Of a stretch of DNA of 64,000 nucleotides, positions 1 to 64,000 are shown piece by piece. Position numbers and translations under genes: made by a program. The stretch comes from Planctomycetota bacterium (GTDB taxonomy: Bacteria; Planctomycetota; Phycisphaerae; Phycisphaerales; Phycisphaeraceae), in the NCBI GenBank assembly GCA_016350165.1, contig CP066225.1, positions 1,116,001-1,180,000 of the forward strand, in the 5' to 3' direction. The first letter of the stretch is position 1, and every line of letters starts with the position of its first letter. The notes beneath the pieces were generated by a model. That model made no database searches, was not told where the DNA came from, and saw only the letters and a list, made by a program, of their open reading frames with translations.

Positions 1-622
1 TCTCAAAATAGTCCTGACGATACGCAACCAAAGGCGTCTTACTCAGCGCCCACTCCAGCAGCTTAACCGTCGGCAACCTTCTCGCAGGCCATCCCTGCTT
101 CTGAGCCTTACTACTTACCTTGTCTGACAAAAAGTTAAACAGCAACGTTTCACTCGCACCCGCCCACGCTGATTCCAACACACGAATCGCTTCCTCATCA
201 CTCATCGTGTTCAGCGTCCCCGAGATCGTCACAATCTGTGGATCACCTTTCCCAAGCAATCCACCATCCGCCACAAAATCCCCCGCATAAAACTCCGCCT
301 CCCTGATCCCTCGCCCCTTCGCAAATTCGATCACCTCGTCCAACCCATCAACACCCACAAACTTCGCATACTCAATTTTTCGTTCATTCAAATATGTCGC
401 AAAATCCCCACGGCTGCACCCAGCATCCAACACACGCTTCCCACCCATATAACACATCTCGCAGAACACCCTGAAACGCAACTGCTGCGTCTTTTCGTTC
501 GCCCACAGCGTCACCTTAAAATCACTGCCATGTTTGCCCGTCGCCTCGCGATACGGCTCCAAATAATCATCTTTACGCTTCAATTCGCAAATCCTTCCAA
601 TATCTCTCTTTTGACGTCCCAC
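1..622 (-). CDS. SAM-dependent methyltransferase, 3' part cut by window edge
   Basis: The reading frame is open from a GTG at 622 to the window edge (about 207 codons) and the C-terminus lies outside. The protein shows a class I methyltransferase motif I (VLDAGCSRGDFATYL, near residue 60) followed by VGVDGLDEVIEFA, which is the usual acidic end of strand 2. A stop (TAA) sits immediately upstream of the GTG, so this is the only near start; a weak AGGTGAGCGGA lies upstream. The substrate cannot be told. The family assignment is from motifs only. Confidence 0.75.
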   Translation of the reverse strand, partial: MGRQKRDIGRICELKRKDDYLEPYREATGKHGSDFKVTLWANEKTQQLRFRVFCEMCYMGGKRVLDAGCSRGDFATYLNERKIEYAKFVGVDGLDEVIEFAKGRGIREAEFYAGDFVADGGLLGKGDPQIVTISGTLNTMSDEEAIRVLESAWAGASETLLFNFLSDKVSSKAQKQGWPARRLPTVKLLEWALSKTPLVAYRQDYFE

Positions 623-1407
623 TTATCCAATCCGCTCACCTCAACAACCACAAAAATAAAAAAATTTTTACGTCAATATCTACCCATTCTTACGCTTTTA
701 TATTCCAAATTGTTCAGTTCATCATATTACATAAACACTTACGTCTCTTTTCATATTCGTGTGAAATCGCCGATAAAAACCGCAATTTCCAGCAAATAAT
801 TCATGTTTATTATGCTACCCTGCCGATCTTCAACTACACAAGGATGAAAGTTAGTTCGGTTCATAGATTCTCCCTGCCTCGAGAGTCCAGGCAACCCAAC
901 ACCGTCGATTCCGACTTTGCGCCTGAACCTGCATCCCAATAAAACCAAATACCAATTCAGCATGTTCGTCCCTCTTTTTCTCGACACACGCTCGCTGTTG
1001 TTGTCCGTACGAGCGAACCGTTACCCACGTGTGTCAGATGCAATGGGTGTCTCCAACTTGTAGTGCGCTGTAGTTTCGTCTCTCTGTTACCCAACGCATC
1101 CAGTAGTGCTGATTCATAAGTAGTTTTGTAGTTGTTTTATTTGTACCTGTTCGTGATCCAGGGGGTCCGATCACGGGTAAGAGTCTGGCAGAGACCAGAA
1201 CGATTTGCGAAACATTCGTATCACCTAGCAGCTTGTAGTAACTGAAATTTTTGTTCAATATTTCCCTCGCCTTTCCAGCTGCCACAGTTCCTCGCAAGTC
1301 CTTCTAATCAGTTTCTCCGCCAGGCTCTTTTGCCATTTATACAGACCCACCCCAATTATCTTCACTTTCCCCCTCTACCTTCTCACACGTCAAGCATCTC
1401 CCAACCC

Positions 1408-1427
1408 ACGACACGCTTGAGTGAAAC
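1408..1427 (+). repeat. Dispersed repeat core, copy 1
   Basis: ACGACACGCTTGAGTGAAAC matches the 20-base core ACGATACGCTNNAGTGAAAC with one difference in a fixed position. No palindrome follows it. It is the first of three copies within 200 bases. Confidence 0.6.
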
Positions 1428-1455
1428 ATCCCCCTCCCAACCATTCCCCCATTAC

Positions 1456-1509
1456 ACGATACGCTAGAGTGAAACCACACAACAATAGCCGGCGATCCAC
1501 GATCGCCGG
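1456..1509 (+). repeat. Dispersed repeat, copy 2, core plus palindrome
   Basis: The core ACGATACGCTAGAGTGAAAC is followed by a perfect 9-bp hairpin, CCGGCGATC (1489-1497), loop CAC, GATCGCCGG (1501-1509). The pattern of core, about 10-15 bases, then GC palindrome is shared with the copies at 1578 and 6401. Confidence 0.75.
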
Positions 1510-1577
1510 AAACTCTCACCTCTCACCCCTCACCCCCCACTCAACGCCCAATTTCAAACGCCCAAATCCACTACCCC

Positions 1578-1631
1578 ACGATACGCTACAGTGAAACATC
1601 TCAAATTAGCCGCGGAGCCACGCTCCGCGGA
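1578..1631 (+). repeat. Dispersed repeat, copy 3, core plus palindrome
   Basis: The core ACGATACGCTACAGTGAAAC is followed by the hairpin CCGCGGAG (1610-1617), loop CCACG, CTCCGCGG (1623-1630). Its GTG at 1591 is in frame with tmk and creates a spurious-looking 63-residue N-terminal extension. Confidence 0.75.
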
Positions 1632-1779
1632 AGCCCCAAACCTCACACCTCCCAAGCCTCCCCTCACAACACACCCCTTCCCCCCTATTTTCTCGCCAAA
1701 CCCCTCCCAATCGCCCGATGAATTCCACATTCTCAACTTCTTCCTGCAACGCAAAAAAACTTCGGATATCCTTGTAGTT

Positions 1780-2490
1780 ATGAGTAAGAAGAAGGATGCT
1801 TCAAGTAAGTGGGTCTATAACCTCCGTTCACGTTTCATTGTCTTCGATGGACCAGACGGCTCCGGTAAATCTACGCAATTCCGTCGCTTCTCAGAGTTCG
1901 CCCATTCCCATGGCATCGAAACCTGTGAAGTCCGCGAACCCGGCGGATCTCCCATCGGCGAAAAAATCCGCGAAATCCTTCTCGATCCTCAAAACGACGA
2001 AATGGTTCTTCGCTGCGAAATGCTCCTATACATGGCTTCACGCGCCCAACTCGCAGAAGAATGTATTAAACCCGCCCTCATGGACGGCCAACTCATCCTC
2101 GTCGACCGTTTCATCTCATCAACCCTCGCATACCAAGGCGCAGCAGGCGGCCTCGACAAACAAGACATCATGTCCGTAGGCAAATTCGCCCTTCAAGACG
2201 TTTGGCCAGTCCTCACCGTCATCTTCGATGTCGATGAACTGACCGCGCAACACCGTCTTGTCGGCAAATCCAAACGTAAGAAGCACCTCGAAACCACACA
2301 GATGTCCCTCTTCTCCGACCGCATGGAGCTCAAGGGAGCCGAGTACCACCGCAATGTCCGCCAAGGCTTCCTCGACCAGGCCGAAGCCGACCCAGAGCAC
2401 TATCTCGTCATTGATGCCACAAAAAAAGAAGAAGTCGTCTGGAAAAACTTCATCAAACAGCTAGAAAAACGCGCCAAAACGTGGAAATAA
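1780..2490 (+). CDS. tmk: Thymidylate kinase
   Basis: dTMP kinase phosphorylates dTMP to dTDP with ATP in the cytoplasm. From the ATG at 1780 the protein has 236 residues, close to the family's usual 200-230. It shows a P-loop (FDGPDGSGKST, near residues 22-32), the REPGG segment, and the DRF motif in LVDRFISSTLAYQG. The frame stays open upstream to a GTG at 1591, but those 63 residues are encoded by a dispersed repeat and are Pro/Ser-rich, so the ATG at 1780 (MSKKKDASSKW) is preferred. There is no clear Shine-Dalgarno sequence at it. The middle (KSKRKKHLETTQMSLFSDR) is longer than in E. coli Tmk. Confidence 0.92.
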   Translation: MSKKKDASSKWVYNLRSRFIVFDGPDGSGKSTQFRRFSEFAHSHGIETCEVREPGGSPIGEKIREILLDPQNDEMVLRCEMLLYMASRAQLAEECIKPALMDGQLILVDRFISSTLAYQGAAGGLDKQDIMSVGKFALQDVWPVLTVIFDVDELTAQHRLVGKSKRKKHLETTQMSLFSDRMELKGAEYHRNVRQGFLDQAEADPEHYLVIDATKKEEVVWKNFIKQLEKRAKTWK

Positions 2491-2875
2491 TGACTATCTA
2501 GCGCCATTTTCTAACATTTTGTAGCAACTACTATTTACTTGCGTAGGTAATATCCCAATAATAACCCATCGTAAGACGGCTCTATCCCTATACCGCCCTC
2601 ACGTAATCGATGTCACAATACTCACATTGGATTCTCCGAGATTTTTACAGAATTTACGAGTCCAATCACAATTCCAATTCTGCTGAGTTCGACATCGCTT
2701 ACTTCACACCCTTACCGGGTATGTCTTGCAACACAATTGCTTTGTGACTCTTACCGGGGTCACCCAGCCTAAGTGAACTTCAGCTAAATCAAGCAAACAG
2801 CTTTAGTCGTGGCCAGGTGCAGTCAATGTATCCGCGTTATCTCTATCTCTATGTCATTACGAAAGTTGAGTGATT
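2491..2875 (+). other. Leader of the symporter gene with twin hairpins
   Basis: This gene-free stretch precedes the symporter. Two hairpins close together present nearly the same loop: ACCC-TTACC-GGGT at 2708-2720, and GTGACTC-TTACCG-GGGTCAC at 2744-2763 (7 bp with one G-T pair). The shared CTTACCGGG recurs 39 bases apart. No known riboswitch class was recognised. Confidence 0.4.
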
Positions 2876-4627
2876 ATGCTAACAATTCTCTCGTTCCTGT
2901 TCTTTACAGCTATCGTTGCTGTCATCACATGGTTCATCACCCATAAAGATGACCACGCCAGTTCCAAAGGCTACTTCCTCGGTGGGCGTTCACTCACCTT
3001 CCCCGTCATTGCTGGTTCATTGCTGCTGACCAACCTTTCAACTGAGCAGATGGTCGGGCTTAACGGCCTTTCATTCCGTGACGGCATCTCCGTCATGTCA
3101 TGGGAAGTCGTTGCAGTCCTCGCACTCGCGCTCATGGCAATCTTCTTTCTGCCTAAATTCCTCAAAGCAGGTATCACCACGGTCCCGCAGTTTCTTGAAA
3201 AACGATACGACCGCGGCACACGTACCATTACGAATCTGATTTTCCTGGGTGCTTATGCACTGATCCTTTTACCGATCATTCTTTACTCGGGTGCGAAGGG
3301 TCTTGTCGGCATGCTCAACGTGCCTGAAATCACAGGCATTGCTGACCCATCAGCCAACCTTTGGCTCATCATCATCCTCATCGGTGTCATCGGTTCAGTC
3401 TACGCATTGTGGGGCGGACTCCGCACCGTTGCTGTTTCTGACACACTCAACGGCATCGGACTGCTCGTCGGCGGTTTCATGATTGTCTTCTTTGGTCTAC
3501 AGGCAGTTGGTGATGGGAACATCTTCCAGAATTTCCAAACATTGAAAGCAGCTGTACCAGAGAACACGTTTAACTCGATTGGCGCAGCAACGCATGACAC
3601 GCCGTTTGATACTTTGTTTACAGGCGTTTTGCTTCTCAACCTGTTCTACTGGTGTACCAACCAGCAGATCATTCAACGTACACTCGGCGCATCTTCACTT
3701 AAAGAAGGCCAAAAAGGTGTGCTGCTGACCGGCGGCCTGAAACTGCTCGGCCCACTGTATCTCGTACTGCCCGGCATCATTGCTGCATACCTCTTTGCAG
3801 GTCAAGGTATTGCACAAGACGATGCATACGGCCAACTCGTTCGTACCGTCCTCCCTGCCCCGCTCACAGGTTTCTTTGCAGCGGCACTAGTTGGTGCGAT
3901 TCTCTCATCATTTAACTCTGCACTGAATGCAACCTGTACTTTGTTCTCACTCGGTCTGTATAAAAACACACTTCGCCCTGAAGCAGGCGAGAAGGAAATC
4001 GTCAGCTCTGGCAAGATCTTTGGGATCATCATCGCGATCGCTGCGATGATCGGCGCCGGGTTGCTGCAAGGCCAGGACAGCATCTTCGGTTACCTGCAGA
4101 AAATGAACGCGATTTACTTCATCCCGATTTTCGCAGTGGTTGTGGTCGGTTTGCTGTCGAAGCGTAACCCACCAGTCGCAGCGAAGTTCGCGCTCGTCGC
4201 AGGTTTGGCAATCTTCTCAGTTGGTTACTTTGTCGAGCCAGTTGCTGCTAAGCTCGCATTCATCCACAACTTCCACTTCATCGGCGGCGTGTTTGTATTC
4301 CTCGTAATTGGCATGTTGATTATTGGTGCGATTAAGCCACGCGAAGAAGCATGGACTTTGGAAGATTCGGGTGAAGTTGATTTAACGCCTTGGAAGCATG
4401 CGAAACCAGTCGCAGTCGGCCTCGCTATTGTTGTTGTCCTCATCTACTCAGTCCTCGCGGACTTCTCAGTTCTGAAAGATGATGCAAGTGGTTCTGAAGC
4501 ATTAGAGCCAACGAAGGCGGTTGAAGAAGTTGTGGATGCATCGAAGATGCATATCCGTAGCTTGAGCCTTGCACCGAGTTATGTGGTGCACCATCATCCC
4601 AATGCACTGGTTCAATTGAGCGATTAA
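2876..4627 (+). CDS. Sodium:solute symporter family transporter
   Basis: This is an inner-membrane secondary transporter of the SSS/SGLT family (583 residues). It starts with a membrane segment and then GYFLGGRSL, the usual loop after TM1 in this family, followed by LLLTNLSTEQMVGLNG (sodium-site region) and about 13-14 hydrophobic segments. The length is typical. The substrate cannot be told; similarity to sugar/YidK-like members is only an impression. ATG 2876 is chosen with GTTGAG upstream; a GTG at 2870 in the same frame is possible. A long structured leader precedes it and a strong terminator follows, so it is probably monocistronic. Confidence 0.85.
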   Translation: MLTILSFLFFTAIVAVITWFITHKDDHASSKGYFLGGRSLTFPVIAGSLLLTNLSTEQMVGLNGLSFRDGISVMSWEVVAVLALALMAIFFLPKFLKAGITTVPQFLEKRYDRGTRTITNLIFLGAYALILLPIILYSGAKGLVGMLNVPEITGIADPSANLWLIIILIGVIGSVYALWGGLRTVAVSDTLNGIGLLVGGFMIVFFGLQAVGDGNIFQNFQTLKAAVPENTFNSIGAATHDTPFDTLFTGVLLLNLFYWCTNQQIIQRTLGASSLKEGQKGVLLTGGLKLLGPLYLVLPGIIAAYLFAGQGIAQDDAYGQLVRTVLPAPLTGFFAAALVGAILSSFNSALNATCTLFSLGLYKNTLRPEAGEKEIVSSGKIFGIIIAIAAMIGAGLLQGQDSIFGYLQKMNAIYFIPIFAVVVVGLLSKRNPPVAAKFALVAGLAIFSVGYFVEPVAAKLAFIHNFHFIGGVFVFLVIGMLIIGAIKPREEAWTLEDSGEVDLTPWKHAKPVAVGLAIVVVLIYSVLADFSVLKDDASGSEALEPTKAVEEVVDASKMHIRSLSLAPSYVVHHHPNALVQLSD

Positions 4628-4661
4628 TCCCCCAGACTTTGACACACAGAAAAGCACCACA

Positions 4662-4694
4662 GCATCTCATATTTTGATATGAGATGCTTTTTTT
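4662..4694 (+). terminator. Rho-independent terminator of the symporter gene
   Basis: GCATCTCATAT, loop TTTG, ATATGAGATGC form a perfect 11-bp stem followed by seven T. It lies 35 bases after the stop. Confidence 0.9.
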
Positions 4695-5029
4695 ATCGTC
4701 ATTAATCGCACAACTTACGTATTTCAACAAAGTTGCAGTTTATCTCATGCACAAAATGTAAGAATGGGCAACCCTGCCTTTTAGTAATGGTACATGCGCA
4801 ATCACAACTATCATTTCAGCTATGGAAACGCCGTTTACGAACTTTACAATATTTCCGTGCCAAGAATAGGTTAGTCATATATTTCGCACATCGTAATCAT
4901 TGATTCACAACATTTTTTGCTTTTATAAAAAGTTATTTGCTTCCACGATCTGCGCGACGTCTGTGTACAACGCGAATGCGATCAATTTTAACTTGCTTGA
5001 TAATTAACCAAAAACTAGGAGAATACGAG
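4695..5029 (+). other. Spacer before the PEP-CTERM gene
   Basis: This is an AT-rich spacer without a coding frame of note. Apart from the candidate promoter at 4900-4929 and AGGAG near 5017-5021, nothing is seen in it. Confidence 0.4.
4900..4929 (+). promoter_or_regulatory. Candidate sigma-70-type promoter
   Basis: TTGATT (4900-4905) and TATAAA (4924-4929) are separated by 18 bases, about 100 bases before the PEP-CTERM gene. It is a match by eye in AT-rich DNA. Confidence 0.3.
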
Positions 5030-5938
5030 ATGGATAAAACGAAACTTCGCGCTTTATACAGCTTAAGTACTGCAGCAGTTTGCGCACTTACATTGGCACC
5101 AACATCAGACGCAGCCACACTTGCACACCGCTGGAGTTTTAGCGAAACAAGTACAGGCGCACCAGTGCATGCCGTTGATTCTGTAGGCGGAGCGAATTTT
5201 GATGAGTTTGTCGGCAACGGACACACACAAGGTGGCGGCGTCCTAACATCTACAGATGCTGATGGCGGATCACTCAACAATTTTCTCGCAGCGAGCTTCG
5301 GCACACGCACTTTGATTGGCGACACGATAGATAGCCAAGGCGGTACAGGTGCTATCACTTTTGAATTAATATTCAATCAATCTGTTACCGCAGACTGGTC
5401 CAAGTTATTAGTCATGGGTTATGGCGGATGGAATAGTGGTGGCACTCTTGTAGATAGTTTGCTTGCAATCACACCCAAGCATCTTTCAACAGATGGTGGC
5501 AATAAGTTAGCTGTTGAAATTGGCGCAATAGGTACAGCTGATTTCACGAGAGTTGATACGAATTTTGTTGTAGAAAACGGAACGGATTATTACCTCGCAG
5601 CAGAATTCGATGACGCGAACGATCTGGTCACTGTTTATATGGGTGAAGTCGGCGGCACACTTCAAACCTTCACCGGCGCGATGTCATTCGATCTCAGCGA
5701 CATGAATGTTAATGGTGCTAACGATGGTGCTAAAGCAGGTCACGCGTCCTTGGGCGGCGCAATTTTCTGGGACAACACCGACTGGGCAGGTGCTTACGAT
5801 GAGTTCAGCATTTACACTGGCGATTTCAGTGCAGAAGAAGCGGCGGCAAACTTTGCGGCCATCCCTGAACCAGCGTCACTTGCATTGCTCGGCCTTGGTT
5901 CATTGATTTTCGTGGGTCGCAGCCGATCAAACGCATAA
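5030..5938 (+). CDS. PEP-CTERM sorted exported protein, LamG-like
   Basis: This is an exported 302-residue protein. The N-terminus MDKTKLRALYSLSTAAVCALTLAPTSDAA is a Sec signal peptide. The body (LAHRWSFSETSTG… to …AYDEFSIYTGDFS) has the look of a LamG/concanavalin-type beta-sandwich. The C-terminus carries PEP-CTERM: IPEPASLALLGLGSL then a hydrophobic helix and RSRS. Such tails are known sorting signals processed by exosortase in EPS-producing bacteria; no exosortase is in this window. AGGAG eight bases upstream decides the ATG at 5030. Ligand and role are unknown. Confidence 0.85.
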   Translation: MDKTKLRALYSLSTAAVCALTLAPTSDAATLAHRWSFSETSTGAPVHAVDSVGGANFDEFVGNGHTQGGGVLTSTDADGGSLNNFLAASFGTRTLIGDTIDSQGGTGAITFELIFNQSVTADWSKLLVMGYGGWNSGGTLVDSLLAITPKHLSTDGGNKLAVEIGAIGTADFTRVDTNFVVENGTDYYLAAEFDDANDLVTVYMGEVGGTLQTFTGAMSFDLSDMNVNGANDGAKAGHASLGGAIFWDNTDWAGAYDEFSIYTGDFSAEEAAANFAAIPEPASLALLGLGSLIFVGRSRSNA

Positions 5939-5967
5939 TATCAATGTCGAAAGCAAGCTAAAGAATT

Positions 5968-6005
5968 AAAGCGACATCGCGTAATCACGTGCGATGTCGC
6001 TTTTT
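5968..6005 (+). terminator. Terminator of the PEP-CTERM gene
   Basis: AAAGCGACATCGC and GCGATGTCGC (5991-6000) pair over about 10 bp and are followed by TTTTT. Confidence 0.88.
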
Positions 6006-6453
6006 ATATGTGTGAATGCGCGCATGAATGTGATGATGTTTTTGGTTTTTTGTGGTTGGAAAATTGAAATCGAATGTGATTGAAATTGTGAAATGTGTGA
6101 GCGAAAAAGTGAAAAGTAGTGCGCTAAATAGGTGGTTTTCACACAAAAGCGATTGCGGCGAACGCTTTTGTGCGCGCGTTTTGAATTGGTTTTGGTTTTT
6201 GGGTGCTGAAAGTGATCAGAAATGGTTAAGGAATTGCATGAAATGGTGCGAAATGGGTAAGAAATGAGGTAAAAATGGTTAGAAATAGAAAGAGTTTTAA
6301 TGGGAAATTCGGTTTTGTGCGCGCGTTTTGATTGAGGGTTGGTTTTGATATGGGGTTTGCATGGGATGGTTTTATTGTGAGCAACGGATAGGGGTGAGCA
6401 CGGCGAGCGTGGCTCGCTGGCAATTTTGAATTGTTTCACTAAAGCGTATCGTC
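6006..6453 (-). repeat. Composite ~430-bp element A
   Basis: Read on the minus strand, this stretch holds in order: the repeat core (6452-6433), a GC palindrome (6417-6401), GCGCGCACAAAA twice, and ATGCGCGCAT (6025-6016). The 19-mer TTTTGTGCGCGCGTTTTGA occurs exactly at 6166-6184 and 6313-6331. CACAAAAGCG (6142-6151) and CGCTTTTGTG (6163-6172) form a 10-bp inverted repeat. The same order of modules recurs at 55449-55832 on the + strand. The minus-strand frame across it has no protein-like character. Confidence 0.55.
6401..6452 (-). repeat. Dispersed repeat, copy 4, core plus palindrome, inverted
   Basis: On the minus strand the core ACGATACGCTTTAGTGAAAC (6452-6433) is followed by the palindrome CAGCGAG/CTCGCCG with loop CCACG. 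It lies in the opposite orientation to copies 1-3 and 6. Confidence 0.7.
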
Positions 6454-6478
6454 AAACTTTAGTTGAGTGTGCTTTGTT

Positions 6479-6498
6479 GTTTCATTTGAACGTATCGT
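6479..6498 (-). repeat. Dispersed repeat core, degenerate copy 5
   Basis: On the minus strand ACGATACGTTCAAATGAAAC keeps most fixed positions of the core. It sits 26 bases from copy 4 in the same orientation. Confidence 0.4.
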
Positions 6499-6624
6499 TG
6501 GTTGAGAGTGAGTATGTGGATTATGTGAACATAAAAAAACTGCGAACGGGTGTTCGCAGCTTTATGGGGTCTTGTTTGTTTGGTTGGGTGATTGAGGGAG
6601 TGAGTTTTATTTTTTAAATTTTGT

Positions 6625-7248
6625 TTACTTAACGAAAAGCATTGAGAGAAGGCGTGGTTCGTCGTCGCCTTCGGCTTTCCAGTCGTTGAGTTCGACAAAT
6701 TCGAAACCAACGCCTTCAGCGGCTTTAGCGAAATCGTCTTCGCTATGCGGGTAACAAGGGAGGTTTACTTCCTCACCTGCGTCGTTTGTGTATGAAGCGC
6801 CTTTACCCATTGCTTGTCGATCAGGGTGGTATTCGGCGAGGAGTAGTCCGCCGCCGTCTTTGAGGGCGCGGTGTGCCTCTTTGAATACGTGTTTGATGTT
6901 GTCGATGTGTTCGAGTACGAGATTGAAGACAATGACGTCTACGACTTCGTTTTCGACCATCCATTCATCGTTGAGGTCTTGCTGAAGAAGAACGACGTGG
7001 TCGCCTTCGACTTTTGCTTGCGCGACTTCCAGCATTTTTTCTGAGAAATCGACGCCAACGACTTTGAGACAGCGTTTAGCTATCCACTGCGTTTTGTTGC
7101 CAGTACCACAACCACATTCTAATACGACCGCATCTTCGAACAGATCTTCATATTCTTCGAGTACCTGTTCGCCTAAATCCCTTGTTTTGTTCTCCTGTTG
7201 GTCATACTTGGTTGCCCATACGTCATATGCATTGTTGAGATCGTCCAT
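6625..7248 (-). CDS. Class I SAM-dependent methyltransferase
   Basis: This is a soluble methyltransferase of 207 residues with motif I VVLECGCGTGNKT (near residues 41-53), VGVDFSEKML (motif II) and VIVFNLVLEHIDN followed by ALKDGGGLLLAEYHP (post-motifs). It looks like the UbiE/Methyltransf_11-type small-molecule group; no substrate is evident. ATG 7248 has AGAGGTG a few bases upstream; a GTG six bases further up is the alternative. It stands alone, with gene-free DNA on both sides. Confidence 0.8.
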   Translation of the reverse strand: MDDLNNAYDVWATKYDQQENKTRDLGEQVLEEYEDLFEDAVVLECGCGTGNKTQWIAKRCLKVVGVDFSEKMLEVAQAKVEGDHVVLLQQDLNDEWMVENEVVDVIVFNLVLEHIDNIKHVFKEAHRALKDGGGLLLAEYHPDRQAMGKGASYTNDAGEEVNLPCYPHSEDDFAKAAEGVGFEFVELNDWKAEGDDEPRLLSMLFVK

Positions 7249-7595
7249 GCTCACACCTCTAATGCCTTTCGTGAATCACTTACGCGTTGCGGAGCAGATG
7301 TGATAGCGAAGAAAGATCGCGTCACACGGGGCTGCTGATGCATAAGCTGAAGTGATCTGATGCGTATCCACGCATGCAGTTACAGCCTTGTCATTTTTGT
7401 TCGATACCATCATAGCGAATAAAAAACCGCGGCATAATCACCGCGGTCGTTAAATCGCAAGATTTTTTATCAGTTTTGAGCACATCACTGGCTCAGACGG
7501 CACGATCAGCAGGGTTTAATCAGGTATTACCATTAATGCAGCAAGTTATGTATTGGCCGATGGTAACGATCGCGTGACGGTCTGAGAATGGGTGA
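7249..7595. other. Gene-free spacer between the methyltransferase and thiG
   Basis: Apart from the minus-strand terminator at 7421-7447, nothing recognisable is seen here. Confidence 0.5.
7421..7447 (-). terminator. Terminator, minus strand, downstream of thiG
   Basis: On the minus strand ACCGCGG, loop of 8, CCGCGGT is followed by TTTTT. It lies about 150 bases past the thiG stop, leaving a long 3' untranslated region. Confidence 0.8.
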
Positions 7596-8444
7596 CTATT
7601 CACCTGGGATGTAGCTGATGACGCCTGACCATGGTGATGAAGCGGTTGCGTAGAGTTTCTTGCCGATGCGTCCTGAGAGGTAGGCAGAGCGTCCACCTTC
7701 GACGGCACACTTCATGGCGTGGGCCATGCGTACGGGGTCTTTTGCGTGAGCGATGCCTGTGTTGAGAAGAACGGCGTCGGCGCCGAGTTCCATAGCGATC
7801 ATGACGTCGCTGGCTGTGCCTACGCCTGCATCAACGATGACAGGGTAATCTTCGTCACCTTCCTTGAGCATTTCGAGGATGATTCGCATGTTGTTGGGGT
7901 TGAGGACACCTTGGCCGGAGCCGATGGGTGAGCCAGCGGGCATAACGGAGGCGGCACCTGCTTCTTTGAGCTTGCAAGCCATGACGGGGTCGTCGGATGT
8001 GTAGCAGAGTACTTTGAAGCCGTCGGCGACGAGCTCTTTGAGCGCTTCAAGTGTGCCTACGGGGTCTGGGAGGAGGGTTTTGGTATCGTTGAGTACTTCG
8101 AGTTTGACCCAATCTTTGCCGGGGTTGTTGAGCTGATCGAGGATTTCACGGCCTAGGCGTGAGACTCGAACGGCATCTTCGGCGGTGAAGCAGCCTGCGG
8201 TATTTGGGAGGATGGTGTATTTGTCGGTGTCGATGAAATCGAGGAGTGAGCGGCCTTCTGCATCGACGAGACGTTCGCGGCGTACGGCGACAGTGATGAC
8301 GTCGGCGCCGGACATTTCGAGTGCGTCCTGCATTTGTTCGTAGTTCGCGTATTTACCTGTACCGACGACGAGACGTGATTTAAGGGTACGGCCGCCTACG
8401 ATGAGTTCTTTGTCTGTAAGGACGTCGTTTTTGACTTCGCTCAT
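7596..8444 (-). CDS. thiG: Thiazole synthase ThiG
   Basis: ThiG forms the thiazole phosphate ring of thiamine from DXP, dehydroglycine/iminoglycine and ThiS-thiocarboxylate. The protein shows [16 protein letters not shown] at the start, the Schiff-base lysine region [33 protein letters not shown] and [11 protein letters not shown], all typical. From ATG 8444 it has 282 residues, slightly longer than the usual 250-265. This start has AAGGA seven bases upstream; the ATG at 8459 contains that same AAGGA and is less likely. It follows thiS by 92 bases on the same strand, consistent with a thiSG operon. Confidence 0.93.
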
Positions 8445-8536
8445 GAGTTGATCCTTCATGCTTGATGTTGTTTTTATCCCCTGATTCCGATGCACTTACG
8501 TCGGAGATGAGTCCCACACAGCCCTGATGGGGGGGG

Positions 8537-8734
8537 TTAGCCTCCGCCGACGAGTGTGACGAGTTCGATCTGATCGCCTTCGGTGAGCTGTTTTGAATCG
8601 TGCTCACGCTTGGGGACAACGTCGCGGTTAAGTTCGACGGCAACGGGCTGGTCGCCGAGGCCTAGCTCGACGAGGAGTTCGCGAACGGTTTGGACGTTTA
8701 GATCTTTTTCATCGCCATTGACTATGAGTTTCAT
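8537..8734 (-). CDS. thiS: Sulfur carrier protein ThiS
   Basis: This is a 65-residue ubiquitin-like protein beginning MKLIVNGDEKDL and ending LVTLVGGG. The C-terminal GG is adenylated and thiocarboxylated to deliver sulfur to ThiG. Length and ending are exactly those of the family. It is the first gene of the thiSG unit. No TPP riboswitch signature was found upstream. Confidence 0.93.
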   Translation of the reverse strand: MKLIVNGDEKDLNVQTVRELLVELGLGDQPVAVELNRDVVPKREHDSKQLTEGDQIELVTLVGGG

Positions 8735-8973
8735 AATGAAAATCGTACCCCAATGTGGGTGTAGTGGCGAACGATGCGTGGGGTGGATGAACTTTTCCCC
8801 CGGTGCTGAAAAAGTGAAGAGAATGTGCGTTTGGGGCGTTGGAGCGGAATAACATGAGCTTGGATCGGTGTTTAGTGAGGGAGGATTGGGAGGAGAGGAT
8901 GTGTGAAAATCGAACGTGAAAGTGGTGAGTGGCCGATAGGGGCTCAGTTAATCCGAGACAGCGAGGAATCTTC

Positions 8974-9594
8974 ATGGAACGTCATAAGCCTGTGTTTTAT
9001 CTTAAGTTAGCAATCTTGTTGCCACTGATAATGGTGTTGGTTGTACTGAGTGGGTGCTCTGAAAATGATTCTGGGGAGGGTGTGCCTGCGTCGTTGAATG
9101 ATCAACCAGAAAGGGTGTTTCCTGCTGGTGAAGCGGGTGAATTGCCAAATATCAGTGCTGAGGGGATGCAGAAATTGATGAAGGAAACGGCTGCTGAGGG
9201 GAAGGTTTTGGTGGTGGATTACTGGGCGACGTGGTGCGTGCCTTGCGTGGAGATGTTTCCGGCGATTCATGGTGGGTTGAAGCCGTTGGTGGATGAGGGG
9301 AAGGCCCGACTGGTGACGGTGTCGTTTGATTCGGATACTGAGCCATATAAGTCACGTGCTATTGAATTCTTGCGTGAGAATCATGCGTTAGAGGATGCTT
9401 ACATGGCTCCGAACTCGGATGTGCAAGAATCTATCGTGGATGCAGTGGGAGAAGACTGGAAGGACTTGGTCGTCCCCGCTATCCTGATCTACGACCGAGA
9501 GGGCAATTTGGCGGCGGAGTACCTGCAAGGCGGCGTTGCTAAGCAGGTTGTGAAGACCGCAACAGACTTGACGAATCAGCCAGCATCGAATTAA
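8974..9594 (+). CDS. Thioredoxin-fold lipoprotein
   Basis: This 206-residue protein begins with a lipoprotein signal (MERHKPVFYLKLAILLPLIMVLVVLSGC, lipobox LSGC) and so is membrane-anchored outside the cytoplasm. It carries a thioredoxin-type active site WATWCVPCVEMFP, then VSFDSDTEPYK and the cis-proline region LVVPAILIYDREGN. It is likely a TlpA-like thiol-disulfide oxidoreductase or cytochrome-c maturation reductase; the partner is unknown. GAGGAA before the ATG at 8974 decides the start. It may be cotranscribed with the methyltransferase 93 bases downstream. Confidence 0.85.
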   Translation: MERHKPVFYLKLAILLPLIMVLVVLSGCSENDSGEGVPASLNDQPERVFPAGEAGELPNISAEGMQKLMKETAAEGKVLVVDYWATWCVPCVEMFPAIHGGLKPLVDEGKARLVTVSFDSDTEPYKSRAIEFLRENHALEDAYMAPNSDVQESIVDAVGEDWKDLVVPAILIYDREGNLAAEYLQGGVAKQVVKTATDLTNQPASN

Positions 9595-9687
9595 CGGTCA
9601 TGATCTTGCATGTGAAAGACGCGAGCCTGGAGGTTCCGGGTAGGGCAACGTGCTGGCTGAAGTGACAGATATACGAGGCTATTGAAT

Positions 9688-10416
9688 ATGGCGAAAAAGC
9701 TGAACATGAAGGAACGTTATACGAGTAAGCTTTACGATTTGTGGGCTGCTTTTTATGACGGGACTTTTGGAAAGCTGGTGCATTCACGTCAGCAGTTGGC
9801 GTTGAAGCAGATACGGCCGAAGGATGGTGAGTTGGTATTGGATATTGGTGTTGGAACGGGGATGACGTTGCCACACTATCCTGAGAACTGCACGGTTGTG
9901 GGTATGGACTTGTCGGGCGGCATGCTTGAGAAGGCAGCAGATAAGATTGATGAGAAATCGCTTGATCATTGCAATTTGGTGCAGGGTGATGCGATGTTTC
10001 CGCCGTTTGCACCGCAGTCGTTTGACCATGTGATTATTACGCACACGATATCGGTTGTGTCGGAGCCTGCAAAGTTATTGAAGTGGGCGGAGACGTTGGT
10101 GAAGCCGACGGGGCGAATTGTGATCCTAAATCATTTTCAATCGGCGAATAAGTTTATTGGCTGGTGGGAACATGTGCTGAATCCGTTCTTTTTGAAGATT
10201 GGTTGGCGATCAGACTTGCCTTTGGAGGAATGCCTGGAAGGGTCTGATCTGCACACGTTGTATCACTTTAAGATCTCGCAGTTTGATTTTTGGCAGATCG
10301 TTGTGCTTTCGCCTACGAATAAGGTTGAGAAGGATGAGGTAGTGATTCCGCAGAAGGCGAAGTTGAAGTCAGCGGCATCACTTGATTCGACGTTTGGGAT
10401 GCCGGCGACGAACTGA
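9688..10416 (+). CDS. PmtA-like phospholipid methyltransferase (Rhodobacter type)
   Basis: This 242-residue class I methyltransferase shows LYDLWAAFYDGTFGKLV, LVLDIGVGTGMTLPHYP, VVGMDLSGGMLEKA and ITHTISVVSEP…GRIVILNHF. This pattern is that of Rhodobacter-type phosphatidylethanolamine N-methyltransferases, which make mono- to trimethyl-PE on the inner leaflet; UbiE-like enzymes are the alternative. ATG 9688 has GAGG nine bases upstream; a TTG at 9682 is also in frame. The C-terminal 30 residues are Lys/Ser/Ala-rich. A GAAA-loop terminator follows. Confidence 0.7.
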   Translation: MAKKLNMKERYTSKLYDLWAAFYDGTFGKLVHSRQQLALKQIRPKDGELVLDIGVGTGMTLPHYPENCTVVGMDLSGGMLEKAADKIDEKSLDHCNLVQGDAMFPPFAPQSFDHVIITHTISVVSEPAKLLKWAETLVKPTGRIVILNHFQSANKFIGWWEHVLNPFFLKIGWRSDLPLEECLEGSDLHTLYHFKISQFDFWQIVVLSPTNKVEKDEVVIPQKAKLKSAASLDSTFGMPATN

Positions 10417-10444
10417 GTGAATATAAAAAATGAAATTTAAGAAG

Positions 10445-10471
10445 CGCGGCTTGAAAGAGTCGCGTTTTTTT
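10445..10471 (+). terminator. Terminator with GAAA loop
   Basis: CGCGGCTT, loop GAAA, AGAGTCGCG pairs over 8 bp with two G-T pairs and is followed by seven T. Confidence 0.8.
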
Positions 10472-10572
10472 GTGGTTATATGAATGATTACCGGACAGTG
10501 AGATGGGGTGGTTGAGTGGGCAAACGTTTCTATTCGATAAATAGATGAAGTCGATTATCGAAAGAGGATGTT

Positions 10573-11922
10573 ATGCGCACTGAATGTATTGATGTGGAAA
10601 TGAAGAAGGATTTGGTGAAGGGGATGAGGTTTGGTGTGCGTGATGTTGTGTTTTTGATTGTGGTTGTCGTGATTGCATTTGCGGTAAGAGTTGGGTTAAC
10701 GCAGCAGTTTGTGGGGTTGGGTGCGGAGCCTGATGCAGGGGCGCAGCCCGATCAGTTGGACTATGAGATGTTCGCTTGGCGGATGGCGAGTGGTGATGGG
10801 TATACGCTTGAGGATGGGAGAGCGAGTGCGAGACGGTCGCCGGGAACGTCGCTGACGCTACTGCCGGTGTATTGGGTGATGGGGCATGACTATGGGGCAG
10901 CGAGGTTGTGGTTATCGTTGTTGTCAGCGTTGACGGTTGTGCCGATGTTTGTGACGTGTGCGATTGGGTTTAAGGAAAAGTTAGTTGGAGGGATTGCTGC
11001 GTTGATGATGGGGTTGCTGCCGACGCATGCGTATTATGCGTTGCATTATGTTTCGGAGACGCCGTTTGTTTTGTATTTTGCGATGGCTGTGTGTTGTGCG
11101 GTAGTTGGGTTGCGTGAAGGAAATGTGCTGAAAAAGAAGGCGTTTTGGATTGGGTTGGCGGGCGTGTTTGTGGGGATGGCTATTTTGACGCGTGGGGTGT
11201 TACTGTTTGCGTATCCGATTTTGGCATTGTATGTGTTGTATTTAGTCTATCTGAAAGTTAGAAATAAGAAGTCGATTGCTTCTATTTGTTTGTTAGCAGC
11301 GGTGCATTTGGGGTGTTTGAGCGTTGTGATTGGGCCTTGGGTTGTGAGGAATGTTGTAGCGCTTGGTAAGCCGGCGCTTGCGACGAATGTGGGGCATACG
11401 TTATGGGGAGCTAATAATCGGTTGCTGATTGATGATGAGGTAAATCAAGGTGGGTGGATTGCGACATCGGTATTGTCTGCGAAAGTGAAGAAGCTTGAGG
11501 GGAATGAGGTGGAGACGGATAAGCAGGCGTTGAATAATGCGTTGGAGTTTATTTTTGCGAATCCTGTATTTATTGGAGAGTTGTGTGTGAAGAAAGTTGG
11601 GGCGTTGGTTGTGCCGTTCTATACGTGGCATGAACCTGAGAATAAAATGGCGATGTTGATGTTTGAGTTGGGGTGGCTGGTGATGTTGCCGCTTGGGTTG
11701 TTGAGTATTAGATGGCTGGTGGTGTCGCGTGATCCGTATGCGGTGATTTGTTTGGTGTTGCTGCTGACGCTGCTTTGGACGACGTTGTTTTTTTATGGAT
11801 CGCCACGGTTCAGGGATTCATTTTTACCGGTGACTGTGCCGTTGGCTGCGTATGGGTTTTATGTACTGGTTGGTGGGCTGATGAAAAAAACATTTCGATC
11901 TGCGGAGGCGCGTGGCGCCTGA
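10573..11922 (+). CDS. ArnT/PMT-like membrane glycosyltransferase
   Basis: This 449-residue multi-pass inner-membrane protein has about 10-11 hydrophobic segments. After TM1 it has QPDQLDYEMFAWRMASGDGYT, the first-loop acidic motif of GT-C fold enzymes (PMT/ArnT/RgtA families) that transfer sugars from polyprenyl-phosphate donors. Later ARRSPGTSLTLLPVYW and FYGSPRFRDSFLPV fit the family. Acceptor and sugar are unknown. AGAGGATGTT before the ATG supports the start. Its codons are strongly G/T-rich, in line with the local strand skew rather than transfer. Confidence 0.72.
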   Translation: MRTECIDVEMKKDLVKGMRFGVRDVVFLIVVVVIAFAVRVGLTQQFVGLGAEPDAGAQPDQLDYEMFAWRMASGDGYTLEDGRASARRSPGTSLTLLPVYWVMGHDYGAARLWLSLLSALTVVPMFVTCAIGFKEKLVGGIAALMMGLLPTHAYYALHYVSETPFVLYFAMAVCCAVVGLREGNVLKKKAFWIGLAGVFVGMAILTRGVLLFAYPILALYVLYLVYLKVRNKKSIASICLLAAVHLGCLSVVIGPWVVRNVVALGKPALATNVGHTLWGANNRLLIDDEVNQGGWIATSVLSAKVKKLEGNEVETDKQALNNALEFIFANPVFIGELCVKKVGALVVPFYTWHEPENKMAMLMFELGWLVMLPLGLLSIRWLVVSRDPYAVICLVLLLTLLWTTLFFYGSPRFRDSFLPVTVPLAAYGFYVLVGGLMKKTFRSAEARGA

Positions 11923-12063
11923 TAACTGGTTTTAAATACTGAGGATTATGCTGCTGTACCCTTAAATTGGGTGCTTGAAATCCCATGGGCGAAATAAAGC
12001 TGTCGGTTCAATAATTAAATACTTAGTGGGGCGGAATGAGTAAGCGAACGACAGGAGTCAGAC

Positions 12064-13041
12064 ATGCGATATGTTTTGCCGCTGATTGCAGCAGTGTTTA
12101 TTGTGGTTGCTTTAACGTTGTTAATAGCCCCTGCCCTGACGGCGGATGAGCCTGCGGAGAGTGGGAGCGTGAGTGTGGATGGTGGTGAGCATAACAATGC
12201 TAAGGTTGAGGCATTGGTTCCTGAGGAGAAAAAGGACCCGGTTGTTGAGAAGGCTGAGGAGAAGCTGCGTGAGGAGAAGCAGTCAGCTCAGAAGTATGAT
12301 GATGTCTGGGTAACGACGTCGCCGGGCTCGACGAAGCCGTTTGCACTGTTGCAGCTGTTTACGTCTGAGGGTTGCTCGTCATGTCCACCTGCGGATCGGT
12401 TGTTAACACAGATACGAGAACAGGCGAAGGCTGAGGAAGAGCCGATTTATCCGTTGTCGTTTCATGTTGATTACTGGAATCGATTGGGGTGGAAAGATCC
12501 CTATTCATCGAGTGTCTATTCGGATTTGCAGAAGCAATATGCCCACGTTTGGCATGCTCCGAATATTTACACACCACAGATGATTGTGAATGGGTTTGAA
12601 GGTTTTGTAGGTTCAAATGCAAAGGTAGCAAATGAACAAATTAACTTGGCATTGACGACGGGGCCGCAGTATATGATTTCATTGATGGCTGAGGTACAAC
12701 CGAAAATGCCGGATAAGGTGAAGGTGAACTGGATGGTCAGCGCGTTGCACCGTGCGAAAATACGGCCTTTAGATTTGGCGATTGCAATTACGGAGAATGA
12801 TCTGGCTTCAAAAGTGACTTCTGGTGAAAACAGCGGTAAGACGCTGATGCATTCACAGGTTGTGCGCGTGTATAAAGTGATACCGTTAACGGAAGAGAAT
12901 TTGAGTTCATCAGTTGATTTGCAGATTCCGAAACAGAGTATTGTTGGGAACACGCGAATCGTTGCTTATATTCAGGACCCTGAAACGATGGGTATTTTGG
13001 GAGCGACTCGGGTTGATTATCCGACGCCGAATGATGAATGA
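12064..13041 (+). CDS. DUF1223 thioredoxin-fold exported protein
   Basis: This 325-residue protein begins with a signal peptide or anchor (VLPLIAAVFIVVALTLLIAPALTA), then a charged linker of about 55 residues (EEKKDPVVEKAEEKLREEKQ, likely helical). The DUF1223 domain follows: ALLQLFTSEGCSSCPPADRLL with its CSSC pair, FHVDYWNRLGWKDPYSS and YTPQMIVNG. The family has a thioredoxin fold and is often called secreted; function is not established. CAGGAG precedes the ATG by 8 bases. It ends at a shared terminator with the convergent membrane-protein gene. Confidence 0.85.
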   Translation: MRYVLPLIAAVFIVVALTLLIAPALTADEPAESGSVSVDGGEHNNAKVEALVPEEKKDPVVEKAEEKLREEKQSAQKYDDVWVTTSPGSTKPFALLQLFTSEGCSSCPPADRLLTQIREQAKAEEEPIYPLSFHVDYWNRLGWKDPYSSSVYSDLQKQYAHVWHAPNIYTPQMIVNGFEGFVGSNAKVANEQINLALTTGPQYMISLMAEVQPKMPDKVKVNWMVSALHRAKIRPLDLAIAITENDLASKVTSGENSGKTLMHSQVVRVYKVIPLTEENLSSSVDLQIPKQSIVGNTRIVAYIQDPETMGILGATRVDYPTPNDE

Positions 13042-13060
13042 TTTAACCAAGTGATAGAAA

Positions 13061-13087
13061 AAGCCATTCTTAAAGAATGGCTTTTTT
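13061..13087. terminator. Bidirectional terminator between convergent genes
   Basis: AAGCCATTCT and AGAATGGCTT pair over 10 bp. T-runs lie on both sides when read on each strand, serving the genes ending at 13041 (+) and 13121 (-). Confidence 0.85.
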
Positions 13088-13120
13088 ATTGGGAAACTGA
13101 TGCATTGTTTATTGGTTTGA

Positions 13121-14794
13121 TTACTCGATTTGTTGTGTGATTTTGGGCAAGTGTGGTCTGAGGTCGAAGATGCAAAGACTATCGGGTGAACTGTTTTGTT
13201 TGCTGTAATCGTCACGAGAAAGGTGCCACAGTTCGCCTGTTTTGGGATTGAAGATTGGTGTATGGCGATTGGATTGTGAGCCTTTGATGTAGCTGGTGTC
13301 ACAGGTGAATATTGTTTGAGCGATATGATTTTGATCGATTGAGGCAATTTCAAAATCATCAGTTTGTGGCAGCGTGTAATTAAATTGACTAGAGATGTTG
13401 AGTGAAATTTCTGATGTTAGTTTCCAACGCAATTGCCTGTAAGCGGGTTGATGTTCCCATGGGCTGACTGATTCATACTCAGGTAAGCGTTTATTGTCGA
13501 GTAAATTGATGAATTTACTCTCTTCAACAATTTGTTTGTTGTGAACAACTTCAAACCAATGTTTGACGGTACATGACTTAACTTCTCCATCTTCTATGTA
13601 GAACTTGAATTGTTCGCGAAGTTTAGATTTGTGATTTTTAATATTTTGAATTGGCGAGGTTTTAGAACGATTCTGTCTGGTCGGATCATGACCAAAAACC
13701 ATCACTTGCGGATAAATTGTGTTGTTATTGAAGTACTTTACGTTGTATGAGTCATAGAAAAGAATATCGCTACTATGCAAATCTACAATGGCAATACGAG
13801 AGGTTGGCCAATACCAACTTAAAGCATCGATGTCGGTCATATCGATTGCAAGGTATTGGTTATCAATGATATTCCATGCGTTTATTTTGGGAGATGGGAA
13901 CATTGCCTGCCCGTTGTGATGTATTGCAGTGGGTTTATTGCCGTCCCAGAGAACGATCATGCGAGGCATGACGAAGCCGTGAAATGTATCGTCTTTGATT
14001 AGTTCACAGTTGTATTGCCAATAGTCGCCATAGACTGCATAAGCGTTGTATTGCGGTGTAAATGAGAAAGGCAGTTTTGTTGAGGAGATTAATTTACGTT
14101 GGTAGGTATTATTGGTTTTGTAGAGGCCATGAAGCTCCTCGGCGAATGCGGCTTGGAATTTATACCAGAGTTTTTGATTATTAACGCTGCTTGGTCTGAT
14201 TGCGTTGAAGAATTTGTATGCCCATTCACTGTAGTAATGGTGATTGGGAAGTTGCAATGCGAGGCGACGTGTAGAAATCCATGTTTCTTTTTGGTACCAG
14301 TTCGCCCAAGTTTGTTTGTAGATGTCGTAGCCGTTGAGGTAGGAGAGGGATGTGATTGTGATGAAGGAGAGAATGATGAAGGATGCGTAGATTGTTTTTT
14401 TGAATACGTTGCGTCCCATGGTTTTTCGGTTTTTTCCATTTGAGTGTACGTGCTTTGTGCCACATTCGGGGCATGTGTCGGCGGTGTGGTTGCTGAGGTT
14501 GTAGGAACATTTTTTGCAGTAGGGTTCGCCACGTTTAATGTCTTTGAGACGACGTAAACGAATGAAGCGTGAGAGAGCAAAGATGATGAGGAAGAGTGAG
14601 AGGAGGATGGCGATTTCTTGCCAAAAGAAGAGGGTAAAATTGAGGATGTCGAGACCTTTTACTTCGAGACCAATGAGGCCAACGAGGTTGTTGTTTGGAT
14701 CAGTTGGATTAACAGGGGTTGCGTGAAGGAGGACTTCGTTTGTGTCGAAGGTTATTTCGGTGATTGGTTGAAGATGGATTGTTGGTTTTGCCAT
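13121..14794 (-). CDS. Zinc-ribbon membrane protein of unknown function, paralog A
   Basis: I do not recognise a named family. In order the 557 residues hold an N-terminal stretch of about 55 residues, a membrane segment (ILNFTLFFWQEIAILLSLFLIIFAL), an arginine/lysine-rich turn, a zinc ribbon CKKCSYNL…CPECG (near residues 93-111), a second membrane segment (TIYASFIILSFITITSLSYL) and about 400 residues probably outside. The ribbon would be cytoplasmic between two membrane helices. The tail repeats the style of paralog B (GELWHLSRDDY…SLCIFDLRPHL). It starts 4 bases after the paralog B stop, so the two are surely cotranscribed. Confidence 0.8.
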   Translation of the reverse strand: MAKPTIHLQPITEITFDTNEVLLHATPVNPTDPNNNLVGLIGLEVKGLDILNFTLFFWQEIAILLSLFLIIFALSRFIRLRRLKDIKRGEPYCKKCSYNLSNHTADTCPECGTKHVHSNGKNRKTMGRNVFKKTIYASFIILSFITITSLSYLNGYDIYKQTWANWYQKETWISTRRLALQLPNHHYYSEWAYKFFNAIRPSSVNNQKLWYKFQAAFAEELHGLYKTNNTYQRKLISSTKLPFSFTPQYNAYAVYGDYWQYNCELIKDDTFHGFVMPRMIVLWDGNKPTAIHHNGQAMFPSPKINAWNIIDNQYLAIDMTDIDALSWYWPTSRIAIVDLHSSDILFYDSYNVKYFNNNTIYPQVMVFGHDPTRQNRSKTSPIQNIKNHKSKLREQFKFYIEDGEVKSCTVKHWFEVVHNKQIVEESKFINLLDNKRLPEYESVSPWEHQPAYRQLRWKLTSEISLNISSQFNYTLPQTDDFEIASIDQNHIAQTIFTCDTSYIKGSQSNRHTPIFNPKTGELWHLSRDDYSKQNSSPDSLCIFDLRPHLPKITQQIE

Positions 14795-14798
14795 GGCA

Positions 14799-16595
14799 TT
14801 AGTTTTGTTTTAGTGTTTGGTTGAGGTCGAAGAAGATGATGCGTTCTGGTTGATCGGTGTCACGTTCGTAGATGTAGAGCCAATGACGTTTCTTGTCGAT
14901 AGCGGGGTAGTTGGATTTATAGCTTGTTGGGTGACTGAGGATTTTTGAATCGAAAAAGATGCGAGCGTAAAGAGGGTGTTGCAGGTTGTCGTTTCTTTGC
15001 CAATATTGTTTTTTTAGCCAGGGGTTTTCGTATTTGTAAACTGAGAGTAATGGGATTAATTCATCATCATAATTACTTTGGAAATACTGGGAATCGATTT
15101 CGTATTGCAGAGGTTGCTGCCAATTGAGGATGGATTGCGGGTTATGGCGCAGGCCTGAATGAGAGAATAGATATTGTGAAGGGTGCTTGTTTAGTTTGTT
15201 AAGATCGATGAGCTTATCTTGGCCGTGTGTTGTTTCGTACCATTCATGATTGATGTCGTATCTTAAACTCTTGGGTTCTGAGGACGGTTCTGTGGTTATA
15301 TCATCATCGAACGTAAAGAGGGCGTACTTTGAATACCGAAACATGAGTTTGAATGATCTATTGCTTGCAGGTAATTCGAATTGAACGGGGTGCGTTGAAT
15401 ATGGACGTTTATCGAATAATTCTCTAAGAGGTGGTTTGTTTTTCTTTAACTTTACAACATCATCAGCGCCGTGCTGCTGATCTTGATAAATTATGGATTG
15501 ATTGATGAGGTCGAGGACGAGAATGTAGTTAATTGAATAATTATGTGAAACATCACCAATTATCGAACCACGCCATCCATTTGACGCATCACGGATCAAT
15601 AAATATTGGTCATCGAATAATGTAGATGAACTTAATTCTGAAACAAATTGTTTACCTTCGGGGTGGTGGAAAATTTTCAGGTCATTGCCATTGTGCCAAA
15701 CGAAGGAGCTGGCCATTGCAAAACCGATGCCGTTCCCGTGAGAGAAGTTGAGACCCATGTATTGATAAAATCTATGTGGGTTTGAATCCGACATAATTAT
15801 GTCAGGAATTTCTCTGCGTGGTGAGCTTGACAGGTGTTTGCGTGAAAGTGAGTTTGGAGTTTTGTAAACACCCCAAACTTCTTCGTGGGTGAAATCGCTG
15901 TTTTCTTGAAGAGCAATTTGCAGGGGTTTTAGTGGTATGGATTTGAGTAATTGATATGCTTTGCCGCTCCAGATGTTTTGTTCCTTGAAAGTTGGGCCGT
16001 ACCATTTGCGGTTGGTGAGTTGTGAAATTAATTGCGTATCTTGGTTGTATACGAAAGCGGAACGACGTGAACTTTGCCAACGGTATGAGGTGAACCATTT
16101 TTTGTAGCCTGAGGTGTGTGCGCTCGTGAACTCAAGGTATGCGAGTGATGCGAGTGTAAAGAGGGAGAGGGTTAGGAGTGTGTAGTAGAGGGTTGAAGCG
16201 ATTGATTTGTGGCCCATGGTTTTGTGATGTTTGAAGTTAGGGCCAACGTTTTTCTTGCCACACTCGGGGCAGTCGGATGATGTGAAGTTGGTGAGGTTGT
16301 AGCCACAACGCTTGCAGTAGGGTTCGCCTTTGCGGACGTCTTTGAATTTGCGACGTTTGATGAGGCGGTAGATGGTGAAGAAGAGTGTGAGGATGGCGAT
16401 GAGGAAGAAGATTTCCTGCCACCACCAAAATGTGAATGAGAAGAGGTTGAGTTCAGTGACTTGGAGGCCGACGATACCGACGAGGTCGTCTGGGGATTGA
16501 TTGGGGTTCGGGATGGGCATGTAGCTGACGAGTGCTTCGTTTGAATTGAAGATAAGGTCAGCGAAAGGTTCGGCTGTAATAATCTGCTCGTCCAT
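14799..16595 (-). CDS. Zinc-ribbon membrane protein of unknown function, paralog B
   Basis: This is a 598-residue protein with the same plan as its downstream neighbour: N-terminal LVGIVGLQVTELNLFSFTFWWWQEI, membrane segment, KGEPYCKRCGYNL…CPECGKK zinc ribbon, HKTMGHKS, second membrane segment, large extracytoplasmic part ending RHWLYIYERDTDQPERIIFFDL. Shared blocks such as LVGxxGLxVxxLxxxxFTxxxWQEI, RKGEPYCKxCxYNL and KTMGxxxx show tandem duplication. CxxCGYxL…CPECG ribbons are common in planctomycete proteins of unknown role. AAGGG seven bases before ATG 16595 supports the start. Confidence 0.8.
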   Translation of the reverse strand: MDEQIITAEPFADLIFNSNEALVSYMPIPNPNQSPDDLVGIVGLQVTELNLFSFTFWWWQEIFFLIAILTLFFTIYRLIKRRKFKDVRKGEPYCKRCGYNLTNFTSSDCPECGKKNVGPNFKHHKTMGHKSIASTLYYTLLTLSLFTLASLAYLEFTSAHTSGYKKWFTSYRWQSSRRSAFVYNQDTQLISQLTNRKWYGPTFKEQNIWSGKAYQLLKSIPLKPLQIALQENSDFTHEEVWGVYKTPNSLSRKHLSSSPRREIPDIIMSDSNPHRFYQYMGLNFSHGNGIGFAMASSFVWHNGNDLKIFHHPEGKQFVSELSSSTLFDDQYLLIRDASNGWRGSIIGDVSHNYSINYILVLDLINQSIIYQDQQHGADDVVKLKKNKPPLRELFDKRPYSTHPVQFELPASNRSFKLMFRYSKYALFTFDDDITTEPSSEPKSLRYDINHEWYETTHGQDKLIDLNKLNKHPSQYLFSHSGLRHNPQSILNWQQPLQYEIDSQYFQSNYDDELIPLLSVYKYENPWLKKQYWQRNDNLQHPLYARIFFDSKILSHPTSYKSNYPAIDKKRHWLYIYERDTDQPERIIFFDLNQTLKQN

Positions 16596-16998
16596 GAACA
16601 ACCCTTGGAAGAAACGGAAGCGAATGACTGCTGAGTAGTAGTGTTCAGTTAAGTCGTACAGTAATCATGACGCATCATGGAAGATATTGGTTCAGCGAAT
16701 TGTGTGATGTGATGAAAATTTGTTAGCGAGGGGTTAGCTGTGAGTGAATGGGGACGACGTGACTATGTAGGAAATAGGAGCGGTGGAAAAGATGAGGTTA
16801 AGGGATAGAAGATGGGTATGGGATGAAAGGCGATGCACCAAAAGTGTAAGAGGGTTTTGAAAGATTAGCTTTAAAGTATGTGATACTGGGGAGTTAGCGG
16901 GTTTTATAAGGAAAGTATGAGAGGATTTACTTAGTTTTTGGGGTGAGTTGGTAGATTGCGGCTTGTCATGGTGGGTTGTGGTGAGTATCCTGCTCGCT
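16596..16998. other. Divergent intergenic region
   Basis: This is strongly G-rich on the + strand (23 G against 4 C at 16801-16860) and without a coding frame of note. It should contain the promoters of the minus-strand paralog pair and of the + strand methyltransferase, but no clear -35/-10 pair was found. Confidence 0.5.
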
Positions 16999-17601
16999 AT
17001 GGCATTTTCCGACCAGATGAAATTCATGGCTGCATTCATGCGTAATCCGAAGCATGTTGGTGCGATTGCACCGAGTTCGGACGCGTTGGCGAAGGCGATG
17101 GTTGATGATTTACAAGTGTCGCCTGAACAGACGATTGTGGAATTTGGTCCTGGTACGGGGTCATTTACGAAAGCGTTGTACAGGCGATTCACACGTGAGG
17201 GGCAGAAGGGGCATTATTTGGGGATTGAGCGTGATGAATCATTTGTGAATCATTTGCGTGCAAGGTTTCCAGATATGAATTTTGTGCATGGTTCAGCGGA
17301 ATTGTTGCCGCAGTACCATGTGAAGACAGATTTGCCACCGGTTGGTGGGGTTGTCTGTGGTTTGCCATTTGCGTCGCTGCCGATCACTGTGCAGGATTCG
17401 ATTACAAATATGCTGAATGATTTGCTGGTGCCGGGCACGGTTTTCCGTACGTTCCAGTATGTTCATGCGTATCCATTGCCAACAGCTATTCGATTCCGCA
17501 AACGAATGCATGATATGGGATTGAAGATGGCGAAGCGTAAGGTGATTTGGGCGAATGTTCCGCCGGCTTATGTGCTGACGTGGACAAGGGCGGATGCGTA
17601 A
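16999..17601 (+). CDS. PmtA-like methyltransferase (Sinorhizobium type)
   Basis: This 200-residue protein begins MAFSDQMKFMAAFMRNPKHVGAIAPSS and continues with LAKAMVDDL, IVEFGPGTGSFTKAL (motif I) and YLGIERDESFVNHL. The FxRNPxxVGAIAPSS opening is typical of Sinorhizobium-type phospholipid N-methyltransferases, which resemble rRNA adenine dimethylases. It may therefore methylate phosphatidylethanolamine. ATG 16999 gives the family's usual length; in-frame starts further upstream would add a hydrophobic stretch. A terminator follows. Confidence 0.72.
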   Translation: MAFSDQMKFMAAFMRNPKHVGAIAPSSDALAKAMVDDLQVSPEQTIVEFGPGTGSFTKALYRRFTREGQKGHYLGIERDESFVNHLRARFPDMNFVHGSAELLPQYHVKTDLPPVGGVVCGLPFASLPITVQDSITNMLNDLLVPGTVFRTFQYVHAYPLPTAIRFRKRMHDMGLKMAKRKVIWANVPPAYVLTWTRADA

Positions 17602-17620
17602 GTAAAACATGTGATTCATA

Positions 17621-17649
17621 AAGCGACCTATATGAGGTCGCTTTTTTTT
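17621..17649 (+). terminator. Terminator
   Basis: AAGCGACCT, loop ATATG, AGGTCGCTT is followed by a run of T. It sits between the convergent genes ending at 17601 and 17680 and is stronger on the + strand. Confidence 0.88.
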
Positions 17650-17679
17650 ATGCGTGTTGGGTTGTGAATGTGTGGTGAG

Positions 17680-19323
17680 TTAATCGAGGTTGTAGCCGAC
17701 GACGTTTTTGAGGTAGTGAACCTTGAGCCGATCGTTGTAGATGAAAACGACGCGGTTGCCTGAAGTTGAAATGTCGATGGGGAATGGGATCTGATCTTCG
17801 GTTTCGAAAGCCCAGAGGATGTTTGATTTGTCCATTGCTTTTCGTTGTGCGTCGATTCGCTTGCTTTCTTCGATATCTTCTTCGAGGGCTCGAGCTTTGG
17901 GTTTGTTAGCTGCAGCTGGGGCGACTTCTTCTTCGAGGAAAATTTTTGTGCCGGGTGTTGAGGAATACTTGCGAACATCTCTGAAAACTTTGGCAGGCTC
18001 TTCTTTTTGTGTTGTTTCTTGCTTGTTGTTTTGAGCTTCATTTTGTGCTGGTCTGTGTTCTGGCTTATCAGTGTGTTTGAGCTTGGGCGCATTAATGATG
18101 AATGTGAGCTGTTTAGTTGCTTCGTGCATGGGTGTGAGGTACTCATAGTGCACGAGGAAGAAGCGGTGTTTAATTGATTCAATTTTGACTGAGGTAATAT
18201 TGCCGGTGGAGATGCGATTGTTGATGATGTTTGGATCGACGTATGCGAGAAAGTCGAATGGTGGTTCTGCGTTATAGAGATTGATGTAGCTCGTGCGAGG
18301 GTCGTAGACGGCTGTGACATTGGGGACGACAGCAACAGCGAATGAAGGAATCGTATTTTGATTGATGCTGTTGGATTTTGGTGAATCCGATGTTTCTGCA
18401 AAGAATGTATCGAGTGCTGAGAGTTTAAATGGCGCGGGTGTGTTTTCGAAGCCTGCGGATTTATTGAAGACTGTGAAAAAATCTTCTGCTGAGACTTTTT
18501 CCTTGGGATCGTGCGGGTTGATGGGTGATTCGTAAAGGACGGCGGGCTTGTTGAAATTAATTGTGTAGATGGAGAGTGGTGGTTCTTTGGTAACGATCTT
18601 TTTGTGTATTGCGGCTTTGGGGATATCGATCAAGCTGTAATGTGGTGTGTTGTCGAATGTAAGGAGTAGTCGGTTGCCTTCGGTGAAGTCGATGTGGGGG
18701 TTGTCGAGATCGGTGTGCAATGTGAGACGACGGACGAGTTCGGGGACGAAGAGATCGACTGCGTTGTAAATTGAAATAATGAATGTGTTATTTCGTTTGA
18801 CGTAGCCAACTTCATCGGCAGGATCGTCGGTAAAGATGTCTTTGGGAGTGACTTCAGATTCGAGCCCAGCGAAGATGAGTGATTCGGGGGTGTCGATACG
18901 AACGAAAATATTCTTGCCTCGGTTGAGATACCAGGCATATGCGTACTTGTTGATATCTCGGTGATATCTTGGAAGTGGATATCTATTGAAGAGACCCCAG
19001 AATTGGTGTTCACGGAGCTTGTACGTTCGTCTGTAGCTGAGTACTGAGCGGATATTGTTGTTATCCAACTCGAAAATTGTGAGTTCCTTTTGGTCATTGT
19101 GGAACGGGAGATAGGATGGCTTTGCGAAAAGGAGAATGTGATCTTTGTCGTCGGTGGGGAAAGATAACTCTACGATGTCGAATGTGAGCAGTTCGGGAAT
19201 GGGGAGATCAAAAACCTCGATAGGCTGATGTGAAGTTGTGGGTGGTTCAGCATTTAGCTGAACGAGGGAGGAAAGCAAGAGAGCGACAAGGGTTATGAAC
19301 AAATAAAATATGGAATGGCGCAT
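17680..19323 (-). CDS. Secreted protein of unknown function
   Basis: This 547-residue protein begins with a Sec signal peptide (MRHSIFYLFITLVALLLSSLVQLNA). I do not recognise a domain. The first 380 residues contain repeated hydrophobic-strand patterns (HILLFAKPSYL, ELTIFELDN, HYSLIDIP, TSYINLYNA) that could be a beta-propeller, which is only an impression. Residues from about 400 to 500 are charged and low in complexity (NKQETTQKEEPAKV, KARALEEDIEESKRIDAQ). The gene points the same way as the zinc-ribbon paralogs but is separated by the opposite-strand methyltransferase. Confidence 0.75.
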   Translation of the reverse strand: MRHSIFYLFITLVALLLSSLVQLNAEPPTTSHQPIEVFDLPIPELLTFDIVELSFPTDDKDHILLFAKPSYLPFHNDQKELTIFELDNNNIRSVLSYRRTYKLREHQFWGLFNRYPLPRYHRDINKYAYAWYLNRGKNIFVRIDTPESLIFAGLESEVTPKDIFTDDPADEVGYVKRNNTFIISIYNAVDLFVPELVRRLTLHTDLDNPHIDFTEGNRLLLTFDNTPHYSLIDIPKAAIHKKIVTKEPPLSIYTINFNKPAVLYESPINPHDPKEKVSAEDFFTVFNKSAGFENTPAPFKLSALDTFFAETSDSPKSNSINQNTIPSFAVAVVPNVTAVYDPRTSYINLYNAEPPFDFLAYVDPNIINNRISTGNITSVKIESIKHRFFLVHYEYLTPMHEATKQLTFIINAPKLKHTDKPEHRPAQNEAQNNKQETTQKEEPAKVFRDVRKYSSTPGTKIFLEEEVAPAAANKPKARALEEDIEESKRIDAQRKAMDKSNILWAFETEDQIPFPIDISTSGNRVVFIYNDRLKVHYLKNVVGYNLD

Positions 19324-19849
19324 GGTTTTGTTCCCGGAAAATCAGTTGCCAAGCAGAGCTACAAGCATTTATTTCTTAATGACTTACAAGTTGCTTGCGT
19401 AAGATTGATTGAGTATTGAGCATAGTATTGGATTGATGCAGGTTTATTGATGTTATGTTAATGGTTTGAGTGAATCGCAGGCAAGCGAATTTTGTCAGAA
19501 GTGGCAATTGAGGGGCAACCCTGAAAGAAGTTTGTTGTGGGCAAGTGGAAAGGATTATCTATTTTGGCTGGGTTTTTTTAAGATAGGTGTGAGAAGGATT
19601 TCGAATTGTTATCAGTGCGCACATATTTTTGATCTGAACGGTCTTTGAGACGAATGAAGTGAGGTTCAGGGCGTTAGAAGTCAGGGCGCGACAGAACTGA
19701 GGATATAGCGAGATCCGGCCATGGATGATGCTGCGTTGGAGAGCAGTACGATGTGGTTGTGAGTAATACGTGCAGATCAGGCGAACGCGATAGTTCGATG
19801 GGGACATGGACGTAGATTCAGATACTGAAGGAAGTGAGACGCAGTCAGG
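19324..19849. other. Intergenic region before the lptD-like gene
   Basis: This is G-rich on the + strand and lacks a believable coding frame. It lies between divergent genes and presumably carries promoters for both. Nothing specific was recognised. Confidence 0.5.
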
Positions 19850-22800
19850 ATGATCAAGCGGCAAATTTCAGCTTTAACATGTATCGCTAGTACAGGGCTT
19901 TTGTTGATTGCGCCGCAATTGGCGGAAGTGAGTCATGCGCAGCAGGGTCAGGCTCAGGCGGATCGGTATGAGGGGTTGATTGATGAGGTGGAACAGGAGT
20001 TGGAGAAACCAGCTCAACCGGGGCCGCCACTGAGTGAGTTGGAGGATCGTGGAGCGCCGGCGAACGAACAGGCACGTCAGTTTACTGATTTGGAAGAAGC
20101 AAATACGGGGTTGAAAACTCCAAGTACGCCATTGGGTGATCCGCTGGTGCCGTTTGATGTGAACTTTGCATCACAGAAGGCGAGCCACTGGATTGAAGAT
20201 GGTGCAAAAATGTTGCTGCTAGAGGGGGAAGTGCGGTTTTGGGCAGATGCATATTCGTTCAGAGGTGAGAGTGCGGTTGTTCGAATTGAAACTGAAGAAC
20301 GTCCGGGCAGAACGATTTACCACGTTGCGATTTACTTAGATCATGCGACACCGGGGAGAGTGCCGGGAAATTTGGGCGGGCCGATTGTTGCGAGCGCACG
20401 TAAGTTGCTTGTGACGATGAGTACGTATGGAAAGATAAAGCTTGATACGGACCTGATGTTGCCAAGCGATTTTGGTGTACAGAGTGTACTGACAGAATCA
20501 GCGATGGGTCGGTTTGCAAGATACGATGCGAGTCGATCACAGGTTTTAGCAGGCGGACCGGTGAGACCGGTGTATGGCGCGGAGGTTTTTGCAAGAAGAG
20601 CAATGCGACGCCAAGCGATTGGTGTTGAGATAAGTGAAGCGGATAAAGAGTTTGTTCGCTTGGCTAATGCACAGTTAGAGCGTTCGGTTGTTGAGCAGCC
20701 AGAGCAATTTGGTGGTGGTACGAGAAATGCTGCGGTGGATGAAGATGAAGCAGCGATTTTCCCTGCAAGAGGAACGATCTCGTATGGGCCGGTGGCCGCG
20801 TTTAGTACTGAACCTACAGGGCCAAATGAACGTGCGTTGATGTTCCTGGGTGGGATTGATCTGACGTATGAAGATTTTGATTTAGGCCGAAGTGTATCGC
20901 TTAATGCACAAAAGGCTGTGATCTTTATTGATGAACGTCAGTTGCAAAATAATCAGAACAATGAGATTCAGGGTCAGGGTGGTGAGATGGGTGCCTCTGG
21001 AATTCGAGGGATTTATCTTGAAGATAATGTGATCGTGAGTGATGGTGACTATACGATTAAAGCGCCGCGTATTTATTATGACTTGGTTGAGAACAAGGCA
21101 TTGGTGCTTGATGCGGTAATGTATACATATAATGTTGATTTGAAGTTGCCGTTGTATGTGAGAGCGGATGCTTTGCGTCAAACGAGTGCGACGAGTTGGG
21201 AAGCAGAAGAGGCTCAGTTCACGACGAGTGAATTTGGAGAGCCACACTTTGCGATTGCGTCGAGCAAGATCACGATTGAGAAGCGTGAGAAGGAAGGTCG
21301 ACCGGACCGTTTCTATCTATCTTCGAGGCATAATCGTGGTGAAGTACTGGGAACGCCTTTGGCTTACTTCCCGTATGTAGCGGGCGAGTATTACGATATT
21401 CCATTGCGTGATGTTAGAGGTGGTTTTAACAGTCGATTCGGACCGTTTATTGAGACGGGCTGGGATATGTTCTCGTTGTTTGGTGCGGAGAAACCTGAGA
21501 ACGTGAACATGATCGGTAAGATCGGTTGGTTGGGTGTTCATAATGGAACACTTGGTTTAGATTTGGATTATGACACGGACATGTCATACGGCTTCTTGAA
21601 GAGTTACCTGATTCCACTTGATGGTGGTGAAGATGTGCTTGGTGAAGGTCGTGAGGATGTGAACCGTTCGGGTGATACACGTGGATATGAGACGTGGAAG
21701 CATCGTCAATATTTACCTGAAAATGTAGAGCTTTCGCTGCAGTCATCATGGGTGAGTGATGATACGTTCCTGGAAGAATTCTTCCCGAGGGAAGCGTATG
21801 AGGCTCAGCAATATCAGGCGAGTGGTTATGTGAAGGTCAGCGAAGATAACTGGCTTGTGAGTGGTGTTGCAAAAACGAATTTGAATAGTTTTACACCGCA
21901 ACTGACGTATTTGCAGGCACCGGGGTATACGGTTGATAAATTGCCGGAGATTCAGGCGACGACTGCACCGTTTACGTTGTTTGGCGAGACATTCAACTGG
22001 TATAGTCAGTCGAGTTTGAGCCGAATGAGAGTACGTGCTGGTACGGATACGCCGGGGGACCGTGGTTTTGAGCCTGAAGCGAGTGAAGAAGTCTTTGGCT
22101 TTGGGCCTGACCAGTCGTTCAGAAGTTTTGTTGAGAGTCAGGGCGTACCAACGAATTATGTGTTGCGTGCTGATACGCGACATGAGCTTAGCTTGCCGTT
22201 GGAGATTGCGGATTGGTTGAACTGGACGCCTTACGTTGTGGGTCGTGTAACGGCTTATGACCAGACATTTGAAGATTTCAACAATGGTGAGGGTGCTGAC
22301 GATACGGTTCGTTTGTGGGGCATGGTGGGTTCGAGGTTCGATACTGAGTTCTCGAAGGTATTAACGACGAAGCGAAGTAATATTCTGAATACGAATGGCA
22401 TTCGCCACGTGATTGAACCTTACTTCAACTTCTGGACGGTGAGCACGAATATTGATGATCAGGATTTGCCGATCTTTGATTACGATGTTGAGCGCATTGA
22501 TCAAGGAAGTGGTTTGACGTTTGGCATGAGAAATACGTTCCAAACGAAACGTGGTGGGCCGGGCAGATGGCGTGATGTGGACTGGATTGCTCTGGATACG
22601 CGTTACGTGCAGCGATTTGATCCGGGATTCCCAGATTTTGAAATACCTCGCTACTACAACTACCACCCTGAGTATTCGATTGGTGGAAGCCACTTCTACA
22701 GCAATCTGCAGTGGATGGTGAGTGATAATGTTGCAGTGTTTGGTGAGCTAACCTGGGGTGATCGTCAGGATGAGGTGGTGCAGTGGCGTGTGAATGGCAC

Positions 22801-23116
22801 GATCAACCATACACCACGTTTGCAAACATTTGTGAACTACGAAGAGATTCCAGTACTGAGCAGCAGGTTGCTGACGTATGGGTTCTCGTACCGTATGACG
22901 ACCAAGTACATGGTTCACTTCCTGCAACGATTTGATTTGTCTGAGGACAATTCGAGACGTATTACAGTCATGCTAGACAGGAAGCTGCCACGGTTTGTAT
23001 TCCGCGTGAATGTGATTTTGGACGTTGTTGATAACGAGCAGTTGTTCAATGTGGAGATCATTCCAGACGGCTTGGCTGGTGACACGAATTGGGCGGCAAC
23101 GCCGCTTCGGTTCTGA
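19850..23116 (+). CDS. LptD-like LPS-assembly outer-membrane protein
   Basis: LptD inserts lipopolysaccharide into the outer leaflet of the outer membrane. This 1088-residue protein has a signal peptide ending near SHAQ and an acidic linker. An OstA/LptA-like beta-jellyroll region follows (SHWIEDGAKMLLLEGEVRF, GIYLEDNVIVSDGDYTIKAPRIYYD), then a long barrel region with alternating aromatic strands (YFPYVAGEYYDIPLRDVRGG, HVIEPYFNFW) ending in TPLRF, a terminal phenylalanine as in barrel proteins. It is longer than E. coli LptD (784). The next gene is a PpiD/SurA-like chaperone, the class that folds LptD. ATG 19850 has a poor ribosome site. Confidence 0.75.
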   Translation: MIKRQISALTCIASTGLLLIAPQLAEVSHAQQGQAQADRYEGLIDEVEQELEKPAQPGPPLSELEDRGAPANEQARQFTDLEEANTGLKTPSTPLGDPLVPFDVNFASQKASHWIEDGAKMLLLEGEVRFWADAYSFRGESAVVRIETEERPGRTIYHVAIYLDHATPGRVPGNLGGPIVASARKLLVTMSTYGKIKLDTDLMLPSDFGVQSVLTESAMGRFARYDASRSQVLAGGPVRPVYGAEVFARRAMRRQAIGVEISEADKEFVRLANAQLERSVVEQPEQFGGGTRNAAVDEDEAAIFPARGTISYGPVAAFSTEPTGPNERALMFLGGIDLTYEDFDLGRSVSLNAQKAVIFIDERQLQNNQNNEIQGQGGEMGASGIRGIYLEDNVIVSDGDYTIKAPRIYYDLVENKALVLDAVMYTYNVDLKLPLYVRADALRQTSATSWEAEEAQFTTSEFGEPHFAIASSKITIEKREKEGRPDRFYLSSRHNRGEVLGTPLAYFPYVAGEYYDIPLRDVRGGFNSRFGPFIETGWDMFSLFGAEKPENVNMIGKIGWLGVHNGTLGLDLDYDTDMSYGFLKSYLIPLDGGEDVLGEGREDVNRSGDTRGYETWKHRQYLPENVELSLQSSWVSDDTFLEEFFPREAYEAQQYQASGYVKVSEDNWLVSGVAKTNLNSFTPQLTYLQAPGYTVDKLPEIQATTAPFTLFGETFNWYSQSSLSRMRVRAGTDTPGDRGFEPEASEEVFGFGPDQSFRSFVESQGVPTNYVLRADTRHELSLPLEIADWLNWTPYVVGRVTAYDQTFEDFNNGEGADDTVRLWGMVGSRFDTEFSKVLTTKRSNILNTNGIRHVIEPYFNFWTVSTNIDDQDLPIFDYDVERIDQGSGLTFGMRNTFQTKRGGPGRWRDVDWIALDTRYVQRFDPGFPDFEIPRYYNYHPEYSIGGSHFYSNLQWMVSDNVAVFGELTWGDRQDEVVQWRVNGTINHTPRLQTFVNYEEIPVLSSRLLTYGFSYRMTTKYMVHFLQRFDLSEDNSRRITVMLDRKLPRFVFRVNVILDVVDNEQLFNVEIIPDGLAGDTNWAATPLRF

Positions 23117-23141
23117 TAAATGCGTAAAAATGTAGAAATTG

Positions 23142-23172
23142 AAGCCCACGGCTTTGGTCGTGGGCTTTTTTT
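23142..23172 (+). terminator. Terminator of the lptD-like gene
   Basis: AAGCCCACG, loop GCTTTGGT, CGTGGGCTT then T-run. Confidence 0.88.
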
Positions 23173-23355
23173 CATGAATATGTAGAAATGAGGCGGCATG
23201 AATATGGTTAGAATGAGGAGATCTGGTAGAAAATTGGGTTTTTGATGGTGGAGAGAGGGGAATGTGAGGCTGGACGGTGATATTTTGGGGCAAGTTCGAT
23301 ATACTGATTGATCACTTGATTCTCATGAAGATTACTGCAACTGGAGATAGCTGTA

Positions 23356-25404
23356 GTGTTTAAGTTCTTTCGCGTATATAACAAGTTTATTTTGGCCATT
23401 GGCGGCAGTTTGCTAATGGTGGCATTTCTCGTGGGCAGCTCACTACAGTCACTGGTTGGACCGGGCGTTCCTGTGCAAGGCACGCTAAACGGTGAAGAAG
23501 TGACGGTTGAGGAAACCCGCTGGTCAGCAACTCAACTGGAGATATTGCGTCGCTACGTTCCTCAGCTTGGGATCATGACTTCAGCAATGCTTGAAGCTGA
23601 TGGTGAGTATGAGCGCAGCTTGCTGTGGTACATGATTCAGCATGATTCGCAGCGTCTGGGTATCAGTGCAAGTAATATGGAGGCTTACTCTGTACTTGCT
23701 GCAATTGGTATCGATCAGACAGGTGTTCAGCGAATTGCGAATCAGATGAAAGCACAGGAAGGTGTTGTGCTGGATGCTGTAAAGAGTTGGTTGATCGCTG
23801 AGGCTTATTCTGAGCTAATGCTTGGCAAGAGCCACGAGTCGATCTACTCACGTATTGGCCGCTTTAACCAGATCGCTCAGGCGTACAGCCAAGTATTTGG
23901 TCAGATGGCCCTTACTTTTGCTGCACAGCAAAGTGAAGATCCATACCGTGTCAGTAAGCCTTTGATCGCACACTACCTGCAAGACCAAAAGGCTCGCGTT
24001 GGTGGTGAAGCGGTTGTGATTCCAGCGGACTTGTATCTTGAAGATATTGCTGAACCAAATGAAGCTGAATTAACTGCGTTGTTTGATGAGTACAAAAATA
24101 ATCTTCCGGGCCAAGGCCAGTATGGGTTTGGTTACAAAATCCCTGATCGTGTGAAGCTTGAATACATCGGCATCCCACTTGATGAAGTTATGTCACAGGT
24201 CAGTGTTGAGCCTGCTGAAGCAAATGAATTCTACCGTGCAAACAAAGAACGCTTTGTGAAGCTTGATGAAGAAAACAAGCCGATAGCTGGTGAGTACCAA
24301 ACTTTTGCTGAGGTTTACACACAGATTTCTGAAGGCTTGAAGCAACGTAAAGCATTTGAACTTGCACAGCAGATTGCGAAGACAGCACTTGCGGATCTTG
24401 AGAAGCCGTTGGCGAGCGTCAAGAAAAAACAAGGCTACTACGCATTCAATAAAGATTTTATTGGCATTTCAATGCGTACAGTTGCTGAAGAGCTTGAACG
24501 TGAGTTCAAAGTTCGTGTGCAGCAATACAATTCATACAAAGATAAGTGGATTGATGTTGATCGTATTGGCGATCTACCTGGGATTGGCATGAGCTATGCA
24601 GGTGGTCGACAAGATGCCCCGTTCACTACTTACGTTGCAAGTGCCAAGCAGCTCGATCCAAATGTAGACACGAATCCGCTGATTGCTTTATATCTTCAGG
24701 TTGAAGTACCAAGCCAGATCATGATTGGTCAAGATGGTTCAGTGTATATCTTCCGTCTGGTTGAAGCTGAGGCAGCGCATGCACCAGCTTCTATGGCTGA
24801 TGTAAAAACACAGGTCATGACTGATGCGAAGTTGAAGCTGGCTTATGCAAAACTGCTTGATGAAACACAGCAATGGCTTGAGCTGGCGAAATCGTCTGGT
24901 TTAGATGCTGTTGCAAAGCAGGCGAAAACAGATGTTCGTCGCACAGGTTTGGTACCACGTATTGAGCTTGGTGGTATTGCGGCAAGTGATCAGACACCAG
25001 ATATCTCAGGCATCGGTAAGAGTCGCGAATTGGTTGATGCGATGTATCAGATTGCACGTGATAGTGGTAAGAGTGGCGATTTAAAAGAAGAAGTTGCAGC
25101 AGATAAGAGAACTGGTGAAGCACCACTTGAACAGAAGCTGTCACTGGTCGTGTTCAGAGTTGATGATTACAACCTGATGACCGAAACTGAATACAAGGTT
25201 GATGCTAGCAACTACATGGCTACTGCGAATCTGATGAATTACTCAATCTTCAATAGCGATCGTCCACACATCTTGAGCTACAAGATGATGAGCGAGAAAT
25301 TGAACTGGGTGCCAGATCGTGCAGCAAAAGATGAAGATGCTGAACTTGAAGCACCAGCAACTCCTGAAGAACAGCCTGCACAAGATACACCTGAAGCGGC
25401 CTGA
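23356..25404 (+). CDS. PpiD/SurA-like periplasmic folding factor
   Basis: This 682-residue protein has one N-terminal membrane anchor (FILAIGGSLLMVAFLVGSSLQSLV) and then a SurA_N-like chaperone region (GTLNGEEVTVEETRW… with a long helical part). A clear parvulin catalytic domain could not be confirmed by eye; VYIFRLVEAEAAHAPASMADVKTQV resembles the end of one. The C-terminus is acidic and Ala/Pro-rich. It is likely a membrane-tethered chaperone for outer-membrane proteins, fitting its place after lptD. The start is GTG 23356 with GGAGA upstream. A terminator separates it from lptD, so it has its own promoter. Confidence 0.65.
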   Translation: MFKFFRVYNKFILAIGGSLLMVAFLVGSSLQSLVGPGVPVQGTLNGEEVTVEETRWSATQLEILRRYVPQLGIMTSAMLEADGEYERSLLWYMIQHDSQRLGISASNMEAYSVLAAIGIDQTGVQRIANQMKAQEGVVLDAVKSWLIAEAYSELMLGKSHESIYSRIGRFNQIAQAYSQVFGQMALTFAAQQSEDPYRVSKPLIAHYLQDQKARVGGEAVVIPADLYLEDIAEPNEAELTALFDEYKNNLPGQGQYGFGYKIPDRVKLEYIGIPLDEVMSQVSVEPAEANEFYRANKERFVKLDEENKPIAGEYQTFAEVYTQISEGLKQRKAFELAQQIAKTALADLEKPLASVKKKQGYYAFNKDFIGISMRTVAEELEREFKVRVQQYNSYKDKWIDVDRIGDLPGIGMSYAGGRQDAPFTTYVASAKQLDPNVDTNPLIALYLQVEVPSQIMIGQDGSVYIFRLVEAEAAHAPASMADVKTQVMTDAKLKLAYAKLLDETQQWLELAKSSGLDAVAKQAKTDVRRTGLVPRIELGGIAASDQTPDISGIGKSRELVDAMYQIARDSGKSGDLKEEVAADKRTGEAPLEQKLSLVVFRVDDYNLMTETEYKVDASNYMATANLMNYSIFNSDRPHILSYKMMSEKLNWVPDRAAKDEDAELEAPATPEEQPAQDTPEAA

Positions 25405-25428
25405 TCGAATTACATAAGTTAAAAATCA

Positions 25429-25460
25429 AAAAGTCCACCTTTCAAAAGGTGGACTTTTTT
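25429..25460. terminator. Bidirectional terminator
   Basis: AAGTCCACCTT, loop TCAA, AAGGTGGACTT with T-runs on both strands, between genes ending at 25404 (+) and 25567 (-). Confidence 0.88.
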
Positions 25461-25566
25461 AATGCCTATTAGACTTTTAATACAACTAAGTCACGTTATA
25501 CATATCTTTAGTTGCAGAAAATCTGATCCCCCCTGCTCTGCATCTCGTATGAGTTAGTAGTACGAA

Positions 25567-25914
25567 TTAGCCAACAGATGAGCCGGGAGCAATTGACTTA
25601 CCGGGTGCGAGGAGAATGACTGAACGGTCATCATCTTCACCAGCGGATGCTGCCAGGAGCATGCCATTGGATTCTTCACCACGAATCTTTCGTGGAGCGA
25701 GGTTCGCAACAACGACGATTTGCTTCCCGACAAGATCTTCAGGTTCGTAGTGGCCTTTGATGCCGGCACAGATTTGACGTTTTTCTTCTCCGAGATCGAT
25801 TTGGAGCTTGAGCAAGCGGTCTGCGTTTGGATGGAACTCGGCTTCAATGATGGTCGCGACACGGAGGTCAATCTTCATGAAGTCGTCGAACGTGATTTCA
25901 GGCTTGGTTTCCAT
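25567..25914 (-). CDS. Free-standing MetRS-type tRNA-binding protein
   Basis: This 115-residue protein is an OB-fold EMAPII/Trbp111-type tRNA-binding domain: ITFDDFMKIDLRVATIIEAEFHPNADRLLKLQIDLGEEKRQICAGI…VVANLAPRKIRGEESNGMLLAA. It matches the C-terminal domain found fused to many methionyl-tRNA synthetases. The MetRS at 56353 lacks that domain, so this gene probably supplies it in trans as the beta subunit. ATG 25914 has GGAG nine bases upstream; a longer frame to 25977 lacks such support. CsaA-like chaperones are a weaker alternative. Confidence 0.85.
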   Translation of the reverse strand: METKPEITFDDFMKIDLRVATIIEAEFHPNADRLLKLQIDLGEEKRQICAGIKGHYEPEDLVGKQIVVVANLAPRKIRGEESNGMLLAASAGEDDDRSVILLAPGKSIAPGSSVG

Positions 25915-26211
25915 TGTGTTTACTCCGATTGGCCGGGCTTCGTGAGAGTACCGGGGTGATTCGTATTTTAATAACAAGTCGGTGGGTGGATGATATCAAG
26001 GTTGGGCGTGGATTGCAGGTAAGGAGGGTTACGGGGGTGTGAAAGGTGAAAAACGGTGATAAATATGTCATATCGTAGTGATGTGACCTAGAATAGTTAG
26101 TGCCTGCTTGGAGAAGCGAGGCGAAGGGGAACAGAATGACGATAATATGAATTCTGAGTATTGATGGGGAAAATGCGGGCGAGAAGCGTTTTAAATAAAT
26201 GAGGCACAGTA

Positions 26212-29200
26212 TTGGCCAAACTTAGGAAGCTAAAAGGTAGTTTACGCCGAAGGGGCGGATGGAAGCAGCGAGTCCTGTGGGGGCTACTGATATGCCTATT
26301 CGTACTCAGCGGCACGATTGTTTATTTAATGCGACCCGAGCGATTAGGTCGTATCTGCACGCTATTTCTTGAGCAAGCCACTGGGGCTGAGGCAGAAATT
26401 CGTGAAGCGTACTTCACACAAGACGGCCGCATCGAGTTGTCAGATGTGAGGATCTGGGTACCGGGCAGAGACGATGAAGGCGGCAAGCTTCTGGATGTAG
26501 AAGAAGTCGTGATCGACCCAAGCATCATTTCAATCTTATCAGGTAGTTTCAAAGTTGAATCAATCCGTTTGCTCAAGCCCACTGTTTATGTGACAGAGGA
26601 TATTGATCAGCAACTGATGAATTACCAGTTACTGGCCAAAGCTGAAAAGCCAGATGATGAAAGCAAACAAACATTCCCACGCAGCGTTCCTTCGCTTTCG
26701 ATTCGAGATGCAAAAGTAAAAATTGGTGAATATAGTGAAGGCCAATACACGCTGCAGGATGAGGTGGATCTGGAAGGCCGCATAACACGAGTGAAAGACA
26801 AGTTGGGTGGGTACTATTTCCAACTTAGAGAAATGGCTGGACCTGAAGTTAAAGCACCGATGTTTGAAGGTGAGTTTAATCTTAAAGATCAATCTTTCTT
26901 TGTGAATCTTGAGGGATTTGAATTTGCAAATCGTCAAAGATTGTATTTGCCTTTACAGGTTCGTAATTGGTGGAGTCGACTGGGATTGAAGGGCGATGTA
27001 CCTGTTATGAAGATTGGGTACACGCCTAAAACAGGTATTCAAGCGGACATTGAATTGGCAGGTGGTGAACTATCCGTGCCATTCGATGAGTTCCCTGTCA
27101 ATCTGACGGATGTTGATTTACGTTTACAGATTGCAAATGAGCGCATCGATATTCTACGTTTAACTGGCAGGATGCAAGCTGGTGAAACAACGCGTATTCA
27201 ATACAGCATTACAGGTAATGTATATGGATTAGAAGCTGGATCGCCGTTTGAACTTAAGCTTAATACTGATGAGTTTGTGGTTACGGACGATACACAGTTT
27301 ATTCTTGGCTTACCGAGTGAGCTACAAAAGCAATACGATTTATTGAAGCCACAAGGGCTGTTCAAAGCACATGCGACAATTACACGTAAAAAGGCCAATG
27401 AAAAGATTGCTTACAACGGCAATGTCGAATTAATTGATGTAAGTGGTGAGTATCGCAAATTTAAATTACCACTCAAACACGGAAAAGGGATTGTCTCCTT
27501 CGAACGCGATTTGATCACTTTAAAGGAAGTGAAAGCAACAGGCGTTCATGGAGGTGATGTCACAATCTCTGGCACGATTAGAAACCCCGGGCCTGCAGCG
27601 GAAAGCCGTTTGACTATTGGTGTAACTGACATGCCAATCGATGAATCGCTTTTAAACGCATTAGAACCAAAACACCGAAAGATAGCAGATCAATTTCTTG
27701 ATAAGAAAGCGGTTTATCGATTCCATAACGCTAAACTCATACGCCTGAATGCTAATGAGGAAGGTGATGCACCAGTGTTTGTACCTGGTGGCGATTTGGA
27801 TATGCATATCAACCTATATAGGCCGGGAATTGTGGGAGCGAAACCACAAGTCACGACTGATCTAGATCTTCGTGGCGGACGAATCATGTATAAGCATTTT
27901 GCTTATCCTGTGGTTGCGACAAGCGGACATGCTGTCATTAGTCCAGAAGGAACGACCTTAAAGGATGTGAAATTAGTTGGCTTAAGTGGTGGTGAATTCG
28001 TATTAAATGGTGGCATTAAAAAACTTCCTAATCACGAAGCTAAGGTTGATATCTCAGTTGACCGCTATGACATGCCTAGTGATGAATACCTCACTACTGC
28101 TGTACCCGAACCCCAAAACGATTGGCTTAAAAAATTAAGTTTAGATGGTGATATTACAGGTAAAGGGCGTGTTAATTTCACACTGCCAAACAAACCTGAT
28201 TTTACATTTACTGCAAACTTTAAGGGGATGTCTCTCGATCCATTTAATAGTGGCTATGTGATTAATCAAATGGGTGGCGAGGCAAGCATTCATCCAACTG
28301 GTATTTCGTTGGATCACGTTACAGGCTGGCGTAATAGCGGTGAAATTGATGTTAATGGTGATGTTGACTGGTCAGTCAAACCTATGCAGATGAGCTTTGA
28401 TTTAAAAGCTAAAAACATTGCAATAGAAGATGAAGTACTGAATCTTTTCCCTGAAGACGATCCTGATCGTGACACACTTGCAAAGCTATTTGATGAATAC
28501 AAGCCAAATGGCAAAACCGATGTAAATATTCGCCTGAATAATAAGAATGAAACACGCAATGTAAATCTTGATATTGATTTAGAACCTAAAGAATTTTCGT
28601 TTACATACCATAAACATCGATTCAATCTCAACGCATTATCAGGAATGATTCACGTCAAAGAAGATAAGATCGAACTTGATCGTATTGCTGGCAGTTTCCG
28701 TAATGGTGAGTTTGAACTATCTGGTATTAAAGAGTTTGGAGATTTCAAAAACACAGCTCTAAACTTTAAAGTTAAGTCAGCTACCTTAGGTTTATCTTCA
28801 CGTGCAATATTGCCTGAAAAAGTCGTCGAATTAGTTGATGACATATCGATCAATGGACGCTATGAAATCAATGATGGCCGTCTTATCATTCGTGACGACA
28901 ACACAAACAGTCCAAAGTATGAATTAGATAGCACGATTCAAATGACAGGTGGGAGTGCAAAACTTGGCGTCCCAATCGCAAACTTTGAAGGAGATATTAA
29001 GTTAAAGGTTGTAGGACATCGTAATGCAAAATGGCCTTGGATGGATATAAGAATCGATGCAGAACGATTTACTGCAATGGATCGTCTTGTTCAACCATTC
29101 AAGATGGTATTGGCAAGTGGCAAAGCTAATAACCAATTAGAACTCAAAGATTTTGAAGGTGATATATACGGCGGCAAACTCATCGGTGACGGTGAAATTC

Positions 29201-29874
29201 TACTTGGTGAAGATGGGGATTATGAATTCGATTTGAAAATTCACGATGCCAATGTTGAAGCTTTTATGGATCCGGTTAAATACAATAGTCAATTGATTGC
29301 TCATGATGAGAGTGATGATAACGGTTTGTATTTGCCACCACCTAAATATCAGGATGGAACAATTTCTGCGAGCCTGTTAATTGCTCAAACCATCAATGAT
29401 CCAACCACTCGTCGTGGTAGAGGCATGATCCAAGTTCGTAATGCTCATTTGTATAATCAACCATTTGGTCTTGCATTGCTACAGGCTGCGAGCTTAACTT
29501 TGCCTACAGCATCCTCATTTGATCACGCTGATGCTAGATATGTCATTGATGGTGATCGTGTATATGTAGATTCGCTCGCAATTACATCACCTGGTTTTGA
29601 AATGAGTGGCGGCGGATTGGTTAAAATGCCTGATATGGATCTTGATATCACGATGTATACCAAAAACCCAAATGCTATTGACATTGGGCCGCTTGGTGAG
29701 ATTATCGATCTTGTGAAGAATGAGTTCATTGCTGTTCAAGTCGGTGGCACGTTATCAGATCCACAAGCATCCATCGCACCATTTACAGGCTTTAGAAACT
29801 CTTTCAATGAAATCTTTGGCCAACGTCAGGCTCGCCGACAATGGGACGATATGCAGAAAACTAAATCTCAATAG
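26212..29874 (+). CDS. Large AsmA-like envelope protein
   Basis: This 1220-residue protein has one N-terminal membrane segment (VLWGLLICLFVLSGTIVYLM) followed by long beta-rich repeats of the AsmA/TamB/YhdP type (repeated [LI]xGxI, GGxxxxxG and LDGDITGKGRVNFTLP patterns; C-terminal AsmA-like ISASLLIAQTINDP…GRGMIQVRNAHLYNQPFGLALLQ). Such proteins are thought to bridge the membranes and move phospholipid or assist outer-membrane assembly. The start is TTG 26212 with GAGG upstream; no in-frame ATG precedes it. It lies in the same block as LptD- and PpiD-like genes. Confidence 0.75.
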   Translation: MAKLRKLKGSLRRRGGWKQRVLWGLLICLFVLSGTIVYLMRPERLGRICTLFLEQATGAEAEIREAYFTQDGRIELSDVRIWVPGRDDEGGKLLDVEEVVIDPSIISILSGSFKVESIRLLKPTVYVTEDIDQQLMNYQLLAKAEKPDDESKQTFPRSVPSLSIRDAKVKIGEYSEGQYTLQDEVDLEGRITRVKDKLGGYYFQLREMAGPEVKAPMFEGEFNLKDQSFFVNLEGFEFANRQRLYLPLQVRNWWSRLGLKGDVPVMKIGYTPKTGIQADIELAGGELSVPFDEFPVNLTDVDLRLQIANERIDILRLTGRMQAGETTRIQYSITGNVYGLEAGSPFELKLNTDEFVVTDDTQFILGLPSELQKQYDLLKPQGLFKAHATITRKKANEKIAYNGNVELIDVSGEYRKFKLPLKHGKGIVSFERDLITLKEVKATGVHGGDVTISGTIRNPGPAAESRLTIGVTDMPIDESLLNALEPKHRKIADQFLDKKAVYRFHNAKLIRLNANEEGDAPVFVPGGDLDMHINLYRPGIVGAKPQVTTDLDLRGGRIMYKHFAYPVVATSGHAVISPEGTTLKDVKLVGLSGGEFVLNGGIKKLPNHEAKVDISVDRYDMPSDEYLTTAVPEPQNDWLKKLSLDGDITGKGRVNFTLPNKPDFTFTANFKGMSLDPFNSGYVINQMGGEASIHPTGISLDHVTGWRNSGEIDVNGDVDWSVKPMQMSFDLKAKNIAIEDEVLNLFPEDDPDRDTLAKLFDEYKPNGKTDVNIRLNNKNETRNVNLDIDLEPKEFSFTYHKHRFNLNALSGMIHVKEDKIELDRIAGSFRNGEFELSGIKEFGDFKNTALNFKVKSATLGLSSRAILPEKVVELVDDISINGRYEINDGRLIIRDDNTNSPKYELDSTIQMTGGSAKLGVPIANFEGDIKLKVVGHRNAKWPWMDIRIDAERFTAMDRLVQPFKMVLASGKANNQLELKDFEGDIYGGKLIGDGEILLGEDGDYEFDLKIHDANVEAFMDPVKYNSQLIAHDESDDNGLYLPPPKYQDGTISASLLIAQTINDPTTRRGRGMIQVRNAHLYNQPFGLALLQAASLTLPTASSFDHADARYVIDGDRVYVDSLAITSPGFEMSGGGLVKMPDMDLDITMYTKNPNAIDIGPLGEIIDLVKNEFIAVQVGGTLSDPQASIAPFTGFRNSFNEIFGQRQARRQWDDMQKTKSQ

Positions 29875-29896
29875 TTTCGCTCATAAGAATATAAAA

Positions 29897-29924
29897 AAAG
29901 CACCTATTATAAGGTGCTTTTTTT
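29897..29924. terminator. Bidirectional terminator overlapping the bioD stop
   Basis: AAGCACCT, loop ATTATA, AGGTGCTT with T-runs on both strands. The minus-strand bioD stop codon (29923-29925) lies in its A/T tract, so the hairpin starts right at the end of bioD. Confidence 0.85.
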
Positions 29925-30705
29925 ATATCAAAGGTTTTGACTGACTGAAATATTGCGACCAATCGATACTGTTTGTGTATTCAAGTATTTGGTCTGCAAT
30001 GATGCCTTGGTCTGGCTTAACCTGGGAAGACGATGCAGCGGGTATAGTTGCAATGACGGGGATGTTGTTCATCAATTCAAGCCACTGCTTATTTAATGCA
30101 ATAGATGGGTCATCCGCAATATGTTCGCCTTGATACTCATTTAACACGATTCCTGCAATCTTTAGGCCACGTTCTTGAAGCAACCTGATTGTCATTGATG
30201 TATGGTTGAGTGTTCCAAGAGTTGCACGAGCGACGATCAATACAGGAAATCCAATTTCAGTTGCAAGATCTAACACAGTGTAATGTGGGTTTGAGCCGTC
30301 CAATGGGACAAGCACCCCCCCTGCACCTTCAACGATAATTTTGTCGGAGTCTTGATCGATTGTTTTTAAAGCAGAAGTGATTGCAGACCAATCGACTGGT
30401 TTTCCAGCTTCTGCAGCAGCAACGCCGGGAGCAAGCGGAGGTATATATCGTACTGGATTGATTGTGGTGAGAGAATGACGTTTTCTTGTGAAGTGGTGCA
30501 AAGCCACTGTATCAGGGTTGACGTACTGACCGTCGATCAGGTCACATTCAGATGCAAGCGGCTTGAAAGCAGCTATACGGGCCTCAGGTGACTGGTGAAG
30601 CAAAGCGTTGGCAATTGCACTACTTACGATCGTTTTGCCTACAGCAGTGTCTGTAGCGGTTACAAATAGGCCCTGTGCAGATAATTCAAAATCGATATTC
30701 AACAT
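29923..30705 (-). CDS. bioD: Dethiobiotin synthetase
   Basis: BioD closes the ureido ring of dethiobiotin from DAPA, CO2 and ATP in biotin synthesis. The protein (260 residues) shows GLFVTATDTAVGKT (P-loop), FKPLASEC, PLAPGVAAAEAGKPVDW, IVEGAGGVLVPLDG and GIVLNEY, all family hallmarks. ATG 30705 is used; GTG 30723 with AGG seven bases upstream is an alternative adding six residues. No other bio genes are nearby. The divergent neighbour is a prepilin-like gene. Confidence 0.92.
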   Translation of the reverse strand: MLNIDFELSAQGLFVTATDTAVGKTIVSSAIANALLHQSPEARIAAFKPLASECDLIDGQYVNPDTVALHHFTRKRHSLTTINPVRYIPPLAPGVAAAEAGKPVDWSAITSALKTIDQDSDKIIVEGAGGVLVPLDGSNPHYTVLDLATEIGFPVLIVARATLGTLNHTSMTIRLLQERGLKIAGIVLNEYQGEHIADDPSIALNKQWLELMNNIPVIATIPAASSSQVKPDQGIIADQILEYTNSIDWSQYFSQSKPLI

Positions 30706-30856
30706 GAAATTATGATAACTCACTGCTTAACCTGCGATAAGTTATCCACGGTTTTATTAACGAGGAGAACTCCTTGGATTGACAATTAGGATTAAATCTG
30801 TACTTTTTGTAATTGAGATTCAATTTCAATAACTTTCATAATTAAGGGCACTGGGA

Positions 30857-31885
30857 ATGAGTACAAATCACTTTTACACCAATTTTGGCAATCTAAACAT
30901 TCGTGCTGGGCAATCAAAACCATCTTTATCAAAAACTCACAGCATACCTGCGATGAAGTTATCGAATATGAGAAAATTTGGATTCACATTGATTGAATTA
31001 CTTGTAGTAATTTCAATCATTGCATTATTAATTGGAATCTTGCTACCTGCACTGAGCAAAGCTCGAGAAGCTGCCCGTGCTATTCAAAGTATGAGCAATA
31101 TGCGACAAAGTGGTATCGCTCTAGCAGCATACAATGTCGATTTCAACAGTTGGTATCCGCTACACTCATCTTCCAGCTCAATAAAAATCAACAGCACAAA
31201 ACCAAGATGGGCTGATTACTTATATGTGTATATGCAAAGTGAAGATGTATTTTTAAGTCCTAATTTGAGTGAACGTGAATTAGAAGATGGATTTAAGAAA
31301 GTGTTTTGGCATGAGGTTTCGGATACGCCTACCTATTCTGCTACTCAACTGAATTCTTCTGGCCAAATGATTGGCGGTGTACCTAAAAGTTCGATTCCTG
31401 ACATCGAAGATTTAGCTGGACACGGTGGTTATGGATACAACTTTCAGTACTTTGGTAATGCAAGAAATTACTACCATGGTCGTGCTGATGTTACGATAAA
31501 AAATCCAACACAAACGATTGTGATCGGTGATACTTCCGGATCTCGTGATGGGAGTGTATCGAATGAGCCTGGCGTTGGCGGTGAAGCGGTGTATTCATTA
31601 GATCCCCCTCGAGGTAGTGTCACGTTAGGCTCCAAAGGGAATGGAAAGACACCGCCAATGTCATACTATGCAGGTGGAAGCGACGAGAATGTGTCACCTT
31701 ATGAAGGCGACTACGCATATATTTACCGATCTTTTCCAGCAGAACGCAATAATAATTCAGCTAACTTTGTATTTGCAGATGGACATGCAGAATCGCTAAA
31801 ACGTGATGCTGTAGATGATTCGGATGAGGATGGCGTAGCAGACAATGGTTTGTGGAACGGGCTCGGTAAAGCGAATATTCGCTAA
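30857..31885 (+). CDS. Prepilin-type N-terminal domain protein
   Basis: This 342-residue protein has the class III leader [34 protein letters not shown] (from about residue 42), with G/F cleavage and methylation site, followed by a globular part and the late [11 protein letters not shown] (ADGH) motif seen in the many type II secretion/pilin-like proteins of planctomycetes. The leader before the cleavage site is unusually long from ATG 30857; ATG 30953 ([13 protein letters not shown]) would give a normal short leader. Function is unknown; probably a surface or pseudopilin-like protein. Confidence 0.8.
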
Positions 31886-31901
31886 TAGTAAAAAATAAAC
31901 G

Positions 31902-32153
31902 TTAGCCTGCGATCGACTGCTTCATTTCCTTCAATCGAATCTGATTACGTGTCGTAGTCCAGATAGACGAAAGCAGATGGAAAATGACTTCAATACATCC
32001 TTTGAATGGAGAGTCTTCTGCTTGATCAAGAAGGCTTGAAGCGTGGCGCATGACATTCCAGACTTGCTGTTCGGTAAGCGTGCCTGTCACCTGCTGAGAT
32101 TTCAAGTCTTCAAGTTCCTGTTGCAAATCATGTACATCGGATTCGTGGATCAT
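31902..32153 (-). CDS. Small helical protein, unknown
   Basis: This 83-residue protein is rich in helix formers (DVHDLQQELEDLKSQQ…LTEQQVWNVMRHASSLLDQ). GGAAAG before the ATG supports it as a gene. It resembles the 86-residue product of 32461 in size, a central helix and a C-terminal pattern (LLxSxxxxxxxQ…MxQSxAG against LLDSMRRGVKAQ…NQSVAA), perhaps distant relatives. No function can be given. Confidence 0.6.
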   Translation of the reverse strand: MIHESDVHDLQQELEDLKSQQVTGTLTEQQVWNVMRHASSLLDQAEDSPFKGCIEVIFHLLSSIWTTTRNQIRLKEMKQSIAG

Positions 32154-32460
32154 AGCTTTCCAATCATCTAACGTTCTCTTCCAACAATGTATTGAAGCAG
32201 AGTGAATGCAAGAATCAAGAGTTCATTTGTTGAGTGATGAAAAAAGCGAACCGCTTAACCCTCTAAATATGTGTCATAACGATTATGTGATATAGATAAC
32301 GTTAAACTGGATAAATTGTGGTTTTGACAATTGTTTTATACACACCAGACATGGAATTATTGGCCTTTGCCAGAAAGTTGGAAGTGACAGTGCGATATTG
32401 CCGAGGATATAGAGGTCAGGAGCCGATAACGGTACCGCCAATTAATTAGATCATTTCAAC
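32154..32460. other. Divergent spacer between two small genes
   Basis: This is gene-free. Nothing clear was seen besides AT-rich stretches around 32270-32350. Confidence 0.4.
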
Positions 32461-32721
32461 ATGGGAGCATGGAACGTGGTTAAACAAAAAGATGTCGATG
32501 CAATGCTTGCTGAATTAGAACATGCACGTCGAATCCTGAGGCAAAGCCGCGAGGCGGTGTATCCTCAAATCGATTCACTGGTCGAAAGAGCAGCTGTATT
32601 ACACAAAGAATCAATCGGCGGCAAATATGAGCCTGCACTTTGCAGCGTACATACATTACTCGATTCAATGCGACGTGGCGTTAAAGCTCAACAAACTCTC
32701 AATCAATCCGTTGCTGCCTGA
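32461..32721 (+). CDS. Small helical protein, unknown
   Basis: This is an 86-residue, mostly helical protein (DVDAMLAELEHARRILRQSREAVYPQIDSLVERA). Two starts are possible: ATG 32461, or GTG 32476 (MVKQKDVDAM) which has GGGAG about nine bases upstream and looks better served. It sits 143 bases before a single-domain CheB with a terminator in between. Possible distant similarity to the small protein at 31902. Confidence 0.6.
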   Translation: MGAWNVVKQKDVDAMLAELEHARRILRQSREAVYPQIDSLVERAAVLHKESIGGKYEPALCSVHTLLDSMRRGVKAQQTLNQSVAA

Positions 32722-32748
32722 TCACTTCCAATTCAATAAGAAATAACT

Positions 32749-32772
32749 TAGGCCCAATATTTTGGGCCTTTT
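32749..32772 (+). terminator. Terminator
   Basis: AGGCCCAA, loop TATT, TTGGGCCT followed by TTT. Confidence 0.75.
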
Positions 32773-32864
32773 GTATGTCATTCCAAATCAACTGAGGTAC
32801 ATTTCTGGCCGATAATACTCGTGCCTTTTAGCATCTTGCCTATGTTAAAGCGAGGAGCATTCAT

Positions 32865-33512
32865 TTGCGTAAACAACAGGAAATTCCAGCCATCGATCGT
32901 AACAGTATCAAGATTGTTGCGATGGGAATTAGTACTGGTGGACCTAAGATTTTGCGCGAAATCTTAGCAGGATTGCCTGCTGATCTTTCTGTGCCAATTA
33001 TCATCGCACAACATATACCACCGACTTTCAGTAAAACGCTTGCCAGCTCTCTCGATTTGATTAGCCCCCTGACAGTCGTTGAAGCTGAAGATGGTATGCC
33101 TATCTACCCCGGCACTGTGTACTTGGGCAAAGGTCGTAAGCACATACGAGTGCGAAGAAGTAGCCGATTTGGGCAATTTGAAATCGAAGTCAATGATAAA
33201 CCTGAAGGGCTTTATTACTATCCATCTGCAGACGAGCTATTGCGATCCTGTGTCGATCTATACAACAACAAAGTTCTTGGGATTGTCATGACAGGTATCG
33301 GCAAGGACGGTACTCTTGGAGCTGAGGCAATCAAAGCTCGAGGAGGGACCGTAATCGCCCAAGACGCAGATAGTTGTGCTGTTTACGGCATGCCACGTAG
33401 TGTCATTGAGAAAGACCTCCAAGATGCCATACTTACTCCCTTACAGATAACACAGACACTTCTTCAGTTATCAACAAGCTATCCACCTCCATGCCTATCT
33501 ACCAATGTGTAA
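32865..33512 (+). CDS. CheB-type methylesterase domain protein, no receiver domain
   Basis: The CheB catalytic domain hydrolyses glutamyl methyl esters on chemoreceptors. The 215-residue protein shows the catalytic serine in GISTGGP (near residue 23), the histidine in IIAQHIPPTFS and the aspartate in GIVMTGIGKDGTLGAEA, so it looks active. The N-terminal receiver domain of chemotaxis CheB is absent, and no other che gene is in the window. It may act in a non-chemotaxis signalling path. The start is TTG 32865 with AGGAG seven bases upstream. Confidence 0.85.
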   Translation: MRKQQEIPAIDRNSIKIVAMGISTGGPKILREILAGLPADLSVPIIIAQHIPPTFSKTLASSLDLISPLTVVEAEDGMPIYPGTVYLGKGRKHIRVRRSSRFGQFEIEVNDKPEGLYYYPSADELLRSCVDLYNNKVLGIVMTGIGKDGTLGAEAIKARGGTVIAQDADSCAVYGMPRSVIEKDLQDAILTPLQITQTLLQLSTSYPPPCLSTNV

Positions 33513-33724
33513 CCTATTGCTAATTAAATAGGTTACATCTTCAATCAATCTATTTCAGATCATATTGACTCTATATAAATGTCATATTGAGCATCGTGCT
33601 ATCAATATGGAAGCAATATTTCGACATTTTCTACACAACCCCCTTTTATCACCTTATAAACACGCATGTGAATTCTGGCATGGAATGTGCATATACTTTA
33701 ATACTCAACCCACCCCCGGAAGCG

Positions 33725-33760
33725 CGGCGAGTTTGCATTCTGCAACTCGCCGTGTTTTTT
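33725..33760 (+). terminator. Strong isolated terminator
   Basis: CGGCGAGTT pairs with AACTCGCCG, extended by TGCA/TGCA with one bulged T, followed by GTTTTTT. It belongs either to cheB with a long 3' region or to a small transcript. Confidence 0.8.
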
Positions 33761-33878
33761 ATTTAACTACATGTATGTTGAAAAACCTGTCGATTTTGCG
33801 ACATAAGTGCCTTTTTTAGCAATTTTGTTCTCTTGATCCCTTTCAGCCACAAATAGTGCTCAGATCTCTTTTTTTATC

Positions 33879-33906
33879 TTGACCCAACCCTCACAAAGCG
33901 TAAATT
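33879..33906 (+). promoter_or_regulatory. Candidate promoter next to the esterase start
   Basis: TTGACC (33879-33884) and TAAATT (33901-33906) are 16 bases apart. The start codon at 33914 is only 7 bases past the -10 box, so a transcript would be leaderless or nearly so. Confidence 0.35.
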
Positions 33907-33913
33907 CAAGACT

Positions 33914-35176
33914 ATGAACATGACACTATTTAACCGTTTAACCGCATGCTGTAGCGCTGTTTTAGCAGCATCTTGCCTGTTTGGTACGCCTTCAGCACAA
34001 GCGGCCGAGGACACAGGATCCATGACCATTAATTTTAATGTGGCTGTTTCAGAAACAACGCCAAAAGACGCTGTCCTCTATATCAGTGGAAGTGCAGAAG
34101 AACTGGGACAGTGGGACGGAAAAGGATTGAAGCTTCGCCACGATGTCGATGGAATTTATCGAGGTTCATACAAAACTGAACGTGGACAAGTCGCTTACAA
34201 AGTAACACGTGGAGGCTGGGACACAGTCGAAAAAGCTGCAAATGGTGGCGAAATCGAAAACCGCCGTTTGGACATCAGAGGCGACATGTCAGTCAATATC
34301 ACAATTGAAGCATGGGCCGATGATTTTGCATACTCCAAAAATCCCATCAAGAATAGCGTGACAGGAAAACTGATCATTCATGAGAAAATGAAATCTGAAT
34401 ACCTATCACTACCACGTAACGTTCGTGTATATCTGCCTCCAGATTACGACAAGAATGAAGCAAAACGCTTTCCAGTACTCTACATGCATGATGGCCAAAA
34501 TCTGTTCGATGTTGCTACCAGTGCATTTGGCTTTGAATGGGAAGTCGATGACAACGCAGAAAAGCTGATCAACGAAGGTAGAATGGAATCCATCATCGTC
34601 GTAGGTATTGACAACACGTCCATGCGTTCAGATGAATACACACCAACCCGCTCAAAAGTCCATCTTTCTGGTGGCCTAGCTGAAAACTATGCTCAGTTCC
34701 TCATTAAAGAACTCAAGCCATTCATCGATGAAACTTATCGCACTAAACCTGAAAAAGAATTCACAGGTACTTCAGGCTCATCACTTGGCGGCCTAATCTC
34801 TTTATACCTTGGAGCAGCACACCCAGAAGTATTCAGTCGCATCGGTTCGGTATCTCCTGCCCTTGGATGGGACAACGATCAAATTATCCGTGACTACTCA
34901 GATAACCGTAAGGAATACAGTAAACACTGGAAAAACATGCGTATTTGGGTCGATATGGGCACACTCGAAGGTGATATCGGTGGTGGTGGTATGTGCACCG
35001 TCAAGCTAGCGGAGGAAATCACAAATATCTTCGCAGATTCAGGTATGAAAGATGGTGAAGAGTACAAGCTCTACATCGCTGAAGATGGTTTGCATAACGA
35101 ATCTGCATGGGCCCAACGCATCGATAAAATTTTGATGTACTTGTACCCACCAAATAAAAATGAAGCTAAAGACTAA
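33914..35176 (+). CDS. Exported esterase with starch-binding-like N-terminal domain
   Basis: This 420-residue secreted protein has a signal peptide to about residue 30 (…FGTPSAQA). Residues 35-130 look like a CBM20/CBM48-type domain (FNVAVSETTPKDAVLYISGSAEELGQWDGKGLKL). Then comes an alpha/beta-hydrolase of the esterase D/Fes type: VRVYLPPDYDKNEAKRFPVLYMHDGQNLFD, nucleophile serine in GTSGSSLGGLIS, histidine in AEDGLHNESAW. It likely cleaves a carbohydrate ester or siderophore-type ester. No Shine-Dalgarno is seen. Confidence 0.8.
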   Translation: MNMTLFNRLTACCSAVLAASCLFGTPSAQAAEDTGSMTINFNVAVSETTPKDAVLYISGSAEELGQWDGKGLKLRHDVDGIYRGSYKTERGQVAYKVTRGGWDTVEKAANGGEIENRRLDIRGDMSVNITIEAWADDFAYSKNPIKNSVTGKLIIHEKMKSEYLSLPRNVRVYLPPDYDKNEAKRFPVLYMHDGQNLFDVATSAFGFEWEVDDNAEKLINEGRMESIIVVGIDNTSMRSDEYTPTRSKVHLSGGLAENYAQFLIKELKPFIDETYRTKPEKEFTGTSGSSLGGLISLYLGAAHPEVFSRIGSVSPALGWDNDQIIRDYSDNRKEYSKHWKNMRIWVDMGTLEGDIGGGGMCTVKLAEEITNIFADSGMKDGEEYKLYIAEDGLHNESAWAQRIDKILMYLYPPNKNEAKD

Positions 35177-35321
35177 TTAATAAACGTTCAACAGCTATGG
35201 TGAGTTTATGATTATCATCATAAACACCCATCTCAATTTCTGATTGAACCTGCTCAATAAGAGATCGCCTAACAAGCTCACACTCACGCGTGAGCTTGTT
35301 TTTTATCTTCATTTTTTGCAT
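35166..35321 (-). CDS. Mini FlgM-like protein
   Basis: This is a 51-residue protein whose C-terminus, VRRSLIEQVQSEIEMGVYDDNHKLTIAVERLLISL in short, follows the FlgM (anti-sigma-28) pattern: R..Li..v...I..G.Yd....l..a..rLl. Only the sigma-binding C-terminal part is present. It converges on the esterase gene, overlapping its stop by 11 bases, and its codons 8-18 also form the + strand terminator of that gene. ATG 35321 or 35312 may be used; neither has a strong ribosome site. It could be a chance frame, but the motif match argues otherwise. Confidence 0.5.
   Translation of the reverse strand: MQKMKIKNKLTRECELVRRSLIEQVQSEIEMGVYDDNHKLTIAVERLLISL
35271..35304 (+). terminator. Terminator of the esterase gene, inside an opposite-strand frame
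   Basis: AACAAGCTCA, loop of 10, TGAGCTTGTT is a perfect 10-bp stem followed by TTTT. It lies 95 bases after the esterase stop. Confidence 0.82.
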
Positions 35322-35696
35322 ACACTGAACGCTTACCTGATCGGTCGAATTACATTCTTGTTTTGTCCAAATCACCATCACATCTATACTCAATTTTTTA
35401 TTTTTCAAAAAAGATTCATACGAACAAAACAATTACCAAAACAACTGCCGTGCTGATAAAGCAAGGATAGCGCAACAACATCTCGAATATTCAATGTTTG
35501 GAACAAAACCCCAAGATGACGTAAAACAATCTGACGAAAAAGTATCAGATCGATGCGAAGCATCTGCTAGATTCATTGCAGATCAATATAGCAGGCGATT
35601 CTACACATTCATATACATCTGACAACAATGATATACACTTACATACACTAGGCGATGCTATCAATTCAAGTTTCACATCAAGATTATATTTTGAAT
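35322..35696. other. AT-rich spacer
   Basis: No coding frame with protein-like character or ribosome site is seen, and no hairpin of note. Confidence 0.4.
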
Positions 35697-35927
35697 TCAC
35701 CACAAGTTACGTGGACAAGTTTCACTGACTAGCGAAGCTTTTGGCTTTACCCAGCAACCGCACAATCGACATTTACATGGCTCACTTTTATTCTTACAGA
35801 GAATTGCCTCTTCGCATCTCAAACAAGTTTCTAAACGTTTACGTTTGATAGCTAACGCAGCTTTCCCCATACTCAACGATGCTTTAGCCAGCCCAACGGT
35901 TCCTTTTAACAAACGTTGTTTTTGCAA
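35697..35927 (-). CDS. Small cysteine-rich, probably zinc-binding protein
   Basis: This 76-residue protein has a basic helical N-terminus (GLAKASLSMGKAALAIKRKRLETC) and then CLRCEEAILCKN…CKCRLCGCWVKPKASL…CPRNLW. The spacing C..C…C.C..CGC….K….CP…W is a recurrent small metal-binding pattern in bacteria and phages that I cannot tie to a function. The start at TTG 35927 is uncertain; the internal ATG (MGKAALAI) is an alternative. It stands alone in AT-rich DNA. Confidence 0.65.
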   Translation of the reverse strand: MQKQRLLKGTVGLAKASLSMGKAALAIKRKRLETCLRCEEAILCKNKSEPCKCRLCGCWVKPKASLVSETCPRNLW

Positions 35928-36293
35928 TCACGACAGTAAGCCATTCATATAATCCAATAAACCAACACCGTTACTGACAACCGATAGTTATTAAGACATT
36001 CTAGCACATATTACATATTAAATTTGTGCATTAACATCTTCATGCATCTATCTCATGATTAGCCTTAACATCCAATAATAAGGATACCAATAATTATATG
36101 CATATTCCTGTTTGCATGGATATTTCAATAAAATAAACACTTTGTCCATTTCACTTATATATTCTGTACATAATAAATTAATTATCTCTGCGACAAACTC
36201 ACAAGTATCACCCTGTATACAATCAAGTTTTTACTATCAGAAGCCGATGTTATTTTTGGTTATGGGGTGCTCTTTCTATACAAGGAATTAGTC
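35928..36293. other. AT-rich spacer before the coiled-coil gene
   Basis: This is very AT-rich with no frame of note. AAGGA just upstream of 36294 is the ribosome site of the next gene. Confidence 0.4.
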
Positions 36294-36839
36294 ATGGATC
36301 AGATTGACAAAAAGGTCAATGATGCGGGTTTACCAGGGCTGTCGGCTTCTGATCTGTTTAACGACCTTCAACAACGTTGCGATCAGTTACGTACTTGGCA
36401 TGCACAAGCTGATGGTCAAATTAAAGATCGTATGTCTGATATTGCTCAACGGGAAAATACATTAGACGAGCGAGATCAAAAACTCAAAGAAGACAACGAA
36501 GAACTACGCAAATATCAGAAAAAAGCACAAAATGCTAAAAACCGTTTAAAGCACGAAATTGAGAAGCTGCATTCAGATCGTGAAGCGTTGGATAACGAGA
36601 AAAAGCAATTATCATATAAACGAAATGAGTTAGAAGATGAACGTCGCGATCTTCGTCAAATACGTAAAGAACTAGACAAAGAATGGCAAACACTCAAAGC
36701 ACTACGCAAAGCACAAGATGACATGGCTGCAACATTGGAAGCTGATCGCCTAAGAATCAGCGACATGCAACTCAGGTTAGTCAGCAATTCTAACGAAGAC
36801 GAAGATAATGAAAATACTTACAAACTCGATGCAGCTTAA
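36294..36839 (+). CDS. Coiled-coil protein, unknown
   Basis: This 181-residue soluble protein is dominated by one long, highly charged coiled coil (about residues 40-165: QRENTLDERDQKLKEDNEEL, HSDREALDNEKKQL, ELEDERRDLRQIRKELDKEW). The N-terminus is MDQIDKKVNDAGLPGLSASDL. No membrane segment or catalytic motif is present. ATG 36294 has AAGGA seven bases upstream; a GTG at 36267 is in frame but unsupported. A terminator follows. Function unknown. Confidence 0.75.
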   Translation: MDQIDKKVNDAGLPGLSASDLFNDLQQRCDQLRTWHAQADGQIKDRMSDIAQRENTLDERDQKLKEDNEELRKYQKKAQNAKNRLKHEIEKLHSDREALDNEKKQLSYKRNELEDERRDLRQIRKELDKEWQTLKALRKAQDDMAATLEADRLRISDMQLRLVSNSNEDEDNENTYKLDAA

Positions 36840-36863
36840 GTAAGTCATATTATTTAAATAACA

Positions 36864-36890
36864 AAAAACCGCGTGTAAACGCGGTTTTTT
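36864..36890. terminator. Bidirectional terminator
   Basis: AACCGCGT, loop GTAA, ACGCGGTT with six T on the + strand and a matching A-run on the left, between genes ending at 36839 (+) and 36896 (-). Confidence 0.88.
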
Positions 36891-36895
36891 AATAA

Positions 36896-37144
36896 TCATT
36901 CACCATATTGATCCGGTGGCTCCATCGTATACTCATAATTCGCATCACCATCTTCGTTCTGATTTAAAGTTGGTGTTTCATCAACATACTGCTCTTCTTC
37001 ATCTAGCTTCTGAGCCTCTTGCGACTCTTCTGGCTGTGAATAATATGGATCATCACCTGGCACAAGTGATTTATCTGAGCAAGCTGTCATCATAAACAGC
37101 CCCCCCGCCAGTATGCTTATAAACAATACTTTTGTCGTATTCAT
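36896..37144 (-). CDS. Small acidic lipoprotein
   Basis: This 82-residue protein has a lipoprotein signal, MNTTKVLFISILAGGLFMMTAC (lipobox MTAC), then a short, very acidic Glu/Asp/Gln/Tyr-rich tail (DDPYYSQPEESQEAQKLDEEEQ) with no fold expected. It is probably membrane-anchored and disordered. GAAGGA lies about 12 bases upstream of the ATG. Function unknown. Confidence 0.7.
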   Translation of the reverse strand: MNTTKVLFISILAGGLFMMTACSDKSLVPGDDPYYSQPEESQEAQKLDEEEQYVDETPTLNQNEDGDANYEYTMEPPDQYGE

Positions 37145-37391
37145 GCCTAATATTATCCTTCGAAATCTCACATTTCTGTCTGGGAATTACACCTGCTCTA
37201 ATAACCAAGGGTTTTCAGCAACAAGGTCCTTTTACATCATGGACATTCCTCAAAGGATATTGAACTTATTCTGGTTGCCAGAAAACTAAAAACTGCATTT
37301 AATACACCGTTACTTTCAACTGCTTCAGCATATTTAAAACATCTTTAATTTGTGACGTCACTATTGCGCGTTCGTTAGGAGAATACATTCA

Positions 37392-37781
37392 ATGGTAGCT
37401 ATCAATCCAAGTGCATGGAAACATACCCTTGAACGAGCCAAGATTCGAATCATGCTCCAAGGGGACCTACCCAAAAGCCCATGTAGAATTGATGAAGATT
37501 CCAATCACATTAATTTATGTGCAGGCGCAATCGTAATACATGAATACTTACATTGTTATGCAGAAGAAAATGACATAAACGATTTTATAAACGAAATATC
37601 ACACTCTCAGGACAGTTCTTCACTTCTGGAAGCAGCTGCAAATCGTGGACTCCCTGTGAGTGTCATCCACGACATCATATCACTCAATGATGGCTTATCG
37701 CCAAAGTCGAGGGTCAGTGGCTTAGTCGAATATCTCGATCTCCTCACATACACACCTAAATCATCTACGAGTAAAGATTAG
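37392..37781 (+). CDS. Hypothetical protein
   Basis: This is a 129-residue protein without a signal or membrane segment. It contains LCAGAIVIHEYLHCYAEEND; HEYLH recalls a metalloprotease HExxH but lacks the second histidine spacing (HEYLH reads H-E-Y-L-H, so HExxH is formally present) and no further protease context is seen. TAGGAG eleven bases upstream supports the ATG. A terminator follows. No function is claimed. Confidence 0.65.
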   Translation: MVAINPSAWKHTLERAKIRIMLQGDLPKSPCRIDEDSNHINLCAGAIVIHEYLHCYAEENDINDFINEISHSQDSSSLLEAAANRGLPVSVIHDIISLNDGLSPKSRVSGLVEYLDLLTYTPKSSTSKD

Positions 37782-37800
37782 TTAGGCTAGCTTGCAAACA

Positions 37801-37828
37801 AAAAAACCCTGCATTTGCAGGGTTTTTT
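37801..37828. terminator. Bidirectional terminator
   Basis: AACCCTGC, loop ATTT, GCAGGGTT with runs of A and T on either side, between genes ending at 37781 (+) and 37850 (-). Confidence 0.9.
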
Positions 37829-37849
37829 AATGCTTACTCAATAGTCGTT

Positions 37850-40615
37850 TTAATCCTTTGCCATATTCCGAAGAACATTATGAAGAATGCCACCATTACG
37901 ATAGTAGTCAACTTCGACAGGTGTATCGATACGGCATGTCGTTACAAATTCGACTTTCGATCCGTCAGCCTTAGTTGCGATGACTTTCACATCTTGACGT
38001 GGCTGCAAGTTATCATCGATATCAATGTCAAATACTTCGGTCCCATCCAATCCTAACGATTCATGCGATTCGCCATCCTTAAAGCAAAGAGGCAATACTC
38101 CCATGCCAACCAAATTTGATCGGTGAATGCGTTCGAAAGATTTTGCAATAACAGCTTTCACATTCAGTAAGAACGTACCCTTTGCAGCCCAGTCACGGGA
38201 TGAACCCATACCATAATCAACACCTGCCAAAACAACCAGTGGCATCTCAGCTGTCTTATAGTTCTGCACTGCATCATAAATAAACGATGCATCTTCAGGC
38301 TTTCCGACAACTTCCTTATGAGCTGTAAAATCAGTTGTATAACCACCCTCAGTACCTGGAGCCAATTGATTCTTTACGCGAATGTTTGCAAATGTACCAC
38401 GTGTCATCACACGGTCATTACCACGACGCGAACCGTAAGAGTTGTACATTGATTTTGGCACATTGTTTTCATCCAGATATTGTGCTGCTGGCGTACCAGA
38501 TTTAATCGCACCTGCTGGTGAAATATGGTCAGTTGTAACCGAATCACCAAGCTTCGCCAAAACACGAGCACCACTAATTGCGCCAATAGGCTTAACTTCA
38601 GGCGTCAAACCAACAAAGAATGGCGGCTCTTGAACATAGGTCGATTTATCATCCCATGCATACAAATCACCAGTACTTGATTCAACAGCTTGCCACTCTT
38701 CCGAGCCCTTAAACACATCAGCATACTGAGTTGTAAACTGTTCGCGTGTCACTGAAGATTCAACCAGTTTTTGAACTTCGTCAGCTGTTGGCCAAATATC
38801 TTTCAAATAAACATCATTACCGTTGTGATCTTTCGTAAGCGGACTTTTTTGCAAATCAATATCAACTGTTCCTGCAATCGCGTAAGCCACAACCAATGGC
38901 GGCGAAGCAAGATAATTCGCTTTAATATCAGGTGAAATACGACCTTCAAAATTTCTATTACCTGACAAAACCGATGCAACAACCAAATCATTTTCATTGA
39001 TCGCTTTACTAATCGGTTCAGGCAATGGTCCTGAGTTGCCAATACAAGTTGTGCAACCATAGCCCACGGTATGGAAACCAAGTGCTTCCAAATCGGAAAC
39101 TAAATTCGCTTGCTTATAATATTCAGTTACAACCTTAGAACCCGGTGCAAGTGAAGTCTTAACCCAAGGCTTCGCTTTCAACCCCATTGCATTTGCTTTA
39201 CGTGCAACCAAACCAGCAGCTAACATAACTTCAGGATTCGATGTATTCGTACATGAAGTAATCGCTGCAATTGTAACTGCACCATGCTTAAGCTTGAATG
39301 TTTCGCCATTGAATTCAACATCAACACCGCTGCTTCCACCGTTAGTTTCAGCAACAGCAACACCACCTTCAGCTTCCATTTCAGAAGCAGTTGAATGCTT
39401 CGCAGCACTTGGCTTACCAAATGTCACTGACAAATCTTGCTGCCACTGTGACTGCATCGCCTTCAATTCAATACGATCCTGCGGACGTTTCGGGCCTGAC
39501 AAAGCAGGAACAACACTTCCCATATCAAGCTCAAGTACATCGGTATACACAATCTCATGTGAATCATCACGCCACAACCCCTGAGCCTTACAGTATTGCT
39601 CAACTGTCGCAATCAGATCTTTATCACGACCTGACAATTCCATGTACTTGGTTGTTTGTTCATCAATTGGGAAGAAGCCCATGGTCGCACCATACTCAGG
39701 TGCCATGTTCGCAATCGTCGCGCGATTAGCCAAAGGCATCTCAGCCAAACCCGGACCAAAGAACTCAACGAACTTGCCAACCACACCATGCTCACGCAAC
39801 ATCTCAGTTATACGCAACACTAAATCTGTTGCTGTCACACCTTCAGCTAATTTCCCAGTCAGCTTAAAGCCAACAACTTCAGGAATCAGCATGTAAATCG
39901 GCTGACCAAGCATCACTGCCTCAGCTTCAATGCCGCCAACACCCCAACCAACAACACCCAAACCGTTGATCATCGTTGTATGTGAATCGGTACCCACTAG
40001 TGAGTCCGGGTACAGCGTTTGATTAGAATCCCAAACACCTTTCGCGAGGTACTCAAGATTAACTTGATGAATAATACCTGTCGCAGGTGGAACGACTCTA
40101 AAGTTATCAAACGCTTGCTGACCCCACTTCAAGAACTGGTAGCGTTCATTGTTTCGCTCAAACTCTTTTTCAGAGTTAATCGTCAATGCAACTTCACTAG
40201 CAAATGCATCAACTTGCACTGAGTGATCAATCACCAAGTCACAAGGCACCAGTGGATTAACTTTCTTTGCATCAGCTTCATTACCTGTCATGCGAACAAT
40301 CGCAGCACGCATCGCGGCCAAGTCCACAACTGCTGGCACACCTGTAAAGTCCTGCAACACCACACGACCCGGCTTAAATGGAATTTCCACCTCACCAACA
40401 TTCTTAGCGTTATAACCAGCGAGCGCTTTTACATGCTCCTCGGTCACAACGTAGTTATCCAGATTTCTCAAACATGCTTCCAAAAGCACTTTGATCGAAT
40501 ACGGCAACTTGTCGATTTCGCCAACACCACGCAGCGCATCCAACTTATATATTGCTCGTTCACCAAGCGGCGTTTCAATCTTCGCCGCAGCACCAAACGG
40601 GTCTACTTTCGACAT
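37850..40615 (-). CDS. acnA: Aconitate hydratase A
   Basis: Aconitase isomerises citrate to isocitrate in the TCA cycle with a [4Fe-4S] cluster. The 921-residue protein is of AcnA/IRP type: [35 protein letters not shown] (near residue 208), the cluster cysteines in [10 protein letters not shown] and [12 protein letters not shown], and the swivelling-domain [15 protein letters not shown] and [16 protein letters not shown]. The length is slightly above the usual 890. AAGGA nine bases upstream of ATG 40615 supports the start. Confidence 0.96.
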
Positions 40616-40949
40616 CGTCTTCAGTCCTTATCCACTTATGAAACAAGGTGTTATAGATACGCCACCACATCACGTAGCAGCGACGGGCACAGACATAACA
40701 CAGACAGAATTCTAATTACAGCACATCACAAACAGCCAAACCTAACTGTCGTGAAACTGGTAAAAAGCCCAGATTGTCCTTAAAAAACTCGGTTTCTCTG
40801 GGAAAATATGGTAGCAGCCTACTTCAAACCTAGCAAAACACATCACAATCTAAACCAAATTAATCACTGAATCTTATCTAACCGCATATTAGATAGATAC
40901 AACAAATTCCAAATGTGAGTTACTCACAAAAAACACATACAATTACTGA
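40616..40949. other. Divergent region between acnA and miaA
   Basis: This is C-rich on the + strand. It should hold both promoters. The only structured element seen is the 16-base CTAA…TTAGA motif at 40878, here extended to a 6-bp inverted repeat ATCTAA/TTAGAT. Confidence 0.45.
40878..40893 (+). repeat. CTAAYCNNNNRTTAGA motif, site 1
   Basis: CTAACCGCATATTAGA lies in the acnA-miaA divergent region, 56 bases before miaA. The flanks extend the inverted repeat to ATCTAA/TTAGAT. Confidence 0.5.
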
Positions 40950-41945
40950 ATGCAGATTCCTTCTCACAACCTCCGCCCCATCATCATCCTCGGCCCAACA
41001 GCCGGTGGCAAAAGCGAACTCGCCGTCCGACTATGTGAATCACTACCAGAACATGGCGAAGTCATCTCAGCCGATTCCATGCAAATCTATAAACACATGG
41101 ATGCTGGCACCGCAAAACCAAATCTTGATCAACGCTTTCGTGCTCCCCATCAAATGATCGATATCGCTGAACCAACCGAACGATTCACTGTTTCACACTG
41201 GTTAACGCAAACCGAAGATCATCTCACAAGATTAGCAAACGAAAATATACGCGCCATCATCGTCGGCGGCACAAACCTTTACCTCAATGCACTCCTTCAA
41301 GGGATGTTTGAAGGGCCAGGCGAAGATCCAGAATTCCGCGCTTCACTCAACGACATTCATGAACACGATCTGCATATACGTCTTTCAAAGATCGACCCCG
41401 AAGCAGTAACACGCATCTTCCCCAATGATCGCAAACGCATCATCCGTGCACTCGAAGTTCACCATCTCACAGGCCGCCCCATTTCCGATTGGCAAAAACA
41501 ATGGGACGCTGAAAAACTAAAACCATACCGTCACAACCCCATCCTCATCGGCCTCGATTGGCCAGTCGATCCAATCAACTCACGCATCAACCTACGCGTC
41601 AAAGCCATGTTCTACCCTGAAAAAGTAGACTCAGAACTTGCACGTGAAGTTTGCCTTAATGGTGAATCTCTCGTCGAGGAAACGCGCAGACTCGAAGAAG
41701 CAAACCTCTTAGGCAAACAAGCTCGCGAAGCCCTCGGCTACAAACAAGTGCTCGACTACCTCAACCGCAACCTCTCGCTCAGCGATGCCTTCGAACGCAC
41801 AAAAATCCTCACACGTCGTTTCGCAAAACAGCAACGCACATGGCTACGTCGTTACCGTAACGTCCATTGGATTCCTGCTCACGACAAATCCGACGACGAC
41901 CGTCTCACTGCCACTCTGGACATACTCAATAACCTCTCAGACTAA
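40950..41945 (+). CDS. miaA: tRNA dimethylallyltransferase
   Basis: MiaA transfers a dimethylallyl group to A37 of tRNAs reading codons that start with U. The 331-residue protein shows the P-loop ILGPTAGGKSELAV, EVISADSMQIYKHMDAGTAKP, HQMIDI, AIIVGGTNLYLNALLQG and NDRKRIIRALEVHHLTGRP, all standard. Length is normal. No clear ribosome site precedes ATG 40950. Confidence 0.95.
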   Translation: MQIPSHNLRPIIILGPTAGGKSELAVRLCESLPEHGEVISADSMQIYKHMDAGTAKPNLDQRFRAPHQMIDIAEPTERFTVSHWLTQTEDHLTRLANENIRAIIVGGTNLYLNALLQGMFEGPGEDPEFRASLNDIHEHDLHIRLSKIDPEAVTRIFPNDRKRIIRALEVHHLTGRPISDWQKQWDAEKLKPYRHNPILIGLDWPVDPINSRINLRVKAMFYPEKVDSELAREVCLNGESLVEETRRLEEANLLGKQAREALGYKQVLDYLNRNLSLSDAFERTKILTRRFAKQQRTWLRRYRNVHWIPAHDKSDDDRLTATLDILNNLSD

Positions 41946-42024
41946 AATCCTTCACAGTATTCAGACTCCCAATTAGAATACACCTGTATTCAATCTATCA
42001 CTTCAAACATTTTCGGGAGTCAAC

Positions 42025-42528
42025 ATGAAACGCGCACTACCTATTTTTCTTATTGCAATCACTCTACTTTCTGCAGCATGCGTCACATCACAACCACACC
42101 CTGTAGATACATCACAAACTTCCGCAAAAGAAATTTGGCCAAAAGCTGAAAACACCAAACCAATCCTCGGTCGCCCTGGACGACAAGTCGGCTATGCTCG
42201 CAGCCTCATGACTGGAAATAATCAATACCGAGGTGAAGGCGAACTACGTGGCCAAATCATTTTTCTAAACGACCAAAAATTTCAACTAAATCTTCTTTTC
42301 ACAAAAAGCCGTAACTTCGATTCCAACACATTCTCCTTCTCAGCCCATGGCTCATGGGACGCTACTGACGAAAACAATCTCACACTCGGCGGCGAACAAA
42401 ATTTCGATGGCAACATCTCCGATTTCTCTGCCAACGCAATCATTCAACAGAAAAGCCCCAACCTCACATACTTCTGGCTAACCATCCCCGGTGATCACTC
42501 AAACGTCATGACTTTTGAACTTCAATAA
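42025..42528 (+). CDS. Lipoprotein of unknown function
   Basis: This 167-residue protein begins MKRALPIFLIAITLLSAAC, a lipoprotein signal with lipobox LSAAC. The rest is beta-rich (GEGELRGQIIFLNDQKFQLNLLFTKSRNFDSNTFSFSAHGSWD) and probably a small periplasmic beta fold. GGGAG seven bases before the ATG supports the start. It lies 79 bases after miaA and ends at a terminator. Function unknown. Confidence 0.8.
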   Translation: MKRALPIFLIAITLLSAACVTSQPHPVDTSQTSAKEIWPKAENTKPILGRPGRQVGYARSLMTGNNQYRGEGELRGQIIFLNDQKFQLNLLFTKSRNFDSNTFSFSAHGSWDATDENNLTLGGEQNFDGNISDFSANAIIQQKSPNLTYFWLTIPGDHSNVMTFELQ

Positions 42529-43061
42529 TCTGAAAAATCTCATACTCAACCCAAATTACTCCGCGACCAGTCTTCACTGGTCATTTTTTACACATTCCAA
42601 TTTTTCTCACCCAATTACCCACCAAAATCAAAAAAATTTTGAGACATTTTTTGCCATTATCTATATATACATCCGCCACCAATCTCGAACTACACTTCCT
42701 CCCCACCTCAATCCCACCTAAAAGCCTGTCTTTACTAGCACATGCTTCCAAATCCCCACCTCTTCAAAACCACTTCAAACATACCAAACAAAGGCCAAAC
42801 TCAATAACCTGTATTAGGGGAAATCATACCACTTTCATAATAGGTTGCTGTTACAGCACTTAGATATGGGACTTGACAACCCCCCTCAAGCAGCATGATG
42901 ATATCGCCCGATCGACCTGTCATAGGATACATGCAGAGCGACCACGCATCCCCACAACCACACACACTTTGCCTACCTCAATTGCCTCTGGCACAAGATC
43001 CCATGGTTGGACGTAACTATATATAAACATCAAACGGGCACGCCCCGCTACACGGATACAC
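42529..43061. other. Spacer upstream of topA
   Basis: This is strongly C-rich and gene-free. It contains the terminator at 42565 and a weak TTGA/TCAA hairpin near 42872. TATATA around 43020 may be part of a topA promoter, but no matching -35 box was found. Confidence 0.45.
42565..42589 (+). terminator. Terminator of the lipoprotein gene
   Basis: GACCAGT, loop CTTC, ACTGGTC followed by A and six T. Confidence 0.85.
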
Positions 43062-45719
43062 ATGGCTAAGAAAAAAGCGACCAAAAAGAAAGCCTCCAAG
43101 AAAAAGGCATCTAAGAAGAAGGCTTCAACACGCCGCTCACGTTACGCTGTCCCTGACGCTACTGACAAACAGCTCGTGATCGTCGAATCACCCACCAAAG
43201 CTAAGACTATCAACAAATATCTTGGCCCCGATTACGTCGTCATGGCTTCCGTAGGTCACGTACGCGACCTACCCATGCGTAATCCCAAGGGTGTCAAAAA
43301 TCCTGTCCCCGGTGTTGACCTCGAAAACAAGTTCGAACCAACCTACGACATTCTCCCCGACAAAAAAGACACCGTTAAAGGTCTCACCAAAGCAGCGAAG
43401 CAAGCACGCGACGTCTGGTTCGCGACCGACCTCGACCGTGAGGGGGAAGCCATCGCCTGGCACCTCGCTCACGCGCTCGACGTAGACACAGTCAATGCAA
43501 AACGTGTCGTCTTTAACGCTATCACCAAATCAGAAATCGAACACGCATTCTCAAACCCACGTCCCATCGAAGACGATCGTGTCAACGCTCAACAAGCTCG
43601 CCGCATCCTCGACCGCATCGTGGGTTATCAAGTCTCGCCATTACTTTGGAAAAAAGTAGCTGGCGGTCTCTCCGCAGGTCGTGTTCAATCTGTCGCAACA
43701 CGTCTCGTTGTTGAACGTGAACGTGAGATTGATGCATTCATCCCCGATGAATACTGGAAAGTTACAGGCCTCTTCGCCACTGATCCAGCACAAGCCTCAC
43801 CTCTCGCCAAAGCATGGCAAGAATTCCTCGAATCCGCACCAATCAAGCCCAACTCCTTCGGGTCAAACGTCGGACAACGCACCATCAAAGAGCAAATCGC
43901 GTGGCTTTCAGACAACAAAGCCATCAAAGCCGAACTCTTTGAACTCGCTGGTTCAAAATTCCAACCAGACAACCGCGACGATGCACTCAACATCGCCAAA
44001 GCTCTTGGCTTCTCTCTCGACGAAGCTGTCGAAACAGAAGACGAAAAAGCCAAAGGCCCAGCCAAGAATCTCTGCAAATATCTAGGCCACGTCGCTGACG
44101 ACGCACCTGACTACAAAATAGACTCGATCACAACCAAACGATCCAAGTCGCGCCCACCTGCCCCATTCATTACCTCAACAATGCAGCAGCAAGCATCCAC
44201 TCGCATCGGCTTCACACTCAAACGAACCATGCGTGTCGCTCAACAGCTTTACGAAGGTATCGACCTCAAGGGTGCACGCGGCCAAACCGGTCTCATCACC
44301 TACATGCGTACCGACTCGACCCACATCTCCGGCGACGCCCTCCGCTCTGTCCGAGATTTCATCCAGCAAGAGTACGGCCCCAACTACCTCCCAGACAAAC
44401 CTAACTTCTACGCCTCCTCCAACAAAGCCGCTCAGGAAGCCCACGAAGCCATCCGCCCCACAGACCCGTCAATCACACCAGAATCCATCCGAAGCCGCCT
44501 CAGCGACGAGCAATTCAAGCTATACGACCTCATTTGGCGACGATTCGTCGCCTGCCAGATGGCTCACGCTCAATCTGACTCCACAACCGTCGTCATCGCT
44601 GCTGACACCTCAGCAGGCAACGCCAAGTTCAAAGCCACCGGCCGCAACATCGTCTTCGACGGTTTCTATCGCGTCTCAGGCTACTTCGGCGACGACATCA
44701 TCTTCCCACCGCTCACCGAAGGTCAGCCCGTCGGTCCAATGCACCTCAACCCCTCACAGCACTTCACATCACCACCACCACGCTACACCGAAGCTTCACT
44801 TCAGAAGAAACTCGAAGAAGAAGGCATCGGACGCCCATCAACATACGCCGCAATCATCGGCACGATCCAGGATCGTAAGTATGTTGAAACACTCACCCCG
44901 CGCGACAAGCGTCTCATGGCCACAGACCTCGGCATGATCGTCACTGACATGCTCGCCGAAGCATTCCCAGTCATCATGGACGTGCCGTACACACGTCAGA
45001 TGGAAGCCGAACTCGACAAAATTGAGTCCGAGCATCACGACTGGAAGCAAATGCTCGCTGACTTCTATGGCCCATTCAAAACCAAACTCGAACTCGCACA
45101 CGAAACGCTGCAACACGCAAAAGCAGTCACCGAACCTGCCCCATACAAGTGCGAAACCTGTGGTGCAGAAACCGTCTACCGCTTCGGCAAGAACGGCCGC
45201 TTTCTCTCATGCTCACGCTACCCCGATTGTAAGTACGCAGCACCTGTCGACCGTGAAGGCAAACCACAACAGCCTGAACAAACCGACATCCTCTGCCCAA
45301 TCGACGACAAACCAATGATCAAGCGTAAAGGTCGCTTCGGCCCATTCCTCGCTTCATCAAACTATCCTGAAGTTAAATTCATCCTCAAGATCGATCCAAA
45401 AACTCACGCAGTCGTCTTGCCCAAAACACCACCAATGCTCACCGACCTGCCTTGCCCGAAATGTGGCGAGCAACTCAACGTCCGTGACTCCAAGCGTGGT
45501 TTCTGGCTCTCATGTTCAGCCTTCCCCAAATGTCGTGGTCGCGGCAAACTCTCGGATCTCACCGAAGAACAAGTCAAAGACATGGAATCCAAATGGTCCA
45601 AGCACGTCGCTGACAACCCACAGCCAGACATCAAGACCGCCGACGGCGTCACCCTCAAAGACGACACTTACATCCCACGTGTCATGGGCGAAGAAACTGA
45701 ATCCGCCGACGTCGCGTAA
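43062..45719 (+). CDS. topA: DNA topoisomerase I
   Basis: This type IA topoisomerase relaxes negative supercoils. The 885 residues run: a lysine-rich repeat tail (KKKATKKKASKKKASKKKAS, 1-22), TOPRIM domain (LVIVESPTKAKTINKYL; acidic DLDREGEAIAWHL), RILDRIVGYQVSPLLWKKV, GGLSAGRVQSVATRL, and the catalytic tyrosine in GLITYMRTDSTHIS. Three C-terminal ribbon repeats follow: a four-cysteine CETC…CSRYPDC, a middle one that has lost its cysteines (CPIDDKPMIKRKGRFGPFLASSNYPEV), and CPKC…CSAFPKC. The lysine tail is an addition to the classic enzyme. Confidence 0.95.
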   Translation: MAKKKATKKKASKKKASKKKASTRRSRYAVPDATDKQLVIVESPTKAKTINKYLGPDYVVMASVGHVRDLPMRNPKGVKNPVPGVDLENKFEPTYDILPDKKDTVKGLTKAAKQARDVWFATDLDREGEAIAWHLAHALDVDTVNAKRVVFNAITKSEIEHAFSNPRPIEDDRVNAQQARRILDRIVGYQVSPLLWKKVAGGLSAGRVQSVATRLVVEREREIDAFIPDEYWKVTGLFATDPAQASPLAKAWQEFLESAPIKPNSFGSNVGQRTIKEQIAWLSDNKAIKAELFELAGSKFQPDNRDDALNIAKALGFSLDEAVETEDEKAKGPAKNLCKYLGHVADDAPDYKIDSITTKRSKSRPPAPFITSTMQQQASTRIGFTLKRTMRVAQQLYEGIDLKGARGQTGLITYMRTDSTHISGDALRSVRDFIQQEYGPNYLPDKPNFYASSNKAAQEAHEAIRPTDPSITPESIRSRLSDEQFKLYDLIWRRFVACQMAHAQSDSTTVVIAADTSAGNAKFKATGRNIVFDGFYRVSGYFGDDIIFPPLTEGQPVGPMHLNPSQHFTSPPPRYTEASLQKKLEEEGIGRPSTYAAIIGTIQDRKYVETLTPRDKRLMATDLGMIVTDMLAEAFPVIMDVPYTRQMEAELDKIESEHHDWKQMLADFYGPFKTKLELAHETLQHAKAVTEPAPYKCETCGAETVYRFGKNGRFLSCSRYPDCKYAAPVDREGKPQQPEQTDILCPIDDKPMIKRKGRFGPFLASSNYPEVKFILKIDPKTHAVVLPKTPPMLTDLPCPKCGEQLNVRDSKRGFWLSCSAFPKCRGRGKLSDLTEEQVKDMESKWSKHVADNPQPDIKTADGVTLKDDTYIPRVMGEETESADVA

Positions 45720-45720
45720 A

Positions 45721-45736
45721 CTAATCAACAATTAGA
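45721..45736 (+). repeat. CTAAYCNNNNRTTAGA motif, site 2
   Basis: CTAATCAACAATTAGA starts 2 bases after the topA stop and lies before its terminator. Confidence 0.5.
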
Positions 45737-45742
45737 CATAAC

Positions 45743-45771
45743 AAAAGGCAGCTATTTTTAGCTGCCTTTTT
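45743..45771. terminator. Bidirectional terminator between topA and glnA
   Basis: AAGGCAGCT, loop of 6, AGCTGCCTT with T-runs on both strands. Confidence 0.9.
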
Positions 45772-45794
45772 CATTTATTCATTTTTAACGACAT

Positions 45795-47207
45795 TTAAAT
45801 ATCGTAGTACATACAAAACTCATACGGGTGAGGTCGTGTACTCAATGCACCAATCTCCATCTCTCGTTTATACTTCACCCAATACCGAATCACATCCTCA
45901 GTAAACACATTACCCTTGAGTAAATATTCATAATCGTTCTCAAGTGCCGTCAATGCATCCGACAAATCGCGTGGCACCTGATCAATCATCATCTGCTCTT
46001 CAGGCAACAAACTCTCCATCGGCTTATCCATTGGCTCACCCGGCTCAATACGATTCTCAATTCCATCAATCATCGCCATCGTCGTCGCCGCAAAAGCCAA
46101 ATACGGATTACACGAACTGTCCGGACAACGAAACTCTAATCGTCGCTTAGACGCGTCCTGAGAATACTGCGGAATACGAATCGCCGATGTTCTATTTCTT
46201 GATGAATAAGTCACATTCACCGGCGCCTCATACCCCGGCACCAATCGCTTATACGAATTCGTTGTCGGATTCGTAAACGCACACAACGATCCCGCATGTT
46301 TCAGTATCCCGCCAATCGCATACAATCCAACCTTCGACAATCCCGCATAATGATTCCCACCCATCAGTGGCTCCCCATTCTTCCACAACGACAAGTGCGT
46401 ATGCATCCCCGACCCGTTATCACCAAACAACGGCTTCGGCATAAACGTCGCCGTTTTTCCATGACTCGCCGCAATACTCTTGATGTAGTACTTCACAAAC
46501 ATCAGCGCATCCGCCATGTCCGTCAAACCCTTCGCAACCAGATCAATTTCCGCCTGACCACCCGTCGCTACCTCATGATGATGTTCACTCACACCAATCC
46601 CCGCATCCTCCAACATACTCACCATCTCGCACCGCATATCAATCAGCGTATCTGTCGGCCCGCACGGGAAATAACCTTCATTCTGCCTCACCTGATAACC
46701 ACGATTCCCCTCCACATCTTTCCCACGATTCCAAACCCCCTCAACACTATCCATCTCATAGACGCCAAAATTAATCCCCTGATCAAATCGCGCCTTATCA
46801 AAAACAAAAAACTCAAGCTCCGGCCCAAACCGCGCCTCATCCGCAATACCACTATCCTCCAGATAAGCCTCAGCTTTTCTCGCAACCGACCTTGGATCAC
46901 GTGAAAATCTTTTCTTCGTTACAGGATCTTTAACATCACCAATCATCGCCAGCGTTTTCGCTTTGATAAACGGATCAATCTGAGCCGTCTCACTCACTGG
47001 CACAATAATCTTGTCACCTTCATTAATCGCTTCCCAACCACGCACCGCCGAGCCATCAAAACCAAACCCTTCACTAAAAGATTCCTGCACCAATTCATGC
47101 GCCGGATACATCACATGCTGCCACGTTCCCGGAAAGTCCATAAACCGGCAATCAACATACTCAATCTTCTTCGTCTTAATCAGCTGCAATACCTGTACCG
47201 GCGTCAT
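45795..47207 (-). CDS. glnA: Glutamine synthetase type I
   Basis: It makes glutamine from glutamate, ammonia and ATP as a dodecamer. The 470 residues show FGFDGSAVRGW, GPELEFFVFD, CGPTDTLIDMRCEM, HHHEVATGGQAEID, NGSGMHTHLSLWKNG, NPTTNSYKRLVPGYEAP, SSRNRTSAIRIP and RRLEFRCPDSSCNPYLAFAA: a GSI of normal length with the beta-type insertion. Unusually, where enterobacterial enzymes have KNLYDLPPEE with the adenylylated tyrosine, this one has KPMESLLPEE, so that control cannot operate there. AGAGGA seven bases before the ATG supports the start. Confidence 0.95.
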   Translation of the reverse strand: MTPVQVLQLIKTKKIEYVDCRFMDFPGTWQHVMYPAHELVQESFSEGFGFDGSAVRGWEAINEGDKIIVPVSETAQIDPFIKAKTLAMIGDVKDPVTKKRFSRDPRSVARKAEAYLEDSGIADEARFGPELEFFVFDKARFDQGINFGVYEMDSVEGVWNRGKDVEGNRGYQVRQNEGYFPCGPTDTLIDMRCEMVSMLEDAGIGVSEHHHEVATGGQAEIDLVAKGLTDMADALMFVKYYIKSIAASHGKTATFMPKPLFGDNGSGMHTHLSLWKNGEPLMGGNHYAGLSKVGLYAIGGILKHAGSLCAFTNPTTNSYKRLVPGYEAPVNVTYSSRNRTSAIRIPQYSQDASKRRLEFRCPDSSCNPYLAFAATTMAMIDGIENRIEPGEPMDKPMESLLPEEQMMIDQVPRDLSDALTALENDYEYLLKGNVFTEDVIRYWVKYKREMEIGALSTRPHPYEFCMYYDI

Positions 47208-47371
47208 ACATCTATCCTCTTATTAGAGTCATCTAATCCTCAACCACAACAATCATTCGCAATATCATACCCCAAACCCCATCTCCCCTTCGACCATTTC
47301 CAAGCCTAAATCCAAAATACCTAAAACCGCTGCCTATTCTTTGCGCATTGCCTAATTTTTACGCAAAACTA

Positions 47372-47400
47372 TTCGCATTATTTTGCTACTCCTATACAAT
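47372..47400 (+). promoter_or_regulatory. Candidate promoter for the 47461 gene
   Basis: TTCGCA (47372-47377) and TACAAT (47395-47400) are 17 bases apart, 60 bases before the start codon. Confidence 0.35.
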
Positions 47401-47460
47401 CTGCCCACTTCCGTTCCTTATTTATTCCGTTCTCAAACTTCCGCAAAAGGGCTTGAGTTT

Positions 47461-48378
47461 ATGTCCAGCACAAACCCATCGTCTACCTACAAACTCTCAG
47501 GTAAGTTCGACCCTAAGTCACTCCTACTTCTTCTAACCGCATCATCAACCATCTCCGCAATCCTCGGCATCATCTACGGCATCGCACTCTACTACATGCC
47601 TTACCAAAAATATGCCATGAGTCTCACAATCGCCGTTGGAATCGCACTTGGTCTTGCAACTCTATACCTCGCATCATTTACACAAATTCGTAATCGAATG
47701 ATCGTAACATTGTCAATCATTCCCGCATCACTCATTACCTTCTACTTTGCATCAGTCTCAAACACCTTCGCTCTTTCTGATTACCAAACACTCTCAATCC
47801 TTCCACATGATCTTTTCAACGAAATGAAATACTACGTTGAAAATGGAGCTTGGGTCATTCAAAGCAAGCACACCGATTCTAAAACCGAAGGTAAAGGCGC
47901 TTACCTTATCTTCGTTTGGAGCGGCGAGCTCATAACACTCATTATCACCGGCATCATCATGTTCCGAATGCTCTTCCAAAACGTCGTCTATTGCGAACAT
48001 TGCAAAGCATGGGTTAAAAAAGCCTATGAATACGGCCCCTTCATCACCTCAACACCTCCTGCGACCATCAAACAACAAATCGAGTCTGGTGACTACTCAT
48101 TCACCAATGACCTCACCCTCGCCGAAGAAATCCTAGGCGACATCGAGAAACCAGAAAACAACCAATACATCTTCAACATAGACATCAAACAATGTGACAC
48201 CTGCTCAAACCTTCACCTCCTCAAAATGAAATCCTTCAAACGCTACGACCCAGATGGCCAAGCGTTCTTCAACACCAAAACACACATCAAAAACAACATC
48301 ATCACCGCTGACCAACTCGACAACGTCCTCGAAGCCTTCAACGAGTTCAAAGCAACCCCAATCAACCTTATCCTCTAA
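47461..48378 (+). CDS. Membrane protein with two CxxC motifs, unknown
   Basis: This 305-residue protein has four hydrophobic segments in its first 190 residues (LLLLLTASSTISAILGIIYGIALYYM; TIAVGIALGLATLYLASF; IVTLSIIPASLITFYFA; LIFVWSGELITLIITGIIMF). A soluble tail follows with YCEHCKAWVKKAYEYG and CDTCSNLHLL, two CxxC pairs likely binding one metal. The frame extends upstream to 47383, but ATG 47461 has AAGGG upstream and a sensible N-terminus. Function unknown. Confidence 0.8.
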   Translation: MSSTNPSSTYKLSGKFDPKSLLLLLTASSTISAILGIIYGIALYYMPYQKYAMSLTIAVGIALGLATLYLASFTQIRNRMIVTLSIIPASLITFYFASVSNTFALSDYQTLSILPHDLFNEMKYYVENGAWVIQSKHTDSKTEGKGAYLIFVWSGELITLIITGIIMFRMLFQNVVYCEHCKAWVKKAYEYGPFITSTPPATIKQQIESGDYSFTNDLTLAEEILGDIEKPENNQYIFNIDIKQCDTCSNLHLLKMKSFKRYDPDGQAFFNTKTHIKNNIITADQLDNVLEAFNEFKATPINLIL

Positions 48379-48400
48379 TCAACAAACAATACAAACAAAC

Positions 48401-48433
48401 AAAGCCGACGACCTTCACAGTCGTCGGCTTTTT
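48401..48433. terminator. Terminator between convergent genes
   Basis: AAAGCCGACGAC, loop CTTCACA, GTCGTCGGCTTT and T-run; 12-bp stem between genes ending at 48378 (+) and 48467 (-). Confidence 0.88.
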
Positions 48434-48466
48434 CTATTCATCTAATAGTCGCTTGCTTCTATTGGC

Positions 48467-49846
48467 TTAATGCCCTTCAGCAGGCGTACCCAAATGCGGT
48501 TCAAGCTCAGCAAGCAACTTATCTAACGTCGCCTTATCCTTCGCTTCAGCATTCAAACGCAGCAGCGGCTCAGTATTCGACGCTCTCACATTGAACCACC
48601 AGCCTTCACCATCAAACGCATCAATCGACACGCCATCAAGCTCTTCAACCGTCGCCACTGAAGCATACTTATCCTTCAGCAAATTCATCACGCCAACCTT
48701 ATCCTCAACTTCATAGTTGATCTCGCCCGACTGCGGGTACTTGCGATAAGGCGCAACCAATTCGCTCAACTTCTTGCCAGTCTGTTCCAACACACTCAAC
48801 ACACATGCAAACGTAATCGCACCTGAGTCAGCATAATTGTTATCACGGAAGTAGAAGTGGCCAGAAAGTTCCCCACCAAACGCGCCTTCGGTTTCACGAA
48901 GTGCAGCCTTCATATTCACGTGGCCAACCTTGCTCTTCTTCGCCTTCATACCAAGCTTCGCAATTGTCTCTTCAACAACCTTCGAACTTCTCAGGTCATA
49001 AACAATCGTCGTACCCGGATTATCTTTCGCAAAGTAGTACTCTGCCAGCATTGCTGTCATGTGGTCACAACCAACAATCTCACCAGTCTCATCCACAACC
49101 ATACAACGGTCCGCATCACCATCGAAGCAAGCGCCGACCACGCCGCCGATCTTCTTCACACCTTCCTGCGTCGGAATCATGTTCTCCGCCACAAGTGGGT
49201 TCGGCTCATGCACAAAACCATTGCCCATCTCAAAGTAAACATCGCTGATCTCAAGATTCTCAACATCAAAGAACGCTTCAGGCACCAGCTTACCTGCCAT
49301 TCCGTTCGAGCCATCGACAAACACCTTCGTCGGCTTCGTCAACGGCACCAGGAACTTCTGGATGTGTTTGCGGTACTCAGCCCACAAATCCATCTCGTCA
49401 TACTTCCCAGTCGGTTCAGGCTTCTCACCCTCAAACGCTCTCGCGATTTCTTCAATTTCCTTCAACCCAGTATCAGCACCAACAGGCTTCGCGCCATCCT
49501 TCGACACCTTAAACCCGTTGTAGTTGATCGGATTATGACTCGCCGTCGTCTGCACCCCGCCCACCGCATTCAAATACGGAATCGCAAAATACATAAACGA
49601 TGTATCGCACATCCCCAGATTCACCACATCCATTCCAGCCGCCCTGATCCCCTCACTCATCTTCTTACAAAGCTGCGGGCTGTGAGGCCTCATATCGCGG
49701 CTAACCAGCACCAAACCCGGCTCTCCGCCATTATTTTCCTTAAGATACACACCTGTTCCATACCCGACATGCCACGCCGCATCCTCGTTCAAAGGCTCCG
49801 GATACGTCGCTCTCACGTCATATGCTTTAAAAATCTTCCCAATCAT
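48467..49846 (-). CDS. manB: Phosphomannomutase/phosphoglucomutase
   Basis: It interconverts hexose 6- and 1-phosphates, feeding GDP-mannose and polysaccharide synthesis. The 459-residue protein starts IFKAYDVRATYP, carries the phosphoserine loop TTASHNPINYNG (near residue 102), the metal loop CFDGDADRCMVVDE, the sugar-binding GGELSGHFYFRD and the phosphate loop RASNTEPLLRL. It is of ManB/AlgC type and normal length. The exact sugar cannot be told. A stop-proximal terminator is shared with the convergent gene. Confidence 0.92.
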   Translation of the reverse strand: MIGKIFKAYDVRATYPEPLNEDAAWHVGYGTGVYLKENNGGEPGLVLVSRDMRPHSPQLCKKMSEGIRAAGMDVVNLGMCDTSFMYFAIPYLNAVGGVQTTASHNPINYNGFKVSKDGAKPVGADTGLKEIEEIARAFEGEKPEPTGKYDEMDLWAEYRKHIQKFLVPLTKPTKVFVDGSNGMAGKLVPEAFFDVENLEISDVYFEMGNGFVHEPNPLVAENMIPTQEGVKKIGGVVGACFDGDADRCMVVDETGEIVGCDHMTAMLAEYYFAKDNPGTTIVYDLRSSKVVEETIAKLGMKAKKSKVGHVNMKAALRETEGAFGGELSGHFYFRDNNYADSGAITFACVLSVLEQTGKKLSELVAPYRKYPQSGEINYEVEDKVGVMNLLKDKYASVATVEELDGVSIDAFDGEGWWFNVRASNTEPLLRLNAEAKDKATLDKLLAELEPHLGTPAEGH

Positions 49847-49964
49847 CAGAGGAATCCCTGTTCAAAAAGTCGAATAAATACCCAGCTGACATTATCATCC
49901 CCTACCCACTCAACATCCCAATCACCCACTCATCCAACCCCAATACCCCCTTAAACCCTCAAAA

Positions 49965-49977
49965 ACCCACGACACGC
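49965..49977 (+). repeat. Half copy of the dispersed repeat
   Basis: ACCCACGACACGC is identical to the 13 bases at the left end of copy 1 (1405-1417). The rest of the core is absent. Confidence 0.3.
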
Positions 49978-50121
49978 AGGTTTTCCAACTGAGATAATAC
50001 ACATCTCGGCACATTCCACCACCTGCCCCAACAAAATCCTCACAACCCTATAACTTCCTTCACTAATCCCCCCAGAAACCCAGACTTGAACTTTGTACCC
50101 TAACAAAGAACAATAAACACT

Positions 50122-53100
50122 ATGGTTAAACGCATTGTATTCGTCGCCGCCGCTCTACTCCTCAGTGGCATCATCCTCGCCGTCGCCCTCTTGGTCGACT
50201 CGACATCATCCTCGCGCACTGAATCCGTTGCTACAAACGATCAGACAGACGTCCCTATCGAAGACATACAGATCCCAGACTACAAGTCTGAAGACGTCGT
50301 CGAAGGCGTGGATGCAATCGGCACTGAACTCACCCACGGTATCTCCAACGTCACCATGACCCTCGTCGACACCCCCGGCAAAGGTCAGGTCACTGAACTC
50401 ACATGGGACGAATTCACCCCCAAAGGCCCAGGCCTCATCGAAACCGTCAACCCCGTCGCACGCATTAACCTCAACCCAACCATCATCCCTGCAAACAAAG
50501 TCGTCATCATCCGCGCTGACCGTGGACGCATCCTCGCTCCCGACGGCGACCTCCGTGATGCCAAATTCCGTGGCAACGTCATCATCACCTTCTACGAAGT
50601 CCCCGAAGGTGTCGAAATCCAATACGACACCACACGTGACATCCAACTCCGCCTAACCCTCGACGATATCGACTACAACGACAAACTCCTCACTCTCAAC
50701 TCCGCCGGCCCCGTCCACGTCACCAGCCCACAAGTCGACTTCCGTGGTGAAGGCCTCGACATGCGTTTCTCTGACATCAAGAACCGTCTCGAAAAGCTCG
50801 AGATCTTCAACGGCAAAGAACTTCGCATCAAGCCTCAAGCCCCACCTAAGCCCGAGTACACCTACGTAAAGACGACCACCCTACCCGACACCACAGACGA
50901 ACAAGCCACTACAGACGACCAGCAAACCCCGTCAACAACCTCTCAGTTCATTGACCGCAACACCAACGACAAAAAACCTCAGTTCTATCACATCCGTTTC
51001 GAAGACAACGTCGCCATCAAAACCGACAACACCGAAACCTCAATTACTGCAGACTACCTCAAACTCGTCTTTGCACTCAGTGCCCTCGACAACCCAACCG
51101 ACAACTCACCTTCATCCAACAGCAATCAGTCAAACAACAACACAAACAAGCCCGAGAACAACAACGATTCCTCAAACAACACATCAGCCTCAGCCCCAAC
51201 CCCCGTCACCCTGCAAGGCAACGAGGACATCTCACTCACACCCATCGATCCCAAGAAGGACATCGTCATCACATGGACAGGCCGCCTCTTCATGGAGCCT
51301 GAACTCACACCAACCGCCGACCTCGCAGGGCCACAAGACGTTCAAATGTCCCTCACCGGCTCACCTGTCTTCATCAAAACATCCAAAGGCGAAACCGTCT
51401 CAGCAGCAGAAGTCTCATACCTCCGCTCAACCTCACGCCTCGCAGCCGTCTCTTCCACCGAACATCAACTTCGCGTCACCTCAAAAGACGGCATCATCAA
51501 CGCTCAAAAACTTCAAATCGACCAAACAGAAGCCAAAGGCTACATCGAAGGACCTGGCAAAATCTCCGCCGAATCCAACGACGCCAACATCAACGGCACC
51601 GTCATCACATGGGACGATCGCCTCACCCTCGACTTCTATCTCAAAAACAAGCAACGCTCCAACAACTCAGACCCACTACAACTCGGCGAAATTGATCTCA
51701 TCGACGCCGTTAAAACAGCCAATTTCCTAGGCAACACCACCGTCAAATCGCGTGACCTCGACATCCAAGCAAACTCTCTTACCATCGACCTCTCACCCAA
51801 AGCAGGTAGCAGCCAAGACCCAACACGCCTACGCGCCAACACAAACGTCAAACTCTCCGCACGTGACAACAATCAAAACCTCAACATCGAATCACAAATC
51901 CTCGACATCAAGCTAGGCAAGGACGCAAACAACAACGTTGTACCCGAACGCATTCAAGCTTTCGACAACGTCAAAACGGATGTCCCCCAACTCACACTCG
52001 AAGCAGGTCGCCTTGATGTCGAACTCAACACCGAAAAACTCAGCAATATCAACTCATCTAATAACGAGTTAGATGAGTCTAAACCTGAAACCGAAAAACT
52101 CGCAGAAACCGAAACACCAAAATTATCCACTGACGAACCACCACTCGTCACCTTCCCTAAATCAAACGAAGAAATCCTCGAAGAACACAAAGCTATCGCC
52201 GCTCAAAATCAACCTAAAAAACCTGAGCCTCAAGACATCACGAATCTTCAGTTAGATGAAGAATTCGACGCAATCAAGAAACTCGTCGCTGAACAAAACG
52301 TCAAGGTCAACATCAAAGAACACAACATGGACATCTTCGGAGAGCGCCTCGTCATTACTGGCGAAACTCAAGAAATGCTCATCGCAGGCTCCATGCAAAA
52401 CCCTGCTGTCGTCAACATCGACGACTCTTCCGTCACAGGCGATCACCAAATCATTTGGCGTAACGCTTCAGATGAGATCTTCATCCCCGGCAAGGGTTCC
52501 ATGCAGCAATCTCAAGCCACTCCCGAGAAAGACACACTCACCTCAATCGCATGGTCCAAATCCATGACCGCTCGCATCGATAACGGCATGGCCAACTTCG
52601 ATGGCAACGTACTCCTTCTCTCTGACACAAAACAAAAACAACAAGCCGACTCAACCAAAACAACACGCAAAGAAGACCTCGTCAAACTCACAGCCAACAC
52701 GCTAGACGTTAAATTCCGCACGAAGGGCACGCCTCAAACACAGCGTTCTGACACACAACTCGACAACGTCATCGGCAACAACCAAATCCAGTTCGCCACA
52801 GCCAAAGGCCCCAACACAAAATTCACAGCAACAACCTACTCACTCGACTCACAAAACAAACGCAACACCGAACTCCGTCTCACTCTCTCAGGCAATGACA
52901 AATTCACCTTCAACGGCCAAACCGAACTCATCAACGTCATCGGCCCCGGCAACCTCCTCATCGAAGATTACAGACCAAAGAAAGAATCCAACAACAACAC
53001 CTCAACCAACAACACATTCAACGCTCTTGAAAACATGCAAGTCACAGGCGAAGGTAAAACCGTCTTCACATGGCAAGACAAACTCAAGCTCGATGCAGCC

Positions 53101-53511
53101 AACAACACCATGCTCATGGTTGGCTCCGTCCTCATGATCCACGAACCTGCCAAAGCAGCCGACATCGTTCAGATGAATGCTGAAACACTCTTCGCGCAAA
53201 TGAACGACACCGGCGGACTCGGCTCATGGATGTCACCAGCCAAAGGCTCACCCGAACCCGACATCAAACTCATCCGCGCTGAAGGCGACGTTACCCTCCA
53301 ATCCTCAGGCTACACAATCTACTCCGACGACCTTCAATACAAAGGCGCCGACCAACTCATCCTCCTAGGCTCAAACGAAGGTAAAACCGTTCGAGTCGAA
53401 GGCGGCAAATACCCAGTCCCACCAGCCAAAACAATGGAATACAACGTCATCAAAGACCGCTTCACCGCTCACGAAGTCTCCGGCGGCTTCATCCCAATCC
53501 CAGAAAGATAA
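50122..53511 (+). CDS. Giant LptC/LptA-like (OstA-like) periplasmic protein
   Basis: This 1129-residue protein has one N-terminal membrane anchor (IVFVAAALLLSGIILAVALLV) and a long beta-rich body with OstA/LptA-like repeats (RGNVIITFYEVPEGVEIQYD, LTLNSAGPVHVTSPQVDFRGEGLDMRF, DVTLQSSGYTIYSDDLQYKGADQLILLG). In Proteobacteria LptC (190 aa) and LptA (185 aa) form the LPS bridge; one anchored polypeptide of this size could span it alone. Residues ~330-365 are an Asn/Ser-rich low-complexity insert. It ends at a terminator. The assignment rests on pattern, not on alignment. Confidence 0.65.
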   Translation: MVKRIVFVAAALLLSGIILAVALLVDSTSSSRTESVATNDQTDVPIEDIQIPDYKSEDVVEGVDAIGTELTHGISNVTMTLVDTPGKGQVTELTWDEFTPKGPGLIETVNPVARINLNPTIIPANKVVIIRADRGRILAPDGDLRDAKFRGNVIITFYEVPEGVEIQYDTTRDIQLRLTLDDIDYNDKLLTLNSAGPVHVTSPQVDFRGEGLDMRFSDIKNRLEKLEIFNGKELRIKPQAPPKPEYTYVKTTTLPDTTDEQATTDDQQTPSTTSQFIDRNTNDKKPQFYHIRFEDNVAIKTDNTETSITADYLKLVFALSALDNPTDNSPSSNSNQSNNNTNKPENNNDSSNNTSASAPTPVTLQGNEDISLTPIDPKKDIVITWTGRLFMEPELTPTADLAGPQDVQMSLTGSPVFIKTSKGETVSAAEVSYLRSTSRLAAVSSTEHQLRVTSKDGIINAQKLQIDQTEAKGYIEGPGKISAESNDANINGTVITWDDRLTLDFYLKNKQRSNNSDPLQLGEIDLIDAVKTANFLGNTTVKSRDLDIQANSLTIDLSPKAGSSQDPTRLRANTNVKLSARDNNQNLNIESQILDIKLGKDANNNVVPERIQAFDNVKTDVPQLTLEAGRLDVELNTEKLSNINSSNNELDESKPETEKLAETETPKLSTDEPPLVTFPKSNEEILEEHKAIAAQNQPKKPEPQDITNLQLDEEFDAIKKLVAEQNVKVNIKEHNMDIFGERLVITGETQEMLIAGSMQNPAVVNIDDSSVTGDHQIIWRNASDEIFIPGKGSMQQSQATPEKDTLTSIAWSKSMTARIDNGMANFDGNVLLLSDTKQKQQADSTKTTRKEDLVKLTANTLDVKFRTKGTPQTQRSDTQLDNVIGNNQIQFATAKGPNTKFTATTYSLDSQNKRNTELRLTLSGNDKFTFNGQTELINVIGPGNLLIEDYRPKKESNNNTSTNNTFNALENMQVTGEGKTVFTWQDKLKLDAANNTMLMVGSVLMIHEPAKAADIVQMNAETLFAQMNDTGGLGSWMSPAKGSPEPDIKLIRAEGDVTLQSSGYTIYSDDLQYKGADQLILLGSNEGKTVRVEGGKYPVPPAKTMEYNVIKDRFTAHEVSGGFIPIPER

Positions 53512-53517
53512 ACATAC

Positions 53518-53533
53518 CTAACCATCTGTTAGA
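53518..53533 (+). repeat. CTAAYCNNNNRTTAGA motif, site 3
   Basis: CTAACCATCTGTTAGA starts 7 bases after the stop of the LptA-like gene and lies before its terminator. Confidence 0.5.
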
Positions 53534-53539
53534 CTACTC

Positions 53540-53568
53540 AAAGGCTCACAACTCAGTGAGCCTTTTTT
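53540..53568 (+). terminator. Terminator of the LptA-like gene
   Basis: AAGGCTCAC, loop AACTCA, GTGAGCCTT then six T. Confidence 0.9.
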
Positions 53569-53654
53569 CATTGATCAACAAATACTTACAAATACCTTTC
53601 TGCCCAACGCTCATTTCTATATAATTACCCATAACCAAACTATCCGGAGCAATT

Positions 53655-54230
53655 ATGAATTCTTCATACACGTCATCACTTCTAACTTCTCTGCTCATTT
53701 CTATCGCTTTTTTCTCAATCAGTTGCGCATCACCCCAACAAGTCGAAGTACAAAATGTCAGTGCATCGGTTTCCTATAAAAACATCACAACTCAGCAACC
53801 CGCATCGGCCCAACAATCCATCGCATCCTCACCTCAAAAACATAATCAATCAGAGCCACCCAAAACAGTTCAGTCTGTCTTGGAATCACGTAAAGATAAA
53901 AATCCAACCCTCGCTTCCATCCGACAAGGTGCTTACAGACTTCTTCCTAACCAACCACATCACGTCTACAAAGACAGCAGCGGCAATTGGCATGTCATCC
54001 TCCCGCCTGACACCCCCTACTCTCTCTCCATCGGCGGCAAACGTCTTGAACAGCTTGAACAACCAATCGTCATCACCAACCCCAACGGCTCACTCGATGT
54101 ACAAGCTCCACTTTATATGTCCTTCGACATACGAGTTAGCGGCACCGGTAAAGTTCTCTTCTCGAAGATCAGTGACGATACATCATCAAGCACAATCAAA
54201 TTTGGCGACCAACCAGAAAACAAAGACTAA
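53655..54230 (+). CDS. Lipoprotein of unknown function
   Basis: This 191-residue protein has a lipoprotein signal (LLTSLLISIAFFSISC, lipobox SISC), a Ser/Gln-rich linker to about residue 75, and a C-terminal beta-rich domain (HHVYKDSSGNWHVILPPDTPYSLSIGGKRLEQL). GGAG six bases before the ATG decides the start. Its place behind the LptA-like gene might suggest an envelope partner, but there is a terminator between them and no sequence link. Confidence 0.75.
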   Translation: MNSSYTSSLLTSLLISIAFFSISCASPQQVEVQNVSASVSYKNITTQQPASAQQSIASSPQKHNQSEPPKTVQSVLESRKDKNPTLASIRQGAYRLLPNQPHHVYKDSSGNWHVILPPDTPYSLSIGGKRLEQLEQPIVITNPNGSLDVQAPLYMSFDIRVSGTGKVLFSKISDDTSSSTIKFGDQPENKD

Positions 54231-54260
54231 ACCCAGCTATCTATCTATTAGACAACGATC

Positions 54261-54290
54261 AGGCTCATCCATTCGATGAGCTTTTTCTTT
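54261..54290 (+). terminator. Terminator
   Basis: GCTCATC, loop CATTC, GATGAGC followed by TTTTTC. The in-frame ATG at 54276 of the next reading frame lies inside this stem. Confidence 0.8.
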
Positions 54291-54350
54291 TCATTCACTG
54301 ACAACGACATTACCTTAAGTAACAATTCCTCAACCCGAAAGGCTCACCCC

Positions 54351-54818
54351 ATGCCCATCATCATCAACGTCCACGACTACGCACTCGGCCTCAAAGCCGC
54401 CATCCATTACATCCACAGCAAATGGGGTTCACCTCAAAACTTCAACTTCTATGAAGATGCCATCATCCACGCATCCCCCACAAACAAACTCCCACAGTTC
54501 TATCTTATGATCGACGACGACCAGCAAACCATCCTCGGCTGTTCCGCCCTGCTCACCAACGACCTCATCTCACGACAAGACCTCTACCCCTACATGGCAT
54601 GCCTCTTCGTCGAAGAAAAACACCGTGGCAACGCCCTCGGCAACCTCCTCTCCGAACACGCCGTCAAACAAGCCCATGCCGCCGGCTTCCCCAACATCTA
54701 CCTCACCACAGACCACATCGGCTACTACGAAAAATACGGCTGGTCCCACCACACCAACGCATACAACACCTTCGAAACCACCCCCTGCCGCATCTACACC
54801 AAACCCACACACCCCTAA
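54351..54818 (+). CDS. GNAT-family N-acetyltransferase
   Basis: This 155-residue protein shows the acetyl-CoA-binding region ACLFVEEKHRGNALGNLLSEHAVKQAHAAGFPNIYLTTDH followed by YYEKYGWS, the classic GNAT motif A and B layout (R-G-N-A-L-G in place of RGxGxG). The substrate is unknown. ATG 54351 has AAAGG nine bases upstream; an earlier ATG at 54276 lies within the upstream terminator and is rejected. Confidence 0.85.
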   Translation: MPIIINVHDYALGLKAAIHYIHSKWGSPQNFNFYEDAIIHASPTNKLPQFYLMIDDDQQTILGCSALLTNDLISRQDLYPYMACLFVEEKHRGNALGNLLSEHAVKQAHAAGFPNIYLTTDHIGYYEKYGWSHHTNAYNTFETTPCRIYTKPTHP

Positions 54819-54830
54819 CCATCGATTAGA
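54815..54830 (+). repeat. CTAAYCNNNNRTTAGA motif, site 4
   Basis: CTAACCATCGATTAGA overlaps the TAA stop codon of the acetyltransferase gene. Confidence 0.5.
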
Positions 54831-54860
54831 CACCAATTATCTTTCGAAACTTTGCATGCT

Positions 54861-55343
54861 TCATTCATTGGTAAATGGAGCATTTGTCTTTCGAATCGGA
54901 AACATATTCAAAACACTCCAAAACGAAAAATACTCAGGTGCTTTCGACGCCCACACTTCGATACTAGCTTTATTCAGCCGTAAAAACGAAGCTTCAAACT
55001 TAAGGTAATCTTTCTTCACTCCGCCCGGCTCAACCAAAGAAATATCACCATCAATCTCATCGAGCTTCGCTTGATATAATTTTCCACCGTAATAAGACCA
55101 AATATCTCGCGTACCCAATACCGTCCACAAATCGTCATTACACCACAAAGCCAATACAGGATAAAACATCTCACCTATCGTATTTTCCAGCAACTGTTTC
55201 TGCGCATCATCCATCTCACGAAATAGCACGCAGTATTGCTTTGGCACCTTTTCACCATCTCGCCAAACATCACGATCCTCAAACATACTACGTTGAGTTG
55301 CTTTCCGTAAAATACGATTCTCTATCCATTCATCCTCTGTCAT
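54861..55343 (-). CDS. Hypothetical protein
   Basis: This 160-residue soluble protein begins MTEDEWIENRILRKATQRSMFEDRDVW and contains ALWCNDDLWTVLGTRDIWSYYGGKLYQAKLDEIDGDISL. It is rich in Trp and acidic residues. I do not recognise a family. GAGGAAG before ATG 55343 supports the start over the upstream GTG at 55367. It converges on the acetyltransferase gene with 42 bases between the stops and no clear terminator. Confidence 0.7.
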   Translation of the reverse strand: MTEDEWIENRILRKATQRSMFEDRDVWRDGEKVPKQYCVLFREMDDAQKQLLENTIGEMFYPVLALWCNDDLWTVLGTRDIWSYYGGKLYQAKLDEIDGDISLVEPGGVKKDYLKFEASFLRLNKASIEVWASKAPEYFSFWSVLNMFPIRKTNAPFTNE

Positions 55344-55420
55344 ACTATCTTCCTCGAAAATAAACACACGCTAGTCTAACACACGAACCGTCACTGTGAA
55401 ATCAAATATCAAGCCACCGA

Positions 55421-55436
55421 CTAACCAATGATTAGA
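55421..55436 (+). repeat. CTAAYCNNNNRTTAGA motif, site 5
   Basis: CTAACCAATGATTAGA lies 12 bases before repeat copy 6. Confidence 0.5.
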
Positions 55437-55448
55437 TGTGAACAACCA

Positions 55449-55468
55449 ACGATACGCTATAGTGAAAC
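55449..55468 (+). repeat. Dispersed repeat core, copy 6
   Basis: ACGATACGCTATAGTGAAAC matches all 18 fixed positions of the core. No GC palindrome follows. Confidence 0.7.
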
Positions 55469-55870
55469 AACCACCCCCTCACCCCACCGGCCCCACATCA
55501 TCCCCTCATATCGCCACCCCCAAAACAACCCAATACTTTGCTCATAACCTCAATGGCCCAACCGGCCCCGTAGAGGTTACTACCAAATTCAATAATTCTT
55601 CACCTCCTATACAGCGCGCACAAAAGCGAATGAACTTGTTTGTGACCCCTTTTAAAACTTCACCAAAACTGCTCAAAACTGATCAAAACTTGTTCGTTTC
55701 TCACCGTTTTTGGCCAAAAACCCTTCAAAACAAGCTGTTTTTTATCCACACGCCACTTATCAATATTTTTTATCCCCAACGTGTATCCCCTACCCCATTA
55801 GCCACTTACAACACCCTATGCGCGCGGCGCATAAATTTCGTGCGCACAAAATTTGTGTAAAGCTTCTGCA
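55449..55870 (+). repeat. Composite element B, inverted relative to element A
   Basis: In order on the + strand: repeat core (55449), GCGCGCACAAAAGCGAAT (55614-55631), the palindrome ATGCGC-GCG-GCGCAT (55818-55832) and TGCGCACAAAAT just after. Element A at 6006-6453 has the same modules in the same order on the other strand. Homology of the DNA between modules is weak by eye. Confidence 0.5.
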
Positions 55871-56035
55871 CAACACCTTCTCCGAGCGCACGATCCAAAA
55901 CTTTTTTTCGCAATAATCTTCTACCACTCTGACCGCATCTTCGACATCGCATTGCATACAAAATGTTTGCTCATTACACCATCAATCTGTAGATTGAGTT
56001 GGCATACCCCAGCACTTCTTGGAGACGCTACTCAT

Positions 56036-56284
56036 ATGAAAAACGCAGCCCTACTAGGCCTCTGTATCCTCTTCAGCATGCTTGCAATCAACTACTTCGT
56101 CAGCCTCTTCAAAATCCCCGCTCCAGTAAATCCACCCCACGAGCAGTTTGTCATTGGCCACTACATCGGCCACGGAATCTGTATTGTCACTGCGATGCTT
56201 GTCACCTCAATCGCTGCTGTCATCTGTGGCATCTTTTTTTACAAAAGTGTTCGCAACCCCAATGACGACAATCATCTACGGTAA
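56036..56284 (+). CDS. Small two-helix membrane protein
   Basis: This 82-residue protein has two hydrophobic segments (ALLGLCILFSMLAINYFVSLF and GICIVTAMLVTSIAAVICGIFFY) joined by a Pro-rich loop (KIPAPVNPPHEQF). The N-terminal part and tail are short. GGAG eleven bases before the ATG supports it. No function can be given. Confidence 0.65.
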   Translation: MKNAALLGLCILFSMLAINYFVSLFKIPAPVNPPHEQFVIGHYIGHGICIVTAMLVTSIAAVICGIFFYKSVRNPNDDNHLR

Positions 56285-56294
56285 TACGGCAAAT

Positions 56295-56320
56295 AAAAAA
56301 CCGCCCCATCAGGAGCGGTT
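56295..56320 (-). terminator. Terminator of metG, minus strand
   Basis: On the minus strand ACCGCTCC, loop TGAT, GGGGCGGT followed by six T; 8-bp stem with one G-T pair. Confidence 0.85.
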
Positions 56321-56352
56321 TCAATACTCATTATAAAATACTCAATCAGCGA

Positions 56353-57945
56353 TTACTTCTTCACCTGATATCGCATGAACAGCGGGTCACCCTTCTGGAT
56401 GTCCGTGCCCGGCTGCAGGTGACCCCACATCGCCCACTGATCCAGCTTACCCATGCCGTTGCCAGCGAGGTCCTTCGCGTAATCGCCAAAACCGATGCGA
56501 TCCCAGAAGACTTCAACCTTGTTTGGAATCAAAGGCCAAAGCAGTACCGAAGCGACTCTTAATGCCTCAGCACAGTTGTAAAGGATCGTGCCAACTTCCG
56601 GCATCTTCTCCGGGTCCTTCGCCAACTTAAATGGTGCAGTACGCTCGATGTAATTGTCGATCGCACGCACAATCTCAAGTGCTGCGTCTGCGGCTTTCTC
56701 AAGTTGGAACGCTTCCATTGCTTCTTTGTAAGCCGCTAAGCTCTTTTCAGCAATGTCGTTATATTCTTCCGAGATCGGCACGTGCGGGCCGTGCTCAGGG
56801 CACTTACCGTCGAAATACTTGCCGATCATGTTCGAGATACGTGAAGCACAGTTGCCGAAAGTGTTCGCGAGATCGGAGTTATATGCTTCGATGAAGCGTG
56901 CTTCAGCGAAGTCTGAGTCGGTCGCACCGATTGGGCCTTTGGTTGCGAGGAACCATCGGAGTGCGTCGAGGCCGAAGGTTTCGATGTAGTGATCGATCTT
57001 CTCCATATCAATGAAGTTGCCGAGCGATTTACTCATCTTTTGGCCTTCACTGATAAAGAAGCTGTGTGCGTAAACGACCTTTGGCAATGGTTTGCCGAGT
57101 GCGAGCATGAGTGCTGGCCAAATCGCGGCATGGAACCAAAGAATATCCTTGGCCATGACGTGCACATCTGCAGGCCAATACTTGATGCGGTCATCGGTAT
57201 CGACAGCAGAGAGATAGTTGAAGAGTGCATCGACCCAAACATAGATCGTGTGCTCTTCATCGCCGGGGATTGTGATACCCCAGTCAGTCATGCCTGTGCG
57301 AGTCATTGGGATGTCGTGCAGGCCGTCTTTGATGCGTGCGACGATCTCGTTTTTACGAGCGTTTGGCTGTACGTCGAATCTACAACCGTTTACCTCTTCA
57401 CTACTTTCGAGAAGTTTCAGAAGATCATCCTGATACTTACTGAGCTTGAAGAAGTAATTTTGTTCAGTTTTACGAACCAACGGTTTGCCGTTGATTGGCG
57501 ATTTGTAGTCGTGTTCTTTAGCTTTGTTTTCAGGGACGTATTCTTCTTGCCCTGCGTCATACCAGCCTTCGTACTCGCCGAGGTAGACGTCGCCTGAGTC
57601 GAGCAGTTGCTTGACGTACTCGGTGACTTTGATTTTGTGGCGGTCTTCGCTGGTGCGGATGAAATCGTCATTGGACATGCCGAGACGCTCGAAGGTTGCT
57701 TTGAAGGCATCGGCGTTCTGGTCGGCCCATTGCTGTGTCGTAAGTCCTTGCTCAGCAGCAGTATCGACGACTTTGGTTGCGTGTTCGTCGGTCCCGGTGA
57801 GGAAGAAGGTGTCGGTGCCAAGCATTCGGTTATAGCGTGCGATGACGTCGGCAATGAGGGTGGAGTAGACGTGCCCAATGTGAGGCGCGCCATTGACATA
57901 GTAAATGGGTGTCGTGACGTAGAATGTGTTCTTGTCCTGATTCAT
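56353..57945 (-). CDS. metG: Methionyl-tRNA synthetase, catalytic chain
   Basis: It charges tRNA-Met. The 530 residues show the HIGH motif in YYVNGAPHIGHVYSTLIADV, GTDEHATKV, EGWYDAGQEEYVPENKAKEHDY where zinc-type enzymes have a cysteine knuckle (no cysteines here), HAFF-type YAHSFFISEGQKMSKSLGN with KMSKS, and a helical anticodon domain ending GDPLFMRYQVKK. The C-terminal tRNA-binding domain present in many MetRS is missing and is probably supplied by the separate protein at 25567. Confidence 0.95.
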   Translation of the reverse strand: MNQDKNTFYVTTPIYYVNGAPHIGHVYSTLIADVIARYNRMLGTDTFFLTGTDEHATKVVDTAAEQGLTTQQWADQNADAFKATFERLGMSNDDFIRTSEDRHKIKVTEYVKQLLDSGDVYLGEYEGWYDAGQEEYVPENKAKEHDYKSPINGKPLVRKTEQNYFFKLSKYQDDLLKLLESSEEVNGCRFDVQPNARKNEIVARIKDGLHDIPMTRTGMTDWGITIPGDEEHTIYVWVDALFNYLSAVDTDDRIKYWPADVHVMAKDILWFHAAIWPALMLALGKPLPKVVYAHSFFISEGQKMSKSLGNFIDMEKIDHYIETFGLDALRWFLATKGPIGATDSDFAEARFIEAYNSDLANTFGNCASRISNMIGKYFDGKCPEHGPHVPISEEYNDIAEKSLAAYKEAMEAFQLEKAADAALEIVRAIDNYIERTAPFKLAKDPEKMPEVGTILYNCAEALRVASVLLWPLIPNKVEVFWDRIGFGDYAKDLAGNGMGKLDQWAMWGHLQPGTDIQKGDPLFMRYQVKK

Positions 57946-58058
57946 GGCCTAATTGTACGATCCAGCTCGCGATTCGGAAAATCTTGCGAGTTTGCGGCTG
58001 GGATGGTGGTTAAATGAGGGATGGATCAATTCGAGTCATGCGGGTCCTGATTGGGGGC

Positions 58059-59282
58059 TTACGAGGTTGTGAGAGATTGAGGTTTGCCTAGGGTTTTGGC
58101 CTTACTTTGTAGCTGTTTTTTGGCTTTGCGGTGATTGCGTTTGCTTTGCCATTTCTTGAGGTAGAGATAGATACCAGTGACGAAGAGGAGGGTCGGGACG
58201 AAGCCGATGAGGACGTAGAGGAGTTTTGAGAAGATGCCAGCCCAGTGACCGAAGTGGAGCCATGTGGACCAATCCATGAGGATATCGCCCGTGGCTTGGG
58301 GCTGGGCGATCGTGTCTTTGGTTGAGACGATGGAGCCGCCTTGCCGGGCCATGGTGACGGTGAGGCGGCCGGTCGTAGATTCGTTGTTGGGGTTGGCATA
58401 GAAATGGACGAGTTGCGGTGTGCCTTGTTTTGGGTGGGTGTTGAATTTAGCGAGATAGACGGTGGCGTCATTGCGTTGCTGCTGTGCGGTTTGGTACATA
58501 GTGCCTAACGGTTGAATAGGCGCATTGAGGTCGGGTTCGGTTTGAGGTGGTGGTGGTGCTGGGTAGAGTACATCGATGACGGGTTTAAAGATGATGACGG
58601 AGCCAGTGACTGTGAGGATAACGAGGAAGATGAGTGAGAGAGCGCCGAGAAAGCCATGCACGTCCCATGCTAATCGACGGATAGAAGTCTTGTTGATTTT
58701 GAAACGTTGTTTCCAGAGTTTTGGTTTAAGGCCTGGCCACCAAAGCCAGAGCCCGGAGAGGAGAAGGATGAGTGCGAAGAATGAAGCGAAGCCGTTGAAG
58801 AACCAGCCGGGGATTTTGGCGAGCCAGTGCATATGGATGGCATAGACGGTGTTGAAAAATGTGCCGTAGTATGGACGGTTGCCGAGGACTTCATAGGTGA
58901 CGGGATGAACAGCGATTTCGCGGATTTGATCGCCCCACCCGAGGTTGTCGGTGTTGTCAGGACGGTTGATGTAGAGAAGGTAGCCGTGATCGTCATGTGG
59001 GAGGTAGATGCGTGCGACATCACGATCGGGGAAGAGTTCTTTGCCAATATCGTAAACTTTATCGATGCCGATGATTGGATCGATTTGATCAAGCTCTTGC
59101 TGCGTTAATTCGAGTTCATGAAATTGCGGTGCAACGGCTTCACCAATGGCATGGTGAAAGACAAGGAGTGAGCCGGTGAGCCCCATGACGAGAAGGTAGA
59201 AGCCAACGGTGATGCCAAGAAGCAGGTGCACATAGTACACGCTGCTTCTGACTAACCGTTTAATAGACAGTTTCTTTTTCAT
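58059..59282 (-). CDS. PepSY-associated transmembrane protein
   Basis: This 407-residue inner-membrane protein has four membrane helices: VYYVHLLLGITVGFYLLVMGLTGSLLVFHHAI, FFALILLLSGLWLWWPG, VHGFLGALSLIFLVILTVTGSVIIF and LLYVLIGFVPTLLFVTGIYLYLKKW, with conserved helix histidines (HLLLG, HxxxGALS, HFGHWAG). This is the PepSY_TM family, often found with TonB-dependent siderophore receptors and thought to reduce or handle ferric siderophores using haem. It lies 114 bases downstream of a prepilin-like gene behind a Fur-box candidate, which fits iron control. Confidence 0.85.
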   Translation of the reverse strand: MKKKLSIKRLVRSSVYYVHLLLGITVGFYLLVMGLTGSLLVFHHAIGEAVAPQFHELELTQQELDQIDPIIGIDKVYDIGKELFPDRDVARIYLPHDDHGYLLYINRPDNTDNLGWGDQIREIAVHPVTYEVLGNRPYYGTFFNTVYAIHMHWLAKIPGWFFNGFASFFALILLLSGLWLWWPGLKPKLWKQRFKINKTSIRRLAWDVHGFLGALSLIFLVILTVTGSVIIFKPVIDVLYPAPPPPQTEPDLNAPIQPLGTMYQTAQQQRNDATVYLAKFNTHPKQGTPQLVHFYANPNNESTTGRLTVTMARQGGSIVSTKDTIAQPQATGDILMDWSTWLHFGHWAGIFSKLLYVLIGFVPTLLFVTGIYLYLKKWQSKRNHRKAKKQLQSKAKTLGKPQSLTTS

Positions 59283-59396
59283 GAACAAATCCGAGCTTTT
59301 ATTGGTTCAATTCAATACAGATAATTGAAGGGCGGCGGAGAAACATCCTACGACCAGCGGCCGTGGGTATGGTCAAAACCTCTTTAAAACATGTGG

Positions 59397-60248
59397 TTAT
59401 TCGAGATCGAATAGTTCGTCTGTGTTTGGATCGAGGTCTTCGTCGATGTCGCCGAGGTTGATAAGCTTGAGTTGGTCTTTGGTTGCACCTTGTAATGCCG
59501 CATATGAAGAACGCATGAGAACTGGTGTGTAAGATTCGACGTGACCATCGGCCCAGAGTGTGTTGCCTTTGGCTGAGTGGCGGCCATGAAGCGCTGGTGC
59601 GCCGCCATAGTATGTTGGTGGCTGGAGGAAGCCTGCTGTTGCGAGTTGGAGTTCACCTGAAACGATGATGGGTTCAGCAGCGTCAGCGAAGAGAACGGTT
59701 TGTGTCGCGTTGCGGATGTGTGAAGCTTTGATGAGTGGCTTAACGATGGTGTGACCTGTGGGGCCGCCGGGCATTGGAGCTTGGTAGTAGGAATCGCTGA
59801 CGTGGATTGATCCCATGTAGTAGTGGTTGTAGCCATAACCGGTTTTGTTTGAGCCTGCACGTTGGCCTTGGTTTGGGTCTTCGTGGTTCCAAGAAGGGCA
59901 AGATTGAACAGTGCCATCTTGGATGTAGCCTTTGAAGAAGGAAGAGTTTTCGAGTGTGTCGGTGGAGCCTGGGATTTGTTCGCCCCACCAGTAGCGCCAT
60001 CCGGAGGGGGTATTGAGATTGCGATAGTCGTAGCCGGGCATAACCCAGTCATTGTGATCGACAGCGTAGGCAGCCCATGCGATTCCCATTTGTCTTTCGT
60101 TTGAGCCACATGCTGCAGATTGAGCGGTACGTCTTGCGGCACCAAGTGCTGGGAGGAGGATACCGATTAGTAGTGCGATTATGCTTATGACGACAAGTAA
60201 TTCGATGAGTGTAAAGGCAGAACGTTCAGGGCACAGGCGTGTGGCCAT
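59397..60248 (-). CDS. Prepilin-type N-terminal domain protein
   Basis: This 283-residue protein has a short leader [11 protein letters not shown] and then [32 protein letters not shown], a class III prepilin signal, followed by a globular region and [12 protein letters not shown] near the end (ADGH motif of the planctomycete family). GGAGATTTCC before the ATG supports the start. It is likely exported and anchored as a pilin-like protein. It may be cotranscribed with the PepSY gene and controlled by the Fur-box candidate at 60448. Confidence 0.85.
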
Positions 60249-60642
60249 GGAAATCTCCAGTAGTTTTTGGGCGTTGGGTTTTGGAAGCTGAAAGAATAGA
60301 CAATAAAAATAGGTGTGCGTGTGCTATTAAGGCTTGCAAGGTGTGAGTGCTAGACACACCCTCAAACAGGCGAGGCTGATCCATCGTCAATCAGGCGTCC
60401 TCTGCCCTTGGATTCTGAAATCAATAACACGATTATATTTATGATTTTGAGAATCAGTATCAATATAATCCGCAATGCGAAGGTGTCAAATGAATTTGAG
60501 AGTTATCAAGAAGTGAACCAAAGAGAAACTTGAACGTGTGGCTGAGACGCGAGGAATAGGGATTTAAAGAGTGTGAAGGGTGTTTTTGGGGAGATTGTGG
60601 GAGAATGCTGGTGGCTGTCTTCAAAGGGATAAAACACGTAAA
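60249..60642. other. Divergent region between the prepilin-like gene and waaA
   Basis: It holds the Fur-box candidate at 60448-60462 within an AT-rich patch (60430-60475). No gene is seen. Confidence 0.5.
60448..60462 (-). promoter_or_regulatory. Candidate Fur box
   Basis: TGAGAATCAGTATCA matches the 7-1-7 Fur consensus TGATAATNATTATCA at 12 of 14 fixed positions. It lies 200 bases upstream of the minus-strand prepilin-like gene and PepSY gene, and 181 bases upstream of waaA on the other strand. Confidence 0.5.
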
Positions 60643-61944
60643 ATGGTGTCCATGATGATTTTGCGTGACATCGCGTATGGGGTGGGCGGCTTGTTGTTAG
60701 CTCCGATTTGGGCGACGGCGATGCTGAAGACCGGCAAATGGAAGACCGATTGGTCTGGGAAATTGCTTGGCAAAGCGACGCCACACCTGCAATCCCCCCC
60801 CAGTAAGGTGGAAGGCAAGTCATTCATTGGCAGAACACTATTGATTCATGCGGTGTCGGTGGGTGAGGTGATGGCGACGCGATCGCTGGTGGAGACACTT
60901 GAGACTCAGGCACCGAATCTGCGGATTGTGGTGGCGACGACGACGAATACTGGTTTTGATCGAGCGATGATCTTGTATTCGGATCGCCATCATGTGGTAC
61001 GGTATCCTTTGGATTTTTCCTGGGCAGTGAAGCGGTTTTTAAGAACGGTGAAGCCTGACTTGGTTGCACTGACAGAGTTGGAGGTTTGGCCAAACTTCGT
61101 AGAGGCGTGTGATAAGCGCGGGATACCGGTTGCGGTGATTAATGGTCGGTTGACTGAGCGATCATATAACCGATACCTGAAAGTGAAGTTTTTGATTGAG
61201 TCGTCGTTCAAGCGATTGAGTGCGGCGGCTGTTCAGACGGAAGACTATGCGAAGCGGTTTAAGGGATTGGGGGCAAGGGAAGATTGTGTTCATATTTTGG
61301 ATACGATGAAGTGGGACACGGCTAAGATTGATGATGAGGTGGATGGAACGGATGAACTGGGTGAGGAGTTTGGGCTTGATCGTGGAAAGCTGACGGTGGT
61401 TGCTGGTTCTACGGGGCCTGGTGAAGAGAAGCTGCTGATTGAGTCTATGCGCGAGTTAGGTGATGTTAATTTAGTGATCGTGCCACGTAAGCCTGAACGG
61501 TTTAATGAGGTTGCGGAGTTGGATGAGCGAATTATTCGAATGACGGATATTCGAAATGGGAAGGCAAAGTCTGGGGACGGTTCTATCTATCTATTAGACA
61601 CGATGGGTGAGTTGAGAAAGGCTTATGGGTTGGCGGATGTGGTGATTGTGGGGAGAAGTTTTAATGGGTTGGGTGGTTCGGATTTGATTGAGCCGATCGG
61701 ACTTGGGAAGGCGGTTGTGATTGGGAATAGTTATTTTAATTTTGGCGATGCGGTGGACGCGTTTGCTGAAGGAGATGGGGTTATTGTTGCGAATGAGGGC
61801 GATTTGGCAGGAAATTTAAAGGGGTTATTGGATGATAAGGGTAAGAGGAAGGTATTGAGCGAGAATGGCCGGGCAGTGATAAGGAACAGACAGGGAGCGA
61901 CACAGCGGCATGCGAACATGTTGTTGGGTTTGTTGCCTGAGTAG
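60643..61944 (+). CDS. waaA: 3-deoxy-D-manno-octulosonic acid transferase
   Basis: WaaA (KdtA) adds Kdo to lipid A precursors at the inner membrane. The 433-residue protein shows an N-terminal anchor region (DIAYGVGGLLLAPIWATAM), LLIHAVSVGEVMATRSLVETL (HAxSVGE motif), PLDFSWAVKRFLRTVKPDLVALTELEVWPNF, NGRLTERSYNRY, VAGSTGPGEEKLL, IVPRKPERF and VGRSFNGLGGSDLIEP. All are typical; length is normal. ATG 60643 is used; ATG 60652 is also possible. proB follows after 33 bases, so they may share a transcript. Confidence 0.93.
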   Translation: MVSMMILRDIAYGVGGLLLAPIWATAMLKTGKWKTDWSGKLLGKATPHLQSPPSKVEGKSFIGRTLLIHAVSVGEVMATRSLVETLETQAPNLRIVVATTTNTGFDRAMILYSDRHHVVRYPLDFSWAVKRFLRTVKPDLVALTELEVWPNFVEACDKRGIPVAVINGRLTERSYNRYLKVKFLIESSFKRLSAAAVQTEDYAKRFKGLGAREDCVHILDTMKWDTAKIDDEVDGTDELGEEFGLDRGKLTVVAGSTGPGEEKLLIESMRELGDVNLVIVPRKPERFNEVAELDERIIRMTDIRNGKAKSGDGSIYLLDTMGELRKAYGLADVVIVGRSFNGLGGSDLIEPIGLGKAVVIGNSYFNFGDAVDAFAEGDGVIVANEGDLAGNLKGLLDDKGKRKVLSENGRAVIRNRQGATQRHANMLLGLLPE

Positions 61945-61977
61945 CGTGGGTGAGTGGAAGAAGAAGGTTGTGCGATT

Positions 61978-63108
61978 ATGCCATCAACAGAACTGAGACA
62001 GAAGGTATTAACTGGCGCGAAGCGTGTTGTCGTGAAGATCGGCACGCAATTGTTGACGTTACGTGATGAGCAAGGGCCGGGGATTGACGAGAAGTTTATC
62101 AATCATCTGGCAAAACAGATTGCTGCTTTGCGTGAACGTGGTATTGAAGTGACGTTGGTGAGTTCTGGTGCTGTTGGCGCAGGTTGTGTTGAATTGGGTA
62201 TGGAGAGAAGGCCCAGCGATGTAGCGGGGATGCAAGCGGCTGCGGCGATTGGGCAAAGACGTTTGATGCAGTTGATGTATAAGGCGTTTGAGAAATATAG
62301 TATTTCGGTTGCACAGATTCTGCTGACACGCACGGACTTTGATGATCGTACACGGTACTTGAATATACGAAACTGCATTAGGAAGCTGCATGAGTATGGG
62401 ACGCTGCCGATTCTGAATGAGAATGATACGGTGTCGGTGGATGAGTTGCGGTTTGGTGATAACGATATGTTGGCGGCTTTAACGTGTAATGCATTGAGGG
62501 CACAGGCGGTCGTGCTTCTGACATCAGTGGATGGGTTACTTGATGAAAACATGAACGTCATTGATTTGGTTGATGATGTTGCGAAGTTCATGACGCTGAC
62601 GAATGATGGGGAGAAAACGGCGTGGGGATCAGGGGGCATGGGTTCAAAGCTTGAGGCAGCAAGTCTGGTGACGGATGCAGGTGATGTGGCAGTGATCGCA
62701 TCGGGTCGAGAGAAGGATATTCTGACGCGGCTAATGGATGGAGAAAAGCTGGGAACGGTGCTCTTGCCTGCGGAAAGAAAGTTGGCTTCACGGCAACGCT
62801 GGATCGCAATGACGAAACGTCCTGCGGGGACGTTGACGGTGGATGAAGGGGCGGCGAATGCATTGATTGAACGGAAGAAGTCGCTGCTGGCATCAGGAAT
62901 TACGAAGGTGAGTGGCCGGTTTGAGAAAGGCGAGATTCTTTCTATTAAACTGAGTGGTGATGGCGAGATTGCGCGGGGGCTGAGTAATTTTAGTAGTGAG
63001 GATTTGAAGCAGATTATTGGGAAGCGATCGAATCAGTTTGAAAAGATTTTGGGGAGAGTGACTTATTCCGAAGTGATCCATCGTGATCATTTGGTGATAC
63101 GAAAGTAA
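61978..63108 (+). CDS. proB: Glutamate 5-kinase
   Basis: It phosphorylates glutamate in the first step of proline synthesis. The 376-residue protein has the amino-acid kinase domain (KRVVVKIGTQLLT, TLVSSGAVGAGC, AAAAIGQRRLMQL, PILNENDTVSVDELRFGDNDMLAAL, WGSGGMGSKLEAA) and a C-terminal PUA domain (AGTLTVDEGAANALIERKKSLLASGI…ARGLSNFSSEDLKQI). The two-domain form and length match E. coli ProB (367). ATG 61978 (MPSTELRQ) has GAAGG upstream; the frame extends eight codons further without support. Confidence 0.95.
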   Translation: MPSTELRQKVLTGAKRVVVKIGTQLLTLRDEQGPGIDEKFINHLAKQIAALRERGIEVTLVSSGAVGAGCVELGMERRPSDVAGMQAAAAIGQRRLMQLMYKAFEKYSISVAQILLTRTDFDDRTRYLNIRNCIRKLHEYGTLPILNENDTVSVDELRFGDNDMLAALTCNALRAQAVVLLTSVDGLLDENMNVIDLVDDVAKFMTLTNDGEKTAWGSGGMGSKLEAASLVTDAGDVAVIASGREKDILTRLMDGEKLGTVLLPAERKLASRQRWIAMTKRPAGTLTVDEGAANALIERKKSLLASGITKVSGRFEKGEILSIKLSGDGEIARGLSNFSSEDLKQIIGKRSNQFEKILGRVTYSEVIHRDHLVIRK

Positions 63109-63305
63109 AAGAAAATTGATTGAACGAGGGTGTGGGGTTTTAGTGCGCTCTAATTGTCGAATAGGTGGATCTGCTTTTATTTTTCACGCCCTATCTTTAA
63201 TTGTTACCTAAACCGAATGATTGATACGACCGATATTCTCATCAACGGCGCAGGGTATGCGCGCATTGGATGAAAGAAAGTCACTGTAAACGTTGATGGA
63301 GAGGC

Positions 63306-64000
63306 ATGGAGCGAGGACATCACAAGAGTGAAACAGATCACCAGAGGTTGCTGCGAATCAGTGTCGATTGCAGGAATGGTGAAGCTGCGCGTGCGGAGAT
63401 GGCGTTGTATGCGTGGTTGAGGGATGAATCATGCCCGGCGACGGCACGGGTGATGCTTGCTGCGATGTGGGCGAGGCGGGGGAAGCTGGAGGATGCGAAG
63501 GAAATTTTGCAGGGGGTGTATGAGCAAGAAATTGAGACATGGCGGCCGAGCGAGGTACAGTTACTGATTAGTGTGTTGATTGCATGTGATTTGGTTGATG
63601 CTGCGAAGAGACTTGGGAAAGCATTGTATAAGGGGTATGGCCAGTATGAGGAGATTGGGAAGTGGTTAAGGACAATGTCGGTACCGGGCTCGGTAGAGTT
63701 GCCTTATGTGAGTGAAAAGTTGGTTGTGAGATTGGCAGAGCAGTTGGCTGAGAATTTGGATGTGCTGGGAAGTTTGGTTTATGCGCAGAAACATGAGCCG
63801 CGTGCGAAGTCGGTGCTGATGCTACGACATGCGATGATGCGTGTTGTGAAGGGGGAAATGTGTGAGACGGATGAACTGTTATGCGTTGTGGGGCTAGCGG
63901 AATTGGCGATGTTGGCAGGGGATCATCGGGATGTAAAACGATGGGCTAAACGTGGGCTTAAGATTGATCCGTATCATGCACGATTGGCGTTACTGCTTTC
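63306..64000 (+). CDS. TPR-like protein, 5' part, cut by window end
   Basis: The frame is open from ATG 63306 to the window edge (231 codons). The product is an all-helical, TPR-like protein (ARVMLAAMWARRGKLEDAKEILQGVYEQ; LLISVLIACDLVDAAKRLGKALYKGYG; LAMLAGDHRDVKRWAKRGLKIDPYHARLALLL). GGAGAGGC directly before the ATG supports the start. It follows proB by about 200 bases. Such proteins are often interaction scaffolds or glycosyltransferase-linked; nothing more can be said. Confidence 0.75.
   Translation, partial: MERGHHKSETDHQRLLRISVDCRNGEAARAEMALYAWLRDESCPATARVMLAAMWARRGKLEDAKEILQGVYEQEIETWRPSEVQLLISVLIACDLVDAAKRLGKALYKGYGQYEEIGKWLRTMSVPGSVELPYVSEKLVVRLAEQLAENLDVLGSLVYAQKHEPRAKSVLMLRHAMMRVVKGEMCETDELLCVVGLAELAMLAGDHRDVKRWAKRGLKIDPYHARLALLL

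Follow-up and report, generated by a model that had tools for sequence, protein, structure and literature searches.

On balance, the two adjacent membrane ribbon proteins P1 and P2, encoded within the 64,000-nucleotide stretch of planctomycete DNA analysed here (the window), appear to be membrane-stapled beta-propellers, each with an outer binding domain and an inner docking tip. Both proteins have the same order of elements: an outer N-terminal segment, a first transmembrane helix (TM1), a four-cysteine ribbon on the inside, a second transmembrane helix (TM2), and an outer domain of approximately 400 residues. The features of the locus, with the evidence for each in parentheses, are as follows.

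13121-14794, minus strand: P1, membrane ribbon protein of 557 aa, long form (ORF)
13124-14335, minus strand: P1 outer domain, residues 154-557 (AF2, VIA)
14336-14413, minus strand: P1 TM2, residues 128-153 (AF2 helix 128-153; hydropathy 135-153)
14459-14518, minus strand: P1 putative zinc ribbon, residues 93-112, CKKCSYNL...CPECG (invariant Cys, basic flanks)
14552-14623, minus strand: P1 TM1, residues 58-81 (AF2 helix 58-81; hydropathy 60-78)
14648-14779, minus strand: P1 outer N-terminal strands, residues 6-49 (AF2 model, VIA-align rows, relatives L118 and L119)
14799-16595, minus strand: P2, membrane ribbon protein of 598 aa from ATG (ORF, alignment)
14802-16133, minus strand: P2 outer domain, about residues 155-598 (alignment)
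16134-16211, minus strand: P2 TM2, about residues 129-154 (alignment to P1)
16257-16316, minus strand: P2 putative zinc ribbon, residues 94-113, CKRCGYNL...CPECG (alignment)
16371-16427, minus strand: P2 TM1, residues 57-75 (hydropathy)
16948-17601, plus strand: methyltransferase ORF separating P2 from S
17680-19323, minus strand: S, protein of 547 aa that begins with a hydrophobic leader (ORF)

The gap from stop to start between the P1 and P2 genes is 4 bases (14795-14798), and an alternative TTG start at 16601 would give a P2 of 600 aa. P1 and P2 exhibited 34% identity over P1 residues 5-319 (E 4.6e-48), and were sisters with a support of 1.0 in a FastTree tree of 40 sequences. Judged from their sequences, P1 and P2 are tandem-duplicated members of the family; the sequence-only reading had described two tandem paralogs 4 bases apart, which the ORF coordinates and the E-value bear out.

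In P1, the hydropathy helices flank the ribbon on both sides, and the P2 TM2, which lies under the hydropathy threshold of 1.6, was positioned by alignment. The ribbon loop is basic, containing 13-14 K/R versus 4 D/E, which under the positive-inside rule puts it on the cytoplasmic side. The four ribbon cysteines are invariant in all 26 of the 26 aligned long-form members, in which the two CxxC-type knuckles are kept, indicating that the ribbon is not a chance pattern; in P1 and P2 it would presumably bind zinc. Thus, the earlier claims of a CxxC...CPECG ribbon in both proteins, of its position on the cytoplasmic side of the membrane, given the helices on both sides and the basic loop, and of a large outer domain of ~400 residues after TM2 all stand. 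The ~50 residues ahead of TM1 form an outer segment that recurs in the family.

Zinc ribbons often bind nucleic acids and the flanks of this ribbon are basic, as would be expected if it tethered DNA or RNA to the membrane. However, the positive-inside rule already accounts for the basic flanks, and the matches to ribbon families lie only below the cut-offs, so that we regard such a tether as quite improbable. In Pfam, the best score for P1 and P2 was 15.9 bits, compared to curated cut-offs of 23.9 or higher; DZR reached 15.0 and 15.9 bits (cut-off 27.3) and Zn_ribbon_ISL3 15.7 bits (cut-off 25.5). NCBIfam gave sub-cut-off matches only for the two proteins, PHROGs gave two weak matches, both on the P1 ribbon (E 0.0018 and 0.0036), and the anti-phage defence models of PADLOC gave no match at E<=0.1 for P1, P2, or S. 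The four-cysteine CxxC...CxxC ribbon resembles those of DZR and Zn_Ribbon_1, whereas P1 and P2 have one ribbon only, flanked by two TM helices, and score below the cut-offs. The statement that no family name could be given for P1 and P2 therefore holds, as none exceeded its cut-off in Pfam or NCBIfam, and PHROGs and PADLOC agree.

The fold was clearest in relatives from other genera. For L111, a 480-aa relative, the N-terminal part of the AlphaFold model (pTM 0.79) contains strands 10-13, 18-25, and 31-42 and then helix 43-72, which begins where strand 31-42 stops; the ribbon, helix 115-139, strands 173-183 and 189-197, and more strands up to residue 464 come after this helix. In Foldseek, 1883 of the 1989 PDB matches of the model had E<=0.001, the best being the WD40 domain of PkwA (3.0e-15). 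VIA aligned 289 of the 313 chain residues of RbBP5 with model residues 5..467 (Z 26.4, rmsd 3.1), and 289 residues of G-beta from model residue 1 to 464 (Z 25.3). Since the RbBP5 alignment covers model residues 5..467, the N-terminal segment belongs to the propeller.

As modelled, L111 is a complete WD40-type propeller of seven four-stranded blades, the 7 x 4 arrangement having been assigned from DSSP and the sequence. On the same basis, strand 10-13 of the model is assigned to blade 7, which it closes, and blade 1 is given strands 18-25 and 31-42 as its first pair and strands 173-183 and 189-197 as its last. This strand assignment and the alignments with RbBP5 and G-beta indicate that the membrane hairpin is an insertion in blade 1 of L111. 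The L111 outer fold is therefore like that of the WD40 propellers RbBP5, G-beta, and PkwA, with the N-terminal segment within the match, but differs in that the propeller lies outside the membrane and a TM-ribbon-TM hairpin interrupts blade 1.

The insertion can be read directly in the sequences of the relatives L118 and L119, in which 'FSPD...VDLW' or '...IDVW' stands just ahead of TM1 and 'VDxxxG' beyond TM2, and we read the segment before TM1 as a putative WD40-like blade. The outer-part profile of 14 relatives matched solved propellers (best 1l0q, 1.7e-17), and the Pfam propeller matches in these relatives were WD40 in 2, PQQ_2 in 2, the WDR5 model in 2, and SGL in 1. Among the outer parts from other genera, single members matched SGL, PD40, WD40, and other propeller models weakly. 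A reading of the N segment as an independent WD40 repeat was also tried with profiles and rejected, since neither comparison gave significance: against the other blades, the profile comparison gave E 0.016 (prob 2.8), and against Pfam WD40, none of the 39 N segments matched, one matching another propeller model at 0.036. On the models, the insertion architecture is well supported in the family, and it is probable in P1 and P2.

In the AF2 model of P1 (pTM 0.64), the elements follow one another as they do in L111. The N-terminal strands of P1 are 6-8, 12-15, 20-27, and 37-49, and the blocks for residues 11-50 have pLDDT 89-91; residues 6-49 are read as the first half of a predicted propeller blade 1. 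Strands 215-226 and 231-238, where the pLDDT is 71 for block 211-220 and 91-92 for blocks 221-240, are read as the second half of this modelled blade, and for residues 351-494 the pLDDT is below 50. The best VIA match was the Pan2 WD40 (Z 9.9, rmsd 5.0), only modestly higher than the Z of 7-8 that the tool gives as usual for models lacking a clear match. Among the 50 VIA rows listed for P1, which we take to be propellers of several kinds, 47 span from residues 1-10 to residues 544-557. In Foldseek, none of the 584 matches had E<=0.001 (best E 1.3e-2). The P1 model is not independent of the relatives, because its alignment included those with clear propellers. Structure prediction of the outer domains, which the sequence-only reading had put forward as one check, yielded a propeller for the relative L111 (pLDDT 83.9) but a weak model for P1 (pLDDT 62.4).

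The sequence comparisons bear on an alternative in which the outer domain in this genus is not a propeller, and the conserved hairpin, the N segment, and a short motif after TM2 are joined to an unrelated domain. The outer parts of 18 genus members, compared with the relatives' propeller profile by hhalign, gave E 0.011 (prob 4), and resemble the relatives only over ~55 residues after TM2. In hmmsearch with that profile, P1 and P2 had E 6 and 7.2, respectively, and among the 18 outer parts only L004 (0.0034, over a short stretch) beat the best of 360 shuffled control sequences (0.031). The genus-only outer-part profile had no PDB match at E<=1, and the Pfam WD40 and other propeller models had none in P1 or P2, where no WD40 sequence repeats were detectable. 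The A2 profile had 9 PDB matches at E<=1, in which zinc fingers or ribbon proteins were mixed with propellers. A match between A2 and A8 (E 7e-18) was put aside, as the two share members and the genus-only tests were negative.

The absence of detectable similarity past those ~55 residues, the empty PDB search, and the low pLDDT of P1 at 351-494 all favour the non-propeller alternative. Conversely, the strands and VIA rows of the P1 model, the strands of the second half of blade 1 at the same place in P1, the WxxWxS-type motif that follows TM2 in the family consensus and is degenerate in P1, and lengths similar to those of the relatives argue against it, and we consider it unlikely. Beyond the ~55 residues after TM2, P1 and P2 have no detectable similarity to the relatives' propellers, and we therefore infer their fold there; going by the models, the outer domains of P1 and P2 would keep the whole propeller.

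P1 and P2 belong to a large family. Its copy numbers are minimum values, since no more than 150 (source genome and congener), 30 (phylum), or 18 (order) candidates were scored per genome. With 150 of the 248 candidates in the source genome scored, and all 143 in the congener, the TM1-ribbon-TM2 profile matched at least 122 and 56 places, respectively, at E<=1e-3. Matches to the entire module (E<=4e-27) numbered at least 13 in the source genome and 5 in the congener, the next match below this set having E 2.4e-16. Of the full-length copies in the source genome, at least 13 have no internal stop, and P1 and P2 are two of these; a tandem array near 3.19 Mb contains 6 of the 13. The next-ranked match is a fourteenth long form, with the ribbon halves split over two reading frames.

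In the order, the TM-ribbon-TM module was observed in at least 40 of 251 genomes, in 29 of 130 genera (E<=1e-12), and in a near-full-length form in at least 19 of the 251 (our own row count); such matches begin no later than position 6 of the 116-position model and reach at least position 104. The remaining matches in order genomes are shorter, and partly belong to a second class without the N segment. In the phylum sample, at least 5 of 149 genomes matched at E<=1e-6, the source genome included, all in the same order; at this threshold and in this sample, sequence matching found the family here only in its own order. The contig search gave one locus, from a Phycisphaeraceae MAG.

The strict ribbon motif was present in 110 ORF rows from the analysed stretches of the source genome, one of which is a cut copy of P1, leaving at least 109. 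A predicted TM helix lies near the ribbon in 102 of the 110, a nearness that is biased because the stretches were picked by a profile including the helices. In 39 of the 110 rows, a tail of at least 180 residues extends beyond the ribbon and its helices, and the contexts of the ribbon vary, as it stands before, between, and after multi-helix domains.

The neighbour survey covered 39 stretches (38 loci and the window; several share a genome and some are short contigs), with clusters built by blastp at 1e-6. Apart from the ribbon family itself, no neighbour family recurred in 4 or more of the 39 stretches; the ribbon family was the sole such cluster, with 48 genes in 36 of the 39. On this survey, we reject a conserved operon partner.

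As had been described from the letters, S is a 547-aa protein encoded on the same strand (minus), and it has a hydrophobic leader at its N-terminus. P1 and P2 had been proposed to be a membrane sensor or assembly factor acting with S as an extracellular partner, for which the closeness of S and its common strand speak. However, the methyltransferase gene between P2 and S is on the opposite strand, which makes a single operon unlikely. S was present in 2 of 41 genomes among relatives and in 2 of 298 genomes of the class, in each case the source genome and the congener, against at least 19 of 251 order genomes for the near-full module. The congener keeps the surroundings of S: thioredoxin-like, methyltransferase, PMT-like, DUF1223-like, ..., PmtA-like methyltransferase, S, LptD-like (names assigned from reading of the sequences).

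The place of P1 and P2 in the congener is taken by a symporter-like ORF and a 629-aa ORF, both on the minus strand. Neither protein has an ortholog there: the best matches span only P1 residues 41-170 (E 1.5e-15) and P2 residues 42-175 (E 4.9e-15), the same level as other paralogs. Co-occurrence of S with P1 and P2, the condition set beforehand for the partnership, is thus absent, as the congener conserves S without them. We reject S as their partner because of synteny and distribution, the proposed joint sensor or assembly function is highly improbable, and S is probably unrelated to P1 and P2. S gave no PDB match at E<=10 and, in Pfam, only TumE (E 0.85). It was also considered as a propeller relative and rejected, the comparison of A5 with A8 giving E 0.18 (prob 0.3).

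Among the 18 genus members (153 pairs), the mean identity was 47.1% in the ribbon segment versus 24.7% in the outer domain, and 27.0%, 33.0%, and 25.2% in the N segment, TM1, and TM2, respectively. The higher ribbon identity may merely reflect a small metal site. The inner tip, taken here as the ribbon plus the 14 residues preceding it and the 16 following it, is part of an inner portion of only ~50 residues, and a cytoplasmic effector domain, as expected of a transmembrane signalling receptor, was found in neither P1 nor P2 by Pfam or NCBIfam. P1 and P2 may still be a sensor or assembly factor by themselves. The best-conserved tip, the lack of an effector domain, and the lack of a recurrent neighbour together favour an anchored outer binder with an inner docking tip. 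In the proposed working, the chain would begin on the outer side with the opening half of propeller blade 1; TM1 would carry it through the membrane, and the small ribbon would form in the cytoplasm; TM2 would then bring the chain back, and blade 1 and the other blades would be finished outside. The fast-diverging outer propeller may bind a ligand or partner in the envelope, a different one from paralog to paralog, and the conserved ribbon may serve as a docking tip for a common cytoplasmic partner and also close the hairpin. P1 and P2 would accordingly be of the type of a trans-membrane connector, not an enzyme.

The main rival to the docking tip is a purely structural role, in which the ribbon only closes the TM hairpin beneath an outer domain for adhesion or scaffolding, and neither a cytoplasmic partner nor signalling is involved. 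An inner part of ~50 residues in which no effector domain was found, and the absence of any other recurrent neighbour gene in the 39 stretches, would be expected in this case; furthermore, judging from the L111 model, an insertion between adjacent strands needs close ends, which a small ribbon would supply. However, the ribbon is found in at least 109 ORFs in very different contexts, some without a hairpin to close. In a sample picked by a profile that includes helices, this occurrence without a hairpin speaks for an independent function of the ribbon, and we hold the purely structural role to be possible though doubtful. A docking tip remains our preferred reading. In a bolder extension, the CxxCxYxL...CPECG ribbon would act as a cytoplasmic address tag common to more than 100 otherwise different membrane proteins of this bacterium, P1 and P2 included, all of which plug into one partner or layer in the cytoplasm; we rate this as rather unlikely.

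The envelope propellers TolB, YncE, and BamB-like proteins, of which TolB and YncE occur in the fold or profile lists of P1, likewise have a propeller in the envelope, as proposed for P1 and P2, but are soluble or lipid-anchored and have no cytoplasmic tip. ECF sigma factors with WD40-like C-terminal extensions (group ECF57) are described in two reports as an innovation of the Planctomycetes, and resemble the architecture proposed for P1 and P2 in coupling a WD40-like propeller to a small regulatory module (PMC8567305, PMC8999054). In contrast, P1 and P2 gave no sigma-domain match in Pfam or NCBIfam, and their inner module is a ribbon that would be spliced inside the propeller sequence. In the open-access literature, no paper was found that describes the ribbon family or a propeller containing a membrane hairpin. 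To our knowledge, no case is known of a propeller blade that encloses a membrane hairpin tipped by a cytoplasmic metal site.

Overall, these analyses replace the description of an uncharacterised zinc-ribbon pair by statements on topology, on metal binding, and on a shared partner that can be tested. Should the insertion be real, a metal-tipped cytoplasmic hairpin within a propeller blade would join inside and outside in one repeat. Planctomycetes are known for their unusual envelopes, and the findings point to a large unnamed expansion of membrane proteins in a bacterial group of this kind. If the address tag were true, the ribbon would be a planctomycete-specific modular link from the envelope to the cytoplasm.

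In the source genome, six copies of the long form of the ribbon protein, in which an outer N-terminal segment precedes the two membrane helices, lie in a tandem array at L009 (G000:C1:3187000-3206000), and the nearest relatives of this array in the congener, the other species of the genus, are found at separate places (L054 and L055). A fourteenth long-form copy of the source genome, at L138:4314-6046, has the two halves of its ribbon in different reading frames, suggesting that it is either a pseudogene or the result of an assembly error. In the congener, the place of the paralogous pair P1 and P2 is filled by a sodium-solute-symporter-like ORF, a label assigned by eye, and a 629-aa ORF (L053:5199-8914).

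Other long ribbon proteins make up a second class, in which TM1 lies at or near the N-terminus without an N-terminal outer segment. Members of this class were observed at L015, L016, L021, L023, L024, and L026, as well as at L153 and L155, where they were recognised by motif only. Tandem clusters are frequent in this class, and eight of its proteins, from L015-L026, gave no convincing family match in Pfam. The same ribbon was also seen in tandem clusters of multi-helix membrane proteins (L156, L158, L161, L162, and L025), located at the N-terminus, in the middle, or at the C-terminus.

The secreted protein S and its flanking genes are as follows.

16948-17601, + strand: methyltransferase, nearest to the lipid N-methyltransferases of the OlsG/PmtA type, with scores of 77 and 72 bits that are both under the NCBIfam cut-offs
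17680-19323, - strand: S, a predicted exported protein of 547 aa
19850-23116, + strand: LptD-like protein of 1088 aa, with a weak LptD_N match (Pfam, E 0.099) and a clear counterpart in the congener

S was detected in the source genus alone, in 2 of the 298 genomes of the class compared, those of the source and the congener. In both species, S retains its position between the PmtA/OlsG-like methyltransferase and the LptD-like gene. S and the LptD-like gene are divergently oriented, and therefore S is perhaps linked to outer-membrane assembly.
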